Shown: one piece after another, positions 1 through 64,000 of the stretch | How positions within the stretch are numbered: position 1 is the stretch's first letter | Layout: every line of letters begins with the position of its first letter | DNA from: Terriglobia bacterium | GTDB lineage: Bacteria > Acidobacteriota > Terriglobia > Bryobacterales > Bryobacteraceae | DNA: 64,000 nt | Assembly (NCBI GenBank): GCA_020073305.1 | Contig: JAIQFK010000013.1 | Location: forward strand, 124,001 to 188,000 | Reading direction: 5' to 3' | The notes under the pieces: generated by a model | What the model was told of the DNA's origin: nothing | The model's database searches: none | What the model saw: the letters and a program-made list of their open reading frames with translations, nothing else | Program-made: the position numbers and the translations under genes

Positions 1-2
1 TC

Positions 3-569
3 CAGCCGGAGGCGGACTTAAAGGCAATTTCCGTCCGTGCGCCGAAGGAGGTGCTGGCGGCGATTGAAGAATCCCTTCAGCGCCTGGATGTGCCGCAAGC
101 GCCGGCGAAAAATGTGCAACTGGATGCTTACCTGCTCACGGCGTCAGGACAAGGTTCGTCGGCAAATGTGCCCGGCGATTTGGAGCCCGTGATCAAGCAG
201 CTCAAGAGTGTGTTTAATTATCAGGGTTTCCGGCTGCTCGGCACGCTGTCGTGGCGCGGGCGTGACGGCGCGGGTGGCGTCGTCACCGGGCTTCTGCCCT
301 CAGTCTCCGGAGACTCAGCCCAACAAACTTATTACACTTTCAAGGCGAGTTCGGTGGCGATTACGTCCGAGGGTAAGGAACGGACCATCCGCATCAACGA
401 TCTCAGGCTGCAACTGGATTTCACTGTCAAAGGCGCCGGCATGCAGCACGCCAGCATTGACACCAGCATCGACGCTCGCGAAGGCCAGAAGATCGTGGTC
501 GGCAAGGCCAACATCGATAACGCCGACAACGCGCTCATCCTCATCCTCACTGCAAAAGTTATCGAGTAA
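3..569 (+). CDS. Secretin-like short-domain protein, 5' end missing
   Basis: The reading frame is open to the left edge of the window, so the N-terminus lies outside. The first visible residues (VRAPKEVLAAIEESLQRLDVP) resemble the end of the short N/NolW-type domains of secretins and related proteins, where a helix is followed by the phrase 'LDVP'. The remaining 150 residues look like a beta-rich soluble domain with no membrane segment. It ends at TAA 30 bases before the inverted repeat preceding rhaB. The function is not known. The resemblance is from memory of the motif only. Confidence 0.6.
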   Translation, partial: QPEADLKAISVRAPKEVLAAIEESLQRLDVPQAPAKNVQLDAYLLTASGQGSSANVPGDLEPVIKQLKSVFNYQGFRLLGTLSWRGRDGAGGVVTGLLPSVSGDSAQQTYYTFKASSVAITSEGKERTIRINDLRLQLDFTVKGAGMQHASIDTSIDAREGQKIVVGKANIDNADNALILILTAKVIE

Positions 570-576
570 ACCGCTC

Positions 577-611
577 CCGGAATGCCGGCGCGTTATAATC
601 CGGCATTCCGG
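577..611. promoter_or_regulatory. 12-bp perfect inverted repeat around a TATAAT box before rhaB
   Basis: CCGGAATGCCGG (577-588) and CCGGCATTCCGG (600-611) are perfect reverse complements separated by 11 bases. The spacer carries TATAAT at 594-599. The right arm ends one base before the rhaB ATG at 612. It could be an operator over the -10 element, a hairpin hiding the start codon, or a terminator of the preceding gene, although no T tract follows. Confidence 0.6.
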
Positions 612-2078
612 ATGTCACACTACCTGGCCTTTGATCTTGGCGCGGAGAGCGGCCGCGTCATCCTCGGCACTCTCCAATCAGGACGCCTCGCGCTAGAAGA
701 ACTGCACCGGTTTCCGAATACGCCGGTGCGCGTCTTTTCCTCTCTCTACTGGGATACGCTGCGGCTCTGGCACGAGATCCAACAAGGTCTGAAAATTGCC
801 GGACGGGAACGGCAGATCGCTCTGGATGGAATCGGCGTCGACACTTGGGGAGTGGATTTCGCCTTGTTGGGCGCGGACGGCGCTCTCGTCGAGAATCCGC
901 GTCACTACAGGGACGCGCGCAACAACGGCATGCCGGACGAGGTCTCCAAGGTTGTTCCGCGCGAAGAAGTTTTCGCGCAGACCGGTATCCAGTTCATGCA
1001 GATCAACACCCTCTACCAGTTGTACGCCATGCGGCTGGCCGGATCGCCGGCGCTCGCCTCTGCTCGCACGCTGCTCATGACGCCGGACCTGTTCAACTAC
1101 TGGCTCACCGGTGTCGCGAAATCCGAGCTGACCATCGCCAGCACATCGCAGTTTTACAATCCGCGCCTCGCGCGCTGGGCAACGGAGTTATTTGACCGGC
1201 TGCATCTGCCCAAGGCCATTCTGCCCGAAATCGTGCAGCCGGGATCTTACCTCGGGCCACTCGTGCCGCAGATCGCCGAGGCCAGCCAGCTGAGCGCCGT
1301 GCCCGTATACGCCACCGGCAGCCATGATACGGCGTCCGCCGTAGCTGCGGCTCCCGCGGAAGGCGACAGTTGGTGCTACATCAGCTCGGGTACGTGGTCG
1401 TTGATGGGGGCAGAACTCGACGCGCCGATCATCGATTCGCGCGCGCTCGCGCTGAACCTGACCAATGAGATGGGCGCATGCGGAAAGACGCGCCTGCTGA
1501 AAAACATCGCCGGGCTCTGGCTGCTGCAGGAATGCCGCCGCGCCTGGGCGCTCACCGGCCGAGAATATAGCTACGAGGAGCTGGCCACGATGGCCACCAG
1601 TGCACCGCCGTTTGCTGCGGTCATCGATCCCGATGCTTTTCTCGAGCCCGACGACATGCCGGCAAAGATTTCCGCTCATTGCCACGCCACTGGACAGCAA
1701 GCGCCCGAATCGGCGGCCGCCATCGCCCGCACCATCTTCGAGAGCCTGGCGTTGCGGTACCGCGAAGTCCTCGAAAGCCTGGAATCACTCGTTGGCAGGC
1801 GGCTGAATACCATTCACATCGTGGGCGGCGGATCGCGCAATCGCGCGCTCAATCAGTTTGTGGCCGATGCCTGCGGCCGCACCGTCATTGCCGGACCGGC
1901 GGAAGCCACCGCCATGGGCAATGTCTTGATCCAGGCGATGGGCGCAGGAGAACTCTCCGGATTATCCGCGGTCCGCGAGATCGTGCGCCGCTCGACTTCG
2001 CTCGAAGTGTTCACACCTAAACCGGAAGGCCAATGGGACAGGGCCTACGACAACTTCCGCAAGGTGACGGGACGGTAG
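612..2078 (+). CDS. rhaB: Rhamnulokinase (FGGY family)
   Basis: A 488-residue FGGY-family sugar kinase. The N-terminus AFDLGAESGRVILG is the phosphate-1 loop with the DLGAxSGR form typical of rhamnulokinase, and the C-terminal half has the HIVGGGSRNRALNQFVADA adenosine motif. It should phosphorylate L-rhamnulose at O1 in the cytoplasm. The ATG at 612 was chosen over 582 because the family begins with this segment and 612 follows a TATAAT box. No rhamnose isomerase or aldolase is adjacent, so the rest of the pathway must be elsewhere. Length is normal. Confidence 0.88.
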   Translation: MSHYLAFDLGAESGRVILGTLQSGRLALEELHRFPNTPVRVFSSLYWDTLRLWHEIQQGLKIAGRERQIALDGIGVDTWGVDFALLGADGALVENPRHYRDARNNGMPDEVSKVVPREEVFAQTGIQFMQINTLYQLYAMRLAGSPALASARTLLMTPDLFNYWLTGVAKSELTIASTSQFYNPRLARWATELFDRLHLPKAILPEIVQPGSYLGPLVPQIAEASQLSAVPVYATGSHDTASAVAAAPAEGDSWCYISSGTWSLMGAELDAPIIDSRALALNLTNEMGACGKTRLLKNIAGLWLLQECRRAWALTGREYSYEELATMATSAPPFAAVIDPDAFLEPDDMPAKISAHCHATGQQAPESAAAIARTIFESLALRYREVLESLESLVGRRLNTIHIVGGGSRNRALNQFVADACGRTVIAGPAEATAMGNVLIQAMGAGELSGLSAVREIVRRSTSLEVFTPKPEGQWDRAYDNFRKVTGR

Positions 2079-2094
2079 CGGCCGTGACCGCTGC
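2075..2094 (+). terminator. Weak hairpin at the rhaB stop
   Basis: GTAGCGG (2075-2081) can pair with CCGCTGC (2088-2094) over a 6-base loop, with one G-U pair. It spans the TAG stop of rhaB. There is no following T run, so it is at best a weak or factor-dependent terminator. The downstream gene is convergent. Confidence 0.25.
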
Positions 2095-2140
2095 TCCGTA
2101 GATTGTCCGAAACGCATTTCGCAAAGTCGTTCGGCTGGGA

Positions 2141-3218
2141 TCAGCTCGCTAATATCGGAGCATCCTGTTGCCGGGTCATCATGAGTACCGTGCCTCCGAT
2201 CCATTTCAGAACGGGTACGTAAGTCTCGTCTTGACCCTCGGGACACATTAAGACCGGCAACAGGACTCCCTTTGGGCTGTCAATGTAGAGCGAATACTCT
2301 GGACCGCCGTATGAGGGAAGGACATGGCCAACTCTGAGTAGGGTTCGCGGGAACTGACCGTCCGCTCTAATGTCGTTTTCCAACGGCGTCAGACGCTGGA
2401 ACTTGGCAGTGGGAACTCTTTTGAGAACCGCCCGCTCGTGACGCTCAGCGATGGCTTCCATCGTTGGCTCCTCGCCGCTCTTGAGCACGATGTTCCCGTA
2501 CAGGAATACGCTCTTTTCTTTCGCGGACTCGCGAGTGTGAAGCACAGGGTACATGGAGAACTGATAGTCGGCGTTGGGCTCGTTATCGGTTACCCAACCT
2601 TCAGGAAGCCCGACCATGGCGGCAACCGGCCCCTTCCAGAGCCACGGCTCACCCTCGTGCGTGGGCCGCACGCTAAAGAACGCATTCGGATCAAGCGGCA
2701 AGCGCCTAACGTCTTCAGTTTTGAGGGTCACCTTCCAACAGTAACCAACTTCCGACTCGTTTCTTATTCGCTCTACCGCCAGCTCCTTAACGTACTCTAG
2801 CCCCAAGTCCGCGCCGCGCGACGCCGGGCAGTCTACAATTACTTCTAGATAGAGCCTCAGGAATTCACACCACCATTCGTTGGATACTTCCGGCAAGCCA
2901 GACTCCCGCAGAAGCCACTTAAGCTCAAGGTGAAATCCAAAAAGAAGAAAGAACCTACACGCATCCGCGGCCCTACCCTCACTGTCGACTAGTCCCGGGT
3001 ACCAGTCGTCAAAAATGATGCAGGACTCGCTTTGCGCCTGCCCGATCCACGCGTACGTGAAATGCCCAGTCGCTGAAGAATTGAAGGCAAAAAAAGCCTG
3101 CTGCGCTCCCTCGGTGAGCGAGCAACTTTCGAATAAGCGCCAGGATGTAGACAACCTGCTTCTCCGAGAGTTCCTCAACAAGCGCTCCGCGCAGCTTGCT
3201 GATGACTTCCGGTTCCAT
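2141..3218 (-). CDS. Hypothetical protein, probably frameshifted at a homopolymer
   Basis: Two overlapping frames together make one protein. The first frame, from ATG at 3218, gives MEPEVISKLRGALVEELSEK and continues as a plausible helical N-terminus. The second frame supplies the remaining, well-ordered 300 residues (FAFNSSATGHFTYAWIGQAQ and onward) to the TGA at 2141. They join at a run of seven A on the + strand (3089-3095). With six, the product is a continuous 358-residue protein. The longer in-frame extension to 3262 has unnatural, Arg/Ser-rich composition and is rejected as the start. A TATCAT box lies 9 bases before the 3218 ATG, which supports that start. No family was recognised; no signal peptide or membrane segment is seen. 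Function unknown. Confidence 0.6.
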
Positions 3219-3330
3219 GCGACAGCCATGATAACGCGTCGCCTCGGCGTCCTACGAAGCAATCTCGGGTGCCTTTGGTCGAGTAATGCGCTTTTCCCGC
3301 CGCTGGTCGAGGGTCAGCCCACGCGCTCTG

Positions 3331-4095
3331 CTACCTTCCCGTATATCCGCCGTCCACCATCAAATTCGCGCTGGTGATGAAACTCGCCTCATCCGACGCC
3401 AGAAACAGCGCTGCGTTCGCTACCTCACGCGGCTCGCCTAGGCGGTTGAGCATGTGCAACGGAGCGATCTGGTCGCGCCACTTTTCGAACGTCAGACCTA
3501 GGCGCTCGATCTCCCGGTAGGAGGCGCTGGTGACGACGCAGCCCGGGCATACGCTGTTGACTCGGATCTTGTAGGGCGCCAGGTCGAGCGCCATGCACTT
3601 GGTCATGGTGAGCACGGCGCCCTTGCTGGCGTTATAAGTGGCAAAATCCGGCTGCGCGATCAAGCCGCTCATGGAGGCGATGTTGACAATCGATCCTCCG
3701 CCGCGCGCCTTCATGTGCGGGATGGTGTACTTCGAAACCAGCGCCGTGCCGATCACGTTCACGCCCAGCACCTTCTGCCAGTCCGAGACTTCCGCCTGTT
3801 CGATGCTTTTTTGGGTGAAGTCGGCGGCGTTGTTCACCAGGATGTCGATGCCGCCGAAACGTTCAACTGCCGTCGCGGAGATCTGACGCGCGCCGGCTTC
3901 CTCCGAGACGTCCGCGATCGCAAGCACCGCATCGGCGCCGAGGTCGCGCACCATCCGAAGCGTAGCGTCGGCGCTCGGTTCCCGGATATCGTTGAGTACC
4001 AGGCGCGCGCCTTCCTCAGCGAAACGAATCGCGATCGCTTGACCGATGCCCGCGCCGACACCGGTAATGATGGCAATCTGGTTCGCGAGCCGCAT
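3331..4095 (-). CDS. SDR-family NAD(P)-dependent oxidoreductase
   Basis: A 254-residue classical short-chain dehydrogenase. Visible landmarks are the glycine-rich nucleotide-binding TGVGAGIGQAIA near the N-terminus, NNAADF (the NNAG-type motif), a catalytic Ser in IVNIASMSG, and YNASKG with the catalytic Tyr and Lys. Asp in LNDIRE after beta-2 favours NAD(H) over NADP(H). The substrate cannot be told. It starts 14 bases after the clpP stop on the same strand, so it is probably co-transcribed with clpP and the Rrf2 regulator. Confidence 0.85.
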   Translation of the reverse strand: MRLANQIAIITGVGAGIGQAIAIRFAEEGARLVLNDIREPSADATLRMVRDLGADAVLAIADVSEEAGARQISATAVERFGGIDILVNNAADFTQKSIEQAEVSDWQKVLGVNVIGTALVSKYTIPHMKARGGGSIVNIASMSGLIAQPDFATYNASKGAVLTMTKCMALDLAPYKIRVNSVCPGCVVTSASYREIERLGLTFEKWRDQIAPLHMLNRLGEPREVANAALFLASDEASFITSANLMVDGGYTGR

Positions 4096-4109
4096 GGTGG
4101 AACTGGGGT

Positions 4110-4730
4110 TTACTTAGACAGCGGTACCGGGGTGAGATCGCGGCTGGTGACGACCTTGTCGATCATGCCGTATTCCACTCCCTGTTCCGGGCTCATGATG
4201 TAATCGCGATCCACGTCGCGCGCGATGCGGTCGATTGGCTGCCCGGTGTATTCCGCCAGGATCTTGTTCAGGGTTTCGCGCATCCGCAAAATCTCTTTGG
4301 CATAGATGTCGATGTCCGCGGCCTGTCCGGCCAGTCCCTGCATCGAAGGCTGGTGGATCATGATCCGGGAATTGGGGAGGCTGAACCGCTTTCCCTTGCA
4401 GCCTGCCGCCAGCAGCACCGCCGCCATGGACGCGGCCTGGCCCACGCAGAAAGTCACGATATCGGGCCGCACGAAGCTCATGGTATCGAGAATGGCAAGG
4501 CCCGCGGTGATGGATCCTCCTGGCGAGTTGATGTAGATGGAGATGTCTCGTTCCGGGTCCTCGGCTTCGAGAAACAGCAATTGCGCGATGATCAAGTTCG
4601 ATACAGCATCGTCAATCGGCGTGCCCAGGAAGATAATGTTTTCCTTGAGCAGGCGCGAATAGATGTCATAGGCGCGCTCACCCCGTGAAGTCTGCTCGAC
4701 CACCATCGGGACCAGAACGGAATTTTCCAT
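4110..4730 (-). CDS. clpP: ATP-dependent Clp protease proteolytic subunit
   Basis: At 206 residues this is a full-length ClpP serine peptidase. Ser101 lies in [11 protein letters not shown], His126 in RIMIHQP, and the catalytic Asp lies in the [10 protein letters not shown] segment, which is followed by [10 protein letters not shown]. The family forms a 14-mer barrel that degrades proteins unfolded by ClpX or ClpA. A GAGGAG ribosome-binding site precedes the ATG. No clpX or tig is nearby. Instead it lies between an Rrf2 regulator gene (upstream) and an SDR gene (downstream), all on the - strand. Confidence 0.95.
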
Positions 4731-4762
4731 CGGATTCTTCTCCTCAGCTTTCTTCAGCAGCG

Positions 4763-5233
4763 TCAGTTCGATTTTTTGGGCGCAGCACGCTTGGTCCGGC
4801 GTTGTTTATCGAGCAACCGCCGCTTCTGCTCGAGCGTCTTCGCCAGATCCGCTATCGTGTTCCGTCCCAAATAATCCATGATACGCGAACGGAGCGCTTT
4901 CCACGAGTCGTGAAGAGCACACGGCATGTCGTCGGAGCACTCCGCGAGGCCGCTGGCACACTTCTGATACTCTTGCAGGCCGTCCAGAGCCTCGACGATG
5001 TCCACCAGCCGGATCTCATCGGCGGGGACGCGAAGCGAGAATCCGCCCGTCGGACCCTTGCTCGAGCGCAGCAGCCCCTTGCGTGCCAGTTGCTGCAGAA
5101 TTTTGGCCAGGAAGTGCGAGGGGATCTCTTCTTCAGCGGCAATTTGTTTTACCATCGCGTACTTGCCCTCGGGAACCTGCGCCAGATGGACGAAAGCACG
5201 GATCGCGTATTCGGAGGAGCGTGAATAGATCAT
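4763..5233 (-). CDS. Rrf2-family transcriptional regulator with three cysteines
   Basis: A 156-residue Rrf2 protein counted from [14 protein letters not shown]; an in-frame ATG at 5254 gives seven further residues. The winged helix is at the N-terminus ([31 protein letters not shown]). The segment [15 protein letters not shown] carries three cysteines spaced C-x6-C-x5-C, as in Fe-S-sensing members such as IscR and NsrR. An Fe-S cofactor is therefore likely, though not proved. The C-terminal 25 residues are Lys/Arg-rich, a short basic tail. A TAGAAT box (5253-5258, - strand) lies about 19 bases before the chosen ATG. The gene heads the clpP-SDR unit and may control it. Confidence 0.85.
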
Positions 5234-5283
5234 CAGAGGATACCCAGACCTCATTCTACATTATCAGGCCACAAATCTGATGA

Positions 5284-6168
5284 TTATTCGGCGGTCGTGT
5301 AGTCTGGTGGAACCAGCAGCGTCAGCGAGTTTGGCACAACCGTGATCGACGCCGGCAGACACCCGGCATATTCGCCGTCCACCTGGATATGGATGCGCCG
5401 GCCGGCGGGGTCGAATACCCGCACGCTCTGGGCGTTCAGAAAGGAAACCCCGCCCATTCCCCTGAGACGCCCGGCCACCATTCCGCATAGGTATTTGAGG
5501 TAGGGGAGGGCATAACGCCCGCGGAACAAGACCGTCTCGAAGCGGTCCTCGGCTAGGCTGGCGTTGGATGCTATCTCGAAATCTCCCCCGTAGTTGCGAA
5601 CCCGGCTGGCCAGGGCGAACGAACCGATGGCGCGAATTGAACCGTCGATCTCGACTTCGAACTCGGGGAACTGCCTGAATGCATGGGCGAAACCGGCAAT
5701 CCAGTATGCGGCCTTTCCGAGCCGCTCCTTCAACCCCGCCTCCAGGTCATAGACAATCTGGGCGTCGAAACCCACGCCTGCCATGGACAGGAAATAGCGG
5801 CATCCAGCCTGGCAGTCAACGCGGCCCAGTGCGATTCGCCGGGTCACGCACGTTGGAATTATTTTAGCGGCCCGCTCCAGGTCATTCCCTAATCCGATTT
5901 CGGTCGCCAGGACGTTGGCGGTGCCCGCCGGAAGAATTCCCAGGGGAACCTGCGACTGGGCCATACCCTGGATGATCTCGTTCAGGGTTCCGTCACCGCC
6001 CGCGGCAAGAATCAATTCACTTCCCTCGCGAATCGCCCGGCAGGCGATGTCTCCCGCGGTGCCGGGGCCGGTGGTTGGCGCCATCGAAACCTGGTAGCCG
6101 CCGTCTGAGAGAATTCTTACCGCCCTCTCCAGCCGTTGGCTCCCTGCGCGGCGCAGCCGTCCTGCCAC
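5284..6168 (-). CDS. Diacylglycerol kinase family lipid kinase
   Basis: The product is a DagK/YegS-type lipid kinase (at least 294 residues) with the hallmark AAGGDGTLNEIIQG nucleotide motif, LGILPAGTANVLATEIGL, and a beta-sandwich C-terminal domain. The first canonical start codon is GTG at 6168. The family's opening strand (LVYNPVAG) begins about 5 codons upstream and is present in frame, open back to a TAA at 6250-6252. No ATG, GTG or TTG exists in that extension. The true start is therefore probably non-canonical (for example ATC at 6204), or there is a sequence error. It is divergent from ligA. Confidence 0.82.
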   Translation of the reverse strand: MAGRLRRAGSQRLERAVRILSDGGYQVSMAPTTGPGTAGDIACRAIREGSELILAAGGDGTLNEIIQGMAQSQVPLGILPAGTANVLATEIGLGNDLERAAKIIPTCVTRRIALGRVDCQAGCRYFLSMAGVGFDAQIVYDLEAGLKERLGKAAYWIAGFAHAFRQFPEFEVEIDGSIRAIGSFALASRVRNYGGDFEIASNASLAEDRFETVLFRGRYALPYLKYLCGMVAGRLRGMGGVSFLNAQSVRVFDPAGRRIHIQVDGEYAGCLPASITVVPNSLTLLVPPDYTTAE

Positions 6169-6260
6169 GGGATTGTAGACTAAGGTTGTTGGACGATGAT
6201 GGATAGGCGAATCCGTTGGCGTTCTAACCGCAGGGATATGCGTGCAAGCTTACTCGGATC

Positions 6261-8271
<2,011 letters not shown>

Positions 8272-8272
8272 A

Positions 8273-8344
8273 TCAACGACGGCGAATCACGAAAGCCCAC
8301 AGCACCAGCAAAGCCAGGACAACCAGGGCGGCGGCGAATCGCAC
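8273..8344 (-). CDS. Candidate 23-residue membrane peptide
   Basis: A GTG-started frame of 24 codons encodes a strongly hydrophobic stretch (about residues 3-19, rich in Leu, Val and Ala) ending in Arg-Arg-Arg, a positive-inside single-span pattern. A TACAAT box (8350-8355, - strand) and GAGG lie just before the GTG. It sits tail-to-tail with ligA, touching the last bases beyond its stop. Such a small frame can arise by chance. Confidence 0.3.
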   Translation of the reverse strand: MRFAAALVVLALLVLWAFVIRRR

Positions 8345-8362
8345 GCCTCATTGTATGTGATG

Positions 8363-8368
8363 TAGCAT
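8363..8368 (+). promoter_or_regulatory. TAGCAT -10-like box before the esterase/SMP-30 gene
   Basis: TAGCAT is followed by 7 bases and the ATG at 8376. There is no Shine-Dalgarno in that gap, which is the leaderless pattern seen elsewhere in this window. Confidence 0.35.
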
Positions 8369-8375
8369 GTGATCC

Positions 8376-10109
8376 ATGCTCCGATGGATTCTGTTCGCTT
8401 CCGCTTTGCTGGTAGCGTGTCCTCTGCATGCCGCCGAAGATTATCCGCCAGGTCCGGACTCGGAGCGTCACGCCGATATCCCGCAGGGCGCCGTCACCAA
8501 ATACACCTGGACCAGCCAGATCTTTCCCGGCACGGTCCGCGATTACTGGGTCTACGTTCCCGCCCAGTACAAGCCTGACAAAGCCGCCTGCGTGATGATT
8601 TTTCAGGATGGCGCGGGCTACGTCGCGGAAGACGGCCGCTGGCGCGTGCCCATTGTTTTCGACAATCTGATCCATAAGCACGAGATGCCTGTCACCATCG
8701 GCATCTTCATCAACCCTGGCGTTCTGCCGGCGCGCTCCGACGCGGAACAGGCCCGCTACAACCGCAGCTTCGAATACGATGCGTTGGGCGATCGGTACGC
8801 GCGTTTCTTGCTCGAAGAGATTTTGCCGGAGGTGGGAAAACATTACAATTTGTCGACCGATCCGAACGATCGGGCCATCTCGGGATTGAGTTCCGGTGGA
8901 ATCTGCGCGTTTACGGCCGCATGGAACCGTCCCGATGCGTTCCACCGCGTGCTGAGCTTCATCGGCAGCTACACCAATCTCCGCGGCGGCGAAATCTATC
9001 CGTCCCTGATTCGCAAGACCGAACCGAAGCCGCTGCGGGTCTTCCTGCAAGACGGCAAGAACGACCTCAATCTTTACGCCGGCAACTGGTACATCGCCAA
9101 TCAGGACATGGCCTCCGCGCTCGAGTATGCGGGCTACGATTCGACCTTTGTCGTCGGCACGGAAGGCCACAACGCCAAGCACGGCGGAGCCATTCTCCCC
9201 GATGCGCTGCGCTGGTTGTGGCGCGATTATCCTAAACCGGTCGCGAAATCCCGCGGCGGCGGCGAACGTCATTTCGTCACCACGGTTCTCGATCCGGATA
9301 GCGACTGGCAAATGGTCAGCCATGGCCACAAGTTCACGGAAGGCCCGGCCGTCGACCGCGACGGCAATGTCTTCTTCACCGACATTCCCAACAACCGCAT
9401 TCACAAGATCGACACCAGCGGCAAGGTCACGGTGTTCAAAGAAGACAGCGGCGGGGCGAACGGCTTGATGTTCGGTCCCGATGGCCGCCTCTACGCGTGC
9501 CAGAACGGGCGCAAACGCATCGTGGCCTATGCTGCGGACGGTGCGGAGTCGGTGATTGCCGAGGGCGTGAATTCCAACGACATCGCGCTCAACCAGCGCG
9601 GCGAAATCTACTTCAGCGATCCCGAGCATAAGCAGGTCTGGTTCATCGACGCGCAAAGCAAGAAGCGCGTGGTTCACGAAGGCATTGGCTTCCCGAACGG
9701 GTTACGCTTTTCGCCGGACCAGTCGCTGCTGCTGGTCGATGATTCCGCCGGCAAGTGGGTGTGGTCGTTCCGGGTCGAGCCGGATGGATCGCTTTCCAAT
9801 GGGCAGCCGTTCTATCGCCTGGAGACTCCGGACGAATCTTCCTCTAGCGGCGCAGACGGCATGACGGTGGATACCGAAGGTTACATTTACGTGACGACCG
9901 GAGTTGGTTTGCAGATCTGCGATCAGCCCGGACGCGTGGTGGGGATCATCAATAAGCCGCAACCGGGGCCGATCTCCAACGTCGTGTTTGCGGGGCCGGA
10001 TCTCGAGACCCTCTATGTCACCGCTGGCGACAAAGTATTCCGGCGTCACGTGCGCCGGAGAGGGACGCTGCCGTGGACCCCTCTTAAGCCGCCAACTCCG
10101 GGGCTATAA
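8376..10109 (+). CDS. Secreted esterase fused to SMP-30/gluconolactonase domain
   Basis: A 577-residue exported fusion. Residues 1-19 form a signal peptide ending at HAAED. Residues about 40-285 are an enterochelin-esterase-like alpha/beta hydrolase (nucleophile Ser in ISGLSSGGICAF; a catalytic His is likely in EGHNAKHGG). Residues about 300-577 are an SMP-30/gluconolactonase six-bladed propeller (FTEGPAVDRDGNVFFTDIPNNRIHKID, then NGLMFGPDGRLYACQNGRKRIVAY). The pair may cleave an ester and then a sugar lactone in the periplasm, for instance on plant or humic esters, but the substrate is inferred only. Confidence 0.85.
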   Translation: MLRWILFASALLVACPLHAAEDYPPGPDSERHADIPQGAVTKYTWTSQIFPGTVRDYWVYVPAQYKPDKAACVMIFQDGAGYVAEDGRWRVPIVFDNLIHKHEMPVTIGIFINPGVLPARSDAEQARYNRSFEYDALGDRYARFLLEEILPEVGKHYNLSTDPNDRAISGLSSGGICAFTAAWNRPDAFHRVLSFIGSYTNLRGGEIYPSLIRKTEPKPLRVFLQDGKNDLNLYAGNWYIANQDMASALEYAGYDSTFVVGTEGHNAKHGGAILPDALRWLWRDYPKPVAKSRGGGERHFVTTVLDPDSDWQMVSHGHKFTEGPAVDRDGNVFFTDIPNNRIHKIDTSGKVTVFKEDSGGANGLMFGPDGRLYACQNGRKRIVAYAADGAESVIAEGVNSNDIALNQRGEIYFSDPEHKQVWFIDAQSKKRVVHEGIGFPNGLRFSPDQSLLLVDDSAGKWVWSFRVEPDGSLSNGQPFYRLETPDESSSSGADGMTVDTEGYIYVTTGVGLQICDQPGRVVGIINKPQPGPISNVVFAGPDLETLYVTAGDKVFRRHVRRRGTLPWTPLKPPTPGL

Positions 10110-10162
10110 TGAGGGATATGCCTCCGGATAAGTTGACAATGCTCTTTCATACTCCCTAGAAT
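10105..10162 (+). promoter_or_regulatory. Tandem promoters ahead of comF
   Basis: TATAAT at 10105-10110 is a -10 box without a clear -35. Further down, TTGACA (10133-10138), an 18-base spacer and TAGAAT (10157-10162) form the best sigma-70 match in the window. Both read toward comF and leave a leader of 100-160 bases. Confidence 0.6.
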
Positions 10163-10274
10163 CAGGGTAAGCAGGTGGTTTGCTGCGCTGATTCTGGGGC
10201 GTTCACTATGGTGAAGAGACGGCAACTGAACCCGGAGGTGGGTCTTCTCGAGTAGCCGGTTCGTCGCAGGTTCT
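10158..10274 (+). ncRNA. Structured leader upstream of comF
   Basis: The stretch holds AGAATCAG (10158-10165) pairing with CTGATTCT (10188-10195), enclosing GCAG/CTGC. Next comes a TTCAC-TATG-GTGAA hairpin (10204-10217), then GAACC(C)GG that can pair with CCGGTTC near 10256-10262. Two tiny frames (10118-10159, 13 codons; 10208-10255, 15 codons) lie within or before it. It matches no RNA family I recognise. It could be a leader, an attenuator or a small RNA. Confidence 0.3.
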
Positions 10275-11078
10275 CTGATCGCTCTTCCCTCTGTACTCCG
10301 CAAGGCTCCCTACGGTTTCTTTTCGCTTTTTTTTCCAGATGAGTGCCGCATTTGCAAGACGGCGCTGACGGAATTCACGCGAGTTCCGGTGTGCGCGCGC
10401 TGCCTGGCGGCGCCCGCGCCCATGGCCGCGGAATATTTCTGCGTCACTTGTCGGACGCCGTTTCAGAATCGTTTTCCGCTGGATGAGAGCGGCCGCTGCC
10501 GGCTGTGCCGGACGGGAGCGCGCGGCTTCGACTCAGCCTACTGCTTCGGCGCGTATGAGGGGACACTGCGCGAACTGATCCACTTGTTCAAGTACCGCCG
10601 CATGAAACCGCTGGCCAGGACGCTCTCAATCTACCTGATGTCCGCCCTGCCGCGGGACCAGAGATTCGACGTGGTGGTTCCCATGCCGCTTCACTGGCGC
10701 CGGCAGTGGCGCCGCGGTTTCAACCAGTCCGAGCTGCTGGCGAGCAGGATTGCGCGGAGTTGCGGCATTCCTTTGAAAAACGCGGTTCGCCGCATCCGCT
10801 CGACGGAGACGCAAGCGGGCCTGAGCAACGCAAAACGCCGCGAGAACGTGGCCGGTGCTTTCCGGATGAGACACCGGCGCGCCGTGCAAGGGCGGCGGGT
10901 GCTGCTGATCGATGACGTCATGACTACCGGGGCGACGGCTAGCGCGTGTGCCCTCGCACTCAAACGCGGTGGAGCGAAGTCGGTCACGTTGCTGGCGCTG
11001 GCGCGCGTCGATCGCCGCCTGTTCGAACCAGCCAACGAGAAATTGAAAGCATTTTCCAGAACGACGGAGGTGGCTTGA
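10275..11078 (+). CDS. comF: ComF-family phosphoribosyltransferase
   Basis: The protein has the ComF architecture: an N-terminal zinc ribbon (FPDECRICK... VCARC... CVTC... CRLC) and a C-terminal PRTase fold with [16 protein letters not shown] as the PRPP loop. In other bacteria ComF aids DNA uptake and natural transformation. The first ATG/GTG/TTG in frame is GTG 10389, which would remove the first two cysteines. The frame is open back to TGA 10227-10229 without a canonical start. CTG at 10275 is the best-placed candidate and is used here with reserve. The stop is one base before the HNH gene. Confidence 0.78.
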
Positions 11079-11079
11079 A

Positions 11080-11607
11080 ATGCCAGGTTTGGGCAGGCTG
11101 CAGAAGCCGGTGCTGGTCCTGAACGCGAGTTACGAGCCGATTAATATTTGCGCGGCTCGGCGGGCCTTAGTGCTGGTTTTGAAGGGCGTCGCGTCGGCGG
11201 AGGAGGAGTCGGCCCACGCGATTCATTCGGCGCGCCATAGTGTCCGGCTGCCTTCGGTGATCCGGTTGCTCGAATACCGCCGCATTCCGCACCAGACGCG
11301 CGCCTTATCGCGTAAGAACATCCTGATGCGCGACCGTTACACCTGCCAGTATTGCCTGCGTACGCTGCCTTCGAGCGAATTGACCCTCGATCATGTGATT
11401 CCGCGCTCGCGTTCCGGCGAATCGGCATGGGAGAACCTTGTGGCCTGCTGTCACCCCTGCAACAACCGCAAGGGCAACCGCACTCCGGAGGAATCCGGCA
11501 TGAAGCTGACCCGCCAGCCGCGGCCGTTCAGCCTCCATACCAGCCGCCATCTCATGCGCCTGCTCGGCAAGAGTGACGAGCAGTGGCGCAAATACCTCTT
11601 CTACTAA
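11080..11607 (+). CDS. HNH endonuclease family protein
   Basis: A 175-residue protein with a C-terminal HNH nuclease domain: CQYC, then [36 protein letters not shown], giving the paired CxxC zinc ligands and the His/Asn/His active site. The N-terminus ([26 protein letters not shown]) is the conserved start of a widespread chromosomal HNH subfamily often found near DNA-uptake or repair genes. It begins one base after comF with GGAGG placed before the ATG, so the two are very likely co-translated. It is not within a mobile element. Confidence 0.88.
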
Positions 11608-11641
11608 CAGGGACGGCCGCGTCGTTCACGACCCGAGGTAC

Positions 11642-12457
11642 TCATTCTGCTGCTGTCGTGGCGAGCGCCTCAGCGACACTGATGTTCTGCATGAGCTGCG
11701 GAGGCAAGCCGTGGCGAGCTTGCAGGTAAGTGGGATCGTTGTGCGAGATCCAGACTTTTCCGTTGGCATCCTCCCAAACGAGGATCTTTAATGGCAGATC
11801 CATCGCGATACTGGGCGCCGCAATCATGAGGGGCGTACCGGCTTTTGGGTTGCCAAAGATCAGCAGCTTGGTCGGTGGCATGTGCATGCCGGCTCTTTCG
11901 GCTTCACCGCTGTGATCGACCAGCGCGAACAGTTTGACTCCCTTCGCCCGCAGAATCTCCTCCAGCTTTCCGACCGTCTGCTCAACCGTGTGATGGCTGG
12001 GTATGGTTACGATTCCGTTTTCTGGATTTGATGGCATTGATTTCTCCCGACGTTCTCCGAAATTTGCTTGCCGAGGTTCGCGAACGGAAATCAGGTAGAC
12101 CGCCATCGCCAGTCCGACGAGCGCCAGGATGAGGGCAACGCCCATGGCGAGCCAAGATGGGCGATTGAAGGCAGATCCCCCCCGATTCAATTCCTGAACC
12201 AGGCGAAAATGGTTCCACGCGCACGCAATGTTGACGATGACTCCCAGGACGATGAGTGCCGTGCCGAACCAGAACGACGGTCCGTACGGCCTGACCTGGA
12301 GATTCGACTGGCCGGCCTGTAGCGCTTGCAGAAACAGCCCAAAGCGGGCGACCACAAAGCCGAAGCCCATAAGAGCGAGACCCGTGCGAATCCATGCGAG
12401 AAATGTCCGTTCCGCCGCAAGATAGTCGGTCGGACCGCTCGGTGGTCTGTCTGCCAT
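11642..12457 (-). CDS. DUF202-DUF302 fusion membrane protein
   Basis: A 271-residue fusion. Residues 1-130 are a DUF202/YidH-type membrane domain with the signature YLAAERTFLAWIRTGLALMGFGF and three membrane spans. Residues about 140-271 are a soluble DUF302 (TT1751-like) domain: GIVTIPSHHTVEQTVGKLEEILRAKGVKLFALVDHSGEA, then LLIFGNPKAGTPLMIAAP and LPLKILVWED. Each domain is usually encoded alone. DUF302 should lie on one face of the membrane. No biochemical role is established for either domain. Confidence 0.85.
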   Translation of the reverse strand: MADRPPSGPTDYLAAERTFLAWIRTGLALMGFGFVVARFGLFLQALQAGQSNLQVRPYGPSFWFGTALIVLGVIVNIACAWNHFRLVQELNRGGSAFNRPSWLAMGVALILALVGLAMAVYLISVREPRQANFGERREKSMPSNPENGIVTIPSHHTVEQTVGKLEEILRAKGVKLFALVDHSGEAERAGMHMPPTKLLIFGNPKAGTPLMIAAPSIAMDLPLKILVWEDANGKVWISHNDPTYLQARHGLPPQLMQNISVAEALATTAAE

Positions 12458-12599
12458 TTGTTCACTATCTCAACAAACCGCCAGCATCGTGCACTGACCG
12501 GCTTCCCCCATTCAAGTTCCGCGCTGTACGCTCATGCAAGCGACGGGACGTTGGCAGCACGGCGTTCCGCACGGTAGACTTTCGGTACTGGAGCCAAAC

Positions 12600-13514
12600 A
12601 TGTCCCTTCGACCCGTAAAGCGACTGGTCAGGTCCAAGCCGACGGTTGAAGGCGCGGGCGTGCATCTGCGCCGCGCTTTCGGGTTCGGCAACACATCCGA
12701 TTTCGATCCGTTCCTTCTCCTCGACGATTTCCGCAGCGACGTTCCGGAGGACTATCTGGCAGGATTCCCCTGGCACCCGCACCGCGGAATTGAAACCATC
12801 ACGTACGTTCTCGCCGGAACCGTGGAACACGGCGACAGCATGGGCAACCGCGGCGCCATCGCCGCCGGTGACGTCCAATGGATGACGGCGGGAAGCGGCA
12901 TCATCCACCAGGAGATGCCGAAGGGCGACCCGGCCGGCCGGATGCATGGGTTCCAATTGTGGGCGAATCTTCCTTCATCGCTCAAGATGACGCCGCCGCG
13001 ATACCAGGAGGTGAAGGCCGCCGATATCCCTGAGATCAAGGACGACGACGGGACTCATGTGCGGGTTGTCTGCGGGAGCTTTTGGGGAAAAAAAGGCCCC
13101 GTGGATGGTATCGCGGCCGATCCGATGTACCTGGATGTATCCGTGCCGCCGGGCCGGAGAAAGATGTTCCCGGTCGAGACGACTCGCTATGCCTTTGCGT
13201 ACGTTTTCGCCGGGGCGGGGAAGTTCTGCAACGCGTCGGGTCCGCTCGCGGTGCCGACGGAAGGGGTCGGATGGCTGGACACGGCGCCTCCGTCGGAGGC
13301 AGACAACCGCTCGCTCGTACTTTTTGACCGCGGCGACGAGTTGGAGGTGCAAGCCGGCGATGACGGCATCCGGTTTCTTCTGGTCTCGGGTAAGCCGCTT
13401 CAGGAGCCGGTGGCGTGGTACGGTCCGATCGTGATGAACACCCAACAGCAGCTCCGCCAGGCTTTCGAAGAACTGGAACAGGGCACGTTCTTGAAGCAAG
13501 AGGCGCGGAGCTAG
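12600..13514 (+). CDS. Pirin-family bicupin
   Basis: A 304-residue pirin. The metal site is visible as FPWHPHRGIETITYVL and GSGIIHQEMP (three His and one Glu in the N-terminal cupin). A second cupin fold follows. Bacterial pirins bind Fe or act as quercetin dioxygenases; the exact role here is unknown. The ATG at 12600 was chosen because the family starts with RPVKRLV and GGAG sits 6 bases upstream; the longer frame from 12534 has no conserved content. TAGACT at 12575-12580 may be the -10 box. Confidence 0.88.
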   Translation: MSLRPVKRLVRSKPTVEGAGVHLRRAFGFGNTSDFDPFLLLDDFRSDVPEDYLAGFPWHPHRGIETITYVLAGTVEHGDSMGNRGAIAAGDVQWMTAGSGIIHQEMPKGDPAGRMHGFQLWANLPSSLKMTPPRYQEVKAADIPEIKDDDGTHVRVVCGSFWGKKGPVDGIAADPMYLDVSVPPGRRKMFPVETTRYAFAYVFAGAGKFCNASGPLAVPTEGVGWLDTAPPSEADNRSLVLFDRGDELEVQAGDDGIRFLLVSGKPLQEPVAWYGPIVMNTQQQLRQAFEELEQGTFLKQEARS

Positions 13515-13580
13515 AGCCAGCGCTCGCGACTAGTCTCGCACCATTCAGGCACCGCAGCTTATATGATGTGGTTGGGACAC

Positions 13581-13586
13581 GGGAGG
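13581..13586 (+). promoter_or_regulatory. Shine-Dalgarno deciding the start of the methyltransferase operon
   Basis: GGGAGG lies 5 bases before the ATG at 13592 and decides that start over the longer frame opening at 13415. TATGAT at 13562-13567 is the likely -10 box of the operon. Confidence 0.55.
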
Positions 13587-13591
13587 CGAGC

Positions 13592-14860
13592 ATGACCAGT
13601 AGAGAGCGCGTCCTGTCAACGTTGTCGCATCGCGAGCCGGACCGCGTGCCGATCGATTTCGGAAGCACGGGTGTGACCGGTGTCCATGTCAGTTGCATCG
13701 CTGGGCTCCGCGATTATTTCGGACTCGAGAAGAGGCTTGTGAAGGCTCACGAGCCCTATCAGATGCTGGGGATCCTGGACGAGGATCTGAAGCAGGCGAT
13801 GGGCGTGGATGTAGAGGGCGTCTCGCGTCCCAAGACGCTATTCGGCTATCGCAATCGCGATTGGAAGCCGTGGCGCATGCCGGACGGCCTGGAAGTGCTG
13901 GTCTCGGAGGAGTTTCGCGTCACCACCGATGCGAACGGCGATATTCTGATCTACCCGGAGGGCGACATGAGCGCGCCTCCGAGCGGGCGCATGCCGAAGG
14001 ACGGCTACTTCTTCGATACGATCATCCGGCAAGAGCCCATCGTCGAAGAGAAACTAGACCCGCAAGATAATCTTGAAGAGTTCAAGCCGCTGACCGATGC
14101 CGATATCGAGGATCTGCGGCAGGGCGTGAACGAGGCGCAACGGACCGGGCGGGCGGCGATCATGAACGTGGGTGGCACGGCGTTCGGCGATATCGCGCTC
14201 GTACCGGCGCCTTTTCTGAAGCATCCCAAAGGCATCCGCGACGTGGCCGAATGGTACGTTTCCACCAGCAGCCGCCGCGACTACATTCACCAGATCTTCT
14301 CGCGCCAATGCGACATCGCGATTGACAACCTCACGCGGGTGCACCAGGCGATCGGTGACGCGGTGGACGCGATCTTCGTGTGCGGAACGGATTTCGGCAC
14401 GCAGACCTCCGCCTTTTGTTCAGTCAAGACATTCCGGGAGCTGTATTTCCCGTACTACAAGACGTTGAACGGATGGATCCACGAGCACACGACGTGGAAG
14501 ACGTTCAAGCACTCCTGCGGGTCGGTGGAGCGTTTCCTCCAGTCCTTTATTGAAGGCGGTTTCGACATCTTGAATCCTGTGCAATGCTCGGCCACAGGGA
14601 TGGATGCGAGTCATCTGAAAACCACCTATGGCGACCGGGTCACATTCTGGGGCGGCGGAATCGACACGCAGCAGGTGCTGCCGTTCGGCACGCCGGAAGA
14701 GGTGCACACGCAGGTTTTGGAGCGGTGCCGGATCTTCTCGCGGAATGGCGGCTATGTGTTCAACACGATTCACAACGTGCAGGCGCGCACGCCGGTGAAA
14801 AACATTGTGGCCATGCTCGATGCGGTGCATGAGTTCAATGGCTCGCGAGCGGCGATATGA
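13592..14860 (+). CDS. Uroporphyrinogen-decarboxylase-family corrinoid methyltransferase (first copy)
   Basis: A 422-residue UroD-fold protein (MTSRERVLSTLSHREPDRVPIDFG at the start). It is not heme-pathway HemE, because it lacks the HemE N-terminal signature and has the long insert and TFKHSCGSVERF motif of the methyltransferase branch. His and Cys of that HxCG motif are the usual zinc ligands. The third ligand position reads NTIHNVQ, so a His rather than Cys may complete the site. It probably moves a methyl group to or from a corrinoid protein. It overlaps the next gene by 4 bases (ATGA). Confidence 0.82.
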   Translation: MTSRERVLSTLSHREPDRVPIDFGSTGVTGVHVSCIAGLRDYFGLEKRLVKAHEPYQMLGILDEDLKQAMGVDVEGVSRPKTLFGYRNRDWKPWRMPDGLEVLVSEEFRVTTDANGDILIYPEGDMSAPPSGRMPKDGYFFDTIIRQEPIVEEKLDPQDNLEEFKPLTDADIEDLRQGVNEAQRTGRAAIMNVGGTAFGDIALVPAPFLKHPKGIRDVAEWYVSTSSRRDYIHQIFSRQCDIAIDNLTRVHQAIGDAVDAIFVCGTDFGTQTSAFCSVKTFRELYFPYYKTLNGWIHEHTTWKTFKHSCGSVERFLQSFIEGGFDILNPVQCSATGMDASHLKTTYGDRVTFWGGGIDTQQVLPFGTPEEVHTQVLERCRIFSRNGGYVFNTIHNVQARTPVKNIVAMLDAVHEFNGSRAAI

Positions 14861-15726
14861 TCTGGCGTGATTTGGTTTCCAACGGGACGATCCTGACCGA
14901 CGGAGCGTGGGGAACGGAGCTGCAGAAGCGCGGCCTTGGCTTGGGTGAATGCCCCGACGCGTGGAACCTGAGCCATCCGGGAGACGTCGCAGACGTGGCG
15001 GGCCGTTATTGTGACGCAGGCAGCCGCGTGATTCTCACCAACACGTTTCGCGCGAATCCGATCAGTCTAGCGGCGCACGGTCTCGCTGGCTGCGCCGCGG
15101 AAATCAATCGAGCCGGCGTCGAGATTTCGAAAAGAGCGGCGGCGGTAGCGCTGGTATTCGCTTCGATCGGCCCGAGCGGGAAGTTGCTGCCTGCAGGAGA
15201 GGTAACTGAGGACGAGTTACTCGCTGCGTTTCGCGCCCAAGCCGAAGTGCTGGCGGCAGGCGGTGCGGATGCGCTGCTACTCGAGACATTCAGCGACCTC
15301 GACGAAGCGCTGACGGCTTTCAAAGCTGCCCGGGCAACGGGTCTGCCGGTGATCGTCTCCTTCGCATTCGACACCGGCAAGAATAAGGACCGGACTATGA
15401 CCGGCGTGACTCCGGAGCGCGCGGCGAAGGCCATGACCGAAGCCGGGGTGGACGCCGTCGGCGCCAATTGCGGCGTTGGCATCGAGCAGCTTGTAGAGCT
15501 GTGCCGAAGGATGCGGGCGGCAACGCACTTGCCGCTGTGGATGAAGCCCAACGCGGGCATGCCGGAGGTTGTCGACGGCGCCGTCGAGTACCGCGTCACG
15601 GCTCAGCAGTTTGCTTCGTCTGTTCCGTTGCTGCGCGACGCCGGCGCCAGCTTCGTAGGAGGGTGTTGCGGCACCAACCCGGAGTTTATTCGCGCCGCCG
15701 CGGCAGCACTCAGCCGATGCGCCTGA
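14857..15726 (+). CDS. Homocysteine S-methyltransferase family protein
   Basis: A 289-residue stand-alone Hcy-binding TIM barrel, like the first domain of MetH or BHMT. The zinc-thiolate ligands are Cys205 (VGANCG) and Cys270-Cys271 (GGCCGTNPE). The LTNTFRAN and LLLETFSDLDEA segments are also typical. It should activate homocysteine as methyl acceptor. The methyl donor is unknown, but its neighbours are corrinoid methyltransferases, so a methyl-corrinoid donor is the natural inference. It overlaps genes at both ends (4 and 10 bases). Confidence 0.88.
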   Translation: MIWRDLVSNGTILTDGAWGTELQKRGLGLGECPDAWNLSHPGDVADVAGRYCDAGSRVILTNTFRANPISLAAHGLAGCAAEINRAGVEISKRAAAVALVFASIGPSGKLLPAGEVTEDELLAAFRAQAEVLAAGGADALLLETFSDLDEALTAFKAARATGLPVIVSFAFDTGKNKDRTMTGVTPERAAKAMTEAGVDAVGANCGVGIEQLVELCRRMRAATHLPLWMKPNAGMPEVVDGAVEYRVTAQQFASSVPLLRDAGASFVGGCCGTNPEFIRAAAAALSRCA

Positions 15727-16484
15727 AGCTGATCAGTTGCGAAGTCTTGTATCGTGAGATGTGTTTCGCCATCGCGCGGTCTCCTCACCAGGTGGACGTC
15801 GAGTTTCTTCCCAAGGGCTTGCACGACCTCGGCAGCGAGCCGATGCACCGCAGGCTCCAGGAGTGCGTGGATCGCGTGGATGCGCAGCAGTGCGATGCCG
15901 TGCTGATGGGCTATGCGCTCTGCGGCAACGGCCTGGTCGGATTGTGCGCGCGAACGCTGCCCATCGTGATCCCTCGCGCGCACGATTGCATTGCGCTCCT
16001 CATGGGGAACCGCCACAAGTACCAGGCGTATTTCGACGCGAACCCAGGCGTGTATTTCCGGTCGACCGGCTGGCTGGAGCGCGGTGGAAACCTCGAACAG
16101 GTTTTTCGCGATCGGACTGGCGTTGGGCACTCGCTCGAAGAGTTGATCTCGCACTATGGCGAAGACAACGGGCGTTACCTTTACGAGCAGTTGACCAGCT
16201 ACAAACGCACTTACAGGCAACTCGCGTTCATTGAGACCGGACTGGAGCCCGACGGCAGCTTCGAACAACGCGCGCGGGAAGAGGCGCTCCGGAAGGGTTG
16301 GAAGTTCGACAAGGTGTCCGGCAGTCTGACACTGTTCGAGCAGTTGGTATCCGGCAACTGGGCGGACGAGGATTTCCAGATCGTGAAACCGGGCTGGCGC
16401 GTGGCGCCGCGTTACGACGAGAGCATTCTGAGCGTGGAAGAGATTCCCCATGACGGGTCGAGAGAGGGTTCTGGCAGCCATTGA
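15717..16484 (+). CDS. DUF1638 domain protein
   Basis: The 255-residue product matches the DUF1638 family by its opening MRLKLISCEVLYREMCFAIA, the central LMGYALCGNGLVGL and the PRAHDCIALLMGNRHKYQ segment. Family members occur next to corrinoid-dependent methyltransferase genes and RACo-type activases in many bacteria, but no reaction has been assigned. Several conserved Cys and His residues suggest metal or cofactor binding. The ATG at 15717 lies inside the end of the homocysteine methyltransferase gene, and the last 35 bases overlap the next gene. The longer frame to 15468 is a shadow of the upstream gene. Confidence 0.82.
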   Translation: MRLKLISCEVLYREMCFAIARSPHQVDVEFLPKGLHDLGSEPMHRRLQECVDRVDAQQCDAVLMGYALCGNGLVGLCARTLPIVIPRAHDCIALLMGNRHKYQAYFDANPGVYFRSTGWLERGGNLEQVFRDRTGVGHSLEELISHYGEDNGRYLYEQLTSYKRTYRQLAFIETGLEPDGSFEQRAREEALRKGWKFDKVSGSLTLFEQLVSGNWADEDFQIVKPGWRVAPRYDESILSVEEIPHDGSREGSGSH

Positions 16485-17457
16485 AGGGCGGGCAACGGAC
16501 CATCTGGCGTTGATGCCCATCACCATGATGTTCGCCGCGGATGTCGCCGGCGTGCATTACAGGGAGTACGCGACTAATTGCCACGCCATGGCGGATGCCC
16601 AGGTTCGCACGGCCGAGAAGTTCGGGTTTGATTACGTCTCGGGCATTTCGGATCCAGCGCGCGAGGCGAGCGATCTGGGGGCCGCGATCGAGTGGTTCGA
16701 CGACCAGCCGCCCGCGATTATCGAGAGCCGTGCGCTTTTACACGACAAGAGTACGCTGCTCAAGGTGCAGGCGCCGGATCCTTCCAAGGGCCGCATGGGG
16801 GATCGCGTCAAAGCGATTGAATTGCTGGCGGCCCAAGTCGGCAGCGAGAAAATCGTCGAGGGTTGGGTGGAAGGGCCGTGTGCGATGGCGGCGGATCTGC
16901 GTGGCCTGAATACGCTGATGCTCGACTTCTTCGATGATCCCGCGTTCGTGGCAGACCTTTTCGAGTTCGTCACCGGTATGGAGCTGCACTTCGCCCAGGC
17001 GCAGGTGAACGCCGGCGCCTCTCTGATCGGCGTGGGTGATGCGGCGGCTTCGTTGATAGGGCCGAAGCTCTATCAGCAATATGTGTTCCCCTACGAGCGC
17101 CGGCTGATCCAGGGAATTCAGGCCCTGGGCGTCAAGGTGCGCCTGCATATCTGCGGTAGTACCCGCAAACTGTTCAGCGACATGGGAAAGCTGGGGGCCG
17201 ATATCGTTGACCTGGACTGGATGGCGCCGCTTGGCGAAGCCCGCGAGGTCATGGGGCCAACGCAGGTGCTGCTCGGCAACATCGACCCAGTACGCGTGCT
17301 TCGTGAGGGCGATGCGGATTCCGTGGAGCGTGCCATTGGTGACTGCCACCGGGCGGCCGGAGAGCGCTACATCGTGGGGGCCGGTTGCGAAGTCCCGCGG
17401 GGTACACCGCACGAGAATGTGCGAGCCATGGCGCGCTACGCCCAGGAACATCGGTAA
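16450..17457 (+). CDS. MtaA/CmuA-like corrinoid methyltransferase (UroD family, second copy)
   Basis: A 335-residue UroD-fold methyltransferase. The zinc site is complete: His233-x-Cys235 in RLHICGST and Cys313 in VGAGCEVPRGTP, matching the HxC...C pattern of MtaA/MtbA. Those enzymes take the methyl group from a methyl-Co(III) corrinoid protein and pass it to a thiol (coenzyme M in methanogens). Coenzyme M is unlikely here, so homocysteine or another acceptor is inferred. The start lies within the last 35 bases of the DUF1638 gene. Confidence 0.85.
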   Translation: MTGRERVLAAIEGRATDHLALMPITMMFAADVAGVHYREYATNCHAMADAQVRTAEKFGFDYVSGISDPAREASDLGAAIEWFDDQPPAIIESRALLHDKSTLLKVQAPDPSKGRMGDRVKAIELLAAQVGSEKIVEGWVEGPCAMAADLRGLNTLMLDFFDDPAFVADLFEFVTGMELHFAQAQVNAGASLIGVGDAAASLIGPKLYQQYVFPYERRLIQGIQALGVKVRLHICGSTRKLFSDMGKLGADIVDLDWMAPLGEAREVMGPTQVLLGNIDPVRVLREGDADSVERAIGDCHRAAGERYIVGAGCEVPRGTPHENVRAMARYAQEHR

Positions 17458-17459
17458 CC

Positions 17460-18920
17460 ATGCCCCAACTCTGCTCCCTCGATGTGCCCGCCGGGGCGGA
17501 GCTGGCGGATCTCCTTTTTGAGCGAGGAGTCGAGCTTCCCTGCGGGGGTGCGTCCTTGTGCGGAGGCTGCCGCGTTAGGGTTGTCGAAGGCGATATCGCC
17601 GTGACACCGGACATGCAGGCTGTCCTGACGCCTCAAGAGGTCGCGGCGGGATGGCGATTAGCCTGCCAGGCGCGTGCGCGAGGGCGCGTTACGCTCGAGA
17701 TCGAACAGTGGGAAGGCCCCATTCTGGGTGATGAATCCCGGGTGGCATTTGAGGCCCGTGAGGGATTCGGGATTGCAGTCGATCTCGGAACCACGACGAT
17801 CGTCGCGCAACTTTTGGATTTTGCGACGGGTGAGGTTCTCGCCGTCCGCACGGCGCTCAATCCGCAGTGCGCGCATGGCGCCGATGTGATGAGCCGGGTC
17901 CAGTTTGCGCTGCGAGAGCCGCGGGTGCTGACGTGCTCGATCCGGCAAGGGCTTGCCGCTTTGGTTCATGACGTGGCCGGAGATCGCAAAGTCAGCGAAG
18001 TCCTCCTTTGCGGGAACACGGTGATGCATCACTTGTTCTGTGGCGAGGAGGTTGAGCCGCTCTCGCACGTGCCCTTTGAAACTCCGGCTGGAGGCATGCG
18101 AGAGTTTATTGCGGAAGATTTAGGCTGGAAGCTCGGGAGCGCGTGCCGCGTCCGGTTCTTGCCGTGCCTGGGCAGTTTTGTAGGGAGCGACATTCTGGCG
18201 GGCATGGTCGCCCTCGATTGGCTGGCGCGCGACGCGCTCGTGGCTCTCATCGATCTCGGCACGAACGGCGAGATCGTGATCGGAAACCGGCGCGGTGCAC
18301 TGTGCGCCTCGACCGCCGCAGGACCTGCGTTCGAAGCCGGGCGCATCGGCATGGGCATGCGTGCGGCCCCAGGCGCGATCTCGCGTGTAGTTCCGAAAGA
18401 TGGCGGCTTTGAATGCCACGTGCTCGGCGCACGTGCCCCCCGCGGCATTTGCGGAAGCGGGTTGGTGGACGCGGCGGCTGCCGCGCTCCACATGGGCCGC
18501 ATATTGCCAACCGGCAGGCTGGCGAACGGAACGCAGGAGCTAGAGCTTATGCCTCCGGTTTCCATCACGCAGTCCGATATTCGCGAGCTCCAGCTGGCCA
18601 AGGGCGCCATCGCGGCTGGACTGCGCATTTTGCTCGAGCGTTGCGGCGCGACACTCCATCAGCTCGATCGCGTCTACCTGGCCGGCGCCTTCGGAAACTA
18701 CGTCAACACCGCCAGTGCGCGCCGTATCGGCTTGCTCGAACTCGGGCCGGAGAACATCGAGCCGGCGGGCAATACCGCTCTCCGCGGCACGAAGATGTTG
18801 CTGCTCGCTCCGTCGCGCCGTTCGGCCCTGGTAGAGCAGATCGGCCGCCTGACGCAGCATGTATCGCTGGCGTCCGACCCGCATTTCCAGGATGCGTTCG
18901 TGGATTGCATGAGGTTCTAG
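17460..18920 (+). CDS. RACo-type ATP-dependent corrinoid reductive activase (RamA/DUF4445 class)
   Basis: A 486-residue reductive activator of corrinoid proteins. An N-terminal plant-type [2Fe-2S] domain has Cys28, Cys34, Cys37 and Cys69 (LPCGGASLCGGC... RLACQ). It is followed by a linker and an ASKHA ATPase-like domain with GIAVDLGTTTIVAQ, ALIDLGTNGEIVIG and GICGSGLVD. The family rescues accidentally oxidised Co(II) corrinoid back to Co(I) using ATP and electrons. It starts 2 bases after the MtaA-like gene. Its presence shows that this cluster runs through a corrinoid cofactor. Confidence 0.92.
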   Translation: MPQLCSLDVPAGAELADLLFERGVELPCGGASLCGGCRVRVVEGDIAVTPDMQAVLTPQEVAAGWRLACQARARGRVTLEIEQWEGPILGDESRVAFEAREGFGIAVDLGTTTIVAQLLDFATGEVLAVRTALNPQCAHGADVMSRVQFALREPRVLTCSIRQGLAALVHDVAGDRKVSEVLLCGNTVMHHLFCGEEVEPLSHVPFETPAGGMREFIAEDLGWKLGSACRVRFLPCLGSFVGSDILAGMVALDWLARDALVALIDLGTNGEIVIGNRRGALCASTAAGPAFEAGRIGMGMRAAPGAISRVVPKDGGFECHVLGARAPRGICGSGLVDAAAAALHMGRILPTGRLANGTQELELMPPVSITQSDIRELQLAKGAIAAGLRILLERCGATLHQLDRVYLAGAFGNYVNTASARRIGLLELGPENIEPAGNTALRGTKMLLLAPSRRSALVEQIGRLTQHVSLASDPHFQDAFVDCMRF

Positions 18921-18925
18921 CCGTC

Positions 18926-20281
18926 ATGCGCTCGAAGGTTTACTTGATATCAGCAGCCGCCGCTCTTGGTGGTCTGCTGTTTGGATTCGACATTGCGGTC
19001 ATCAACGGCGCCTTGGTCTTCTTGCGCAAGCAGTTTCAACTCTCCGATTTACAGACCGAGGTGGCCGCAAGCAGCCTGCTGCTGGGTTGCGTCTTCGGTG
19101 CAAGCCTCGCTGGAACGCTGAGCGATCGCTTCGGGCGCAAGCGCATTTTGCTGTGGGCGGCCTCACTGTTTCTCGTTTCATCGATCGGCGCGGCACTACC
19201 ACGGAACCTCAGCGAGTTCACGGCGGCCCGGCTCCTGGGTGGTGTCGCCATCGGCATGGAGTCCATGCTGTCGCCGCTGTACGTGGCTGAAATCTCTCCC
19301 GCGCGCATCCGCGGGCGGCTCGTGGCACTCAACCAGCTCGCCATTGTAGTTGGCATTCTGTGCGCCTATCTGATCAGCTGGCTGCTGGCAGGGCTTGGTG
19401 ACGCAAGCTGGCGCTGGATGTTCGCATCGGCCGTGCTGCCATCGTTACTCTTCCTGATCAGTTTCGTGCGCTGTCCGGAAACTCCGCGCTGGCTCATTCA
19501 GAAAGGAGAGATCGCCGAGGCCCGATCGGTGTTGACGCGGGTTGGAACAGATGGCGACATCGATGTCCAAATCCGCGAAATTCAGGAAGCGATCGCGAGC
19601 GAGCAGGGCTCGTTGGCCGAGTTGTTCCAGCCAAGTCTGCGACGCCCGCTCATCATCGCGGTGGCACTGGCGGTTCTTCAGCAAGTAACGGGGATAAACA
19701 CGATCCTGTTTTACGGTTCGCTGATCTTCACTGAAAAAGTCGCCTCCCAGACCGCTGCTTCGGCGCTCTGGGCCAACGTCATGATTGGCTTTGTGAACCT
19801 GGCCTCGACGGTAGTAGCGCTGGCGATCATCGACCGCATCGGGCGCAAGCCTCTCCTGATGCTGGCAGCGGGCGGCATGGCCATCACCGAGTTCTTGTTA
19901 GGCCTCTTATTCTGGCTCGATCCCGGGGCCGCGATCCCGATTCTGTGCCTGGTTCTGGCTTGCGTCGCGTTCTTTGCCGTGGGGCTTGGACCCGGCGTCT
20001 GGGTCATGATGTCGGAGCTGTTTCCGACGCGAATTCGCGGACGCGCTATGTCCATCGCCACCATCAGCCTGTGGATTGCGTGCCTCGCACTGACGTTCAC
20101 GTTCCTATCCCTGGCCCGAGCGATTACCGTTACGGGCGCTTTCTGGACCTATGCGACGATGTGCGTCCTGACTTTTTTGTTCGTTTGGAAGCTCACGCCG
20201 GAGACCAAGGGCAAGACGCTGGAAGAGATCGAGCGGGGATGGGCTTCCCCAAGCGTCACCGTACCCACTACTCCGGTTTAA
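18926..20281 (+). CDS. Sugar-porter family MFS transporter
   Basis: A 451-residue transporter of the sugar porter (SP) branch of the MFS, with twelve predicted membrane spans. Signatures are GGLLFGFDIAVINGAL in helix 1, DRFGRKRIL in loop 2-3, RCPETPRWL after helix 6, IDRIGRKPLL in loop 8-9, and PETKGKTLEEIE at the C-terminus. SP members carry hexoses, pentoses or myo-inositol with protons. It begins 5 bases after the corrinoid activase, so a sugar or polyol is probably the substrate that brings methyl groups into this operon. The longer frame from 18413 is a shadow. Confidence 0.9.
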   Translation: MRSKVYLISAAAALGGLLFGFDIAVINGALVFLRKQFQLSDLQTEVAASSLLLGCVFGASLAGTLSDRFGRKRILLWAASLFLVSSIGAALPRNLSEFTAARLLGGVAIGMESMLSPLYVAEISPARIRGRLVALNQLAIVVGILCAYLISWLLAGLGDASWRWMFASAVLPSLLFLISFVRCPETPRWLIQKGEIAEARSVLTRVGTDGDIDVQIREIQEAIASEQGSLAELFQPSLRRPLIIAVALAVLQQVTGINTILFYGSLIFTEKVASQTAASALWANVMIGFVNLASTVVALAIIDRIGRKPLLMLAAGGMAITEFLLGLLFWLDPGAAIPILCLVLACVAFFAVGLGPGVWVMMSELFPTRIRGRAMSIATISLWIACLALTFTFLSLARAITVTGAFWTYATMCVLTFLFVWKLTPETKGKTLEEIERGWASPSVTVPTTPV

Positions 20282-20305
20282 CCCTGGAATGCCGATTCTT
20301 TCTCG

Positions 20306-20998
20306 CTACTCCAGGCGGAAGTTGAATGCGACCGTCAGTTGGTTCTCGACCGGCTGTCCGTCCAGTTCCGCGGGTTGATAGCGGCACTTTTTCAAGGCAC
20401 GAATCGCTTCCTGCTCCAGTTCAGGGTGGGCCGCCTGCAATACCACGACATCGCCCACGCTGCCGTCGAGCCTTATCGTTGCAAGCAGGACCACCGGGCC
20501 GTCCAGCCCTCCGGAAGCTGCGGCGGGTGGATAGGCCGGCCGGGGCACTTCCAGCATCTTTGGCGGCTGCACCTTTCCTCCGGCCCGGACTGGCCGCTCC
20601 GCTGCTTTGCTGAGGCGCGATCCAGGTGCACGGGCGGTGCTGATCTGAAACTCTTCAACAACTCTCGCGAGCGGCAACAACGCATACACACGGGCCTGCT
20701 CACCCGACTGCAGATCGACAGTTTGCTGGAAAATTGAGAATAGCGGCTGCTTGATATTGACCTGATACATGCCCGGCCTCAAGTCCGCAAAGGCAAACGC
20801 ACCCGTTTCGCCTGACTTGGTTTCCTGCGTCTTGACGTAGTCCTGCATCAGCATCACGCGGGCACCCGCAACAACACCTCCGGCCGGATCATAGACGGTA
20901 CCCGAGATACCTTGTGCATCGCATGTCCCAACAGCGGCGCATATTGAGAGCCAGGCGGCTGCAACGCAATTGATAACGGTGAATGAAGATTCCAGCAT
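20306..20998 (-). CDS. TonB-type energy transducer with carboxypeptidase-regulatory domain
   Basis: A 230-residue protein with an N-terminal signal/anchor helix. A carboxypeptidase-regulatory-like beta domain follows (GISGTVYDPAGGVVAGARVMLM, about residues 29-110). A TonB C-terminal domain ends the protein (VPRPAYPPAAASGGLDGPVVL through the final strand). The ATG at 20998 is preceded by GAGGTG, so it is preferred to the in-frame ATG at 21019. It follows mtaB by a few bases on the - strand. A periplasmic role linked to outer-membrane uptake is inferred. Confidence 0.8.
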   Translation of the reverse strand: MLESSFTVINCVAAAWLSICAAVGTCDAQGISGTVYDPAGGVVAGARVMLMQDYVKTQETKSGETGAFAFADLRPGMYQVNIKQPLFSIFQQTVDLQSGEQARVYALLPLARVVEEFQISTARAPGSRLSKAAERPVRAGGKVQPPKMLEVPRPAYPPAAASGGLDGPVVLLATIRLDGSVGDVVVLQAAHPELEQEAIRALKKCRYQPAELDGQPVENQLTVAFNFRLE

Positions 20999-21022
20999 GG
21001 AACACCTCGTCTTTCTCATGCG

Positions 21023-22420
21023 CTACGCAGACTCGCAAAGGCCGTAGCTCGCGGGATCGAAAATGCCGGCGTAGCGTTCTTGAACTTGCCGCCGGAGGGT
21101 TTTCTCGTCTCCGGGAAGACCGGACAGCTCCTGTTCGATGCGATCCATCCATTGACGCTCTTTCGCCGGAATCAGCATAGCCCCGCCGGAAAGCCCCCCG
21201 CGTAGAATCGAAAGGGCGGCCTGTGCAGCGCCCAACGTTCGTTCGTAGTGACTCTTGCGCTCGACAATGACGGCCGCAATCTCGAGCGTGGCTTCAGGCG
21301 ATAGCAACGCGGCCTGCGGGCTGAGCCATTGGTCTGAGGCGGTCAGCCAGTCGCGCAGCATGAGAGCACCGCCTTGCTGAGCTGCCACGTTCATGAGGCG
21401 GCAGTCGTATATCAGCGATTCTGTGTAGGCTTCCGGCGCACTGCCCGACAGCAGCCGAATGTTCTGCACCGATTCGTTGCTCCACAGGTCGCACATCGCC
21501 GATGCCACATTGCCCATCGGACTGAAGTGAGCGCAGGTAGCCGACCTGCCTTCCATGGAGATGGGACAGCCGGTGATGGCTTTCAGGATGGGTCCCTCAT
21601 AGGCGCAGTCCTTGGACGGTCCCATCGCGCCATGCTCGAAGGCTACCAGGCTGCGAACCGCGCACATGGCGCGCACAACGGCGGCCAGCACCTCAGGCAG
21701 CATGCGTTGATGCGCCAACTGCATGGCCGTGTTGGCGAAGGCACAGGCCGTATCGCCGCCGGGAACCACGCCAGGATGCCGCGCACAGATGCCAGTGATT
21801 TGATCCCAAAGCCACGCCATATCGCGCGGCGCCAGAATACCAAGCGCGAAAACGATTCCCGGCACGTCACCATAGAGCAGGGCCTGGTCATGGACTTCTT
21901 TACCGCCGATCGACTCAATGGACAGGATGTCCGCGCCGGCCTGGGCACACAGGTCAAAGGAGCGCAGCAGTTGCTCACAACCCTGACCGTAGCGCAGCAA
22001 GGGCGGTTTCCCGTGCTCGCGAATGTCCGTGGGAGTCACGCGCAAAGCGCAGCGCAGGCCGTGTTTCTCATGCGCCTCACGCAGAGCACGGTGCAGCAGG
22101 GCGGTGACTTCCGCTCCCCATTCCGGGCACTCCGTCATGGCCGGGAGAAGCTCGAACTCCAGCACGATTCCGGGCGCCCGGAGCGCGACGGCTCGCCGGA
22201 TGATGCCTGTGACCATCTCCGTGTATTGCGTTACGATCTCACTCCAGTTCTCGGCGGAAACGGTTATGGCGGGGAGCGTAAAATTCACTTCCGGGTAGAC
22301 CTGGCCCGCGCCGATCGTCAAATCGAATCCGCAGGAAACCGGACTGGGCGCACGGCCGAAGACAAGATCGGAGGGATTGGAGATGGCCAGCGCTCCGTAT
22401 GAGCGCATGCGCTGTTCCAT
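21023..22420 (-). CDS. mtaB: Methanol:corrinoid methyltransferase MtaB
   Basis: A 465-residue MtaB homologue, full length. Recalled comparison with Methanosarcina MtaB shows the same ordered motifs: DLVFGRAPSPV near the start, GADILSIESIGGKEV, VPGGDTACAFANTAM, RSLVAFEHGAMGPSKDC, and MEGRSATCAHFSPMGN. The zinc ligands of the characterised enzyme (Glu, Cys, Cys) fall at Glu175, Cys226 and Cys272. MtaB activates methanol and methylates the Co(I) corrinoid of MtaC. An O-methylated polyol substrate cannot be excluded. It begins 12 bases after mtaC with GAGGGA before the ATG. Confidence 0.9.
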   Translation of the reverse strand: MEQRMRSYGALAISNPSDLVFGRAPSPVSCGFDLTIGAGQVYPEVNFTLPAITVSAENWSEIVTQYTEMVTGIIRRAVALRAPGIVLEFELLPAMTECPEWGAEVTALLHRALREAHEKHGLRCALRVTPTDIREHGKPPLLRYGQGCEQLLRSFDLCAQAGADILSIESIGGKEVHDQALLYGDVPGIVFALGILAPRDMAWLWDQITGICARHPGVVPGGDTACAFANTAMQLAHQRMLPEVLAAVVRAMCAVRSLVAFEHGAMGPSKDCAYEGPILKAITGCPISMEGRSATCAHFSPMGNVASAMCDLWSNESVQNIRLLSGSAPEAYTESLIYDCRLMNVAAQQGGALMLRDWLTASDQWLSPQAALLSPEATLEIAAVIVERKSHYERTLGAAQAALSILRGGLSGGAMLIPAKERQWMDRIEQELSGLPGDEKTLRRQVQERYAGIFDPASYGLCESA

Positions 22421-22432
22421 AGATTCCCTCGC

Positions 22433-23071
22433 TCAGAGGGCGGCAATTATCTGCCGGGCGAGCGTCACCGCTCCTGGCGCACTCTCACTGTACCCATCTG
22501 CGCCGATCTGCTGGGCAAATTGGCGTGTCACCGGCGCACCTCCCACCAGTACCTTAACGCGTTCGCGTACGCCGGCCTGTTTCAACGCCTCGATCGTGGT
22601 GCGCATGGAGGGCATGGTCACAGTAAGTAGCGCTGACAGGCAGACGAGATTGGCGTTGGATCGTTGGATTGCCTCAACGAATCTTTCCGGTGCGACATCT
22701 GCGCCCAGATCGATCACGTCGAAGCCGCCGCCTTCCAGCATCGAAGCGACGATGTTTTTGCCGATGTCGTGCAAGTCTCCCTTGACGGTACCGATGACAA
22801 CGCGGCCCGTTGGCTGCCGCCCGCTGGCCGCCAGCAGCGGCCGGATGAGTTCGAGCGACCCCTTCATCGCGCGGGCCGCCAGCAGCAGTTCCGGAACAAA
22901 GTACTCTTCGCATTGGAACAGACGCCCCACCTCGTCCATAGCCGGGATCATGTATTGGCGGATCAGTTCCATCGGGTCGACATTCTCCGCCAGCGCCTCA
23001 CGGGTGACAGCCACCGCCGTCTTTGTATCGCCACTCATGATGGCATCGTGGAGTTTCTGTAGTTCGGCCAT
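22433..23071 (-). CDS. mtaC: Corrinoid protein MtaC (cobalamin-binding)
   Basis: A 212-residue methyl carrier with a four-helix cap domain (residues 1-85) and a Rossmann cobalamin-binding domain. The base-off/His-on motif is DLHDIGKN with His101 as lower Co ligand, followed by LSALLTVT and VLVGGAPVT. Position next to MtaB identifies it as MtaC rather than the related MtbC/MttC carriers. GGAGAGGAA stands before the ATG. It is the only corrinoid-binding protein in the window, so the methyltransferases on the + strand would have to use it or an unlinked carrier. Confidence 0.9.
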   Translation of the reverse strand: MAELQKLHDAIMSGDTKTAVAVTREALAENVDPMELIRQYMIPAMDEVGRLFQCEEYFVPELLLAARAMKGSLELIRPLLAASGRQPTGRVVIGTVKGDLHDIGKNIVASMLEGGGFDVIDLGADVAPERFVEAIQRSNANLVCLSALLTVTMPSMRTTIEALKQAGVRERVKVLVGGAPVTRQFAQQIGADGYSESAPGAVTLARQIIAAL

Positions 23072-23125
23072 AAATCGAGTTCCTCTCCAGCGGAAAGAAG
23101 TGTCCGGACGCTTGAATGCGCTATT

Positions 23126-25315
23126 TCACTTTGGCGCGGAACTCACCACCAGGTCAACTCGCCGCCGGCTCAGTGTGGGCGCCGCACCGCCGTCCGGCTG
23201 CGCAGTCGCCTTCAGCAGACACTTTTCCACTCCCATGGGGGTCATCAGATTCACGAAGTACGTCTGTTGTCCCAACGCCGCCAGCGAGAAGGGAACTGTC
23301 TGCCGCGCGAGGGCCTCCCCAGTTTGATTCTCGATCACGAGCGCGAGGTTGCCGGCGACAGGCCGGTCCTCGTCATTGACCATCATGATCGTGAACATCT
23401 GGTTCGAGCCGGCTTCGAGCGTGGGCTGCCAGAAGTTGAGGTAGACCCCGAGCGGCTGGAACGCCTGCGACAGGTAATCCTCGAAGTGCGGCTCGAGCTC
23501 CAGGCGTTCCAGGTTGCGGAAATGATCGCATGTGAATACGCCCGGACCGCCAGCCGTCAGATACACAAAATGCAGCACGCCCGCATACATCCGGTGCGCT
23601 CTCCAGAACTCCGTCAAGCCCGCCAGCAGGTACGCGTTCAGCGCGAAGCGATCCTCCGCGCTCGCATACGGCCCGAGCAGTTTCTCGTAAACCTCCCCCG
23701 TCAGCGCTGTCGGGCTGCCTGCGCGATTGAGCCACAGCCAGCCATATTCGTTGAGAATCGTGGCATGCCCGGTCGCCGACCCGGTGTCACCGGCCCCGCT
23801 GCGCGATTCCAGTTCCGTCATCTTGAAGTCCCCGCCGCTCGTGATGATGTGATGCTCGTACGGGTGATCCTCCACCGGATCGTCCGCGCCCACGGGGCCG
23901 TTGTAGCTATTCTCCCAGGGGCGGTTCGACAGATCGAGCGGGCGCACGGCGGGAATGATTTTCGCCGCGAAGTCGGGATGCCAGGTCTCGTTGTTCGCGT
24001 CCCAGATGACCACGCTCGGGTGATTCCAGTTGTCGCGCATCCATTCGCCATATTCTGCAATCATCTCGCCCGCATCGACCTGCTTTTCGTAGCCCTTGAA
24101 CCAGTCGTGGCCGAGCCATACGAAATATTCGTTCTGGATCAGCAAGCCGGCTTCGTCGGCGATATCCAGCCAGCGGTCCGGAACGGGTCCGATACAAAAC
24201 CGGAAGCTGCTCCAATGCATCTTCTTCGGAATGTCGATCAGCAGCTTCCGCACCCACGCCTCGTTCCATGGCAGTGTGCCCGATTGCGGATCTTCGAAGA
24301 AGCGGTGCAGGGTGATGTTTGAGCCGCGCATGAAATAGGGCTTGCCGTTGAGATATGCGCGGCGGGTCGGCGTGTCGAAGCGAAATTCGCGCATCCCGAA
24401 GCGGGTAGTGGCGCTGTCGCCGCCGGTGCGGGTCTCGACCACGTAAAGATTCGGGTGCTCGGGAGTCCACAACTTCGCTCCGGGAATGCGAATGGTCTGC
24501 GTGATCGTTTTCTCTTCTGCCGGCTTCAACAAAATCCGGCGGGACTCCGCCCGCGTCAGAGACGCCGCCTGCTTCCACGCGGTCACGTTAAACGCCACCG
24601 CGAACGAGGCCGAAGTCGCGGCGTAATTCCGCACCTTGGCCTCGACCACGATCTCGCTCGTCTGGATTTTTGGCGCCACCTGAACCGACTCGATCGCCGG
24701 GTTATCGCTGAGCTGAAGCGTGACGCTGTCATAAATGCCCGGCGTCCACCGGTTCTTTTCGAAATCGGTGCCGCCACTCACCGTTTCCGGCAGAACGCCG
24801 GGGTGGGCTCCCACCCGCACCAACAGTTCGTTCTTGCCGTCCCAGCGAACCGCATCGGTGATGTTGAAGATCGACGCCGTAAAGCAGCCCCAATGCTCGC
24901 CGATCTTCCTGCCGTTCAGCCATACAGCCGTGCCGAATTGCGCCTTGTTGATCTTCAGAAGCGCAAGCGCGCGTTTCCCGGATGGGACGAAGCTCGTTCG
25001 GTACCAGAAGTAATTCCTGTTCTGATGGGGCACGCCGGCGCCCTTCACCATGGCCGACTCCGGCAATTCGTTCTTGCTGATCCGGTTGGCGATCACCTCT
25101 TGGCTGTCGAACAAATCCACATCCGCGAATGCCGGGGTAGCCGAGTGCGCCAGGCCCGGCACCGGCGCTTTGTGAGTAAAAACGGGTGGTACCTCAGTCG
25201 GAGAAACCGAGTCGGCGATATCCCAGCTGCCGTCCAGAGACATGGTCGTGCGCTCGGCCGCCGCGCACGGCAGGACCACGAGTGACGCCAGAATTGCCGC
25301 CCGCAATTTCCGCAT
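23126..25315 (-). CDS. Secreted glycoside hydrolase family 2 protein
   Basis: A 729-residue exported GH2 enzyme: signal peptide, jelly-roll sugar-binding domain (about 30-205), immunoglobulin-like domain (to about 310) and a TIM barrel. The acid/base Glu is in WDANNET (about residue 450 of the longer frame) and the nucleophile Glu in TILNEYG (about 530). GH2 members are beta-galactosidases, mannosidases or glucuronidases; specificity cannot be read here. The ATG at 25315 is chosen over 25336 because AGGAGGG (25321-25327) precedes it and overlaps the stop of the GH9 gene. It is 54 bases upstream of mtaC. Confidence 0.85.
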   Translation of the reverse strand: MRKLRAAILASLVVLPCAAAERTTMSLDGSWDIADSVSPTEVPPVFTHKAPVPGLAHSATPAFADVDLFDSQEVIANRISKNELPESAMVKGAGVPHQNRNYFWYRTSFVPSGKRALALLKINKAQFGTAVWLNGRKIGEHWGCFTASIFNITDAVRWDGKNELLVRVGAHPGVLPETVSGGTDFEKNRWTPGIYDSVTLQLSDNPAIESVQVAPKIQTSEIVVEAKVRNYAATSASFAVAFNVTAWKQAASLTRAESRRILLKPAEEKTITQTIRIPGAKLWTPEHPNLYVVETRTGGDSATTRFGMREFRFDTPTRRAYLNGKPYFMRGSNITLHRFFEDPQSGTLPWNEAWVRKLLIDIPKKMHWSSFRFCIGPVPDRWLDIADEAGLLIQNEYFVWLGHDWFKGYEKQVDAGEMIAEYGEWMRDNWNHPSVVIWDANNETWHPDFAAKIIPAVRPLDLSNRPWENSYNGPVGADDPVEDHPYEHHIITSGGDFKMTELESRSGAGDTGSATGHATILNEYGWLWLNRAGSPTALTGEVYEKLLGPYASAEDRFALNAYLLAGLTEFWRAHRMYAGVLHFVYLTAGGPGVFTCDHFRNLERLELEPHFEDYLSQAFQPLGVYLNFWQPTLEAGSNQMFTIMMVNDEDRPVAGNLALVIENQTGEALARQTVPFSLAALGQQTYFVNLMTPMGVEKCLLKATAQPDGGAAPTLSRRRVDLVVSSAPK

Positions 25316-25325
25316 AGCTTCCCTC

Positions 25326-27791
25326 CTACTTTTCATTCAGCAGCTTGTTCGCCGCCAGCACATCAAATATGTAAGTGGCCGCTCCGCCAATTACGTATTC
25401 GGTTTGGTACCACAGGAACGGAAATTCCTTGAGTTCCATGTAGTCGGGCTTCACCAGCGATGCTCCCGATATCACACCGCCCGGAATGTGTGACCAGTCC
25501 GCCCGGTTGAATCCGTACGCAATGATGGCAGAGTTCGCGCCCACGCCCGATACATACGATTCGTTACTCCCCGGATGGCAGCCCAACACGAAGTTGACGG
25601 TGGCCAGCAACGGGTCCGCGTCGAACAGCTCCGGCAGATGCTTGTGGAAGTAGTATTGGTGGAGCGCGTCATCCTGCAGGTCCCAGCCGGGCCCCCACAC
25701 GAAGCCCGAGCTGACCTCCGATCGCGTTTCCAGCCGGTAGTCCGGGTTCAATATTCCTTCCTGTAAGTGGACACCATATGGATTGGCGGCCGCGGTCTTC
25801 TCAGCCTGTACTTTCCACTTCTTGGCCAAGTCGCGCACGGTTGACTGGAACTCGCCGTTCGGGACCCGCGCCAGCGCGCGAACCAACGTCCACCCCGGCC
25901 CACTCGCAAACTTCTCGCCGGAAATCTTACGAAGCTCTGGAAGGAGAGCCAGCAGACGGTCGCGGTAACGGCTCTCGCCGGTAGTGAGCAACATTTCCAC
26001 CGACGCCGAGACCTCTTCGCTTCGAAAGCCACTGTCGCTGGGCGCGTATGCGCTCGGGGCATAAACCGGCGCGTGCTCCTGCTCGTAGTCGTAGAGTTTC
26101 CTGGCGGCAGCCTGGCATGCAGAGGCCAGCGTGGCGTTGGACTCGCCCAGCACCCGGCTGGCGGCCGCCAGCGCTTGCACGGTCTCGTATTGCAGGCCGG
26201 TATTGCGGTTCGTGAACACCCATCGGTCGTCGAAAGTTTCTGCTCGCCCGTCCCAAATGCGGTTATCGGTAATGTTTACAGGGTCGCCGAGATGAGAGTA
26301 GGCGTGCGGGGTGCTTTCGATGATGCCGGGAAAGATGTGCCCGCCGACGCGAAACGACGCCAGCAACCCCTCGACTCCGTATTCGATCTGCTGGATAAGA
26401 TCCTGCTTCCCGTCGGGAACGTGCAGCAGGACTTCGCGCTTCGTTCGATTGACCGATGTTTCGTCGAGCTTGGGATGAAACTCTTCCTGCGCCAGTGCCA
26501 GGGCCAGCGTGGTTATGGCAATGCTTCCGGCGGGTAAGTCATGGTCGCCGGCATCGTGCCAGCCTCCCCAATCCAGACCCGGGATGTGCTCGTTATCGGC
26601 AAATCGCGTCTCGCGTTTCCCTTGCTGGTAACTGTCGATGTACACTTTTCCTTCGGGCGCCTGAAGCGCGTCATCCAGGTGACAAGCGCCGTGCCAGGTG
26701 CGATTACCCTCCTTGACGGCCACGTGGCACATTTGCACGGGAAGAAAATACTGCAAGGTGGGTCTCCAGGCGGCGGCATAAATCCCCGCATCAATTGGGA
26801 ACGGCCCTGCCGTCTGCCCTCGGGACTCGATCACGTAAACCCCCGGCTCCCGCACATCGCTGAAATCGAAGACCTCGTACCGGTAACGTAAGAACTGCCC
26901 CCAGGGCCGTGCCACGCCCGATTTCGCAACCTTCTTGCCGCCGTTTAGCTGCATCCGATAAAGCGTGACGGACGCGCCCACGGCGTCGCGGCGATCCAGT
27001 TCCAGGATGGCGCGCTTGGTTTGCGACGGATGATACCCGGCCTCTGAGATTCCGATCACCGCCGGCCGGCGCCACGCGGCGTCGATCGAAGGCGTAATCG
27101 CAACATTTACCTCCGTGTCGCCCGATCCCGGCTTCAGCGGGGCAACGATTTCAAACCAGTCTTCCGGCCCGCCGCGCCGCTCATCCATCAGGACCAAATC
27201 ACCGTCCGAGCGCGTGACGAGCACGCTGCGAAGCGGATCTTCCTGGGCCATCAGCAGACGGTGTGTCGATGGCGCCAGCTGCTCTCCCGTGTATTGCCTG
27301 GGAAAGATTCCCGCGCCTGAATCGCCTTGGAACGATTTCAAAAAGTAGGCGCCAGGGTACACAGCCATGCGAAACCCCGCCGCATCGAACCGGCTCCAGT
27401 CGACCGCCTGGTCCAGCTTGAGAGTAATCAGAATGTGCGCGCCGTCTGTATGGCAGAACAGGCGATAGCCGGCACCGCCCGCGATCTCGCCGAAAACCGT
27501 CGCCGTGGACTTTTCCCGGTCCGCCACCCGCCGCAAGATATGCAACTCGGCTCCGAGCTGTCCGGCCTTCGGAAGCAGGAAAAGGTCGCCCGAGTCCAGC
27601 AGCCGCTCCCCGTTCTGGATCATTTGCAGGCCGCCCTGGTGGCCCACCTGATAGTTGTTATGAAAGACAAGAAACGAAAAGCCCGGCGCCTCGAAGTACT
27701 CCTTTTCGTTCAGACTGATTTTCGTATCGGAGGCGCACACCGCGGGAAGCGCAACGAGCGCCAGCAGGAAGCTGAAAAGTTGTTTCTTCAT
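25326..27791 (-). CDS. Secreted glycoside hydrolase family 9 protein
   Basis: The 821-residue product carries a signal peptide (MKKQLFSFLLALVALPAVCA), about 270 residues of beta-rich N-terminal sequence and a CelD-type Ig module. The GH9 (alpha/alpha)6 catalytic domain follows, with GGWHDAGDHD as the catalytic Asp pair and LGCHPGSNESYVSGVG near the C-terminus. GH9 enzymes cleave beta-1,4-glucans or act as exo-beta-glucosaminidases. The final general-acid Glu is not clearly placed. The ATG at 27791 begins the signal peptide; an extension to 27911 is open but unlike a coding start. The stop overlaps the ribosome-binding site of the GH2 gene. Confidence 0.82.
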   Translation of the reverse strand: MKKQLFSFLLALVALPAVCASDTKISLNEKEYFEAPGFSFLVFHNNYQVGHQGGLQMIQNGERLLDSGDLFLLPKAGQLGAELHILRRVADREKSTATVFGEIAGGAGYRLFCHTDGAHILITLKLDQAVDWSRFDAAGFRMAVYPGAYFLKSFQGDSGAGIFPRQYTGEQLAPSTHRLLMAQEDPLRSVLVTRSDGDLVLMDERRGGPEDWFEIVAPLKPGSGDTEVNVAITPSIDAAWRRPAVIGISEAGYHPSQTKRAILELDRRDAVGASVTLYRMQLNGGKKVAKSGVARPWGQFLRYRYEVFDFSDVREPGVYVIESRGQTAGPFPIDAGIYAAAWRPTLQYFLPVQMCHVAVKEGNRTWHGACHLDDALQAPEGKVYIDSYQQGKRETRFADNEHIPGLDWGGWHDAGDHDLPAGSIAITTLALALAQEEFHPKLDETSVNRTKREVLLHVPDGKQDLIQQIEYGVEGLLASFRVGGHIFPGIIESTPHAYSHLGDPVNITDNRIWDGRAETFDDRWVFTNRNTGLQYETVQALAAASRVLGESNATLASACQAAARKLYDYEQEHAPVYAPSAYAPSDSGFRSEEVSASVEMLLTTGESRYRDRLLALLPELRKISGEKFASGPGWTLVRALARVPNGEFQSTVRDLAKKWKVQAEKTAAANPYGVHLQEGILNPDYRLETRSEVSSGFVWGPGWDLQDDALHQYYFHKHLPELFDADPLLATVNFVLGCHPGSNESYVSGVGANSAIIAYGFNRADWSHIPGGVISGASLVKPDYMELKEFPFLWYQTEYVIGGAATYIFDVLAANKLLNEK

Positions 27792-28017
27792 GAGAGGGAT
27801 CAATTTCTTTCCGCACATTTCATTCCGCAGTGTGACCACTGACGCAGGAGCTGGCAACGCCGTCAAACCGCTTGACTTGAGGCCTCGGTGAGTGACTCTA
27901 CCCGGAATCACGACCGAACCCGGGTGCGTCAGATGCCCCTACCCGTTGTCCGGCGTCTCCTGCGATTGCGGGCGAGGCCCCAACGACACGTGATCGGGAA
28001 TTTAGACGACAAGGATG

Positions 28018-28023
28018 TATAAT
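28018..28023 (+). promoter_or_regulatory. TATAAT box before the epimerase gene
   Basis: TATAAT preceded directly by TG lies 52 bases before the GTG start at 28076, in the 284-base gap between divergent carbohydrate genes. No clear -35 box, operator palindrome or gene was seen in the remainder of the gap. Confidence 0.4.
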
Positions 28024-28075
28024 CCTGGTTTCAAGAGGTGGCTGGCTGAACCGACGATTATGAAAGAACCAACCC

Positions 28076-29377
28076 GTGACGAGAATTAGCCTGGTTGCGA
28101 AGCTCATTCTCGCTTCGCTTGCGATGATTCACCTGCCCTCCGCGCTTGCTGCCGACGCCGGCGCTGAATCCGCCCATGACTGGGCAGTTACATTCCGACA
28201 AAACCTCCAGCACAATCTGCAGTTTTGGATCGACCACGCCACCGATCACGAATACGGCGGCCTGCTCGGGAGGCTGGACCGTGAAGGCAAGGCGATTCCG
28301 CCCGGCGATAAATCTGTGGTGTTGATCTCGCGGTCCATGTGGTCGTTTTCTGAAGCCTACCGCCGCAATCCCGACCCCGCCTATCAGCGGATGGCCACGG
28401 AGTGCCTGAAGTTCCTGCGGGAAAGGATGTGGGATAAGAAAGACGGCGGGTATTACTTTTCGGTTTCTCGGGAAGGGAAGATAATCGACTCGACCAAGCA
28501 GTTGAATCCCATGTCGTACGTCCTGGAGGGGCTGGCCGAATATGCGCTCGCTTTCCACGACGCGCAAGCCTACCGGGAGGCCCTCGACTTATTCGATGTT
28601 ATCGACCGGCACGCGCACGACGATCAATACGGCGGCTATCGGATCGCGTTTACGGCCGACTGGCGTTGGCTCAAGGACTATAAGGACGGCCCCAATGCCG
28701 CCGGTTCATTCGGACGAAAATCCTACGACTGGCACCTCGGCTTGGTGGAGGCTCTGGCTACGCTGTACGACGTGACCGGCGACGCGCGGGTACGTTCGCG
28801 CTTGAACGAGCTGCTGGACATTTTCGTGAACAAGATCGTTGATGCCGAAAAAGGCTACGGTCGATATTACTTCACCGAAGATTGGAAGGTCGCCGACCGC
28901 GATGGTGATTCCAACGACTGTGAGTACGGCCTCGACCTGGAGGCAAGCTGGCTGCTCACAGAGGCCGCGGAACGGGTCGGGCGCAATCAGGATGCCAAGA
29001 TCCGGCGCGCCAGTCTGGCGCTCGTGGACCACGCGTTACGCGATGGCTTCGATAAAGAACATGGCGGAGTGTACCGCACCGGTCCAGCAGCAGGACCGGC
29101 GGCCAACCGGGATATGGGATGGTGGCAGCAAGCTGAAGCACTGGTCGCGCTGCTGAATGCTTACCAGTTCACCGGCAATCCGAAGTACTGGCACGCATTC
29201 GAACTCGAGGCGCAATTCGTCATGGATCGCTTTGCGGACCACAAATATGGAGAGTGGTATACGGCTGTCTTTCACGACGGCCGGGTTGATCCCGAGAAAG
29301 TCGGCCCATGGAAAGCTCCCTACCACATGACACGGGCCTGCCTTGAAGTAATCTCGCGATTAGGTAGGACGCTTTGA
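28076..29377 (+). CDS. Exported N-acylglucosamine/cellobiose 2-epimerase family protein
   Basis: A 433-residue (alpha/alpha)6 barrel of the AGE/cellobiose 2-epimerase family behind an N-terminal signal sequence (residues 1-25, LILASLAMIHLPSALAADA). The motifs RSMWSFSEAYRR, GGYYFSVSREG, KSYDWHLGLVEAL and the late His in YHMTRACLEVI match the family's active-site helices. The enzymes convert glucose to mannose at the reducing end. Export is unusual because most characterised members are cytoplasmic. The GTG at 28076 is used since the upstream ATG at 28060 is in another frame. Confidence 0.8.
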   Translation: MTRISLVAKLILASLAMIHLPSALAADAGAESAHDWAVTFRQNLQHNLQFWIDHATDHEYGGLLGRLDREGKAIPPGDKSVVLISRSMWSFSEAYRRNPDPAYQRMATECLKFLRERMWDKKDGGYYFSVSREGKIIDSTKQLNPMSYVLEGLAEYALAFHDAQAYREALDLFDVIDRHAHDDQYGGYRIAFTADWRWLKDYKDGPNAAGSFGRKSYDWHLGLVEALATLYDVTGDARVRSRLNELLDIFVNKIVDAEKGYGRYYFTEDWKVADRDGDSNDCEYGLDLEASWLLTEAAERVGRNQDAKIRRASLALVDHALRDGFDKEHGGVYRTGPAAGPAANRDMGWWQQAEALVALLNAYQFTGNPKYWHAFELEAQFVMDRFADHKYGEWYTAVFHDGRVDPEKVGPWKAPYHMTRACLEVISRLGRTL

Positions 29378-29449
29378 GACCCTATAAGATCTGACCGTCG
29401 CCCAGCATCACTCAACCTTCGGGCAACCTCGGGCGGAATGGAGCGTGCG

Positions 29450-31597
29450 ATGAGGATTCGACGGCTTCGATGGATGGCGGCGCTCTGTGTTGGTGTGTTC
29501 CCAGCTCTGACAGTAATCTCGAGAGCTGCAGCACAAGCGCTGCCGCCGGTTACTCTCAGCGGAACGTACTTCGTCCGCGGGGACAAGCCTTTTATCCCAG
29601 TGGGGGCGCACTGGATTCCGGCAAAGGCCGCTTTACGGTGGCCGCTAGAGTGGAATCCCCACGACATCGAAACCGATTTCCAGCGAATGCGCGACCTCGG
29701 TTTCAACACCGTGCGTCTGGACCTGTTCTGGGCATGGTTTGAGCCGCGGCCCGGAGATTACAACCCGGAGGCTTTCCGCCAACTCGACTATCTGGTTTCT
29801 CTCGCCCACCGTTACGGTCTCTATCTGCACCCCTGTCTCTTCATCGGAGGGGAAGTGGGAGAGGCTTACTGGGATGTTAGCTGGAGGCACGGCCGCCACC
29901 CGCACTCCGACCCGGAGATGCTACGCCTGGAAACGAATCACGCCGCCGAGCTCGCTCGCCGCTATGCGAAGGAAAGCGCGATCCTGGCATGGGATCTTAC
30001 CGACGAACCTCCTTTCTGGATCGTCGCCAACAGCACAACGGACGCGATGGCGATCAACTGGACACGGCTGATCGCCGGCGCCATTCGCCGTCACGATTCG
30101 AGCCACCCCATCGTCGTCGGAACGAGCATGGAAGATGTCGCGCACGGTCCCTTTCGTCCCGACAATATTCGCGACGAGGTGGATTTTTTCAGCGTCCATC
30201 CGTATACGATTTATTCGCCACGCCTCTTTCCCGATGCCATGCTCTCCGAACGCGGATCCTATGGCGCCTCCTTCGAAACGGCTTTGTCTGGCGGCGCGGG
30301 ACGCCCGGTCATGGTGCAGGAGCTGGGCGTTTCCTCGGCCCAATACACTCCGGAGCGGGCCGCGGCGTTTGACCGCATCAGCCTGTACTCAGCCCTGGCC
30401 GCCGGAGCCAACGGTTTCCTGCTGTGGTGTTACACGGACGCGGCGCCCGGCCAGTACCGGTCTGTTCCGTATCTCCGCGCACCGCATGAAACGCAGTTTG
30501 GGCTCACCACGTGGGACGGCCAGGACCGCCCACGCGCCACCGAATTTCGCAAGTTCACCGAGATCATCGCTCAGATGGATCTGAGCGGGCTGGTTCCGGC
30601 GCCAGCCGATGTGGCGATCATCGTGCCCGGCGAATGGGCCAAGCCCGCCGGCGATTTTTACCGGTTCGGCCTGAGCGGCCCGGAGATTCTGCCCTACGTT
30701 TCCACTCAGGACGGCGGCGCGGCGGCAGGTCACAATCCGCAAAGCGGTGCAGAAGAGAATCTCTGGCTGACCGGTTCGTGGCTGTCCACTTATATCCTGG
30801 CGCGGCGCGCCGGGCTGAAAACAGACTTCCCGCGCGAATATGGGAACTGGCGGCAGCGACCGGCTCTGTTCGTTCCTTCCCCGCTGACCAGCACAGAAAG
30901 CAACCTTGTCCATGTTCATACGGACTTTTGGAGTCAGGCTCGTGAATACGTGGAACGGGGTGGCTTCCTGTACGCTTCGTTGAGCGCCGACGCCGCGATT
31001 CCTGAGATGGAACAGATCTTCGGCGCGCGGCTGGAAGACCACGCACCGGCCGGGGAAGTGACCCTACGAGTGGTGGAGAATTTTGGAGGATTGAAACCCG
31101 GCGACACCTTCCGTTATTCTGCTGGCAGCAGCCCACGGCAATGGGCGGCGACGCTCGCCCTGCGCGGCGGCAAAGTGATCGCGGTGGACCAGACCGGGCG
31201 CCCCGCGCTGGTGGCGCATTCCGCAGGTTCCGGCAAGACGCTGTTGTGCTCCTATCCCATCGAAAGCTATCTCGCCGGCCAGCCCTCCGCTTTCGACAAC
31301 GACCAGGCCACGCATCGCATCTACCGCGCCTTCTGCAATTGGACAGGAGTGCGGCCGCTATTCGAGACCGATTCGGCTTCGGTTGAAGTTTCGGGCCTGA
31401 CAGGCGCTGACCGCGGCTATGCGGTTCTGGCCAATCACAGCGGCCATTCCGTACGAGTGCTGCTCACAAGTTCGCTGCCGTTGAAATCCGCCGCGCTTGT
31501 CACGAGGGGAGGAGTGCAACCCCTGGCGGCGGAATCTCACGGCTGGCGCCTGGAGGTCGAACCGTACGGCGGCGCTGTGGTGCAATGGAGGCGGTGA
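29450..31597 (+). CDS. Secreted clan GH-A glycosidase (GH5/GH42-like)
   Basis: A 715-residue exported enzyme. After a signal peptide (residues 1-28) comes a TIM barrel with NTVRLDLFWAWFEP, the acid/base Glu in AWDLTDEPPF and the nucleophile Glu in VMVQELGVS. This is the clan GH-A arrangement at the ends of strands 4 and 7. A beta-galactosidase-trimerisation-like Rossmann domain and a short beta domain complete it (from about residue 380). The family number cannot be fixed by eye. ATG 29450 has GGAG 7-10 bases upstream. The next gene begins directly after its stop. Confidence 0.78.
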   Translation: MRIRRLRWMAALCVGVFPALTVISRAAAQALPPVTLSGTYFVRGDKPFIPVGAHWIPAKAALRWPLEWNPHDIETDFQRMRDLGFNTVRLDLFWAWFEPRPGDYNPEAFRQLDYLVSLAHRYGLYLHPCLFIGGEVGEAYWDVSWRHGRHPHSDPEMLRLETNHAAELARRYAKESAILAWDLTDEPPFWIVANSTTDAMAINWTRLIAGAIRRHDSSHPIVVGTSMEDVAHGPFRPDNIRDEVDFFSVHPYTIYSPRLFPDAMLSERGSYGASFETALSGGAGRPVMVQELGVSSAQYTPERAAAFDRISLYSALAAGANGFLLWCYTDAAPGQYRSVPYLRAPHETQFGLTTWDGQDRPRATEFRKFTEIIAQMDLSGLVPAPADVAIIVPGEWAKPAGDFYRFGLSGPEILPYVSTQDGGAAAGHNPQSGAEENLWLTGSWLSTYILARRAGLKTDFPREYGNWRQRPALFVPSPLTSTESNLVHVHTDFWSQAREYVERGGFLYASLSADAAIPEMEQIFGARLEDHAPAGEVTLRVVENFGGLKPGDTFRYSAGSSPRQWAATLALRGGKVIAVDQTGRPALVAHSAGSGKTLLCSYPIESYLAGQPSAFDNDQATHRIYRAFCNWTGVRPLFETDSASVEVSGLTGADRGYAVLANHSGHSVRVLLTSSLPLKSAALVTRGGVQPLAAESHGWRLEVEPYGGAVVQWRR

Positions 31598-32542
31598 ATG
31601 GCGGCGGTTGGCGCAATCGATATCGGCGGGACTAAGATCGCGGTGGGAGTCGTGGACGAGAGCGGCCGCGTGCTCGCGCGTCGCGAATGCCCGACCGACG
31701 CCAGCCGCGGCTATGAAGATGCCCTGGCGCGCATGTGCGCCATGCTGCGCGACGCCGTTCAGCGGGGCAAGCAGTCGATTGACGGCATTGGCATTGGGAG
31801 CACGGGGCCGGTGGACCCATTCACGGGAGTGATCGGCAAGCTGGATTTCCTGCCCGGCTGGGAAGGATCTCCGCTCGTGGACGATCTTGCACGCGAGTTC
31901 GGCCTTGCGGTGGCCATGGAGAACGACGGCGATGCCGCGGCGCTGGGTGAAGCCGGTTGGGGTGCCGGCCGGGACAAGGCGAACCTGGCCTACGTGACGG
32001 TGGGGACGGGAATCGGTGTCGGGATCATCGCGGACGGCAAACTGTACCGTGGCGCCGGTGGTGCGCACCCCGAGATCGGACACCACGTGATTGATTGCAC
32101 CGGCCCATTGTGCTCCTGCGGAGCGCACGGTTGTTGGGAAAGCCTCGCTACCGGGCCGGCCATGGCCCAATGGCTTTCGTCGAATGCGCCGCCCGATTAT
32201 CCCCATCTCGACGGGCTCACGGGCAAGCGCATCTGTGAACTGGCGCGGCAAGGAGACGCGCCGGCGCGGCGCGCGGTGGAGCGGGAGGCACGCTACCTCG
32301 GCATCGGCGTGGCGAATCTGGTGACCTTGTTCATACCGGACACCATTGTGCTTGGCGGCAGCGTCATGCACAGCGCCGATCTGTTCCTGGATACCATCCG
32401 CGACACAGTCCGCCGGCACTGCGGCTATGTTCCGTTCGAGAAAACCGTCGTAGCACTGGCCTCGCTAGGTCCGGACGCCAACCTCATCGGCGCGGCCCGC
32501 GTCTGGCATCATCGCTTCGCTCCGGATGGCCCTCGAAAGTGA
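31598..32542 (+). CDS. ROK-family sugar kinase
   Basis: A 314-residue ROK protein without a DNA-binding domain, so a kinase and not a repressor. It shows GAIDIGGTKIAVGVVD (phosphate 1), ENDGDAAALGEAGWGAG (catalytic Asp), TVGTGIGVGIIADG, the EIGH motif and the ROK zinc motif CSCGAHGCWESLATG. Glucokinase is most likely; N-acetylmannosamine or fructose kinases are alternatives. The ATG abuts the stop of the glycosidase gene, which suggests one operon from epimerase to transporter. Confidence 0.88.
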   Translation: MAAVGAIDIGGTKIAVGVVDESGRVLARRECPTDASRGYEDALARMCAMLRDAVQRGKQSIDGIGIGSTGPVDPFTGVIGKLDFLPGWEGSPLVDDLAREFGLAVAMENDGDAAALGEAGWGAGRDKANLAYVTVGTGIGVGIIADGKLYRGAGGAHPEIGHHVIDCTGPLCSCGAHGCWESLATGPAMAQWLSSNAPPDYPHLDGLTGKRICELARQGDAPARRAVEREARYLGIGVANLVTLFIPDTIVLGGSVMHSADLFLDTIRDTVRRHCGYVPFEKTVVALASLGPDANLIGAARVWHHRFAPDGPRK

Positions 32543-33821
32543 TCATGGTCCAATGACTCCGTCCGCCACCGCCGCAGCCGAAGAGCGCAGCCGCCGCATG
32601 GTCGGCCTGTTGTTTCTCATCTTCTTCGTGATGTCGCTGCTCACCAACGTCCTGGCTCCGATCATTCCCGACATTCTCCAAACCTTTCGGCTGAGCCTGA
32701 CCGCGGCCGGTTTCCTGCCTTTTTCGTTTTTTGTGGCCTATGGCGTGATGTCCATTCCCGCGGGCCTGCTGATTTCCGCGTACTCGGAAAAAACGGTGAT
32801 TGTAGCCGGCTTCGCCGCGGCGACCTGCGGTGCGTTGAGCTTTGCCGTATTCCCGGTGTACAGCGTAGCGGTCGTCTCGCTGTTTGTCATCGGTTGCGGG
32901 ATGGCGATGCTTCAGGTATCGATCAATCCACTTCTGCGCGTATCCGGCGGCGAGGAAAATATGGCTTTCAATTCCGCGCTGGCTCAATTGATTTTCGGGT
33001 CGGCCTCATTCCTCAGCCCCATCCTGTATTCGTACCTGGTGCAACACGTGGGCCGGGACAGATCCAACCTGATGCTTGCCGCGCTTGCCAGGTTGGTGCC
33101 GGAGCATCTTCCGTGGGTATCGCTTTACTGGCTCTTCACGGTGATTTCCGGCGTCATGATGATCACGCTCTGGGTGACCCGGTTTCCCGCCGTGCAACTA
33201 AAAGCCGATGAGAAGGTTGGGACGTGGCCAACACATCGAACGTTGCTGAGAAACAGGATTGTGTTGCTGTATTTCATCAGCACGTTTGCCTACGTGGGCA
33301 GCGAGCAGGGCACAGCGGATTGGATGTCGCAGTTCCTCGCCACATACCATCACTTCGATCCCCAAACTTCCGGAGCTTACGCGGTGTCGTGGTTTTGGGG
33401 TCTGCTGACGGCCGGTTGCCTGTCGGGACTTCTGCTGTTGAAGATTTTTGACAGTGCGCGCATATTGACTGTGTTTTCCGTGGCGGCGATCGTCACGCTC
33501 TCGGCAGCGCTCTTCGGGCCCGGTTCGTGGGCGCTCATTGCCTTTCCCTTGATTGGCCTGTTTGCGTCCCTCATGTGGCCGGTCATCATTTCACTGGCAT
33601 TGAACTCCCTGGCCGAGCATCACGGTTCGTTCTCCGGGATCCTCTGCACCGGGATTGCCGGCGGGGCGGTCGTCCCGCTGCTGATTGGCCGCATCGGCGA
33701 TCGTTTCGGGCTTCGCGCCGGTATGACATTCCTCTATTTGACGTTCGGCTGGGTATTGAGCGTAGGCTTTTGGGCGAATCCTCTAGTTAAGAACAAAACC
33801 ATACGCGCCCGCGCCGAGTGA
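32526..33821 (+). CDS. FucP/GluP-type sugar:proton symporter (MFS)
   Basis: A 431-residue MFS protein of the fucose/glucose-galactose symporter type with twelve hydrophobic helices. VAYGVMSIPAGLL in helix 2 and INPLLRVSGG after helix 4 are typical. ATG 32526 overlaps the end of the ROK gene by 17 bases; an alternative ATG at 32553 lies closer to helix 1. With the kinase in front, uptake followed by phosphorylation of a free hexose is the likely role. It runs convergent to the ABC ATPase gene. Confidence 0.82.
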   Translation: MALESDHGPMTPSATAAAEERSRRMVGLLFLIFFVMSLLTNVLAPIIPDILQTFRLSLTAAGFLPFSFFVAYGVMSIPAGLLISAYSEKTVIVAGFAAATCGALSFAVFPVYSVAVVSLFVIGCGMAMLQVSINPLLRVSGGEENMAFNSALAQLIFGSASFLSPILYSYLVQHVGRDRSNLMLAALARLVPEHLPWVSLYWLFTVISGVMMITLWVTRFPAVQLKADEKVGTWPTHRTLLRNRIVLLYFISTFAYVGSEQGTADWMSQFLATYHHFDPQTSGAYAVSWFWGLLTAGCLSGLLLLKIFDSARILTVFSVAAIVTLSAALFGPGSWALIAFPLIGLFASLMWPVIISLALNSLAEHHGSFSGILCTGIAGGAVVPLLIGRIGDRFGLRAGMTFLYLTFGWVLSVGFWANPLVKNKTIRARAE

Positions 33822-33853
33822 CCAACCAGCGAACGATTGCATTGGATCGAGCT

Positions 33854-34927
33854 TCACGGCAACCGGTTGCCCGAGGCACAGTCGAAGAAGTGCAGCTTCG
33901 TCTCATCAAACGAAAGCCACACCCGGCTTTCAATTTCGAAACGCATCGAGGGCTCGGCCCGGGCTACGATTCGTCCCTGACCGAGGCTCAGGAAAACGTA
34001 CGTTTCGTTACCCAGCGCTTCCGTTACATAGACGGTGGCCGGGAGACCGCCCTCAAACGCTTTTGTCGAGAGGGCAACGTCTTCGGGACGCACCCCCAAG
34101 GTCACCTTCTCAAACGCGTGTAGCGGAGAGAGGACCTGGTCTGCCAGCCGCAGAGTGACGTCCGGACCGGCAAATCTTCTCTCCGCGTGATCGAGCTTGC
34201 CTTCCAGGAAGTTCATGCTCGGGCTTCCCATGAAACCGGCAACGAACTTATTGGCGGGGCGCTGGTAGGTGGCCAGAGGAGTATCGAATTGCTGCAGCCT
34301 GCCGCCATCCATAACGGCTACGCGATGCGCCAAGGTCATGGCCTCTGCCTGATCATGGGTCACGTAAAGGGTTGTCGTCCCCAGCTCATATTGGAGCCGC
34401 TTCAGTTCACCGCGCGTATAGAGGCGGAGTTTTGCATCGAGGTTGGACAGCGGCTCGTCCATCAGGAAAACTCGCGGTTGGCGAACGATGGCTCGCGCCA
34501 GGGCGACCCTCTGCCGTTGCCCGCCGGACAGTTCCTTGGGTTTACGGAGCAGGAGTTCACGAATACCCAGGAGTTCCGCCACCTTCTGAACGCGGTCCGG
34601 GATCTCACTTTGGGGAACACGCCGCACACGCAATGGGTAGGCAATATTCTCCGCGACGGTCATGTGGGGATACAACGCATAGCTCTGGAAAACCATGGCC
34701 ACATCGCGGTCCCGGGGAGGCATTTCATTCACACGATCGTCACCGATGTAAATCCCGCCGCTGGTGACGCTTTCAAGCCCGGCTAGCATGCGGAGCGTGG
34801 TGGTCTTCCCGCAGCCTGACGGACCCAACAGGACGATGAACTCCCCTGCCTGAATCTGAAGCTGGAGCTGGTCGACTCCCAGTACATGGCCGTACTTCTT
34901 GACGACGTTGTCGTAAACAACCTTCAT
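33854..34927 (-). CDS. Sugar ABC transporter ATP-binding protein (MalK/UgpC type)
   Basis: A 357-residue ATPase with Walker A GPSGCGKTT, Q-loop FQSYALYPHM, signature LSGGQRQRVALARA, Walker B VFLMDEP and a C-terminal MalK-like OB domain (LGVRPEDVAL). It should power the binding protein and permeases encoded at 39188-42206, although it is divergent from them across the lacI gene. The ATG at 34927 is at the conserved MKVVYDNVVKKYG start; the frame extends to 35149 but through the lacI promoter and coding region. Confidence 0.9.
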   Translation of the reverse strand: MKVVYDNVVKKYGHVLGVDQLQLQIQAGEFIVLLGPSGCGKTTTLRMLAGLESVTSGGIYIGDDRVNEMPPRDRDVAMVFQSYALYPHMTVAENIAYPLRVRRVPQSEIPDRVQKVAELLGIRELLLRKPKELSGGQRQRVALARAIVRQPRVFLMDEPLSNLDAKLRLYTRGELKRLQYELGTTTLYVTHDQAEAMTLAHRVAVMDGGRLQQFDTPLATYQRPANKFVAGFMGSPSMNFLEGKLDHAERRFAGPDVTLRLADQVLSPLHAFEKVTLGVRPEDVALSTKAFEGGLPATVYVTEALGNETYVFLSLGQGRIVARAEPSMRFEIESRVWLSFDETKLHFFDCASGNRLP

Positions 34928-34988
34928 GAGTTGGGCAGAATAGCCCGAATCGGGGGGCTCGGTCAAGGCAGCTTCGCCTTCGTCTTGC

Positions 34989-35018
34989 TTGACAAGAGGT
35001 CCGCGTTCCCAGTATGCT
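34989..35018 (+). promoter_or_regulatory. Sigma-70 promoter of lacI-type gene
   Basis: TTGACA (34989-34994), 18 bases, TATGCT (35013-35018). It lies 28 bases ahead of the ATG at 35046 in the gap between the divergent ATPase and regulator genes. Confidence 0.6.
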
Positions 35019-35045
35019 CCCGCAAAGTATCCCCGAAGAAGTGCA

Positions 35046-36101
35046 ATGAGTGCGCCGCATAGCAACCGACCGAGGGGGGGAGTGCTGGCCCCCAAAGCGC
35101 GGGTGACCCGGAACGACGTAGCCAGGCTTGCTGGGGTCGTGCCGTCCACGGTGTCTTACGTCGTTAACAACGGCCCCCGCCCGGTTTCCGTCGAGGCTCG
35201 GGAGCGAGTTCTCAAGGCCATCGATAAACTGGGCTATCACCCCAGCGACGTTGCCCGGAGCCTGCGTACGCACCGGACGCAGACCATCGGGCTGGTGATT
35301 CCTGACATCACGAATCCGTACTACGGTGAAATGACTCAGGCAATTGAAGAGGTGAGTTTCCAGCACGGCTATACAGTGATCCTGGCGCACTCCAGTCAAC
35401 TTCCGGAACGGGAGCTTCGGTATTCTCACGTTTTGCGGTCCAAAGGAGTGGACGGGGTGATCTTTCTTCCGGTGACATCGGATCTCGAGCCGGTATATTC
35501 TCTGGAGCGGGCCGGGATCCAGTTGGTGATCCTGGAACGCGAGGTCCCCGGATACACTTGTATCGTGTTTGACGAGCACGATGGAGGGTACCTTGCGACT
35601 CAGCATTTGCTCGCACTGGGCCATCGCAGAATCGGCTGCATCGTGCTGGCGGGCGACTCGACCAGCAGCGCCGCCCGCGTGGAGGGTTATCGCGCGGCGT
35701 TGGCCGATGCGGCAATTCCGGTGGCCGCGGACTACGTGGTCGAGAGTAACTATGGTTATACCGCTGGAGAAGTAGCAGCGCGCCGTCTCCTCAAACTGGA
35801 GAAGCGGCCCACCGCCGTGGTTGCGCACAACGATTTGATTGCCATCGGTGCGATGAAAGCTTTTGCCGAAGCGGGGCTCAAGATTCCAGGCGACGTTTCT
35901 GTGATAGGATTTGACGACATTGCCGCCGCATCCTACGTGCAGCCGCGATTAACGACGATCGCGTCCCCGAAGCGCGAGATGGGACGAGCGGGCATTGAGA
36001 TGTTACTGAATCTGCTGAAGTCGAGTGATACGGTGTTTCCCGAAACGCTGAGGCTGCCAGTGGAGCTGGTGGTGAGGGAGTCGACTGCCCGGCCGGTTTA
36101 A
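35046..36101 (+). CDS. LacI-family transcriptional regulator
   Basis: A 351-residue LacI/GalR repressor. The helix-turn-helix and hinge are RVTRNDVARLAGVVPSTVSYVVNNG (about residues 20-45), continuing GYHPSDVARSLRTHRTQTIGLVIPDITNPYYGE into the periplasmic-binding-protein-like effector domain. The C-terminal domain ends VSVIGFDDIAAASYVQPRLTTI. It probably controls the divergent ABC ATPase gene and the downstream sugar genes. A 12-bp palindrome immediately after the gene is a candidate operator. Confidence 0.92.
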   Translation: MSAPHSNRPRGGVLAPKARVTRNDVARLAGVVPSTVSYVVNNGPRPVSVEARERVLKAIDKLGYHPSDVARSLRTHRTQTIGLVIPDITNPYYGEMTQAIEEVSFQHGYTVILAHSSQLPERELRYSHVLRSKGVDGVIFLPVTSDLEPVYSLERAGIQLVILEREVPGYTCIVFDEHDGGYLATQHLLALGHRRIGCIVLAGDSTSSAARVEGYRAALADAAIPVAADYVVESNYGYTAGEVAARRLLKLEKRPTAVVAHNDLIAIGAMKAFAEAGLKIPGDVSVIGFDDIAAASYVQPRLTTIASPKREMGRAGIEMLLNLLKSSDTVFPETLRLPVELVVRESTARPV

Positions 36102-36119
36102 ATTTTTTTGTATGTACTT

Positions 36120-36131
36120 CGACACGTGTCG
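36120..36131. promoter_or_regulatory. Candidate LacI-type operator palindrome
   Basis: CGACACGTGTCG is a perfect 12-bp palindrome with a central CG pair, the symmetry typical of LacI/GalR operators. It lies 18 bases after the lacI stop and 27 bases before the start of the next gene, in the only gap between them. A run of seven T (36103-36109) precedes it. Confidence 0.4.
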
Positions 36132-36158
36132 CGGATCTGGCGCGCGTGGGGAGGTCTA

Positions 36159-37049
36159 ATGAGCGCATCAACCAGCAGTACCAGGATTCAAGTCGCCTCC
36201 GCTCCGGTGAGCTGGGGCGTGATGGAAGAAACCGATACCAGCGTCTGGCCGTCAGCCGAGCGCGTTCTCGCGGAGATAACAGCGGCCGGGTATGACGGCA
36301 CCGAACTCGGTCCGAGCGGCTACTTTCCGACGGAAGTCGACGCGCTACGCAGCACCCTGGCCACGCACCGGTTGACTCTCACGTCAGCGTTCGTGCCCCT
36401 TCGCTGGTTTCAGTCAGAACGGCTGCCCGGCGATATCGAGGTCCTGATCCAAGTGGCTGAGTTGCTCGCCGCGCTCGACTGCCCATTCATCGTCGTGGCG
36501 GACGGAATGGCTGTGCCCGGTGAATCCGCGCCGAATGAATCCGCGTGGAAGAAAACGGCAACCACCATGGAGGATGTCGCCCGCCGTGTGCAGCGGCTTG
36601 GCTTGCGGCTGGTCTTTCACCTGGAGGCCGGCAGTCACCTGGCTACTCCCGACGATCAGGAGCGCCTCTGTGCGCTCACAGACCCTGAGTTGGTCGGCGT
36701 CTGCCTCGATACCGGCCACTATGCTTATAGCTTTGGCAATCCGCGCGACGCGGTCCGGCAATACGGGCGCCGCATCCGCTACATCCACCTGAAGGACGTT
36801 GACCCCGCAGTGAGGGAGCGGGTGGCACGCGACGGTTTGGACTTCTACGCGGCTGTGAGATCGGGGGTCTTTACCCCCCTGGGTCGCGGTTGTGCCGAAA
36901 TCGCAGCCGTGGTTTCTGATCTGTTGTCGATGGGATACACGGGCTGGTTGGTTACAGAGCAGGATGTGTTGATGCCTTTGGCGAACGGGCGCACGCCGCT
37001 CGAGAATGCGCGCCTGAGCCGTGAGTTTTTACGCCAGCTTGGACTTTGA
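36159..37049 (+). CDS. Sugar isomerase/inosose dehydratase-like TIM barrel (IolE type)
   Basis: A 296-residue AP-endonuclease-2/xylose-isomerase-like barrel. VASAPVSWGVMEE at the start, TAAGYDGTELGPSGYFP, and the metal-site motifs FHLEAGSHL, CLDTGHYAYSFGN and YIHLKDVDP match myo-inosose-2 dehydratase IolE. It may dehydrate inosose or isomerise a related keto-sugar in the cytoplasm. The start at ATG 36159 has GGGAGGT before it. With the neighbouring Gfo/Idh/MocA gene it suggests polyol or inositol catabolism. Confidence 0.8.
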   Translation: MSASTSSTRIQVASAPVSWGVMEETDTSVWPSAERVLAEITAAGYDGTELGPSGYFPTEVDALRSTLATHRLTLTSAFVPLRWFQSERLPGDIEVLIQVAELLAALDCPFIVVADGMAVPGESAPNESAWKKTATTMEDVARRVQRLGLRLVFHLEAGSHLATPDDQERLCALTDPELVGVCLDTGHYAYSFGNPRDAVRQYGRRIRYIHLKDVDPAVRERVARDGLDFYAAVRSGVFTPLGRGCAEIAAVVSDLLSMGYTGWLVTEQDVLMPLANGRTPLENARLSREFLRQLGL

Positions 37050-37096
37050 GCAGGAATGGTTGGAGAAATTCTATCAGCAGGTAAGGAGTAGCAGGG

Positions 37097-38203
37097 ATGG
37101 CACGTTTACGCGTGGGCGTAATCGGTTGTGGAACCGTAGCCCAGATCATGTGGCTGCCGAATCTCAGGCAGTTGGATGAGCATTTTGAGTTGAAGGCCAT
37201 ATGCGATTTATCGCCTGGTTTGACGGAATCTCTGGGCCGGTACTACAACGTGTCCCGATGTTTCCAGGATTACCACGACCTGGTTGCGGAGGATCTCGAC
37301 GCCGTGGTGGTGCTGACGCCCGGTTCCCATGCGGCGCCTGCCATTGCTGCCATGGAAGCCGGCAAACACGTGATCGTTGAAAAACCGATGTGCTTCACCC
37401 AGCGGGAAGCCGATTGCATGATTGCCGCGTCGAAGCGGTGCGGCCGTCATCTGATGGTTGCCTACATGAAGCGCTATGACCCGGGCTACCGTTACGGCCG
37501 CGAGTGCGTCCGTTCCATGCGAGGACTTCGGTATGTTCAGGTCAACGTTCTGCACCCATCGGAACCACAGTATTTTGCCCATCACCGCATCAAACGATTC
37601 AGCGACGTTCCCCAGGCCACGCTGGAAGCGCTTCAACGTGAGGCGGATCAACTGGCGGTTGAAGCCATTGGTGGTGTCTCAGACCGGTTGCGGTTCTTGT
37701 ATCTGGACGTCTTCCTCGGAAGCATGATTCACGATGTCAATGCGCTACGCGGCATCCTCGGCAGTCCCGACTCATCCATGTTCACAACGCTCTGGCCGGA
37801 TGACGTGACCTATCCGACCATCACCACGATGTTCACCTACAAGCAGGGGCCGCGGGCCGTTTTCACCTGGTCCTATCTCAGTGATTTACGCGATTACTTT
37901 GAGGAGCTGGCCTTCCTGGGAGAAGAATCGAGAGTACGGATCCAGTTTCCTTCCCCGTTCTTGCGACACTTCCCCACGCCGGTTGAGGTTCAGGGGATGG
38001 AGAACGGAGCCGAGTATCGCAAGCGGGTCAATGTCTCCTACGCCGAGGCCTTCAAGGAAGAGTTGTTGCATTTCCACGAATGTATTCACACCGATCGGGA
38101 GCCGCTCACCAACGGCAGCGAAGGGAAAGAGGACATTGCGTTTCTGCAGAAGGTGGTTGCGGCCGCGCGTCCTGAGGGGCTGGGAGGAGAGGCCACGCGA
38201 TGA
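37097..38203 (+). CDS. Gfo/Idh/MocA-family oxidoreductase
   Basis: A 368-residue dehydrogenase with the Rossmann start RVGVIGCGTVAQIMWLPNL, AVVVLTPGSHAAPAIAAMEAGKHVIVEKPMC (catalytic-lysine EKP motif) and a C-terminal alpha/beta domain. Members oxidise inositol, glucose-6-phosphate or other polyols using NAD(P). The substrate here is undetermined. It overlaps the next gene by 4 bases (ATGA) and lies between two TIM-barrel isomerase genes. Confidence 0.88.
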   Translation: MARLRVGVIGCGTVAQIMWLPNLRQLDEHFELKAICDLSPGLTESLGRYYNVSRCFQDYHDLVAEDLDAVVVLTPGSHAAPAIAAMEAGKHVIVEKPMCFTQREADCMIAASKRCGRHLMVAYMKRYDPGYRYGRECVRSMRGLRYVQVNVLHPSEPQYFAHHRIKRFSDVPQATLEALQREADQLAVEAIGGVSDRLRFLYLDVFLGSMIHDVNALRGILGSPDSSMFTTLWPDDVTYPTITTMFTYKQGPRAVFTWSYLSDLRDYFEELAFLGEESRVRIQFPSPFLRHFPTPVEVQGMENGAEYRKRVNVSYAEAFKEELLHFHECIHTDREPLTNGSEGKEDIAFLQKVVAAARPEGLGGEATR

Positions 38204-39177
38204 AAATCGGACTATTCACGGACGGCCTGATGCACCTCCCATTCGGCGAAGCCTTGGCAAAGGCGGCGGCCCTGGGTGTTGAAACCGTCGAGATCGGAAC
38301 GGGAAACTTCTCGCCGGCGCCTCACTGCGATCTGCCTACTTTGCATGGCAACTCAAACGCCCGCAAGGAGTTCCTTGAAACGATCCATTCGCACCAACTC
38401 CAGCTTGCGTCGCTCAACTGTAGCGGAAATCCGCTGCATCCCAACCAGGACCTGGCACAGCGGGCTGCTGAGATCACGCACAAGACGCTGCAATTGGCGG
38501 GAATGCTGGGCGTGGAACGCGTGGTGTGCATGAGCGGCTGCCCCGGAACGCCGGAAGGGGGCCGATATCCCAACTGGGTGGTGGCATCCTGGCCCGAGGA
38601 CTTCCTGGAGTTGCTGGACTGGCAATGGCGGGAGCGAATCATTCCTTTTTGGAGGAAAATGGCGGCGCTGGCCAAAGCGGAGGGCGTCCGGCAGCTCTGC
38701 TTCGAGTTGCATCCGGGCATGTGCGTCTACAATGTCTCATCATTTCAGCGGCTGCGCGCGGCCGTCGGGCCAATGATTGCCGCCAATCTGGATCCCAGCC
38801 ACTTCTTCTTCCAGGGGATGGATCCGCTGGCGGTCATCCGGGCTCTGGGCGACACGATCGGCTATGTGCACGCCAAAGATGCCCGCGTGGACCCCTATAA
38901 TCTGGCCGTGCAAGGCTCGCTGGATTTACAGCCAGGAAAGCCTGTGCGTGAACTGGTCTGGGCTTATCGCACGCTGGGGTACGGTCACGGAACGCAGTTC
39001 TGGGCTGACTTTGTATCCGGCCTGCGGTCGGTGGGCTACGATGGGGTGCTGTCGATCGAGCACGAAGACCCGTTGATGGACGCCGAGGAAGCCATATGCC
39101 GTGCGGTCGGGCTCTTAAAAAACACGGCTTTGTTCGGACCGCCGTCCGTTGTTCCCGGCGCTCCACCGCCGTATTGA
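38200..39177 (+). CDS. Sugar phosphate isomerase/epimerase family TIM barrel
   Basis: The 325-residue protein is an AP-endonuclease-2/xylose-isomerase-like barrel starting MKIGLFTDGLMHLPFGEALA. The metal-binding positions are visible as CFELHPGMCVYN, ANLDPSHFFFQG, YVHAKDARVDP and LSIEHEDPLMD. It resembles proteins annotated as hydroxypyruvate- or tagatose-type isomerases, but the exact substrate is unknown. It is translationally coupled to the dehydrogenase gene before it. Confidence 0.85.
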   Translation: MKIGLFTDGLMHLPFGEALAKAAALGVETVEIGTGNFSPAPHCDLPTLHGNSNARKEFLETIHSHQLQLASLNCSGNPLHPNQDLAQRAAEITHKTLQLAGMLGVERVVCMSGCPGTPEGGRYPNWVVASWPEDFLELLDWQWRERIIPFWRKMAALAKAEGVRQLCFELHPGMCVYNVSSFQRLRAAVGPMIAANLDPSHFFFQGMDPLAVIRALGDTIGYVHAKDARVDPYNLAVQGSLDLQPGKPVRELVWAYRTLGYGHGTQFWADFVSGLRSVGYDGVLSIEHEDPLMDAEEAICRAVGLLKNTALFGPPSVVPGAPPPY

Positions 39178-39187
39178 GAGTGGTGCG

Positions 39188-40489
39188 ATGATTCGCAGGC
39201 AGTTCCTCAGGAAATCGCTGGCTGCGGCTGCCGCAGTGCAAGCTCTGTCCAGTTGCGGCGGAAAGAAGAATTCGAGCTGGCGCGGTCAGATCACCTTCGG
39301 GAGTTATGCCGATCCGGCTCTCGATAGCCTCAGAGACATTTTTCTCCCCGAATTCGAGCGAGCCACCGGTATTCATGCCGAGTGGGTGGAGGCCGATTTT
39401 TCGGGGTGGTTGCAAAAAGCCATGAACGATGGCCAAACCAAAGCCGGCGCGTTTGATATTTACGTAATGGATGATCTGTGGGTCCCTCGCTTCGCGGGAG
39501 CGGGTTACCTGGCAAATTTGGATGAGCTAGGTTTTCAACCTGACCAGGACTTTGTACCGTCCGCGCTGGATTTGGGCTATTGGCCCCCCAAGACCGGCCT
39601 GCGCCAGCCCGGCATCGATCCCAAGGCGAAGTCCACGCTTTACTCCCTTCCTCTCATCGGCGATTGCCAGCTCTTCTTCTATCGCAATGACATTTTCAGA
39701 ACTGGTTCTCCAGCCACGTGGGACGACGTCCTGCAGATGGCGCGCGGAAAATCCGATCCCGCACGGCGCCAGTATGGATGGGTCACGCGGGGCGTGAAGG
39801 GGAACCCGATTATGAACTCGTTCTTCGTGCTCCTGCATGACTTTGGCGGCGACATATTCGGAGAGAACTGGAAAGTGGTTTTCAATAGCCCTCAAGCGGT
39901 AGAGGCGCTGGAGTTTTACTTGAGCTTGCTCAAATACGCGCCCTCCGGCGTTGCCGAGTTTGATTCGGACCAGGAAGGCGCAACTTTACTACAGGGAAAC
40001 GCATTCGCCGCCACGATGTGGACGGGCTGGTGCCCGCAGACCGACGACCCGACGAAATCGAGAGTTGTTGGCAAAATCAATTTTGATGTGCCTCCGAAGA
40101 AAGTCAACCGGGTAGCGAAATTGGGTCTGTTCATGTCTGGAATTGCGGCATCGGCGCCCAACAAACCGGGTGCGCTGGAATTTCTCAAGTGGTTCAGCAG
40201 TCCCGAGATTCAAGTCCGGTTTGCGCGGTCCGGAGGATCGGCGTTTCGGATCAGCGCTCTGAAGGATGAGGAAGCGCAGAAGAAAGGCAGGTGGCTGGAT
40301 GCCACCCTCAGGGCGCTGACGTGCGGAGTTCCTTCGCCGCGCACATCCGACTGGTCGAAGGTGGAGGATATCCTCGGGACTCACCTGAATCAAGCGCTGC
40401 TGGAAAGAGGCAAGGCAAAAGAGCACCTCGACGCCGCCGCGGCCGAAGCCACCGCTTTCCTCAAGGGCGCAGGTTATCCTGTCGGATAA
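39188..40489 (+). CDS. ABC sugar-binding lipoprotein (Tat-type signal)
   Basis: A 433-residue extracellular solute-binding protein, family 1. The N-terminus MIRRQFLRKSLAAAAAVQALSSCGG combines an RRxFLRK twin-arginine motif with a lipobox ending at Cys. The mature part (ITFGSYADPALDSLRDIFLPEFERATGIHAEWVEAD) is a typical sugar-binding fold. It delivers substrate to the two permeases that follow at once. ATG 39188 is chosen because it begins the signal; the longer frame from 39149 overlaps the previous gene. Confidence 0.9.
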   Translation: MIRRQFLRKSLAAAAAVQALSSCGGKKNSSWRGQITFGSYADPALDSLRDIFLPEFERATGIHAEWVEADFSGWLQKAMNDGQTKAGAFDIYVMDDLWVPRFAGAGYLANLDELGFQPDQDFVPSALDLGYWPPKTGLRQPGIDPKAKSTLYSLPLIGDCQLFFYRNDIFRTGSPATWDDVLQMARGKSDPARRQYGWVTRGVKGNPIMNSFFVLLHDFGGDIFGENWKVVFNSPQAVEALEFYLSLLKYAPSGVAEFDSDQEGATLLQGNAFAATMWTGWCPQTDDPTKSRVVGKINFDVPPKKVNRVAKLGLFMSGIAASAPNKPGALEFLKWFSSPEIQVRFARSGGSAFRISALKDEEAQKKGRWLDATLRALTCGVPSPRTSDWSKVEDILGTHLNQALLERGKAKEHLDAAAAEATAFLKGAGYPVG

Positions 40490-40493
40490 GGCG

Positions 40494-41363
40494 ATGCCGC
40501 GGGCTGGAGCAGCAGGTAAATGGGCGCCGTGGTTGCTGATCGCTCCCACGGCCGTCTTTGCCCTGGCGCTGACGGTTCTGCCGCTCGGCTACTCTCTCGT
40601 GACCAGCCTGCGGGAATTTCCTCTGGGCCACGCGCCGGTGTTTGTGGGATTGCAGAACTACAGGAACCTGCTCGAGGACGCGAATTTTCGCGGCTCACTG
40701 GGAACCACGCTTCTATTTACCGTCGCGGCAACGGCAGTCGAGTTCGTGCTCGGGTTGGGGCTGGCGCTGCTCCTCAAAGAGGAATTCTCTTTCCAGGGCA
40801 TTATCCGTTCCAGCCTGATCATCCCCATGGTCATTGCGCCCGTAGTGGTCGGCATCATCTGGCGCTTGCTCTATGGCGCCGATGTGGGGCTTTTCAGTTT
40901 TGCCGTGCAGGCGCTGACCGGGAAGAGCGTCAGTGTGCTGTCCAGCACCACGCTGGCGCTGCCCGCGCTGATTCTGGTGGACATCTGGGAGTGGACGCCG
41001 TTCATGTTCCTCATCCTGCTGGCGGGGATTCAATCGCTGCCCCAGGAGCCGTTCGAAGCGGCCCGAGTGGATGGCGCGAGTACCTGGAACATCTTCACGC
41101 ATTTGACGGTCCCGATGCTAAAACCGGTGATCGTTGTGGCTCTGCTGATTCGCGCTCTCGATGCCTTCACGGTCTTCGACCAGGTGTTTGTCCTGACGCA
41201 GGGCGGGCCGGGCACCGCGACCGAAGTGGCCACGCTGATGATTTATAAGACGGCCTTCCGCTTCTCGCAGTTCGGCTATGGCGCCGCGATGGCGATCGCG
41301 CTGCTGGTGCTGGTGATGTTCTTCTCGGCCGCTCTGACGCGGGCCTTCCGGGGCAGCAGCTAG
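40494..41363 (+). CDS. ABC sugar permease, MalF/UgpA type
   Basis: A 289-residue inner-membrane permease with about six spans and the EAA loop EAARVDGASTWNIFTHLTVPMLKP that contacts the ATPase. It is separated by 4 bases from the binding-protein gene and abuts the second permease without a gap. Its partners are the ATPase at 33854-34927 and the permease at 41364. Confidence 0.92.
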   Translation: MPRAGAAGKWAPWLLIAPTAVFALALTVLPLGYSLVTSLREFPLGHAPVFVGLQNYRNLLEDANFRGSLGTTLLFTVAATAVEFVLGLGLALLLKEEFSFQGIIRSSLIIPMVIAPVVVGIIWRLLYGADVGLFSFAVQALTGKSVSVLSSTTLALPALILVDIWEWTPFMFLILLAGIQSLPQEPFEAARVDGASTWNIFTHLTVPMLKPVIVVALLIRALDAFTVFDQVFVLTQGGPGTATEVATLMIYKTAFRFSQFGYGAAMAIALLVLVMFFSAALTRAFRGSS

Positions 41364-42206
41364 ATGCCGCGGCTCAGTTCCACCGGACAGCGGCGGCTAT
41401 GGCTGTTCACGCGCCTGGTTTTGATTGTTCTGGCCCTCATCATCACGCTGCTGCCCGTTTACTGGATGGTGAGCACTTCACTGAAAACCCAGGTTGAAGT
41501 GTTTGCTTCGCCGCCCACTTTGTGGCCGCAAAATCTCACGCTCGATAACTACGTCAATCTCTTCACCCGCCGTCACCTGGGAGGCTACCTGCTCAACAGC
41601 ATCCTTATTGTGGGGAGCGCCGTTTTGCTGTCGCTGGCGATGGGCTCACTGGCTGCGTATTCCCTGGCGCGTTTCGGACGGCTCCAGCAAAGGCTCAATT
41701 TCTGGGTTCTGGCGCCGCGCATGATCCCTCCGGTTGCGCTCGTGGTGCCGTTGTTTCTCATGCTGCAGGAACTCGGCCTGATCAACAGGAAGCTGGGGCT
41801 CATCCTTGTTTATACCGCCTTCAATTTGCCGTTTGTCGCGTGGATGATGCGCTCCTTTTTTCAAGAGATCCCCGTGGACCTGGAGGAAGCGGCGATGGTG
41901 GATGGAGCCAGCCGGCTGCGTTCCTTTCGCGACATTGTGTTGCCGCTGGCATCGCCAGGCCTTGCCGCCACCGCGATTTTTTCGCTGATCATCACGTATA
42001 ACGAGTTTTTCTTCGCGCTCATCCTGACCTCGACGCCGGCGGCCGCGACTCTCCCGGTCGGCACCGCCGCTCTGATCGGAAAGACGCAGACGCTGTATGG
42101 CGAGATGGCCGCGGCGGGCGTGGTGGCGGCTGTCCCGCTAGTGATTTTCGCGCTGCTGGTGCAGCGGCATCTTGTCCGCGGGTTGACGATGGGCGCGGTG
42201 AAATGA
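41364..42206 (+). CDS. ABC sugar permease, MalG/UgpE type
   Basis: A 280-residue permease with the EAA loop EEAAMVDGASRLRSFRDIVLPLASPGL and a typical MalG-like start (YWMVSTSLKTQVEVFASPPTLWPQN). It forms the heterodimer with the preceding permease. The stop overlaps the next gene by 4 bases (ATGA). Confidence 0.92.
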   Translation: MPRLSSTGQRRLWLFTRLVLIVLALIITLLPVYWMVSTSLKTQVEVFASPPTLWPQNLTLDNYVNLFTRRHLGGYLLNSILIVGSAVLLSLAMGSLAAYSLARFGRLQQRLNFWVLAPRMIPPVALVVPLFLMLQELGLINRKLGLILVYTAFNLPFVAWMMRSFFQEIPVDLEEAAMVDGASRLRSFRDIVLPLASPGLAATAIFSLIITYNEFFFALILTSTPAAATLPVGTAALIGKTQTLYGEMAAAGVVAAVPLVIFALLVQRHLVRGLTMGAVK

Positions 42207-43687
42207 ATCGGCGTAAATTCCTGAGAGCGGGTGCGTGCAGCACGATCGCCGGGGCGGGAATCCCGAGTCTGGCTGCGGCTCCGGGCAGCGGGTCGATCCT
42301 CGCAAAATACACCGCGGAAGATCACCGGCGGCGGCTGAAGAATATCGCTGCTTGCGAACTGGCCATTCATTCGTGTTTGCGCAAGCATCTTGTCACCAGT
42401 TACCTCCCGGGCCAATGCTCGTACAATCTCGGCGAATATCCGTGCCGCAAGCCCTGGGAGATCGGCGACAGGGATGTCCAGGAACTGGATCGCCTGAAAG
42501 ATCACGGCATCCGCCTGATTCAGTTGCACGAAGAGTGGAACGACTCGCAACGTCTTTTCGGGGCGCACAAGTTTGCCCCGCTCAACCCCGCCGGCTTTCG
42601 CCGGTTCATCGACCTCGCGCACCAGCGCGGTATGAAGGTCATCGTCTACGCGTCGAGCGGATTCTTTGAGAAGCGCGATCCTGACTTCCGGCAGGAATGG
42701 GCGCGGGATCAGGATCTGGTCGAGCTTTTCTACCACTACGCGCGTTGTTCGCCCGCGAGCCCCGGTTGGCGCGCGTATTTTTTGAAGCAGTTGGTCCGAG
42801 TGCTGGATGAGTACGGAGTCGATGGCATCTACAACGACCTCGGGTATATCCGGCTAGTGGGAAATCCCGCACGCCCGACAGCGGACGAAGTTCTCGCCTT
42901 CCGGGAGACAGCCACGAACGACGGCGCGCTCGAGGATCTGCTGGCTCTCATTTACGAAGAGGTGAAACGCCGTGGGGGTCTGGTGAAGGTCCATTGCGGC
43001 GCGGCCGACCGCCCGCAGACCAATCTCCGCGTCTACGATTACCTGTGGGTAGGCGAGGAAGTCGAAAGCGGCGATGCGCTTCGCGAGGCCGTCAAGGATT
43101 ATTCTCCGTACGTTGTCCCATGCCTGGACATGAGCCGCGCGCGCATTGAAAACGAGAATGAGCTTTACCTGCACGCCATCCCGTACATGCAGTTTCCATT
43201 GCTGCTTGCCGGCAAGCCGTTCACGGGAGAGCGCGCCACGATTCCGGGAATCCAATACGTCCCCGAGAGCGAGGATTTCTGGACGCAGCATTGCCGCGCG
43301 ATCTGGAAGTACTATCAGAGCCACCAGAACGGGCCTTACAGCTACGGCTGGTGGGACTCCGTCCCCGGACGGCCGCAAGCGCGGGCGACGCACGCGGAAT
43401 GGCTGAAGCAATACGCGCCGATGGTGGAAGAGGGAACGTGGGCCTGGATCGAGACTAAGGATTCGCAGTTATTCCGCCGGCCTTTGCCGCAGGGTGTGGT
43501 GGCTTCTGTGTTTGCGAATCGCGAGAGATACATGGTGTTGGCGAACTATGAACGGAGTGCGGCGGAGATTGCGACGAGCCAGGCTTACGTTTCGGGCAAA
43601 GAGCCGTCGTCGAAGGCGGCGATGCTGTGGCAGGTTGAAGGGCGCTCGCTGCTGGTTTTGAGGACGATGTCTGCTAGCGCCGGCTAA
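42203..43687 (+). CDS. Tat-exported TIM-barrel protein, putative glycosidase of unknown family
   Basis: The 494-residue protein begins MNRRKFLRAGACSTIAGAG, a twin-arginine signal. The body reads like a glycosidase barrel: GIRLIQLHEEWNDS, GMKVIVYASSGFFEKRDPDF and YGVDGIYNDLGYIRL (strand ends rich in Asp/Glu/Trp), and SYGWWDSVPGRP. The Asp in IYNDLG is a candidate nucleophile as in clan GH-D-like barrels, but I cannot name a family. A small beta domain ends the protein. It is the last gene of the ABC operon and stops directly against the convergent fucosidase gene. Confidence 0.7.
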   Translation: MNRRKFLRAGACSTIAGAGIPSLAAAPGSGSILAKYTAEDHRRRLKNIAACELAIHSCLRKHLVTSYLPGQCSYNLGEYPCRKPWEIGDRDVQELDRLKDHGIRLIQLHEEWNDSQRLFGAHKFAPLNPAGFRRFIDLAHQRGMKVIVYASSGFFEKRDPDFRQEWARDQDLVELFYHYARCSPASPGWRAYFLKQLVRVLDEYGVDGIYNDLGYIRLVGNPARPTADEVLAFRETATNDGALEDLLALIYEEVKRRGGLVKVHCGAADRPQTNLRVYDYLWVGEEVESGDALREAVKDYSPYVVPCLDMSRARIENENELYLHAIPYMQFPLLLAGKPFTGERATIPGIQYVPESEDFWTQHCRAIWKYYQSHQNGPYSYGWWDSVPGRPQARATHAEWLKQYAPMVEEGTWAWIETKDSQLFRRPLPQGVVASVFANRERYMVLANYERSAAEIATSQAYVSGKEPSSKAAMLWQVEGRSLLVLRTMSASAG

Positions 43688-44995
43688 CTAACCCGCGTCC
43701 ACCCGTGACGACAGCGCGTCCTGCACCGGCTCTGACTCACACTCCGCGGCAATCACCGTCACCAGTTCGTCCGGCGGCTCGGCAGGGAGGCCGGAGAAGA
43801 TCAACTGGCGGCCTTTCTGTGCAAATGCCACTTCCTTCCCGGAGGCCAGCAGGCGCGCGGATTTCACCCTGGTCGTGACGCCGCCGACCGTTACAGCGCT
43901 GGCGGGCCAGAAGTGGACGTGCGTGTAGAGCGTGGTTCCCCTGCGCGTGTAGGCTTCGATGTTCCCGTGCGGAAACCGGCATTTCTGAGTTCCGTAGATG
44001 GCCGCGCCGTTTTTTCCGAGCCATTGGCCCACGGCGTTGAGGATGCGGACGCTCGGCTCGGGCACCGTACCGTCCGCCTTGGGCCCGATGTTCAGCAGGT
44101 AATTCCCGCCGTCGCGCGCGCACTCGATCAAATCCCGCACAATGCGCTGGGGCGATTTCCAGGTATGATCGCCCGAGCAGTAGCCCCAACTATCGTTCAT
44201 CGTCATGCAGGATTCCCAGTCATCCTTGGCGGCTTGCGTCGTTTCCTCGGGCGTGGAAAAGTCGCCGGCCAGCCGGTTCCGGTTGTTGACCAGGATGTCG
44301 GGCTGAAGCTCCAGCACCATCCGGTTCATCTTTTCCGACTCCCAGCCCTCGGCATCGAACGGAACGGCCATGTCGTACCACAGGATGTCGATCTTGCCGT
44401 AGTTCGTCAGCAGTTCGCGGATCTGGCCGTGTGTGTAGTCCACGAAACGCCGGCGTGCGGCGGGGTCTTCTTTGGCGCGCAGCCAGTCGGGATGATGCCA
44501 GTCCATGAGCGAATAGTAGAAACCCACGCGGAGGCCCTCGGCGCGGGCGGCGTCCGCGTACTCGCGGACCAGATCGCGGCCGGGACCTTGGCGCGGCGCG
44601 CAGTAGTCCGTCAGCTTGGAATCGAAGAGGCAGAATCCTTCATGGTGCTTGGTCGTCAGCACCATGTAGCGCATGCCACTCTCGCGTGCCAGGCGGGCCC
44701 AGGCGCGCGCAGCGTTGGGCTGGGGCTGAAACTGTCGGGCGTGCTGCTCGTACTCGTGGAGCGGGATGTCTTCGTCGCCCATGGCCCAGGCATCGCGGCC
44801 CAGGAGGCTGTAGACGCCCCAGTGGATGAACATGCCGAACTTGGCGTCCCGCCACCATTGGATGCGCCGCTCATGGCCTGGGGGCGGGGCAGCAGGGGCG
44901 GGCGTGGAAACGGCGCTGGACGGTTTGCAGCCCGCTCCGGCTAGCATCGTGCCGGCGGTGAGCGCTTTCAGATAGTCGCGCCGGGATGAGTGCAC
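43688..44995 (-). CDS. Alpha-L-fucosidase (GH29), exported
   Basis: A 435-residue GH29 enzyme with a twin-arginine-like/lipoprotein signal (SSRRDYLKALTAGTMLAGAGC). The family motifs are WWRDAKFGMFIHWGVYSLLG, TTKHHEGFCLFDSK, GFYYSLMDWHHPDW, and DILWYDM with the nucleophile Asp. It continues GNYLLNIGPKADGTVP and a C-terminal beta sandwich. It should release alpha-L-fucose from glycans in the periplasm. The start is GTG, 4 bases after the stop of the TPR gene. Confidence 0.88.
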   Translation of the reverse strand: MHSSRRDYLKALTAGTMLAGAGCKPSSAVSTPAPAAPPPGHERRIQWWRDAKFGMFIHWGVYSLLGRDAWAMGDEDIPLHEYEQHARQFQPQPNAARAWARLARESGMRYMVLTTKHHEGFCLFDSKLTDYCAPRQGPGRDLVREYADAARAEGLRVGFYYSLMDWHHPDWLRAKEDPAARRRFVDYTHGQIRELLTNYGKIDILWYDMAVPFDAEGWESEKMNRMVLELQPDILVNNRNRLAGDFSTPEETTQAAKDDWESCMTMNDSWGYCSGDHTWKSPQRIVRDLIECARDGGNYLLNIGPKADGTVPEPSVRILNAVGQWLGKNGAAIYGTQKCRFPHGNIEAYTRRGTTLYTHVHFWPASAVTVGGVTTRVKSARLLASGKEVAFAQKGRQLIFSGLPAEPPDELVTVIAAECESEPVQDALSSRVDAG

Positions 44996-44999
44996 GGAT

Positions 45000-46115
45000 C
45001 TATCTCGTTATGTCCTGGAACATGCGCTGTTCGTCGGTTTTCTTTTCGGCGCGCAGGGTTCGAGTGATCTCGAAGTGGCGGTTGGCTTCCTCGGTGCGGC
45101 CCATTTGCTGGTAGGCGCGGGCGAGCGAATAGTGGGCGTAGTCGTTCCGGGGGTCCAGCTTCAACGCGCGCTCCAGAAAGCCCACGCCGAGTTCCAGGTT
45201 GCTCTTCTTTAGCTCCACCTCGCCGAGCAGCAGGTAAGCGCCTGTGAAACTGTCGTTGAGCCACAGAGCTTCTTTGAGAACCTTCTCGGCTTCGTCGTAC
45301 TTCTCGAGCCTGAAATAGGCATCGCCCAGCCGCCAGTAGACCAGCCACACGGTGGGGTTGATTTCCAGTTCTTTTTTGAACTCTTCGAGCGCGCGCTGCG
45401 GATTGGTCTGGTAGAGAAAGATCTCGCCCAGAAGAAAATGCGCCATGGGAAGCCGTGGATCGAGTTCCAAGGCCTTCTGGATTTCCGGCACGGACCGGTC
45501 CTCCAGCTTTTGGCGCACCATCATCTTGGCGAGCATCAGGTGGGCCATGGCGCTGTCGGGCGCCACTGAAAACATCTGAGCGAACGCCGTCCGCGCCTTA
45601 TCCGGCTGTTGAGTCTTGATATAACAGACTCCAAGCAGATACAACGTGTCGGATTGCGCCGCTGGGATATGCGAATGGATCTTCTCAAATAGCGGAATGG
45701 CCTCGTCCACTTCGCCCACCGAATAAAGGGAAAGGCCCAGCAGTTGCGCCACTTCCATGTCGTCCGGCTTTTGCTCGACGGCTAGTTTGAAATGAGAGAT
45801 GGCCTGCTGGAAACTGCGCTTCTGGTAATAGGCCTTTGCGAGTTTAGCTTCGAGACCCGAGGTTTGTGGCTGACTTTTCCGAACGCTCTCCAGCACAGCA
45901 ATCGCTTCATCAAGCTTACCCTGGCTGATGAGTGCGTCTGCCCGATTGAGACTCTTCTCAGGATCAGTGTCGGCCGGCTGTGTTGCGCCGCTACCCGCAC
46001 AGGATAGTAGGACTGCTAGCAGAGCCGCCGAAGCACGAAAAAACGGCGGGAGCGAGAGGCTTAGGGCCTTCCGCTCCCGAACTCGGATACACCTAGAAAT
46101 CGAAGCGAAGCCCAA
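45000..46115 (-). CDS. TPR-repeat lipoprotein
   Basis: A protein of about 370 residues with a hydrophobic signal and lipobox (AALLAVLLSC) and then roughly eight tetratricopeptide repeats (for example AISHFKLAVEQKPDDMEVAQLLG and YDEAEKVLKEALWLNDSFTGAYLLLG). It is probably a periplasmic scaffold. No ATG, GTG or TTG occurs in frame between the receptor's stop and the signal sequence. TTG at 46115, inside the receptor gene, is taken as start; ATG 46190 is the alternative. Such TPR proteins commonly follow large TonB-dependent receptors in acidobacteria. Confidence 0.78.
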   Translation of the reverse strand: MGFASISRCIRVRERKALSLSLPPFFRASAALLAVLLSCAGSGATQPADTDPEKSLNRADALISQGKLDEAIAVLESVRKSQPQTSGLEAKLAKAYYQKRSFQQAISHFKLAVEQKPDDMEVAQLLGLSLYSVGEVDEAIPLFEKIHSHIPAAQSDTLYLLGVCYIKTQQPDKARTAFAQMFSVAPDSAMAHLMLAKMMVRQKLEDRSVPEIQKALELDPRLPMAHFLLGEIFLYQTNPQRALEEFKKELEINPTVWLVYWRLGDAYFRLEKYDEAEKVLKEALWLNDSFTGAYLLLGEVELKKSNLELGVGFLERALKLDPRNDYAHYSLARAYQQMGRTEEANRHFEITRTLRAEKKTDEQRMFQDITR

Positions 46116-49100
46116 ACTGCAAGTGTCGCATATTTGCGTTAGGCGCCAAACCAAAGATCCGTCCCGCGGTGCCGCAGTCCACGCAACCATCAGGGTTCCC
46201 GAGATTGACGTGGTTGAATAAGTTGAATGCTTCCACCCGGAACTGTCCTTGGAGTCGTTCCGTGAGCGTAAATCTCTTGAACACGGATGCGTCGGTATTG
46301 AACCAGCCGGGTCCTAAGAGCGTGTTGCGCCCCGCATTGCCGAAGGTGCCGATCGCCGGGCGCCTCCAGGGACCGCTGGTATCTCCGTTATTGGCCAGGA
46401 TGTCCGTAGCGCCCTGGTACCAATGATCCTGGTTCTGATTCGAAACCGATGTGCTGCCGACTTTATCCGGCCGGCAGACACCCACATCCTCGTCGGCTCC
46501 GCAATTCGAATAGCTCACGGTGAAACCTTGACCGCTCATCAAAACCAGATTTCCATTGGCTTGCCACCCTCCAACGACGAGATCCGCAGCCCGCGATGCA
46601 TTGGCCAAGTACCGTTTTCCTTTTCCGAACGGCAGCTCGTAGATGTTGGAGGCAACAAACACATGATTGCGCTGCCACTCGGGACGCCCGTAGTTGATGG
46701 TCCGGTCGATGGGGTAATACCCAGATTCGTGATTCTTGGCGTGCGCGTAGGTATAGTGAGCCAGCAGTGAATATCCGCTGCTGAAACGCTTCTCTACCTT
46801 GGTTTGCAGGGAGTTGTAATGGTTGTCGGCATCGTTGCCGAAGTAGCGGAAACCCTGCGTCCATCCGAACTTCTGGAAGTACGGCTTACGCTGGTCCGTG
46901 CTGAGTCCCTGGGCAAAGCCGACGAGTGTAGGCTGGTTGAAATCGTAATCCGGGCCCTCGCCCGCAAACACGTGAGTACCCTTGTTGCCTACATAGGCTG
47001 CTTCTACCGAGAGAGTCGACGTAAGCTGGCGCTGGAACGAGGCATTCCAGGCATCCAACGTGGCCAACCGCATCTTTTTCGGATACACAAAGCTTCTGAT
47101 CCCGACAGGTAGCAGCGGGTTTCCATTCGGACCCTTCGGCTGCTGGTCGAGAACCGTATTCACATCCAGGAACGGCGGCCCTTGCGAAAGATTGAAAACA
47201 CTCTCATAGTCGTTCGCCGGCGTCAACTGTTGAATACCGAGAACGGGAAGATTCTGAGTGACGCTGTGTCCAAAGATGGAGCCGAAAGTTCCCACATCGA
47301 AGGTTCGGCCGTAGCCAATGCGCACGACACTTTTTGAATTGACCTGATAAGCGATGCCCGCTCGAGGTGCCCAGTTGCCGAAACTGTTCTTCACGAATCC
47401 GTTTAGCGGAGTCTTATTGACGCCGGCGATCATTACCTCTCCGGTATCAATGTTGATCCAGCCGCCCTTGCGGTCGCCCGTGACTGTCTGTGGGTAGTAA
47501 ATCTCCCAACGCAGCCCATAGTTAAACGTCAGCTTGGGCGTCACGCGCCAGGTATCTTGCGCATAGAAGAATTGCCGGTTCTGCCGCTCGCCTGCATCCA
47601 GGGAGTTGGAGACGTAACGTTGAAAGCTGTTGACGTCGCCAACAAGATAGCTGGCCAGGCCTAACCCGCCTCCGTCAGGGCCTCGCGTCGTATCGGGAGC
47701 GAAATAAAGCTCACCGGACCGGTGCTGGTCGCTCGGGACGCGCAGGTTCTGCAGGTAACGGAAGTCGACGCCGAACTTAAACGTGTGGTTGTTATGGATG
47801 TACGACCAATTGTTGACGAATTGGAACTGCTGCATCCTCTCGATGAGCGGGCAGTTGCAATTATTGAAAAGGGAATACCCAAAATCAAACCCTCCGGGTC
47901 CCTGAATTCCGAAGTGCGGCATGCTCAGCGTCGTCGGATCGTTCGAAAAGTTCAACCCGGGCGCGCCGGCGTCCTGGGCGTACGAACCCGTGGCCAGAGG
48001 GTTGACGAAGATGCGCTGTTTATACCAGCCGAAACGGAAGTCGGTCAGCAGGTGCGGCTTAACGGTGTAGTCGAAACCGGACGCCAGGCTTTGGGGCCGC
48101 GTGTCACCTTTGCCGACATAGCCGACGGGGTTTAGCTGAGGTCCGCCTACGATGGGCCCAAAAGCGCCGGGAGCCTGCTTGAGGAATTGCGTGAACGTGT
48201 AGCGGCCGAAAAAGCGTAGCTTGTCGCTCTGGAAATGATCCACCCGCACATTGAAGACGTCCCCATTGAACTGATCATTGGAGGAGGTCGAAAAATTGGG
48301 ATCCGTGGGCGCAGCTCCAGTGATGTTCGGCAAGGGAATCAGCTTCAAGAGGTTGATTGCCGGCTGCGATAAGCTGCTCTCGGGAATTCTGTTGCCAGCA
48401 AACGGCTGTCTCTGTGCCGGCGTCGCACCGCTCGTCGGATCAAAAATGTTCTGCCCGGACGCCGCGGCAAGGGCACTCAAATCACCCGTTCGCTCCGCCG
48501 CGGTGGGAACCCGCATCAGGACGGAACCCGCGTCCTTGGCGCGAGTTCCTTGGTAGTCTCCGAAGAAGAAGGTTTTGTTCTTAATGATCGGACCGCCGAT
48601 GGAGCCGCCAAACTGGCTCCAAAGGCTTTGGGGAATCAACCGGCCGCTCGAATCAATCGGCACCGATTGCGTAAAAGGATTTCGCGCCTGAGTCAGATCG
48701 TTGTTGCGGAACATGAAGGCGCTGCCGTGGAGGCTGTTGGTGCCCGACTTGGTGGACGTGGTTACCACACCTGCCTGCGCCTGTCCGAATTCTGCATCGA
48801 AGTTGGCGCTCGTAATTTTCGCCTGAACCACCGAATCGAGATCCGGCACGACGATCATGTTGCCGTACATGAAGTCCCGGTTATCGGTGCCGTCCAGCAG
48901 GTAACCCAGACCAGTAAAGTGCTGGCCGTTGACGTTGACAGCAATACCACCCTGTGGATTCTCAGTCGAAGTGTCGTTCCAGTTGAACTGAATCGACCCG
49001 GGAGTCAGCAGCAGGAGCTGTGTAAAGTTCCGGTTAATTGTGGGCAACTCCAGCACAGCCTTCTCACTGAGGGTCGTCGCCACATCGGTGCGTTCGACTT

Positions 49101-49569
49101 TGAGCAAGGGAACTTCCTCTGAGACGTTGATCGTCTGGGTCAAGTCGCCAGGCTGCAGGGTCACATCCACCGTGGTGACGGTGTCGACCGCCAGATCCAC
49201 GCTCTCCTGGACGGCGGTTTTGAACCCAGCCAGCTCCACTTTGACGCGATAGCGCCCCACGATCAAATGGGTCTGGCTGTAGTTGCCCGATTCATTGGTA
49301 ATGGTGGTGTAGTTGATGTTCTTTTGCAGGTCTGTAATCGTTACCGCGGCTTTAGGGACTCCGGCACCCGAGGAATCATATACGGTACCCGCGATACTGC
49401 CATATACAGCCTGACCGAAAGCATTCCGGCCGGCGCCCATCCATCCGAGCAGGAGCAGACAGACCAGGGTCAGACCGGCATTGGCCACCCGCTTCGACTC
49501 GTGTCGCATTACGCTCCAAAAAAAACACGCACCCGTGCGCGCCATCAATTCTTCCACTCTGGTCGGCAT
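46093..49569 (-). CDS. Large TonB-dependent receptor with carboxypeptidase-regulatory domain
   Basis: The product is up to 1,158 residues long. After a signal peptide comes a carboxypeptidase-regulatory-like beta domain (GSIAGTVYDSSGAGVPKAAVTI). A plug follows (VPLLKVERTDVATTLSEKAVLELP) with LDGTDNRD and the variable barrel, ending with a C-terminal Phe (HLQFGLRFDF), a common outer-membrane terminal signature. This Oar-like receptor type is expanded in acidobacteria and probably imports oligosaccharides. Both ATG 49569 (GGAGGA upstream) and ATG 49509 (GGAG upstream) have ribosome-binding sites; the second gives a normal signal peptide. Confidence 0.9.
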   Translation of the reverse strand: MPTRVEELMARTGACFFWSVMRHESKRVANAGLTLVCLLLLGWMGAGRNAFGQAVYGSIAGTVYDSSGAGVPKAAVTITDLQKNINYTTITNESGNYSQTHLIVGRYRVKVELAGFKTAVQESVDLAVDTVTTVDVTLQPGDLTQTINVSEEVPLLKVERTDVATTLSEKAVLELPTINRNFTQLLLLTPGSIQFNWNDTSTENPQGGIAVNVNGQHFTGLGYLLDGTDNRDFMYGNMIVVPDLDSVVQAKITSANFDAEFGQAQAGVVTTSTKSGTNSLHGSAFMFRNNDLTQARNPFTQSVPIDSSGRLIPQSLWSQFGGSIGGPIIKNKTFFFGDYQGTRAKDAGSVLMRVPTAAERTGDLSALAAASGQNIFDPTSGATPAQRQPFAGNRIPESSLSQPAINLLKLIPLPNITGAAPTDPNFSTSSNDQFNGDVFNVRVDHFQSDKLRFFGRYTFTQFLKQAPGAFGPIVGGPQLNPVGYVGKGDTRPQSLASGFDYTVKPHLLTDFRFGWYKQRIFVNPLATGSYAQDAGAPGLNFSNDPTTLSMPHFGIQGPGGFDFGYSLFNNCNCPLIERMQQFQFVNNWSYIHNNHTFKFGVDFRYLQNLRVPSDQHRSGELYFAPDTTRGPDGGGLGLASYLVGDVNSFQRYVSNSLDAGERQNRQFFYAQDTWRVTPKLTFNYGLRWEIYYPQTVTGDRKGGWINIDTGEVMIAGVNKTPLNGFVKNSFGNWAPRAGIAYQVNSKSVVRIGYGRTFDVGTFGSIFGHSVTQNLPVLGIQQLTPANDYESVFNLSQGPPFLDVNTVLDQQPKGPNGNPLLPVGIRSFVYPKKMRLATLDAWNASFQRQLTSTLSVEAAYVGNKGTHVFAGEGPDYDFNQPTLVGFAQGLSTDQRKPYFQKFGWTQGFRYFGNDADNHYNSLQTKVEKRFSSGYSLLAHYTYAHAKNHESGYYPIDRTINYGRPEWQRNHVFVASNIYELPFGKGKRYLANASRAADLVVGGWQANGNLVLMSGQGFTVSYSNCGADEDVGVCRPDKVGSTSVSNQNQDHWYQGATDILANNGDTSGPWRRPAIGTFGNAGRNTLLGPGWFNTDASVFKRFTLTERLQGQFRVEAFNLFNHVNLGNPDGCVDCGTAGRIFGLAPNANMRHLQFGLRFDF

Positions 49570-49660
49570 TTTCGTTCGTCCTCCGGTTCAAGCCCGACTG
49601 AAATTCAGTCTCGGGCGTTAGAGCTTACAAGCGGTCGACTGGAAACTAACGGATTGTGAT

Positions 49661-49690
49661 TATCTATCATCTAGCGGTTCTCCTTGTCAA
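49661..49690 (-). promoter_or_regulatory. Sigma-70 promoter of the large receptor gene
   Basis: On the - strand TTGACA (49690-49685), 18 bases, then TAGATA (49666-49661). It leaves a leader of about 85 bases before ATG 49569. The remaining 90 bases to the next gene hold no recognisable feature. Confidence 0.5.
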
Positions 49691-49778
49691 GGCTTTTTTC
49701 GGGCCGGGATGGACAGACAAAGCCTGCCGAGACTGAGCCGCAATCAAAAGGAAGCGGTTGCACAGCGTACAGACTCCC

Positions 49779-51566
49779 TCATTTCCACCCCACCGACCAC
49801 TCCACTCCGCCCACGATTGCCCGGCCGGGCATCACGACGCCGAGGACTTCCTCGTAGTGTGTGCCGGTGATGTTGGTGAGCTGCACAAAGGGCCGCAGCG
49901 CGTGTTCGCCCCATGCGCCATAGATGTCCCAGAGCGCGTACGGATCGCGCGCGCGGCGGTTGAGCGCTCCGATCCGCGTCCGGGCCAGCAGGTGATGGGA
50001 GAAGCTTCCGCGCCATTCCGCGACCGCCGATTGCGACGGGTAGTTGAACACGTACCTCGACATGAGGTCGACGAACTCCGCCTGCGCGCCGTGGATGGCG
50101 GTGTAGCGGAGCGAGAGGGTCTGCCCCGCGGAGATCCGTGTGTCTAGCGACGCCTCAACGCCGGTGAAGTGCAGCCGGTCCACGTTGGTAGCTCGCCAGA
50201 TGTCCGTCGCGGACTGGCGCACATAATCGATGCCGTCGCGTTCCCGGCGATGGAATACAGCCACATCCGCGCGCAGACGGGCAGCCGGAGTCCACTGCGC
50301 GCCTGCTTCATAACTCCATGCGCGTTCGGGCCGCAGATTCGGGCTGCCGACGTTCGCCGGATCGTGATAGTAAAGATCGGTGTAAGTCGGGAGACGAAAC
50401 GCGTGGCTGCCGCTGGCACGCAATTTCAGATGCGAATTGATCCACACGCCGCCGCTGACCGAGGGCGAACTCTCCACCGACAGCCCGCCGTAGACGTTCT
50501 CCCGGATTCCCGCGGCGAAGGAAAAGTGCTTGAGCGCGCGCACGTCGATCGACACGTACCCCGCTCCGTAGTCGCGCTCATGATTGCCCAGATTGTTGCT
50601 TACGATCGCATCGCGATAAAACTCCGCTCCATAGTGGAGCCGGACATTCTCGCGAAGCGTATCGCTGCGGCGCAGCGTGCCCACGTAGCTTTCGACAGCG
50701 TGGTGATTGGTGTAAATTTCCGGCTGATCGCGGAACAGGACAAACAGGTCGCTGTGGCGGCGGAAGGCGAATGAGGCTTCGGTGTCCGGCCCGATGGCCT
50801 GGCGCACGGAAGCGAACCAGGTCTTGGTGTCTTCCCAGGAGTTGAAATTGCCGTAGAACTGGTCGGCGCCGAACGGGCGGTCATCATAGGCCAGCGTCAC
50901 ATCGCTCGCGCCGAGGGCAGAGAGCCAGTGCGTGGAGGAATCTATCGCCAGGTTGCGGTAGTCGCGGTCGGGCCGGAATCCACTCGAAAAATCGCGCGAG
51001 AACGCGATCTGCTCGGCGAGATTGGAGTGGACCAGCGACAGAGAGCCGCGCTCCTGGTTGACCCCGAAATTTCCGGCCGCCGTGCGCAAGCGAAATTCAG
51101 AGGACTCCGGCGGGTCGGTGATGACGTTGATGACGCCTCCCACCGCGTCCGAACCGTACATCGTGGATCCCGAGCCGCGCAGCACTTCCACGCGCGCGAT
51201 CCCTTCCGGCGGCACAGGCACGTCCATATTGTGGTGGCCGGACTGGGCGTCGTTGATGCGGATGCCGTTCAACAGCACCAGGGTCTGGCCGAAACTCGCG
51301 CCGCGGATCGAGACGTCGGATTGCACGCCGTTGGGCGCGCGCTCACCGAGATCGAGCGACGCATCCAGCCGCAATGCATCCATCCAGCTATTCAGGAGCA
51401 GCGCATCCGCGCGAAGCGGTAACACGGTGACCGACCGATCCAGTTCGTCCAGGTTCAGCGGCTCCCAGGTTCCAGTCACCACGATGGAGTCTGACCGGGC
51501 AGGGATTTGCGCCGGGGCGGGGAACGACACCAGTAGCGCGGAGATCAGGATACAGGGAACGCGCAC
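49779..51566 (-). CDS. BtuB-like TonB-dependent receptor
   Basis: A 595-residue outer-membrane receptor of the vitamin B12/siderophore type: signal peptide, plug with VSIRGASFGQTLVLLNGIRIND, VEVLRGSGSTMYGSDAVGGVINVIT, then a 22-strand-type barrel including AFRLPTYTDLYYHDPANVGSPNLRPE. Short length and LDLGERAPNGVQSDVSIRG resemble BtuB more than ferric-siderophore receptors, but cobalamin is a guess. No cobalamin riboswitch was seen upstream; the ftsB gene lies 6 bases before it. Confidence 0.82.
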   Translation of the reverse strand: MRVPCILISALLVSFPAPAQIPARSDSIVVTGTWEPLNLDELDRSVTVLPLRADALLLNSWMDALRLDASLDLGERAPNGVQSDVSIRGASFGQTLVLLNGIRINDAQSGHHNMDVPVPPEGIARVEVLRGSGSTMYGSDAVGGVINVITDPPESSEFRLRTAAGNFGVNQERGSLSLVHSNLAEQIAFSRDFSSGFRPDRDYRNLAIDSSTHWLSALGASDVTLAYDDRPFGADQFYGNFNSWEDTKTWFASVRQAIGPDTEASFAFRRHSDLFVLFRDQPEIYTNHHAVESYVGTLRRSDTLRENVRLHYGAEFYRDAIVSNNLGNHERDYGAGYVSIDVRALKHFSFAAGIRENVYGGLSVESSPSVSGGVWINSHLKLRASGSHAFRLPTYTDLYYHDPANVGSPNLRPERAWSYEAGAQWTPAARLRADVAVFHRRERDGIDYVRQSATDIWRATNVDRLHFTGVEASLDTRISAGQTLSLRYTAIHGAQAEFVDLMSRYVFNYPSQSAVAEWRGSFSHHLLARTRIGALNRRARDPYALWDIYGAWGEHALRPFVQLTNITGTHYEEVLGVVMPGRAIVGGVEWSVGWK

Positions 51567-51572
51567 GGCTGG

Positions 51573-51884
51573 TTACGGCTGCGCGGCGGGGCTCTTCGGA
51601 GCGACGGGCTCTTGCAGGATAAAAACCTTCTCGCCGGGGCGGACCAGTTTGAGACGCTGCCGGATTTCCAGCTCTTGCGCCGATTCGTCCTCGCGCAGGC
51701 GTTCAATGCGCGCGCGGCGAAACTCAATGTCCCGGTGCAGGTCGGCGTTCTGCTTCTCCAGCGAGCGAATCTCTTTCTGCCTCTGCATTAATGCCGGGAC
51801 GCCGTCGCGCAACGTCACCAAGGCATAGCTGGCCGCCACCAGAACCGCCACCGCGTAACTGAATTTTGCCACTTTGGATCTCAT
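51573..51884 (-). CDS. FtsB/DivIC septum-formation initiator protein
   Basis: A 103-residue bitopic protein with a short cytoplasmic start, one membrane span (AVAVLVAASYALVTL, about residues 9-23) and a coiled coil (QRQKEIRSLEKQNADLHRDIEFRRARIERLRED). It is followed by the family's RLKLVRPGEKVFIL segment. It should bridge FtsQ and FtsL at the division site. The ATG at 51884 begins the conserved part; TACTAT (51904-51909, - strand) may be the -10 box. Its pairing with a TonB-dependent receptor gene is unusual. Confidence 0.85.
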   Translation of the reverse strand: MRSKVAKFSYAVAVLVAASYALVTLRDGVPALMQRQKEIRSLEKQNADLHRDIEFRRARIERLREDESAQELEIRQRLKLVRPGEKVFILQEPVAPKSPAAQP

Positions 51885-51945
51885 CGAAGCGCCCGAAAAA
51901 TAAATAGTACCATCGGATGAAGATTCTGCTGCACAAAAATCAAAT

Positions 51946-52266
51946 ATGACGGACAAAATTGTCGTGCTCAGCACAGCGTCCAGCGCCGAGGAGGCCGAAA
52001 GGATTGCGCGCGGCCTGGTGGAAGCGCGGCTGGCCGCCTGCGTGAACGTGGTTCCGGGCATGCGCAGCTTCTATCGCTGGAAGGGAAGCATCGAAGACGC
52101 GGCGGAGTGGATGCTCGTCATCAAGTCCTCCCGCGGGTGCTTCGAGGCTCTGCGAACGGCGCTGGAAAAACTGCACTCCTACGAAGTCCCGGAAGTGATC
52201 GCGCTTTCCGTGATTGACGGCGCGAAGAATTACCTGAACTGGATGGACGGCGAGCTTGGCGCGTGA
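51946..52266 (+). CDS. cutA: Divalent cation tolerance protein CutA
   Basis: A 106-residue trimeric ferredoxin-like protein. The signature KIVVLSTASSAEEAERIARGLVEARLAACVNVVPGMRSFYRWKG is the CutA1 N-terminus, and SYEVPEVIALSVIDGAKNYLNWM its C-terminus. Linked to copper tolerance in E. coli, its true biochemical role is unclear. Its end overlaps the HAD gene. Confidence 0.93.
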   Translation: MTDKIVVLSTASSAEEAERIARGLVEARLAACVNVVPGMRSFYRWKGSIEDAAEWMLVIKSSRGCFEALRTALEKLHSYEVPEVIALSVIDGAKNYLNWMDGELGA

Positions 52267-52903
52267 TCTGGCTCTGATCCTGGATATGGACGGCGTCATC
52301 ATCCATTCCAACCCGCTGCATCGCCAGGCGTGGGAACTATACGGCCGGCGCTTTGGAATCGACGTCGATGAGGCCATGCACCAGCGGATGTACGGCCGGC
52401 GGAACGACGACATCGTGCGCGATTTTTTCGGCTTGCACCTGACACCGGACGAGGTTCGCGAACACGGGGCGGCCAAGGAGCGCCTGTATCGCGAAATGAT
52501 GGGGCCGGTATTCAACCAGTCGCTGGTTCCGGGTGTCCGCGAATTTCTCGAGCGGCATCGCGATCTTCCCATCGCCATGGCGACCAGTGCCGAGCCCGAA
52601 AACGTCGAGTTTCTCCTCGAATCCGCGCGGCTCCGCGCGCACTTCCGTGCCGTGGTGGATGGGCATCAGGTGCGCCACCCGAAACCGCACCCGGAGATTT
52701 ATCGGAAGGCAGCCGAACTGCTGGGAGTTGCGCCCCCCGATTGCGTGGCCTTTGAAGACTCTTTTGCGGGCGTCCAGTCGGCGCGGGCAGCCGGGATGGC
52801 TGTAGTTGGCGTCCTGACGACGCATGACGAACTGCCGGGGGTCGACCTGGAGATCCGCGATTTTAACAGCCCGGAACTGGAGCCTTGGCTCGCCAGCAGG
52901 TAA
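52256..52903 (+). CDS. HAD-family phosphatase/phosphomutase
   Basis: A 215-residue HAD hydrolase with a helical C1 cap. Motif I is ALILDMDGVIIHS (Asp10, Asp12), motif II IAMATSAEP, motif III HPKPHPEIYRKA and motif IV AFEDSFAGVQSA. It is closest in style to beta-phosphoglucomutase-like or sugar phosphatases; the substrate is unknown. It starts with TTG at 52256, overlapping cutA by 11 bases. Its stop TAA forms part of the -10 box of the next gene. Confidence 0.85.
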   Translation: MARDLALILDMDGVIIHSNPLHRQAWELYGRRFGIDVDEAMHQRMYGRRNDDIVRDFFGLHLTPDEVREHGAAKERLYREMMGPVFNQSLVPGVREFLERHRDLPIAMATSAEPENVEFLLESARLRAHFRAVVDGHQVRHPKPHPEIYRKAAELLGVAPPDCVAFEDSFAGVQSARAAGMAVVGVLTTHDELPGVDLEIRDFNSPELEPWLASR

Positions 52904-52906
52904 AAT
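52901..52906 (+). promoter_or_regulatory. TAAAAT -10-like box overlapping a stop codon
   Basis: TAAAAT includes the TAA stop of the HAD gene and ends 9 bases before the ATG at 52916. No Shine-Dalgarno lies between them. Confidence 0.4.
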
Positions 52907-52915
52907 CAGTAACAG

Positions 52916-53386
52916 ATGTTGCGACCGTTTCTGCTGCTATTTGTTTCCGCCATCGTCCTGTTGGGACAGAAGTACACCGGACCCCAACCGGAGAAGGCCG
53001 ATCTTCCCTATCTCATCCATGCGGATGCCCTGGTGCCCACCGAGGCCACAGAGGCCAAGGAGGAGAACCGGAAAGACGAGGTCATCTACGTGATCGAGGG
53101 AGCCAGCTCGTCGGTGGCCACTCCGCTGGCCAGCCCGGCTTTTTTGATTCGCGCCGGCCAGCTTGCTGCCGACAAGCTGGAAATTTACAAGCTCGAGGCG
53201 AAAAACGGCCGGCGTGAGATTCTCTTCTCCCGCAAGAAGAAGCAGATGGCGCGGGCCATCCGCTGTACCGCCAGCCGCGTGGGCGACGACCTTTTCAAGC
53301 TCGAAGTGGACGAAAGCCTCGGAAACGGAGAGTATTCCATCACGCCTAACGGGTCGAACCAGGTGTTTTGTTTCCGCGTGTACTAG
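52916..53386 (+). CDS. Secreted hypothetical protein
   Basis: A 156-residue protein with a signal peptide (LRPFLLLFVSAIVLLG) and an otherwise soluble, beta-rich sequence (VIYVIEGASSSVATPLASPAFLIRAG, SITPNGSNQVFCFRVY). The family was not recognised. A single domain resembling an adhesin-like or sugar-binding beta fold is possible, but the sequence alone does not show it. It precedes rpsO by 82 bases. Confidence 0.7.
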   Translation: MLRPFLLLFVSAIVLLGQKYTGPQPEKADLPYLIHADALVPTEATEAKEENRKDEVIYVIEGASSSVATPLASPAFLIRAGQLAADKLEIYKLEAKNGRREILFSRKKKQMARAIRCTASRVGDDLFKLEVDESLGNGEYSITPNGSNQVFCFRVY

Positions 53387-53410
53387 ACACGAACCCTCCG
53401 CTTTTTGTGT

Positions 53411-53455
53411 TATGCTAGATACCGTATCAAAACGAGATAAAGAGAAGACAAGGAG
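53411..53455 (+). promoter_or_regulatory. rpsO promoter -10 and ribosome-binding site
   Basis: TATGCT at 53411-53416 is a likely -10 box. AAGGAG at 53450-53455 lies 13 bases before the rpsO ATG, a rather long spacing. Confidence 0.4.
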
Positions 53456-53468
53456 CAGCAAGCTCTAG

Positions 53469-53738
53469 ATGGCATTGGCGGCAGACGCAAAACGACAGAT
53501 TCTTGCCAAGAATCAAATCCACAAATCTGATACGGGATCTCCCGAAGTCCAGATAGCTTTCCTGAGCGGACGGATTGTCCAGCTTCAGGAGCACTTCCAG
53601 GCGCATAAGAAAGACCACGCCTCGCGTAGAGGTTTGTTAATGATGGTTGCCAGGCGCCGCCGGCTTCTGACGTATCTGAAGAGTACCAGCCCGGAACGTT
53701 ACAAGAACGTTCTGACCAAGCTCGCCATCCGTCATTAG
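53469..53738 (+). CDS. rpsO: 30S ribosomal protein S15
   Basis: The 89-residue S15 protein is complete, with the universal [23 protein letters not shown] and [23 protein letters not shown] segments that bind 16S rRNA. It stands in its standard place ahead of pnp. Confidence 0.97.
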
Positions 53739-53750
53739 AGCACGCTCGTT

Positions 53751-53774
53751 GAGGGGCGAACTGAGTTTCGCCTC
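53751..53774 (+). promoter_or_regulatory. Stem-loop between rpsO and pnp
   Basis: GAGGGGCGAA (53751-53760) can pair with TTTCGCCTC (53766-53774) with a two-base bulge and a five-base loop. In E. coli RNase III cleaves at a hairpin in this same intergenic spot and PNPase then represses its own mRNA; a similar role here is inferred from position only. Confidence 0.35.
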
Positions 53775-53867
53775 GAGATCGATCCGCCGCCTTCCCCGCA
53801 TCCTCTCAATTCCGTCTCACACTTGATACCCGGCCGAGGTTTGATGCCCGGCCCTGGAGACATTGAG

Positions 53868-55970
53868 ATGCACACATTCGAAGTAGATTTAGACGGAAGA
53901 AAGATAACGCTGGAGACCGGGAAGATTGCCCGGCAGGCGAACGGCGCGGTCGTTGTCCGCTCCGGAGACTCCGCCGTTCTGGTGACGGCTTGCTCGGCTG
54001 AAGAAGCCAAACCCGGCGCCGGGTTTTTCCCGATGACGGTGGATTACCGCGAGTATACTTATGCCGCTGGAAAAATTCCCGGTGGTTTCATCAAACGTGA
54101 AGGCCGCCCCTCCGAGAAGGAAATTCTGACCAGCCGCCTGATTGACCGGCCGGTCCGGCCGCTTTTCCCCGAAGGGTATTTAAACGAGACGCAGATTATT
54201 GCCATGGTGCTGTCTGCCGACCCGGAGCAGGACCCGGCGTCGCTCGCCGTGGTGGGGGCCGGCGCGGCGCTGGCCATTTCGGATATTCCCTTCGCTCACG
54301 TTCTGGGCGGCGTCCGCGTGGGCCTGGTGAACGGGCGCTGCGTGCCCAACCCCTCCTATTCCGAAGCCCGGGAATCCAAGCTCAATATCATGGTTGCCGG
54401 CAGCGAAGAGGGAATCGTGATGGTTGAGGCGGGGGCGCAGCAGGTCTCCGAAGAGGATGTGGTGCAGGCCATTGAATACGGCCACGAGTGCTGCAAAAAG
54501 ATCGGCGCGGTAATCCGCGAGATGGTCAAAGTGGCTGGGAAAAAGAAGAGAGTTTACACGCCGCCGGCCATCAATCAGCCGCTCTATAACGAGATTGAGA
54601 AGAAGGTCCGCAAACAACTGACGGACGCGCTGAACACGCAGAAATACCCCAAGCTGGAGAGTTACGCCAAGGTCGCCGAAATCAAGAAGGAGCTGGTGGC
54701 GGCCCTGCCGGAAGAGCAGCAGGGGGAAGCGGCGAAGCTGTACGACGCGCTGAAGGAACGGATCTTCCGCGACCAGATGCTCGACGACCGGCGTCGCCCG
54801 GACGGACGCGCGTTCGACGAGATCCGGCAGATCACGATTGAGACGAGCGCTTTGGCGCGTACCCACGGTTCCGCGATCTTCACTCGCGGAGAAACGCAAG
54901 CGCTGGTGACCGTAACGCTCGGCACCAAAGAAGACGAGCAACGCATTGAGCTGCTGGAGCCCGGAGAGGCGTCCAAGCGCTTCATGCTGCATTACAATTT
55001 TCCGCCGTTCAGCGTGGGCGAGACCGGCTTCATGCGCGGTCCGGGCCGGCGCGAAATCGGCCATGGCGCTTTGGCGGAGCGCGCCATTTCCCCCCTCATT
55101 CCCGAGGACACAACCTTTCCCTACACCCTGCGCGTGGTGAGCGACATTCTCGAATCCAACGGATCCAGTTCCATGGCCACGGTGTGCGGCGCCAGCCTGG
55201 CGTTGATGGATGCTGGTGTGCCCATGAAAGCCGCGGTCGGCGGCGTCGCCATGGGTCTGGTGAAGGAAGGCAACAAGTACGCCGTCCTCACGGACATTGC
55301 CGGCGCCGAAGATCATTACGGCGACATGGATTTCAAAGTGGCGGGCACACGCGAAGGCATTACCGCGTTGCAGATGGATATCAAGGTGCCCAACATCAGC
55401 GCCGCCATCATGCGGGAAGCGCTCGACCAGGCGCGCCGCGGCCGCCTGTTCATTCTCGACAAAATGCGAGAGGCTCTCGCCGAACCGCGCGCCTCGCTCT
55501 CGGTGTACGCGCCCCGCATTTACACCATGAACATCGCCACGGACAAGATCCGCGACGTCATTGGACCAGGCGGCAAGGTCATCCGCGGCATCATCGAGCA
55601 GACCGGCGTCAAGATCGACGTGTCGGACGATGGCACCATCCACATCGCCTCCGCCGATGAAGCATCGGCCAACAAGGCCATCCGCATCATCTCCGACATC
55701 ACGGCGGTGGCCGAGGTCGGAAAAACGTATCTAGGCAAAGTCGTCCGCCTGGTGGATTTCGGCGCGTTTGTCGAAATCTTCCCGGGCACCGACGGCCTGC
55801 TGCACATCAGCGAGATCGCCGAAAACCGCATCAAAGAGGTGCGCGACGAGTTGAAGGAGGGCGACCAGATTCTGGTCAAAGTCCTGGCTCTCGAAGGCAA
55901 CAAGATCAAGCTGAGCCGCAAGGCGGTGTTGCGCGAGCAGCGGGAAAAGCTGAAAACGACCAAGCATTAA
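53868..55970 (+). CDS. pnp: Polyribonucleotide nucleotidyltransferase (PNPase)
   Basis: A 700-residue PNPase: two RNase-PH-like core domains (first ITLETGKIARQANGAVVVRSGDSAVL, second ITIETSALARTHGSAIFTRGETQALVTVTLG) with a helical linker, then KH (RDVIGPGGKVIRGIIEQTGVKIDVSDDG) and S1 (GKVVRLVDFGAFVEIFPGTDGLLHISEI) RNA-binding domains. It degrades RNA from the 3' end with phosphate. The ATG at 53868 starts the conserved MHTFEVDLDGR; ATGs at 53844 and the track start at 53823 add no conserved residues. Confidence 0.97.
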   Translation: MHTFEVDLDGRKITLETGKIARQANGAVVVRSGDSAVLVTACSAEEAKPGAGFFPMTVDYREYTYAAGKIPGGFIKREGRPSEKEILTSRLIDRPVRPLFPEGYLNETQIIAMVLSADPEQDPASLAVVGAGAALAISDIPFAHVLGGVRVGLVNGRCVPNPSYSEARESKLNIMVAGSEEGIVMVEAGAQQVSEEDVVQAIEYGHECCKKIGAVIREMVKVAGKKKRVYTPPAINQPLYNEIEKKVRKQLTDALNTQKYPKLESYAKVAEIKKELVAALPEEQQGEAAKLYDALKERIFRDQMLDDRRRPDGRAFDEIRQITIETSALARTHGSAIFTRGETQALVTVTLGTKEDEQRIELLEPGEASKRFMLHYNFPPFSVGETGFMRGPGRREIGHGALAERAISPLIPEDTTFPYTLRVVSDILESNGSSSMATVCGASLALMDAGVPMKAAVGGVAMGLVKEGNKYAVLTDIAGAEDHYGDMDFKVAGTREGITALQMDIKVPNISAAIMREALDQARRGRLFILDKMREALAEPRASLSVYAPRIYTMNIATDKIRDVIGPGGKVIRGIIEQTGVKIDVSDDGTIHIASADEASANKAIRIISDITAVAEVGKTYLGKVVRLVDFGAFVEIFPGTDGLLHISEIAENRIKEVRDELKEGDQILVKVLALEGNKIKLSRKAVLREQREKLKTTKH

Positions 55971-55982
55971 ATCCGCTTGAAG

Positions 55983-56588
55983 TTATTTCGCCGCCTTATG
56001 CCGTTGCGGTGAATCGGAAAGGTACCGGAACATGGCTGTGAGCGCCCTACCTCGGTGGCTCACGGCCATTTTTTCTTCGACAGAAGCCTCGCCAAACGAC
56101 TTCTGGTAGGGCGCGTAGTAGAACAGGGGATCGTAGCCGAATCCCTCCGCGCCGCGCGCCTCGTCGAGAATTTCGCCCTCCACAATCCCTCGAAACGTCC
56201 GGATCATTTCTCCGCGATTCGCCAGAGCGATCACGCACACGAAGCGCGCGCGCCGGTTCTCGCGGCCGCGCATATTTCCGAGCAGCAGCGCATTGTTCTG
56301 AGCGTCGCTCGCGCCCGGCCCCGCGTAGCGCGCCGAAACCACGCCCGGCGCTCCCCCGAGCGTATCCACCTCCAGGCCGGAGTCATCCGCGAAAAGCAAC
56401 CCCGGAGCCTGCTGACCGTAATACGTCGCCTTCAGGATGGCATTCGCTTTGAAAGTGCGGCCGGTTTCGTCGCAGGGCGGAATCTCCTGGAGTCCTGGCA
56501 TCTCCATCACGTCGATTCCGAATCGCTGCCCCGCCAGCCGGAATTCCCGCAGCTTGCCGGCATTGCTCGTCGCGCAATAGAGCGTCAC
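55983..56588 (-). CDS. rdgB: XTP/dITP pyrophosphatase (RdgB/HAM1)
   Basis: A 201-residue Ham1-type NTPase with [11 protein letters not shown] (the SxNxxK substrate loop), [24 protein letters not shown] and a late FGYDPLFYY. It removes non-canonical purine nucleotides such as dITP and XTP. It overlaps rph by 4 bases. Confidence 0.95.
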
Positions 56589-57304
56589 CGCGCCTGCGCC
56601 GCCTGCTTCTGGATGCCGGTCAACTCGCGGATGCCGAGGCGCGCCAGTTCGATGAGGCCGCTGAGTTGCGTATCGTCGAACGGGCGGTGCTCGGCGGTAG
56701 CTTGCACTTCAATGAACTTGCCCGAGCCGGTCATGACGATGTTCATGTCCACATCGGCGCGTGAGTCCTCCTCGTAATCCAGGTCGACCATCAGTTCGCC
56801 GGCCACGATTCCGACGCTGGTGGCGGCCACAGAATCCACGATGGGCGATTTCTTTAGAGCGCCGAACTTCACGAATTGATCGAGCGCCATGGCCAGCGCC
56901 ACAAAGGCTCCGGTGATGGATGCCGTGCGGGTGCCTCCGTCCGCTTGAATCACGTCACAATCCACCACCACGGAACGATCGCCCAGGGCATCCAGATCGA
57001 CCACGGCGCGCAGCGAGCGGCCAATCAGCCGCTGGATTTCGTGGGTACGTCCCGAGGGCCGGCCTTTGCTGACTTCCCGTGGCGTGCGCTTCAACGTGGC
57101 GCGCGGCAGCATGGCGTACTCCGCCGTGACCCATCCTTTGCCGGACCCGCGCAGGAATTGCGGTACGCCCTCTTCGATCGACGCAGCGCAGAGCACGCGC
57201 GTGTTGCCGACAGTGATCAGCGCGGAGCCTTCCGCCGTCTTTAGGTATCCGGGTTCGATTTCCACCGGACGCATTTGATCGGGGCGCCGGTTATCCGTTC
57301 GCAT
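56585..57304 (-). CDS. rph: Ribonuclease PH
   Basis: A 239-residue RNase PH starting [21 protein letters not shown], the family's RxDGRxxDQLRPV opening. Further signatures are [70 protein letters not shown] (phosphate-binding and active site). It trims tRNA 3' ends. Its ATG lies inside the last codons of the small membrane protein gene (14-base overlap). Confidence 0.96.
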
Positions 57305-57434
57305 ATTTGAGCACCAGGAACATGACGATACCGACCAGCACCATCACCGAGAAGATCAATATCAAGCAGGGCACCCCGCCTTGCACCTGGGGCGTCTTGG
57401 CCTTCTTGGGTCTGACCGGTTTAAACTTTGCCAT
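57291..57434 (-). CDS. Small single-span membrane protein, 47 residues
   Basis: A 47-residue frame too short for usual gene calls. The N-terminus is strongly basic ([15 protein letters not shown]), followed by one hydrophobic span (about residues 23-42, [20 protein letters not shown]). Its TAA overlaps the first codons of rph, so rph translation may be coupled to it. The basic head, clean span and stop/start overlap make it a credible real gene. Function unknown. Confidence 0.72.
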
Positions 57435-57518
57435 AGAACGGCCCGCGAGCGCAGGCCATTAAGGATGGTAGCAGGCTTCAGCGGAATGACGTAGCCACCA
57501 GTCTCTCCGCGCAACGGC

Positions 57519-57524
57519 TACAAT
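57519..57524 (+). promoter_or_regulatory. TACAAT -10-like box before a small lipoprotein gene
   Basis: TACAAT ends 13 bases before the ATG at 57538; no Shine-Dalgarno is seen between them. Confidence 0.3.
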
Positions 57525-57537
57525 CGATATTTCCGCG

Positions 57538-57936
57538 ATGGAACGCCGCTGCTGGATTGCCCCTGCTCTATTCCTCGTGGCATGCGCTCAGAAAACACAG
57601 CCGCCCGTGTTTCCTCCAACCGTCGCCGGCGCGTGGCAGTTGAAGGGCTCACAGAATTTCCCGGCCGCGACCGCGCCGGAACTCATTCGCAGGATCGGTA
57701 CGCGCGGCTGGTGGAGCGCAACCTACGAGGGTGCGGGTTCGGCTACCGTCGAGGTGTATGAGCTCACCTCATCTGCCGGCGGTCTGCAAATGGTCCAGGA
57801 GTGGCGCCCCGTAGCCGATACCGTGGTCTGGTACACGCGGCGTTATTTCGTGGTCGTCCAGTGGCGCGGCTCCGACCGCAGCGCCGTCAGTGCCTTTGTC
57901 CGCGCGCTGGAAAAGCAATTTGCCGACGAGAAGTAG
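57538..57936 (+). CDS. Small lipoprotein of unknown function
   Basis: A 132-residue protein with a lipoprotein signal ending ALFLVACAQ (lipidated Cys about residue 16). The mature part is one beta-rich domain: WQLKGSQNFPAATAPELIRRIGTRGWWSATYEGAGSATVEVYEL and VVWYTRRYFVVVQWRG. It resembles small DUF6599-like lipoproteins found in acidobacteria, but this is uncertain. One base separates its stop from that of the convergent transporter gene. Confidence 0.65.
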   Translation: MERRCWIAPALFLVACAQKTQPPVFPPTVAGAWQLKGSQNFPAATAPELIRRIGTRGWWSATYEGAGSATVEVYELTSSAGGLQMVQEWRPVADTVVWYTRRYFVVVQWRGSDRSAVSAFVRALEKQFADEK

Positions 57937-57937
57937 A

Positions 57938-59176
57938 TCAGCGCGCTCGCCAGTCGACCGGCTTCAATTCGCCCACGATCACCAGATACGACGTCGCGCC
58001 CACCACCAATGCAATGCAGACGGCAACAAAGGCCAGCAGAAACTGTCCGGTCACATCCACGATGCGTCCCGTGAGCCAGGGCCCCACGATGCCCGCGAAA
58101 TTGCCGACCATATTTTGCCAGCCGGTCCACTTGCCCGCTGCCTCCGGCCCCGCTAAGGTTTGTGTGATGGCCCACAGGTTCGACGTGAAAAGGCCGTAAC
58201 ACAGGCTCACGACGATCAGCAGCACCATTGAAATGACCGGATCGCGCACCATGGCCACTGAGAGAATCAAGGTGCTGAGCAGCATACCGCCGGCCATAAA
58301 CGCTTTGCGCACGCGCGTGGGGCTGCCGCCGCGCGCGATGAGACGGTCGGATGCCCACCCGCTGGCGGTTGACGACAGAGCGATACCCCAGAACGGCACA
58401 GATCCGAAAACCGCCATCATGTTCGCCGAGAAGTGCCGCTCCATGACCAGGTACGACGGCAACCAGAACACCAGAAAGTACCAGGCGTAATTCACGCAGA
58501 ACAGGCCGAGAAACGTTCCCCACGCATCGCGCTGCCGCAGGATTTGCAGGATGCCGGGGCTATCCTCGTGGCGCACGGCCTTCATGGACACAGGGTGCGG
58601 TCCCCAGATTCCCCAAGGGAGCAACCAGACCAGGCCTCCCAATCCCAACACGAGGAACAACGCCCGCCAGCCGAAATGGCCAACCACCAGGCCGCCAATC
58701 AGCACGCCCACCGCCGGTCCGACTTTGCAGCCCGCGTCGATGAGTGCGTTGGCCGTGCCGCGATGCCGCTCGGGAAAACTCGACGCCAGAATTCGCGAAT
58801 AGGATGGATACGCGACCGATTCGCCCATTCCCAGTAACAAGCGCAGCAGGAAGAGCGCACCGAAAGTATTCACCATCCCGGTGAACAAGGTCGCCAGCGA
58901 CCAGATCAGAAATCCCAGGCCCAATACCCAGCGCACATCGTAGCGATCCACCAGCCAGCCGGCGACGAGCTGAAACGCCGCGTAAGTCCAGAAGAAAGTC
59001 GAAAACAGCGACCCGAGCTGTGTCTTGGTGAGATGAAGCTCGCTCGCCAGGAACGGCGCGGCCACCGAAAGCGTTCCGCGATCGATATAGTTCACGGCGA
59101 TCGAGATCACCAGCAGGCCGAGCACCGCCCACTGGATTCGCGTCAATCGGGTTTCCACCGCCGCGGGAGCGCCCAT
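57938..59176 (-). CDS. MFS transporter, anion:cation symporter type
   Basis: A 412-residue MFS protein with twelve spans. [41 protein letters not shown] is typical of the ACS branch (hexuronate, glucarate, tartrate or phthalate carriers). [36 protein letters not shown] continues the family pattern. The likely substrate is a sugar acid, but this is inferred. The ATG at 59176 is used because the extension to 59233 has no conserved content. Confidence 0.85.
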
Positions 59177-59237
59177 GAGAGGACTCTTGATTCTACACAA
59201 AGGCGCTTCCGGGTTCGGTACACTGATGCACACGGCT

Positions 59238-59582
59238 ATGATTCAACCCGTCTGGAATTTCGAGCAGGAGCCCTATCCCGAGCCCCCGGATGAAACCGCT
59301 ATCAACCTTCGGGCCTACTTCGATCGCATGCCCGACGACAAGATGCGCCAGTACTCCCCCGATTGGGATGACGATCGCGTCGTCGCCTGGGACGACAATT
59401 TCCGCGAGGATGGCAACCTGATGCTGGTGTGTTCCGAGCGCGACGTGGATGTCAAGGAGTACCGGCGCGTGCTGGAGCAGTGCCTCCGGTACCGGGACCG
59501 CGTGCGGGGCACGCTGAAACAGGGGTCGCCGGCGCCCTTTCAGTCAACCGAACAGATGCGGCGAGAGGACTGCGAAAGGTGA
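59238..59582 (+). CDS. Hypothetical protein rich in acidic residues
   Basis: A 114-residue soluble protein from ATG 59238, beginning [20 protein letters not shown] and containing [43 protein letters not shown]. It has no recognised domain, signal or membrane span. TACACT at 59219-59224 stands 13 bases before the ATG. ATG 59226 is an alternative start with four more residues; the 59175 frame is less likely. It is followed after 6 bases by a hydrolase gene, so both may be co-expressed. Confidence 0.6.
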
Positions 59583-59588
59583 ACCCGA

Positions 59589-60425
59589 TTGCGAACCCTT
59601 TGCTTGTTCCTGGCGTTGACCGCCTGTTCCCACGCCGCCGACATTAGAACCGTTCACTTCCAAAGTGAAGACCACAAAACCAAACTGGTCGGCTATCTCT
59701 TCGAGCCGTCCGGATCCGGACCGCACGCCGCAGTGGTCATGCTGCATGGCCGTGCGGGTCCCTATTCTTCTCTAGCCAAGGGCGTCTATACCGCTGCCAC
59801 GCTCTCCAAGCGTCACAAGGCGTGGGGCGAGTTCTGGGCAGAGCGGGGCTATTTGGCGCTTCTGGTGGATAGCTTCGGGCCGCGTGGTTATCCGCAGGGC
59901 TTCCCGCTTGGGAGCTACGAGAGTCGTCCGTCTGAAGTCAGCGAACAGACGGTGCGGCCGCTGGACGCCTATGGCGCCTTGCGTTACCTGCGAAAGCGCT
60001 CCGGCGTCATCGGGGATCGCATCGGCGTGCAAGGATGGTCGAACGGCGGCATGACTGTGTTGGTGACGATGAGCGACCAAGCGCCTGGAATCGATCAGCC
60101 CACTCCCGAAACGGGATTTCGCGCCGCCGTTGCCGAGTATCCGGGCTGCGGCATGGAGGCCATCAAAGGGAGCTACCATGCCTATGCGCCGCTGCTCATG
60201 ATGATTGCATCCGCCGACCAGGAAGTCTCGCCGAAAATCTGCGAGGCGTTCGCTAAGCGTGCCAAGGCGTCCGGCAGTAAGCTGGAATCGGTTGTATTCG
60301 GCGGGGCAGAGCATAACTTCGACGATCCCGGCAAGAAAAAGCAGTCCAACCCGGCCAACCACCGCGCGACCGAGGAAGCCATGCGCCGCGCAGAAGCATT
60401 TTTCGCTAGCTGTTTGCTCAGGTAA
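59589..60425 (+). CDS. Exported dienelactone-hydrolase family protein
   Basis: A 278-residue alpha/beta hydrolase with a short signal/lipoprotein start (LCLFLALTACSHA) from TTG 59589. The fold is marked by HAAVVMLHGRAGPYSS (oxyanion region), the nucleophile Ser in GVQGWSNGGMTV and the catalytic His in FGGAEHNFDDP. The family cleaves lactones and esters; the substrate here is unknown. Confidence 0.82.
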   Translation: MRTLCLFLALTACSHAADIRTVHFQSEDHKTKLVGYLFEPSGSGPHAAVVMLHGRAGPYSSLAKGVYTAATLSKRHKAWGEFWAERGYLALLVDSFGPRGYPQGFPLGSYESRPSEVSEQTVRPLDAYGALRYLRKRSGVIGDRIGVQGWSNGGMTVLVTMSDQAPGIDQPTPETGFRAAVAEYPGCGMEAIKGSYHAYAPLLMMIASADQEVSPKICEAFAKRAKASGSKLESVVFGGAEHNFDDPGKKKQSNPANHRATEEAMRRAEAFFASCLLR

Positions 60426-60583
60426 CTGCCATGCTCGCCGGGTGTCGTTCGGAGTGACATGTGAAACGCCCAAAAGTGAAGTCCACCGTGAACGGCGGCA
60501 AGGACGCCGTCTTCGCGCTCCCGAAAGCGTCCATCACGGTACTTCGAGGCAAACTCGGCAATTGAGGCGCCCGTCTTTGTAGT

Positions 60584-60602
60584 GGCCGAGCATTGCTCGG
60601 CC
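60584..60602. repeat. 19-bp palindrome in a convergent gap (REP-like)
   Basis: GGCCGAGCATTGCTCGGCC has 9-bp perfect arms and a single central base. It sits between two convergent genes in the 205-base gap 60426-60630, which otherwise shows no gene. It may be a bidirectional transcription stop or a member of a dispersed palindromic repeat family. Confidence 0.5.
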
Positions 60603-60630
60603 ATGTCTCCAAAGGAAGCGGTTTTCTCAC

Positions 60631-61970
60631 TCACCCCAGATCCGTCAGATGCTCCAGCTCACCCGTGCTGTCGCCGATGTGCTCGGGTGTGATGCCCATG
60701 TGATCCAGCATCGCGACGTACAGGTTCGTCATCGGCGTTTCCTTGGGGTACCGAACGTGGCGGCCGGGCCGCAGCGCGCCGTTGCCCGCGCCGGCCAGTA
60801 CCACCGGCAGATCGTTGTGCGTGTGCGCGTTCCCATCCGCCAGGCCGCTGCCATACACCACCATCACACGGTCGAGCAGCGTGGCGTCTCCATCCGGCGT
60901 GGATTTGAGCTTGTCCACGAAATACGCAAACTGCTCCAGATGGAAGCCATTGATTTTTGCGACCTTCTCGATCCACTCCGGGTTGTTGCGGTGATGGGTG
61001 AGCGGATGGTGCGCATCGTTCACGCCGATCTCGCGGTAGGTGCGCGTGCTGCCTTCGCGGCAGATCATGAACGTCGCAATGCGCGTCACATCCGCCTGGA
61101 AGGCCAGCGTCATCAGATCGAACATCAGTTTCACGTGATCCGCGAACTCCACCGGCACGCCTGCCGGCTTTTCCATATCGGGCGTGAACTGTTTGGACTC
61201 GCGCTCCGCCATCTCGATGCGCCGCTCGATCTCGCGCACCGCGTCCAGGTACTCGTCGAGTTTGCGCCGGTCGGTTCGGCCCAGGTCGCCCTTCAGCCGC
61301 TCGGTATCTTCCGCGACGAAATCGAGAATGCTCTTATTGTAGAGGAGACGTTTGGCGCGGGCTTCCGGCGTTTCGCTCGCATCACCGAACAGCCGCTCGA
61401 AAGCCGCGCGCGGGTTGACCTCCGGGGGCATGGGCGTCGCCGTTGTGCGCCAGGAGATGCTGTTGCTGTACGCGCAACTGTATCCCGAATCGCAGTTGCC
61501 CACCAGCCGCCCGTCCTCGCAACCCAGCTCCAGCGAAGCCAGCCGCGTGGCATTGCCGATCTTCTGCGCGGCAATTTGATCCACCGAAATCCCGGAGTGA
61601 ATGTCGGCGCCCGCCGTTTTCTTCGGATGCACGCCGGTCAGGAACGATGCAGCGGCGCGGGCATGATCGCCCGGACCGTCGCCCAGCGCGCGCCCCGTAT
61701 TGTGCGTGAGTCCGGAGAGCACCATCAGTTGGCGGCGATACGGCTCGAGCGGTTTCAGAATCCGTGAAAATTCGAAGTCGGCGCCTGCGCCCGCGGGCGT
61801 CCAGTCCTTCATGATGATGCCGTTGGGCACGTAGACGAAAGCCATGCGGCGCGGGGTATTGGCGCTGACGGTTGCCGCGAACGCGGGCGTCATCGCATCC
61901 AGCACCGGCAGGGCAATCGCGGCGCCCAGGCCGCGCAAAAAAGTGCGCCGTGCGAGGTGTTTGCCCGTGA

Positions 61971-61974
<4 letters not shown>
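60631..61974 (-). CDS. DUF1552 protein with Tat signal
   Basis: A 447-residue member of DUF1552. The twin-arginine signal is LARRTFLRGLGAAIALPVLDAM. The mature protein shows RRMAFVYVPNGIIMKDWTPAG, LSGLTHNTGRALGDGPGDHARAAASFLTG and LDRVMVVYGSGLADGNAHTHNDLPVVLAGAG, typical of this sulfatase/alkaline-phosphatase-like family. It is regularly paired with DUF1592 cytochrome-like proteins in acidobacteria and planctomycetes. Export through Tat implies folding, possibly with a cofactor. It overlaps the DUF1592 gene by 4 bases. Confidence 0.88.

Positions 61975-64000
<2,026 letters not shown>

Follow-up and report, generated by a model that had tools for sequence, protein, structure and literature searches.

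The neighbours of the mtaB and mtaC genes of a soil-type acidobacterium suggest that methyl groups taken from methanol are directed to methionine, not to methane or acetate. In the window (the whole 64,000-nucleotide stretch of DNA analysed here), the pair lies beside a plus-strand operon that encodes a stand-alone homocysteine S-methyltransferase (HMT), a DUF1638 protein, a RACo/RamA-type reductive activator and two URO-D family proteins (Table 1). We propose a folate-free methionine route, in which the methyl group of methanol would be transferred to MtaC by MtaB and from there to homocysteine by HMT, and we consider the chances of this proposal being correct to be about even. With methanol bound at its zinc site, MtaB would pass the methyl group on to MtaC in its cob(I)amide form; HMT would then move it from methyl-MtaC to homocysteine, yielding methionine without folate, and the RACo-type activator, probably together with the DUF1638 protein, would return oxidised MtaC to Co(I). 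Both URO-D proteins would be further methyltransferases acting on the same MtaC, either supplying it with methyl groups drawn from additional substrates (perhaps methoxylated and sugar-like) or working towards a second acceptor. We infer the substrates, flow direction, acceptor and partner choice of this module from its genes.

Table 1. Genes of the methyl-transfer module and adjoining genes, in window coordinates.
Feature	Coordinates	Strand	Characteristics
UROD1, URO-D family protein	13592..14860	+	H307, C309, H394; best PDB fold match MtaA 4ay8
HMT, stand-alone homocysteine S-methyltransferase (PF02574)	14857..15726	+	224.6 bits; Cys205, 270, 271
DUF1638 protein	15717..16484	+	C8, C69, C91, H36, H89
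MtaA-like URO-D methyltransferase	16450..17457	+	H233, C235, C313
RACo/RamA-type reductive activator	17460..18920	+	2Fe-2S Fer2 + RACo middle and C-terminal domains
Sugar-porter MFS transporter	18926..20281	+	Pfam; last gene of plus-strand run
TonB C-terminal / carboxypeptidase-regulatory domain protein	20306..21019	-	3 nt after mtaB
mtaB, methanol:corrinoid methyltransferase-like (PF12176)	21023..22420	-	465 aa; aligned zinc ligands E169, C226, C272
mtaC, corrinoid protein	22433..23071	-	212 aa; B12-binding_2 + B12-binding, GDLHDIGKN
GH2 glycoside hydrolase	23126..25336	-	54 nt upstream of mtaC
GH9 family protein	25326..27911	-	11-nt overlap with GH2 gene; uncertain start, at GTG 27911, ATG 27818 or ATG 27791

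The MtaB-MtaC pair reported in an earlier note on this DNA is real, and mtaC is followed by mtaB on the minus strand after a gap of 12 nt. Assignment to the MtaB family is upheld by a Pfam scan (532.3 bits against PF12176, whose curated cut-off is 25, over positions 3-460 of 460) and by conservation of the zinc-site motifs of the M. barkeri enzyme. This is the only PF12176 gene found by a profile search of the genome, and M. barkeri MtaB (2i2x_A, E 2e-94) is the sole solved relative recovered by sequence search, with 38% identity (170 of 450 aligned positions). In a quick tree, which contains no characterised acetogen MtaB proteins and shows no starred clade around the window protein, the nearest rows by path are acidobacterial and M. 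barkeri sits on a very long branch. The outcome named in the earlier note as refuting the assignment, a placement outside MtaB with a different set of zinc ligands, was not obtained, the aligned ligands being the same. The residues that we take to be the ligands in 2i2x (E164, C220, and C269) align with E169, C226, and C272 of the window protein. The earlier note had named Glu175, Cys226, and Cys272: both cysteines stand, but E175 aligns with M. barkeri E170. As the columns of E169, E175, C226, and C272 are all invariant in 82 MtaB sequences, alignment alone cannot choose between the two glutamates, and correspondence with the presumed E164 makes E169 probably the ligand. Because the protein falls outside the methanogen MtaB equivalog NF040651 (437.6 bits, with 720 required), it is the family assignment and the zinc motifs that point to methanol as its likely substrate.

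The identity of MtaC is likewise confirmed, by both B12-binding domains (Pfam) and the GDLHDIGKN motif. Among solved structures, 1y80 (E 1e-60), presumably a Moorella protein, is the best match and M. barkeri MtaC (2i2x_B, E 1e-25) comes second. The window MtaC scores below the cut-offs of the methanogen MtaC equivalogs NF040655 (124.3 against 420 bits) and NF040669 (129.7 against 450 bits). The genome encodes two proteins with a corrinoid cap domain, namely MtaC and MetH. Elsewhere in the window, a TonB-dependent receptor (Plug and barrel, positions 49779-51566) resembles a B12-receptor type by eye; an Rfam scan of the window at gathering thresholds gave no match, hence no cobalamin riboswitch.

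The pair had also been described as lying among sugar-degradation genes, which is correct but incomplete, as the module genes at 13592-18920 had been overlooked. They belong to a run of six plus-strand genes (13592 to 20281) that overlap or are spaced by at most 5 nt, a spacing from which co-transcription may be predicted; the end of this operon lies 742 nt (about 0.74 kb) from the end of mtaB, on the opposite strand. In HMT, C205, C270, and C271 are invariant in 30 sequences and align with T. maritima MetH (1q7m); we assume that they are the zinc-binding cysteines. The DUF1638 protein has three cysteines (C8, C69, and C91) and two histidines (H36 and H89) that are invariant in 43 sequences, which hints at a metal or Fe-S site. 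Its structure model (pLDDT 86) had no Foldseek match in the PDB at E <=0.001, and the best VIA-align Z (6.9, to LacI/periplasmic-binding folds) is within the common background of that tool. The four ferredoxin cysteines of the activator are kept in at least 97% of 37 sequences. A counterpart of the sugar porter, 51-57% identical, occurs inside the module in three of 40 relatives' regions.

The two URO-D proteins differ from each other. The H-x-C...C triad of the MtaA-like protein (H233, C235, and C313) is invariant in 29 sequences. UROD1, the start of which we moved from GTG 13415 to ATG 13592, has MtaA (4ay8) as its best fold match in the PDB (E 1e-11, TM 0.56-0.68), but the third cysteine of MtaA, aligned by eye, is replaced by a histidine; UROD1 may therefore be a donor-side enzyme. 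Against the mtaA_cmuA profile (cut-off 235.4 bits), the MtaA-like protein scores 170.5 bits and UROD1 42.8 bits. An alternative view is that the genes form a module for the salvage of thiols or methyl-sulfur compounds, comparable to the type 1 mlp clusters, from which MtaB would merely borrow the corrinoid protein. Such clusters, as described in PMC10418091, share with the window URO-D methyltransferases, a corrinoid protein, Ram/RACE and the absence of a folate methyltransferase. However, they are defined by Mlp2 and Mlp3 and UROD1 is far from MtaA. Moreover, the window has HMT, DUF1638 and MtaB, while the main text of PMC10418091 mentions neither DUF1638 nor HMT and uses the word "homocysteine" once. 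We consider this view very improbable.

Among 257 genomes of the order, MtaB is found in 26 (with only partial matches in G044 and G143, and two pieces in G205), DUF1638 in 76, RACo in 96 and MtaC orthologues (at least 59% identity) in 80. DUF1638 and MtaC occur together in 71 genomes, that is, 71 of the 76 with DUF1638 and 71 of the 80 with MtaC. MtaC orthologues are present in 22 of the 26 MtaB genomes versus 58 of the 231 others, DUF1638 in 20 versus 56 and RACo in 23 versus 73; Fisher values on these co-occurrences ignore shared ancestry, related genomes not being independent and many being incomplete. Conversely, 58 genomes have MtaC without MtaB and four of the 26 MtaB genomes have no close MtaC. 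We compared 40 regions from relatives (38 picked for DUF1638 and two for MtaC or RACo, several stopping at contig ends). The usual operon order is UROD1-MtaC-(MFS)-HMT-DUF1638-MtaA-RACo, with MtaC in 30 regions, MtaA in 28, RACo in 27, HMT in 25 (counted above 35% identity, the copies in L253 and L254 being only 42-44% identical and on the opposite strand) and UROD1 in 15. As most relatives bearing the operon have no MtaB, MtaB is an optional, plug-in donor enzyme of the module. MtaC is near MtaB in only four of 25 relatives' MtaB regions, and the layout of the window, with mtaC beside mtaB and outside the operon, is one of several arrangements.

In a wider set of 81 MtaB loci, the window among them, with flanks of at most 8 kb and in many cases less, MtaC is seen in 41 loci, RACo in 17 and DUF1638 in 14 (weakly in L165). 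HMT is near MtaB in the window and in five of the 80 relatives' loci, from four phyla (L149, L209, L212, and L213 being in other phyla), these being counts from simple ORF callers that miss genes, including the window HMT in this set. The 80 loci and the 257 genomes are not independent either, as 22 of the 80 loci are apparently common to both. For example, the gene order in L149 (Verrucomicrobiota) is MtaA-UROD1-MtaB-DUF1638-RACo-HMT, and its 8.7 kb contig carries no mtaC; L174 (Acidobacteriota) has MtaA, MtaC, MtaB, DUF1638, RACo and UROD1 without HMT. The linkage of MtaB to the module is thus real but loose.

Clustering of mtaB neighbours revealed no single conserved partner beyond mtaC; an FCD regulator was found in seven of 25 loci. 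In L035 (16193-16951), L037, L046, L047, L050, and L054, this regulator of the FCD/GntR type immediately precedes mtaB, and in L038 it immediately precedes mtaC-mtaB; it overlaps mtaB by 4 nt in several loci, and the L035 copy is the one confirmed by Pfam. DUF4172-Fic proteins adjoin mtaB in L035 (18455-19567) and L037 (5056-6291). A protein of about 263 aa is found beside MtaB in L203 (9380-10171), L199, L201, L206, L211, and L213, the L203 copy resembling the MetH activation domain (Met_synt_B12). Core-MetE-like proteins (Meth_synt_2) occur near mtaB in four of the 80 relatives' loci (L150, L181, L196, and L208) and are possibly another methionine-forming end. Finally, a protein of about 777 aa is encoded near mtaB in L190 (9458-11791) and in nine other Ignavibacteria/Bacteroidota loci; we dropped it as a candidate alpha-glucuronidase (a source of 4-O-methylglucuronate), the L190 copy having no Pfam family.

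The carbohydrate genes around mtaB raise the question of its substrate. In the window, mtaCB lies downstream of the GH9 and GH2 genes and the plus-strand operon closes with a sugar porter; in relatives, mtaB may have a GH2, fucosidase or galactokinase gene beside it, or else a coupled regulator of the FCD/GntR type. In addition, the genome itself contains no PF01095 pectin methylesterase to make methanol. All this would fit a MtaB acting as a sugar methyl-ether or methyl-ester demethylase, MtaC being methylated by an O-methyl sugar of the glycan operon. We nevertheless regard such a function as unlikely: of the 51 residues lying no more than eight positions from one of the three zinc ligands, 33 (65%) are identical to the M. 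barkeri methanol enzyme, versus 38% overall, as expected for the same small substrate, and the carbohydrate neighbours of mtaB vary between relatives. Pectinesterase is present in eight of the 26 MtaB genomes versus 40 of the 231 others (p 0.08), which neither supports nor excludes methanol from pectin; with no copy in this genome and a weak enrichment in MtaB genomes, pectin methylesterase was rejected as the methanol source.

Where does the methyl group go? The earlier observation that no acetyl-CoA pathway genes are in view extends to the whole genome as far as the CdhC family of acetyl-CoA synthases is concerned (no match in a genome that is 99.89% complete), and Wood-Ljungdahl use of the methyl group is rejected for this genome on the absence of CdhC alone. 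The suggestion that the methyl group must serve another purpose is thus supported, and the nearby HMT, DUF1638, RACo and two URO-D proteins suggest what this use may be. One candidate acceptor is tetrahydrofolate, reached from MtaB and MtaC via the MtaA-like URO-D protein and leading to oxidation or serine synthesis, with HMT as a side branch. In acetogens, MtaA1 is of the MtrH type. The intact zinc triad of the MtaA-like protein in the operon is in favour of this folate route, as is the fact that methanol feeds folate in acetogens (PMC13391211). However, the acetogen enzyme reported for this step is MtaA1, of 29.7 kDa, and the earlier candidate, MtaA4, is strongly down on methanol (PMC13391211). 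In our genome, a search for pterin-binding domains returned two proteins, DHPS and MetH, and hence no MtrH-type methyl-corrinoid:folate methyltransferase besides MetH. The same holds for 25 of the 26 MtaB genomes: in 20 there are no more than two pterin-binding matches (DHPS and MetH, judging by score and open-frame length) and six have a third, of which only that of G056 groups with the methyl-folate:corrinoid type, the other five (one being a 60-residue piece) grouping with DHPS. No MtrH-type gene was detected in the 81 MtaB loci with a small home-made profile that had no acetogen positive control. These results argue against the folate route, which we consider improbable.

By comparison, a stand-alone HMT (an open frame below 450 aa) is found in at least 19 of the 26 MtaB genomes (the G002 copy having an internal stop), 16 of the 21 genomes that have the module but no MtaB, and two of 19 controls, among the matches listed (E to 1.7e-59). 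Three MtaB genomes (G056, G204, and G205) have none, and the status of G107, G129, G221, and G229 falls beyond the matches listed. Of the acceptor-side enzymes at hand, HMT alone belongs to a family with an assigned acceptor, which is why we favour homocysteine as the predicted destination (although the MtaA-like protein, which has the complete zinc triad known from thiol-methylating enzymes, could take the acceptor role in place of HMT). Because a full-length MetH is encoded in the same genome, a second methionine route is not needed for growth, and the module may serve for scavenging or detoxification and not as the principal source of methionine.

More broadly, we tentatively suggest, with somewhat less than even confidence, that the system is a methanol:homocysteine methyltransferase acting on plant-derived methanol, built as a swappable hub in which MtaB, URO-D proteins and others would work on one MtaC, with DUF1638 as the metal-binding partner of the activator. 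The hub so conceived would span the Acidobacteriota and at least the Verrucomicrobiota, Armatimonadota, and Rhodothermota. Acidobacteriota are common in soil and peat. They are reported to express mtaB in places where methanol is used by methanogens as well (PMC10805028). Should the methyl group end up in methionine and not in acetate or CO2, Acidobacteriota would act as an assimilatory sink for methanol from which methanogens are not fed. In addition, the module would illustrate how MetH-like chemistry can run on donors other than folate, and DUF1638 would gain a second, testable context beyond Phaeobacter (PMC5764234).

The MtaB-MtaC pair alone is not new in Acidobacteriota, because mtaB expression by members of this phylum has been published: in the bog and fen of Stordalen Mire, they encode and express mtaB, with acetate or CO2 considered as the product (PMC10805028). 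The acceptor and partner genes of MtaB described here do not figure in the available text of that account. As far as our searches show, it is the wiring of HMT, DUF1638 and URO-D proteins with MtaB that is new, no description having been found in the literature searched, which mostly excludes subscription journals. Compared with MtaABC of M. barkeri (2i2x), the window shares a MtaB of the same family with its zinc motifs, a MtaC and a MtaA-like URO-D protein, but its MtaB is only 38% identical, the proteins fall outside the methanogen equivalogs, and HMT, DUF1638 and a RACo-type activator lie alongside. MtaB and MtaC are also common to MtaABC of the acetogens Moorella and Acetobacterium (PMC13391211), 1y80 being the nearest solved relative of MtaC, whereas the folate methyltransferase partner and CdhC acetyl-CoA synthase are absent from this genome. 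Methionine synthases that work without folate and probably rely on corrinoid proteins are already described (MesA-MesC, PMC7857596); they belong to a different protein family.

The module resembles the split methionine synthases of the alphaproteobacteria Phaeobacter and Ruegeria. In Phaeobacter, genetic evidence links DUF1638 and RamA-like proteins, both needed, to a three-part MetH; DUF1638 is required there for B12-dependent methionine synthesis, with no mechanism proposed in the available text of PMC5764234. In Ruegeria, DUF1638 and RamA-like proteins rose on betaine and related N-osmolytes, and the corrinoid protein MtgC serves, with MtgD, both betaine demethylation and methionine synthesis (PMC12478193). 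Together with this split methionine synthase/MtgCDE system, as these two sources present it, the window has a separate corrinoid protein, a separate HMT, a DUF4445/RACo activator, DUF1638 and a separate donor methyltransferase. Unlike MtgCDE, it has no pterin module MtgD, a side that would here be occupied by donor enzymes (MtaB and perhaps URO-D proteins); MtaB replaces MtgB as the donor enzyme, two URO-D proteins are added and a full MetH is present.
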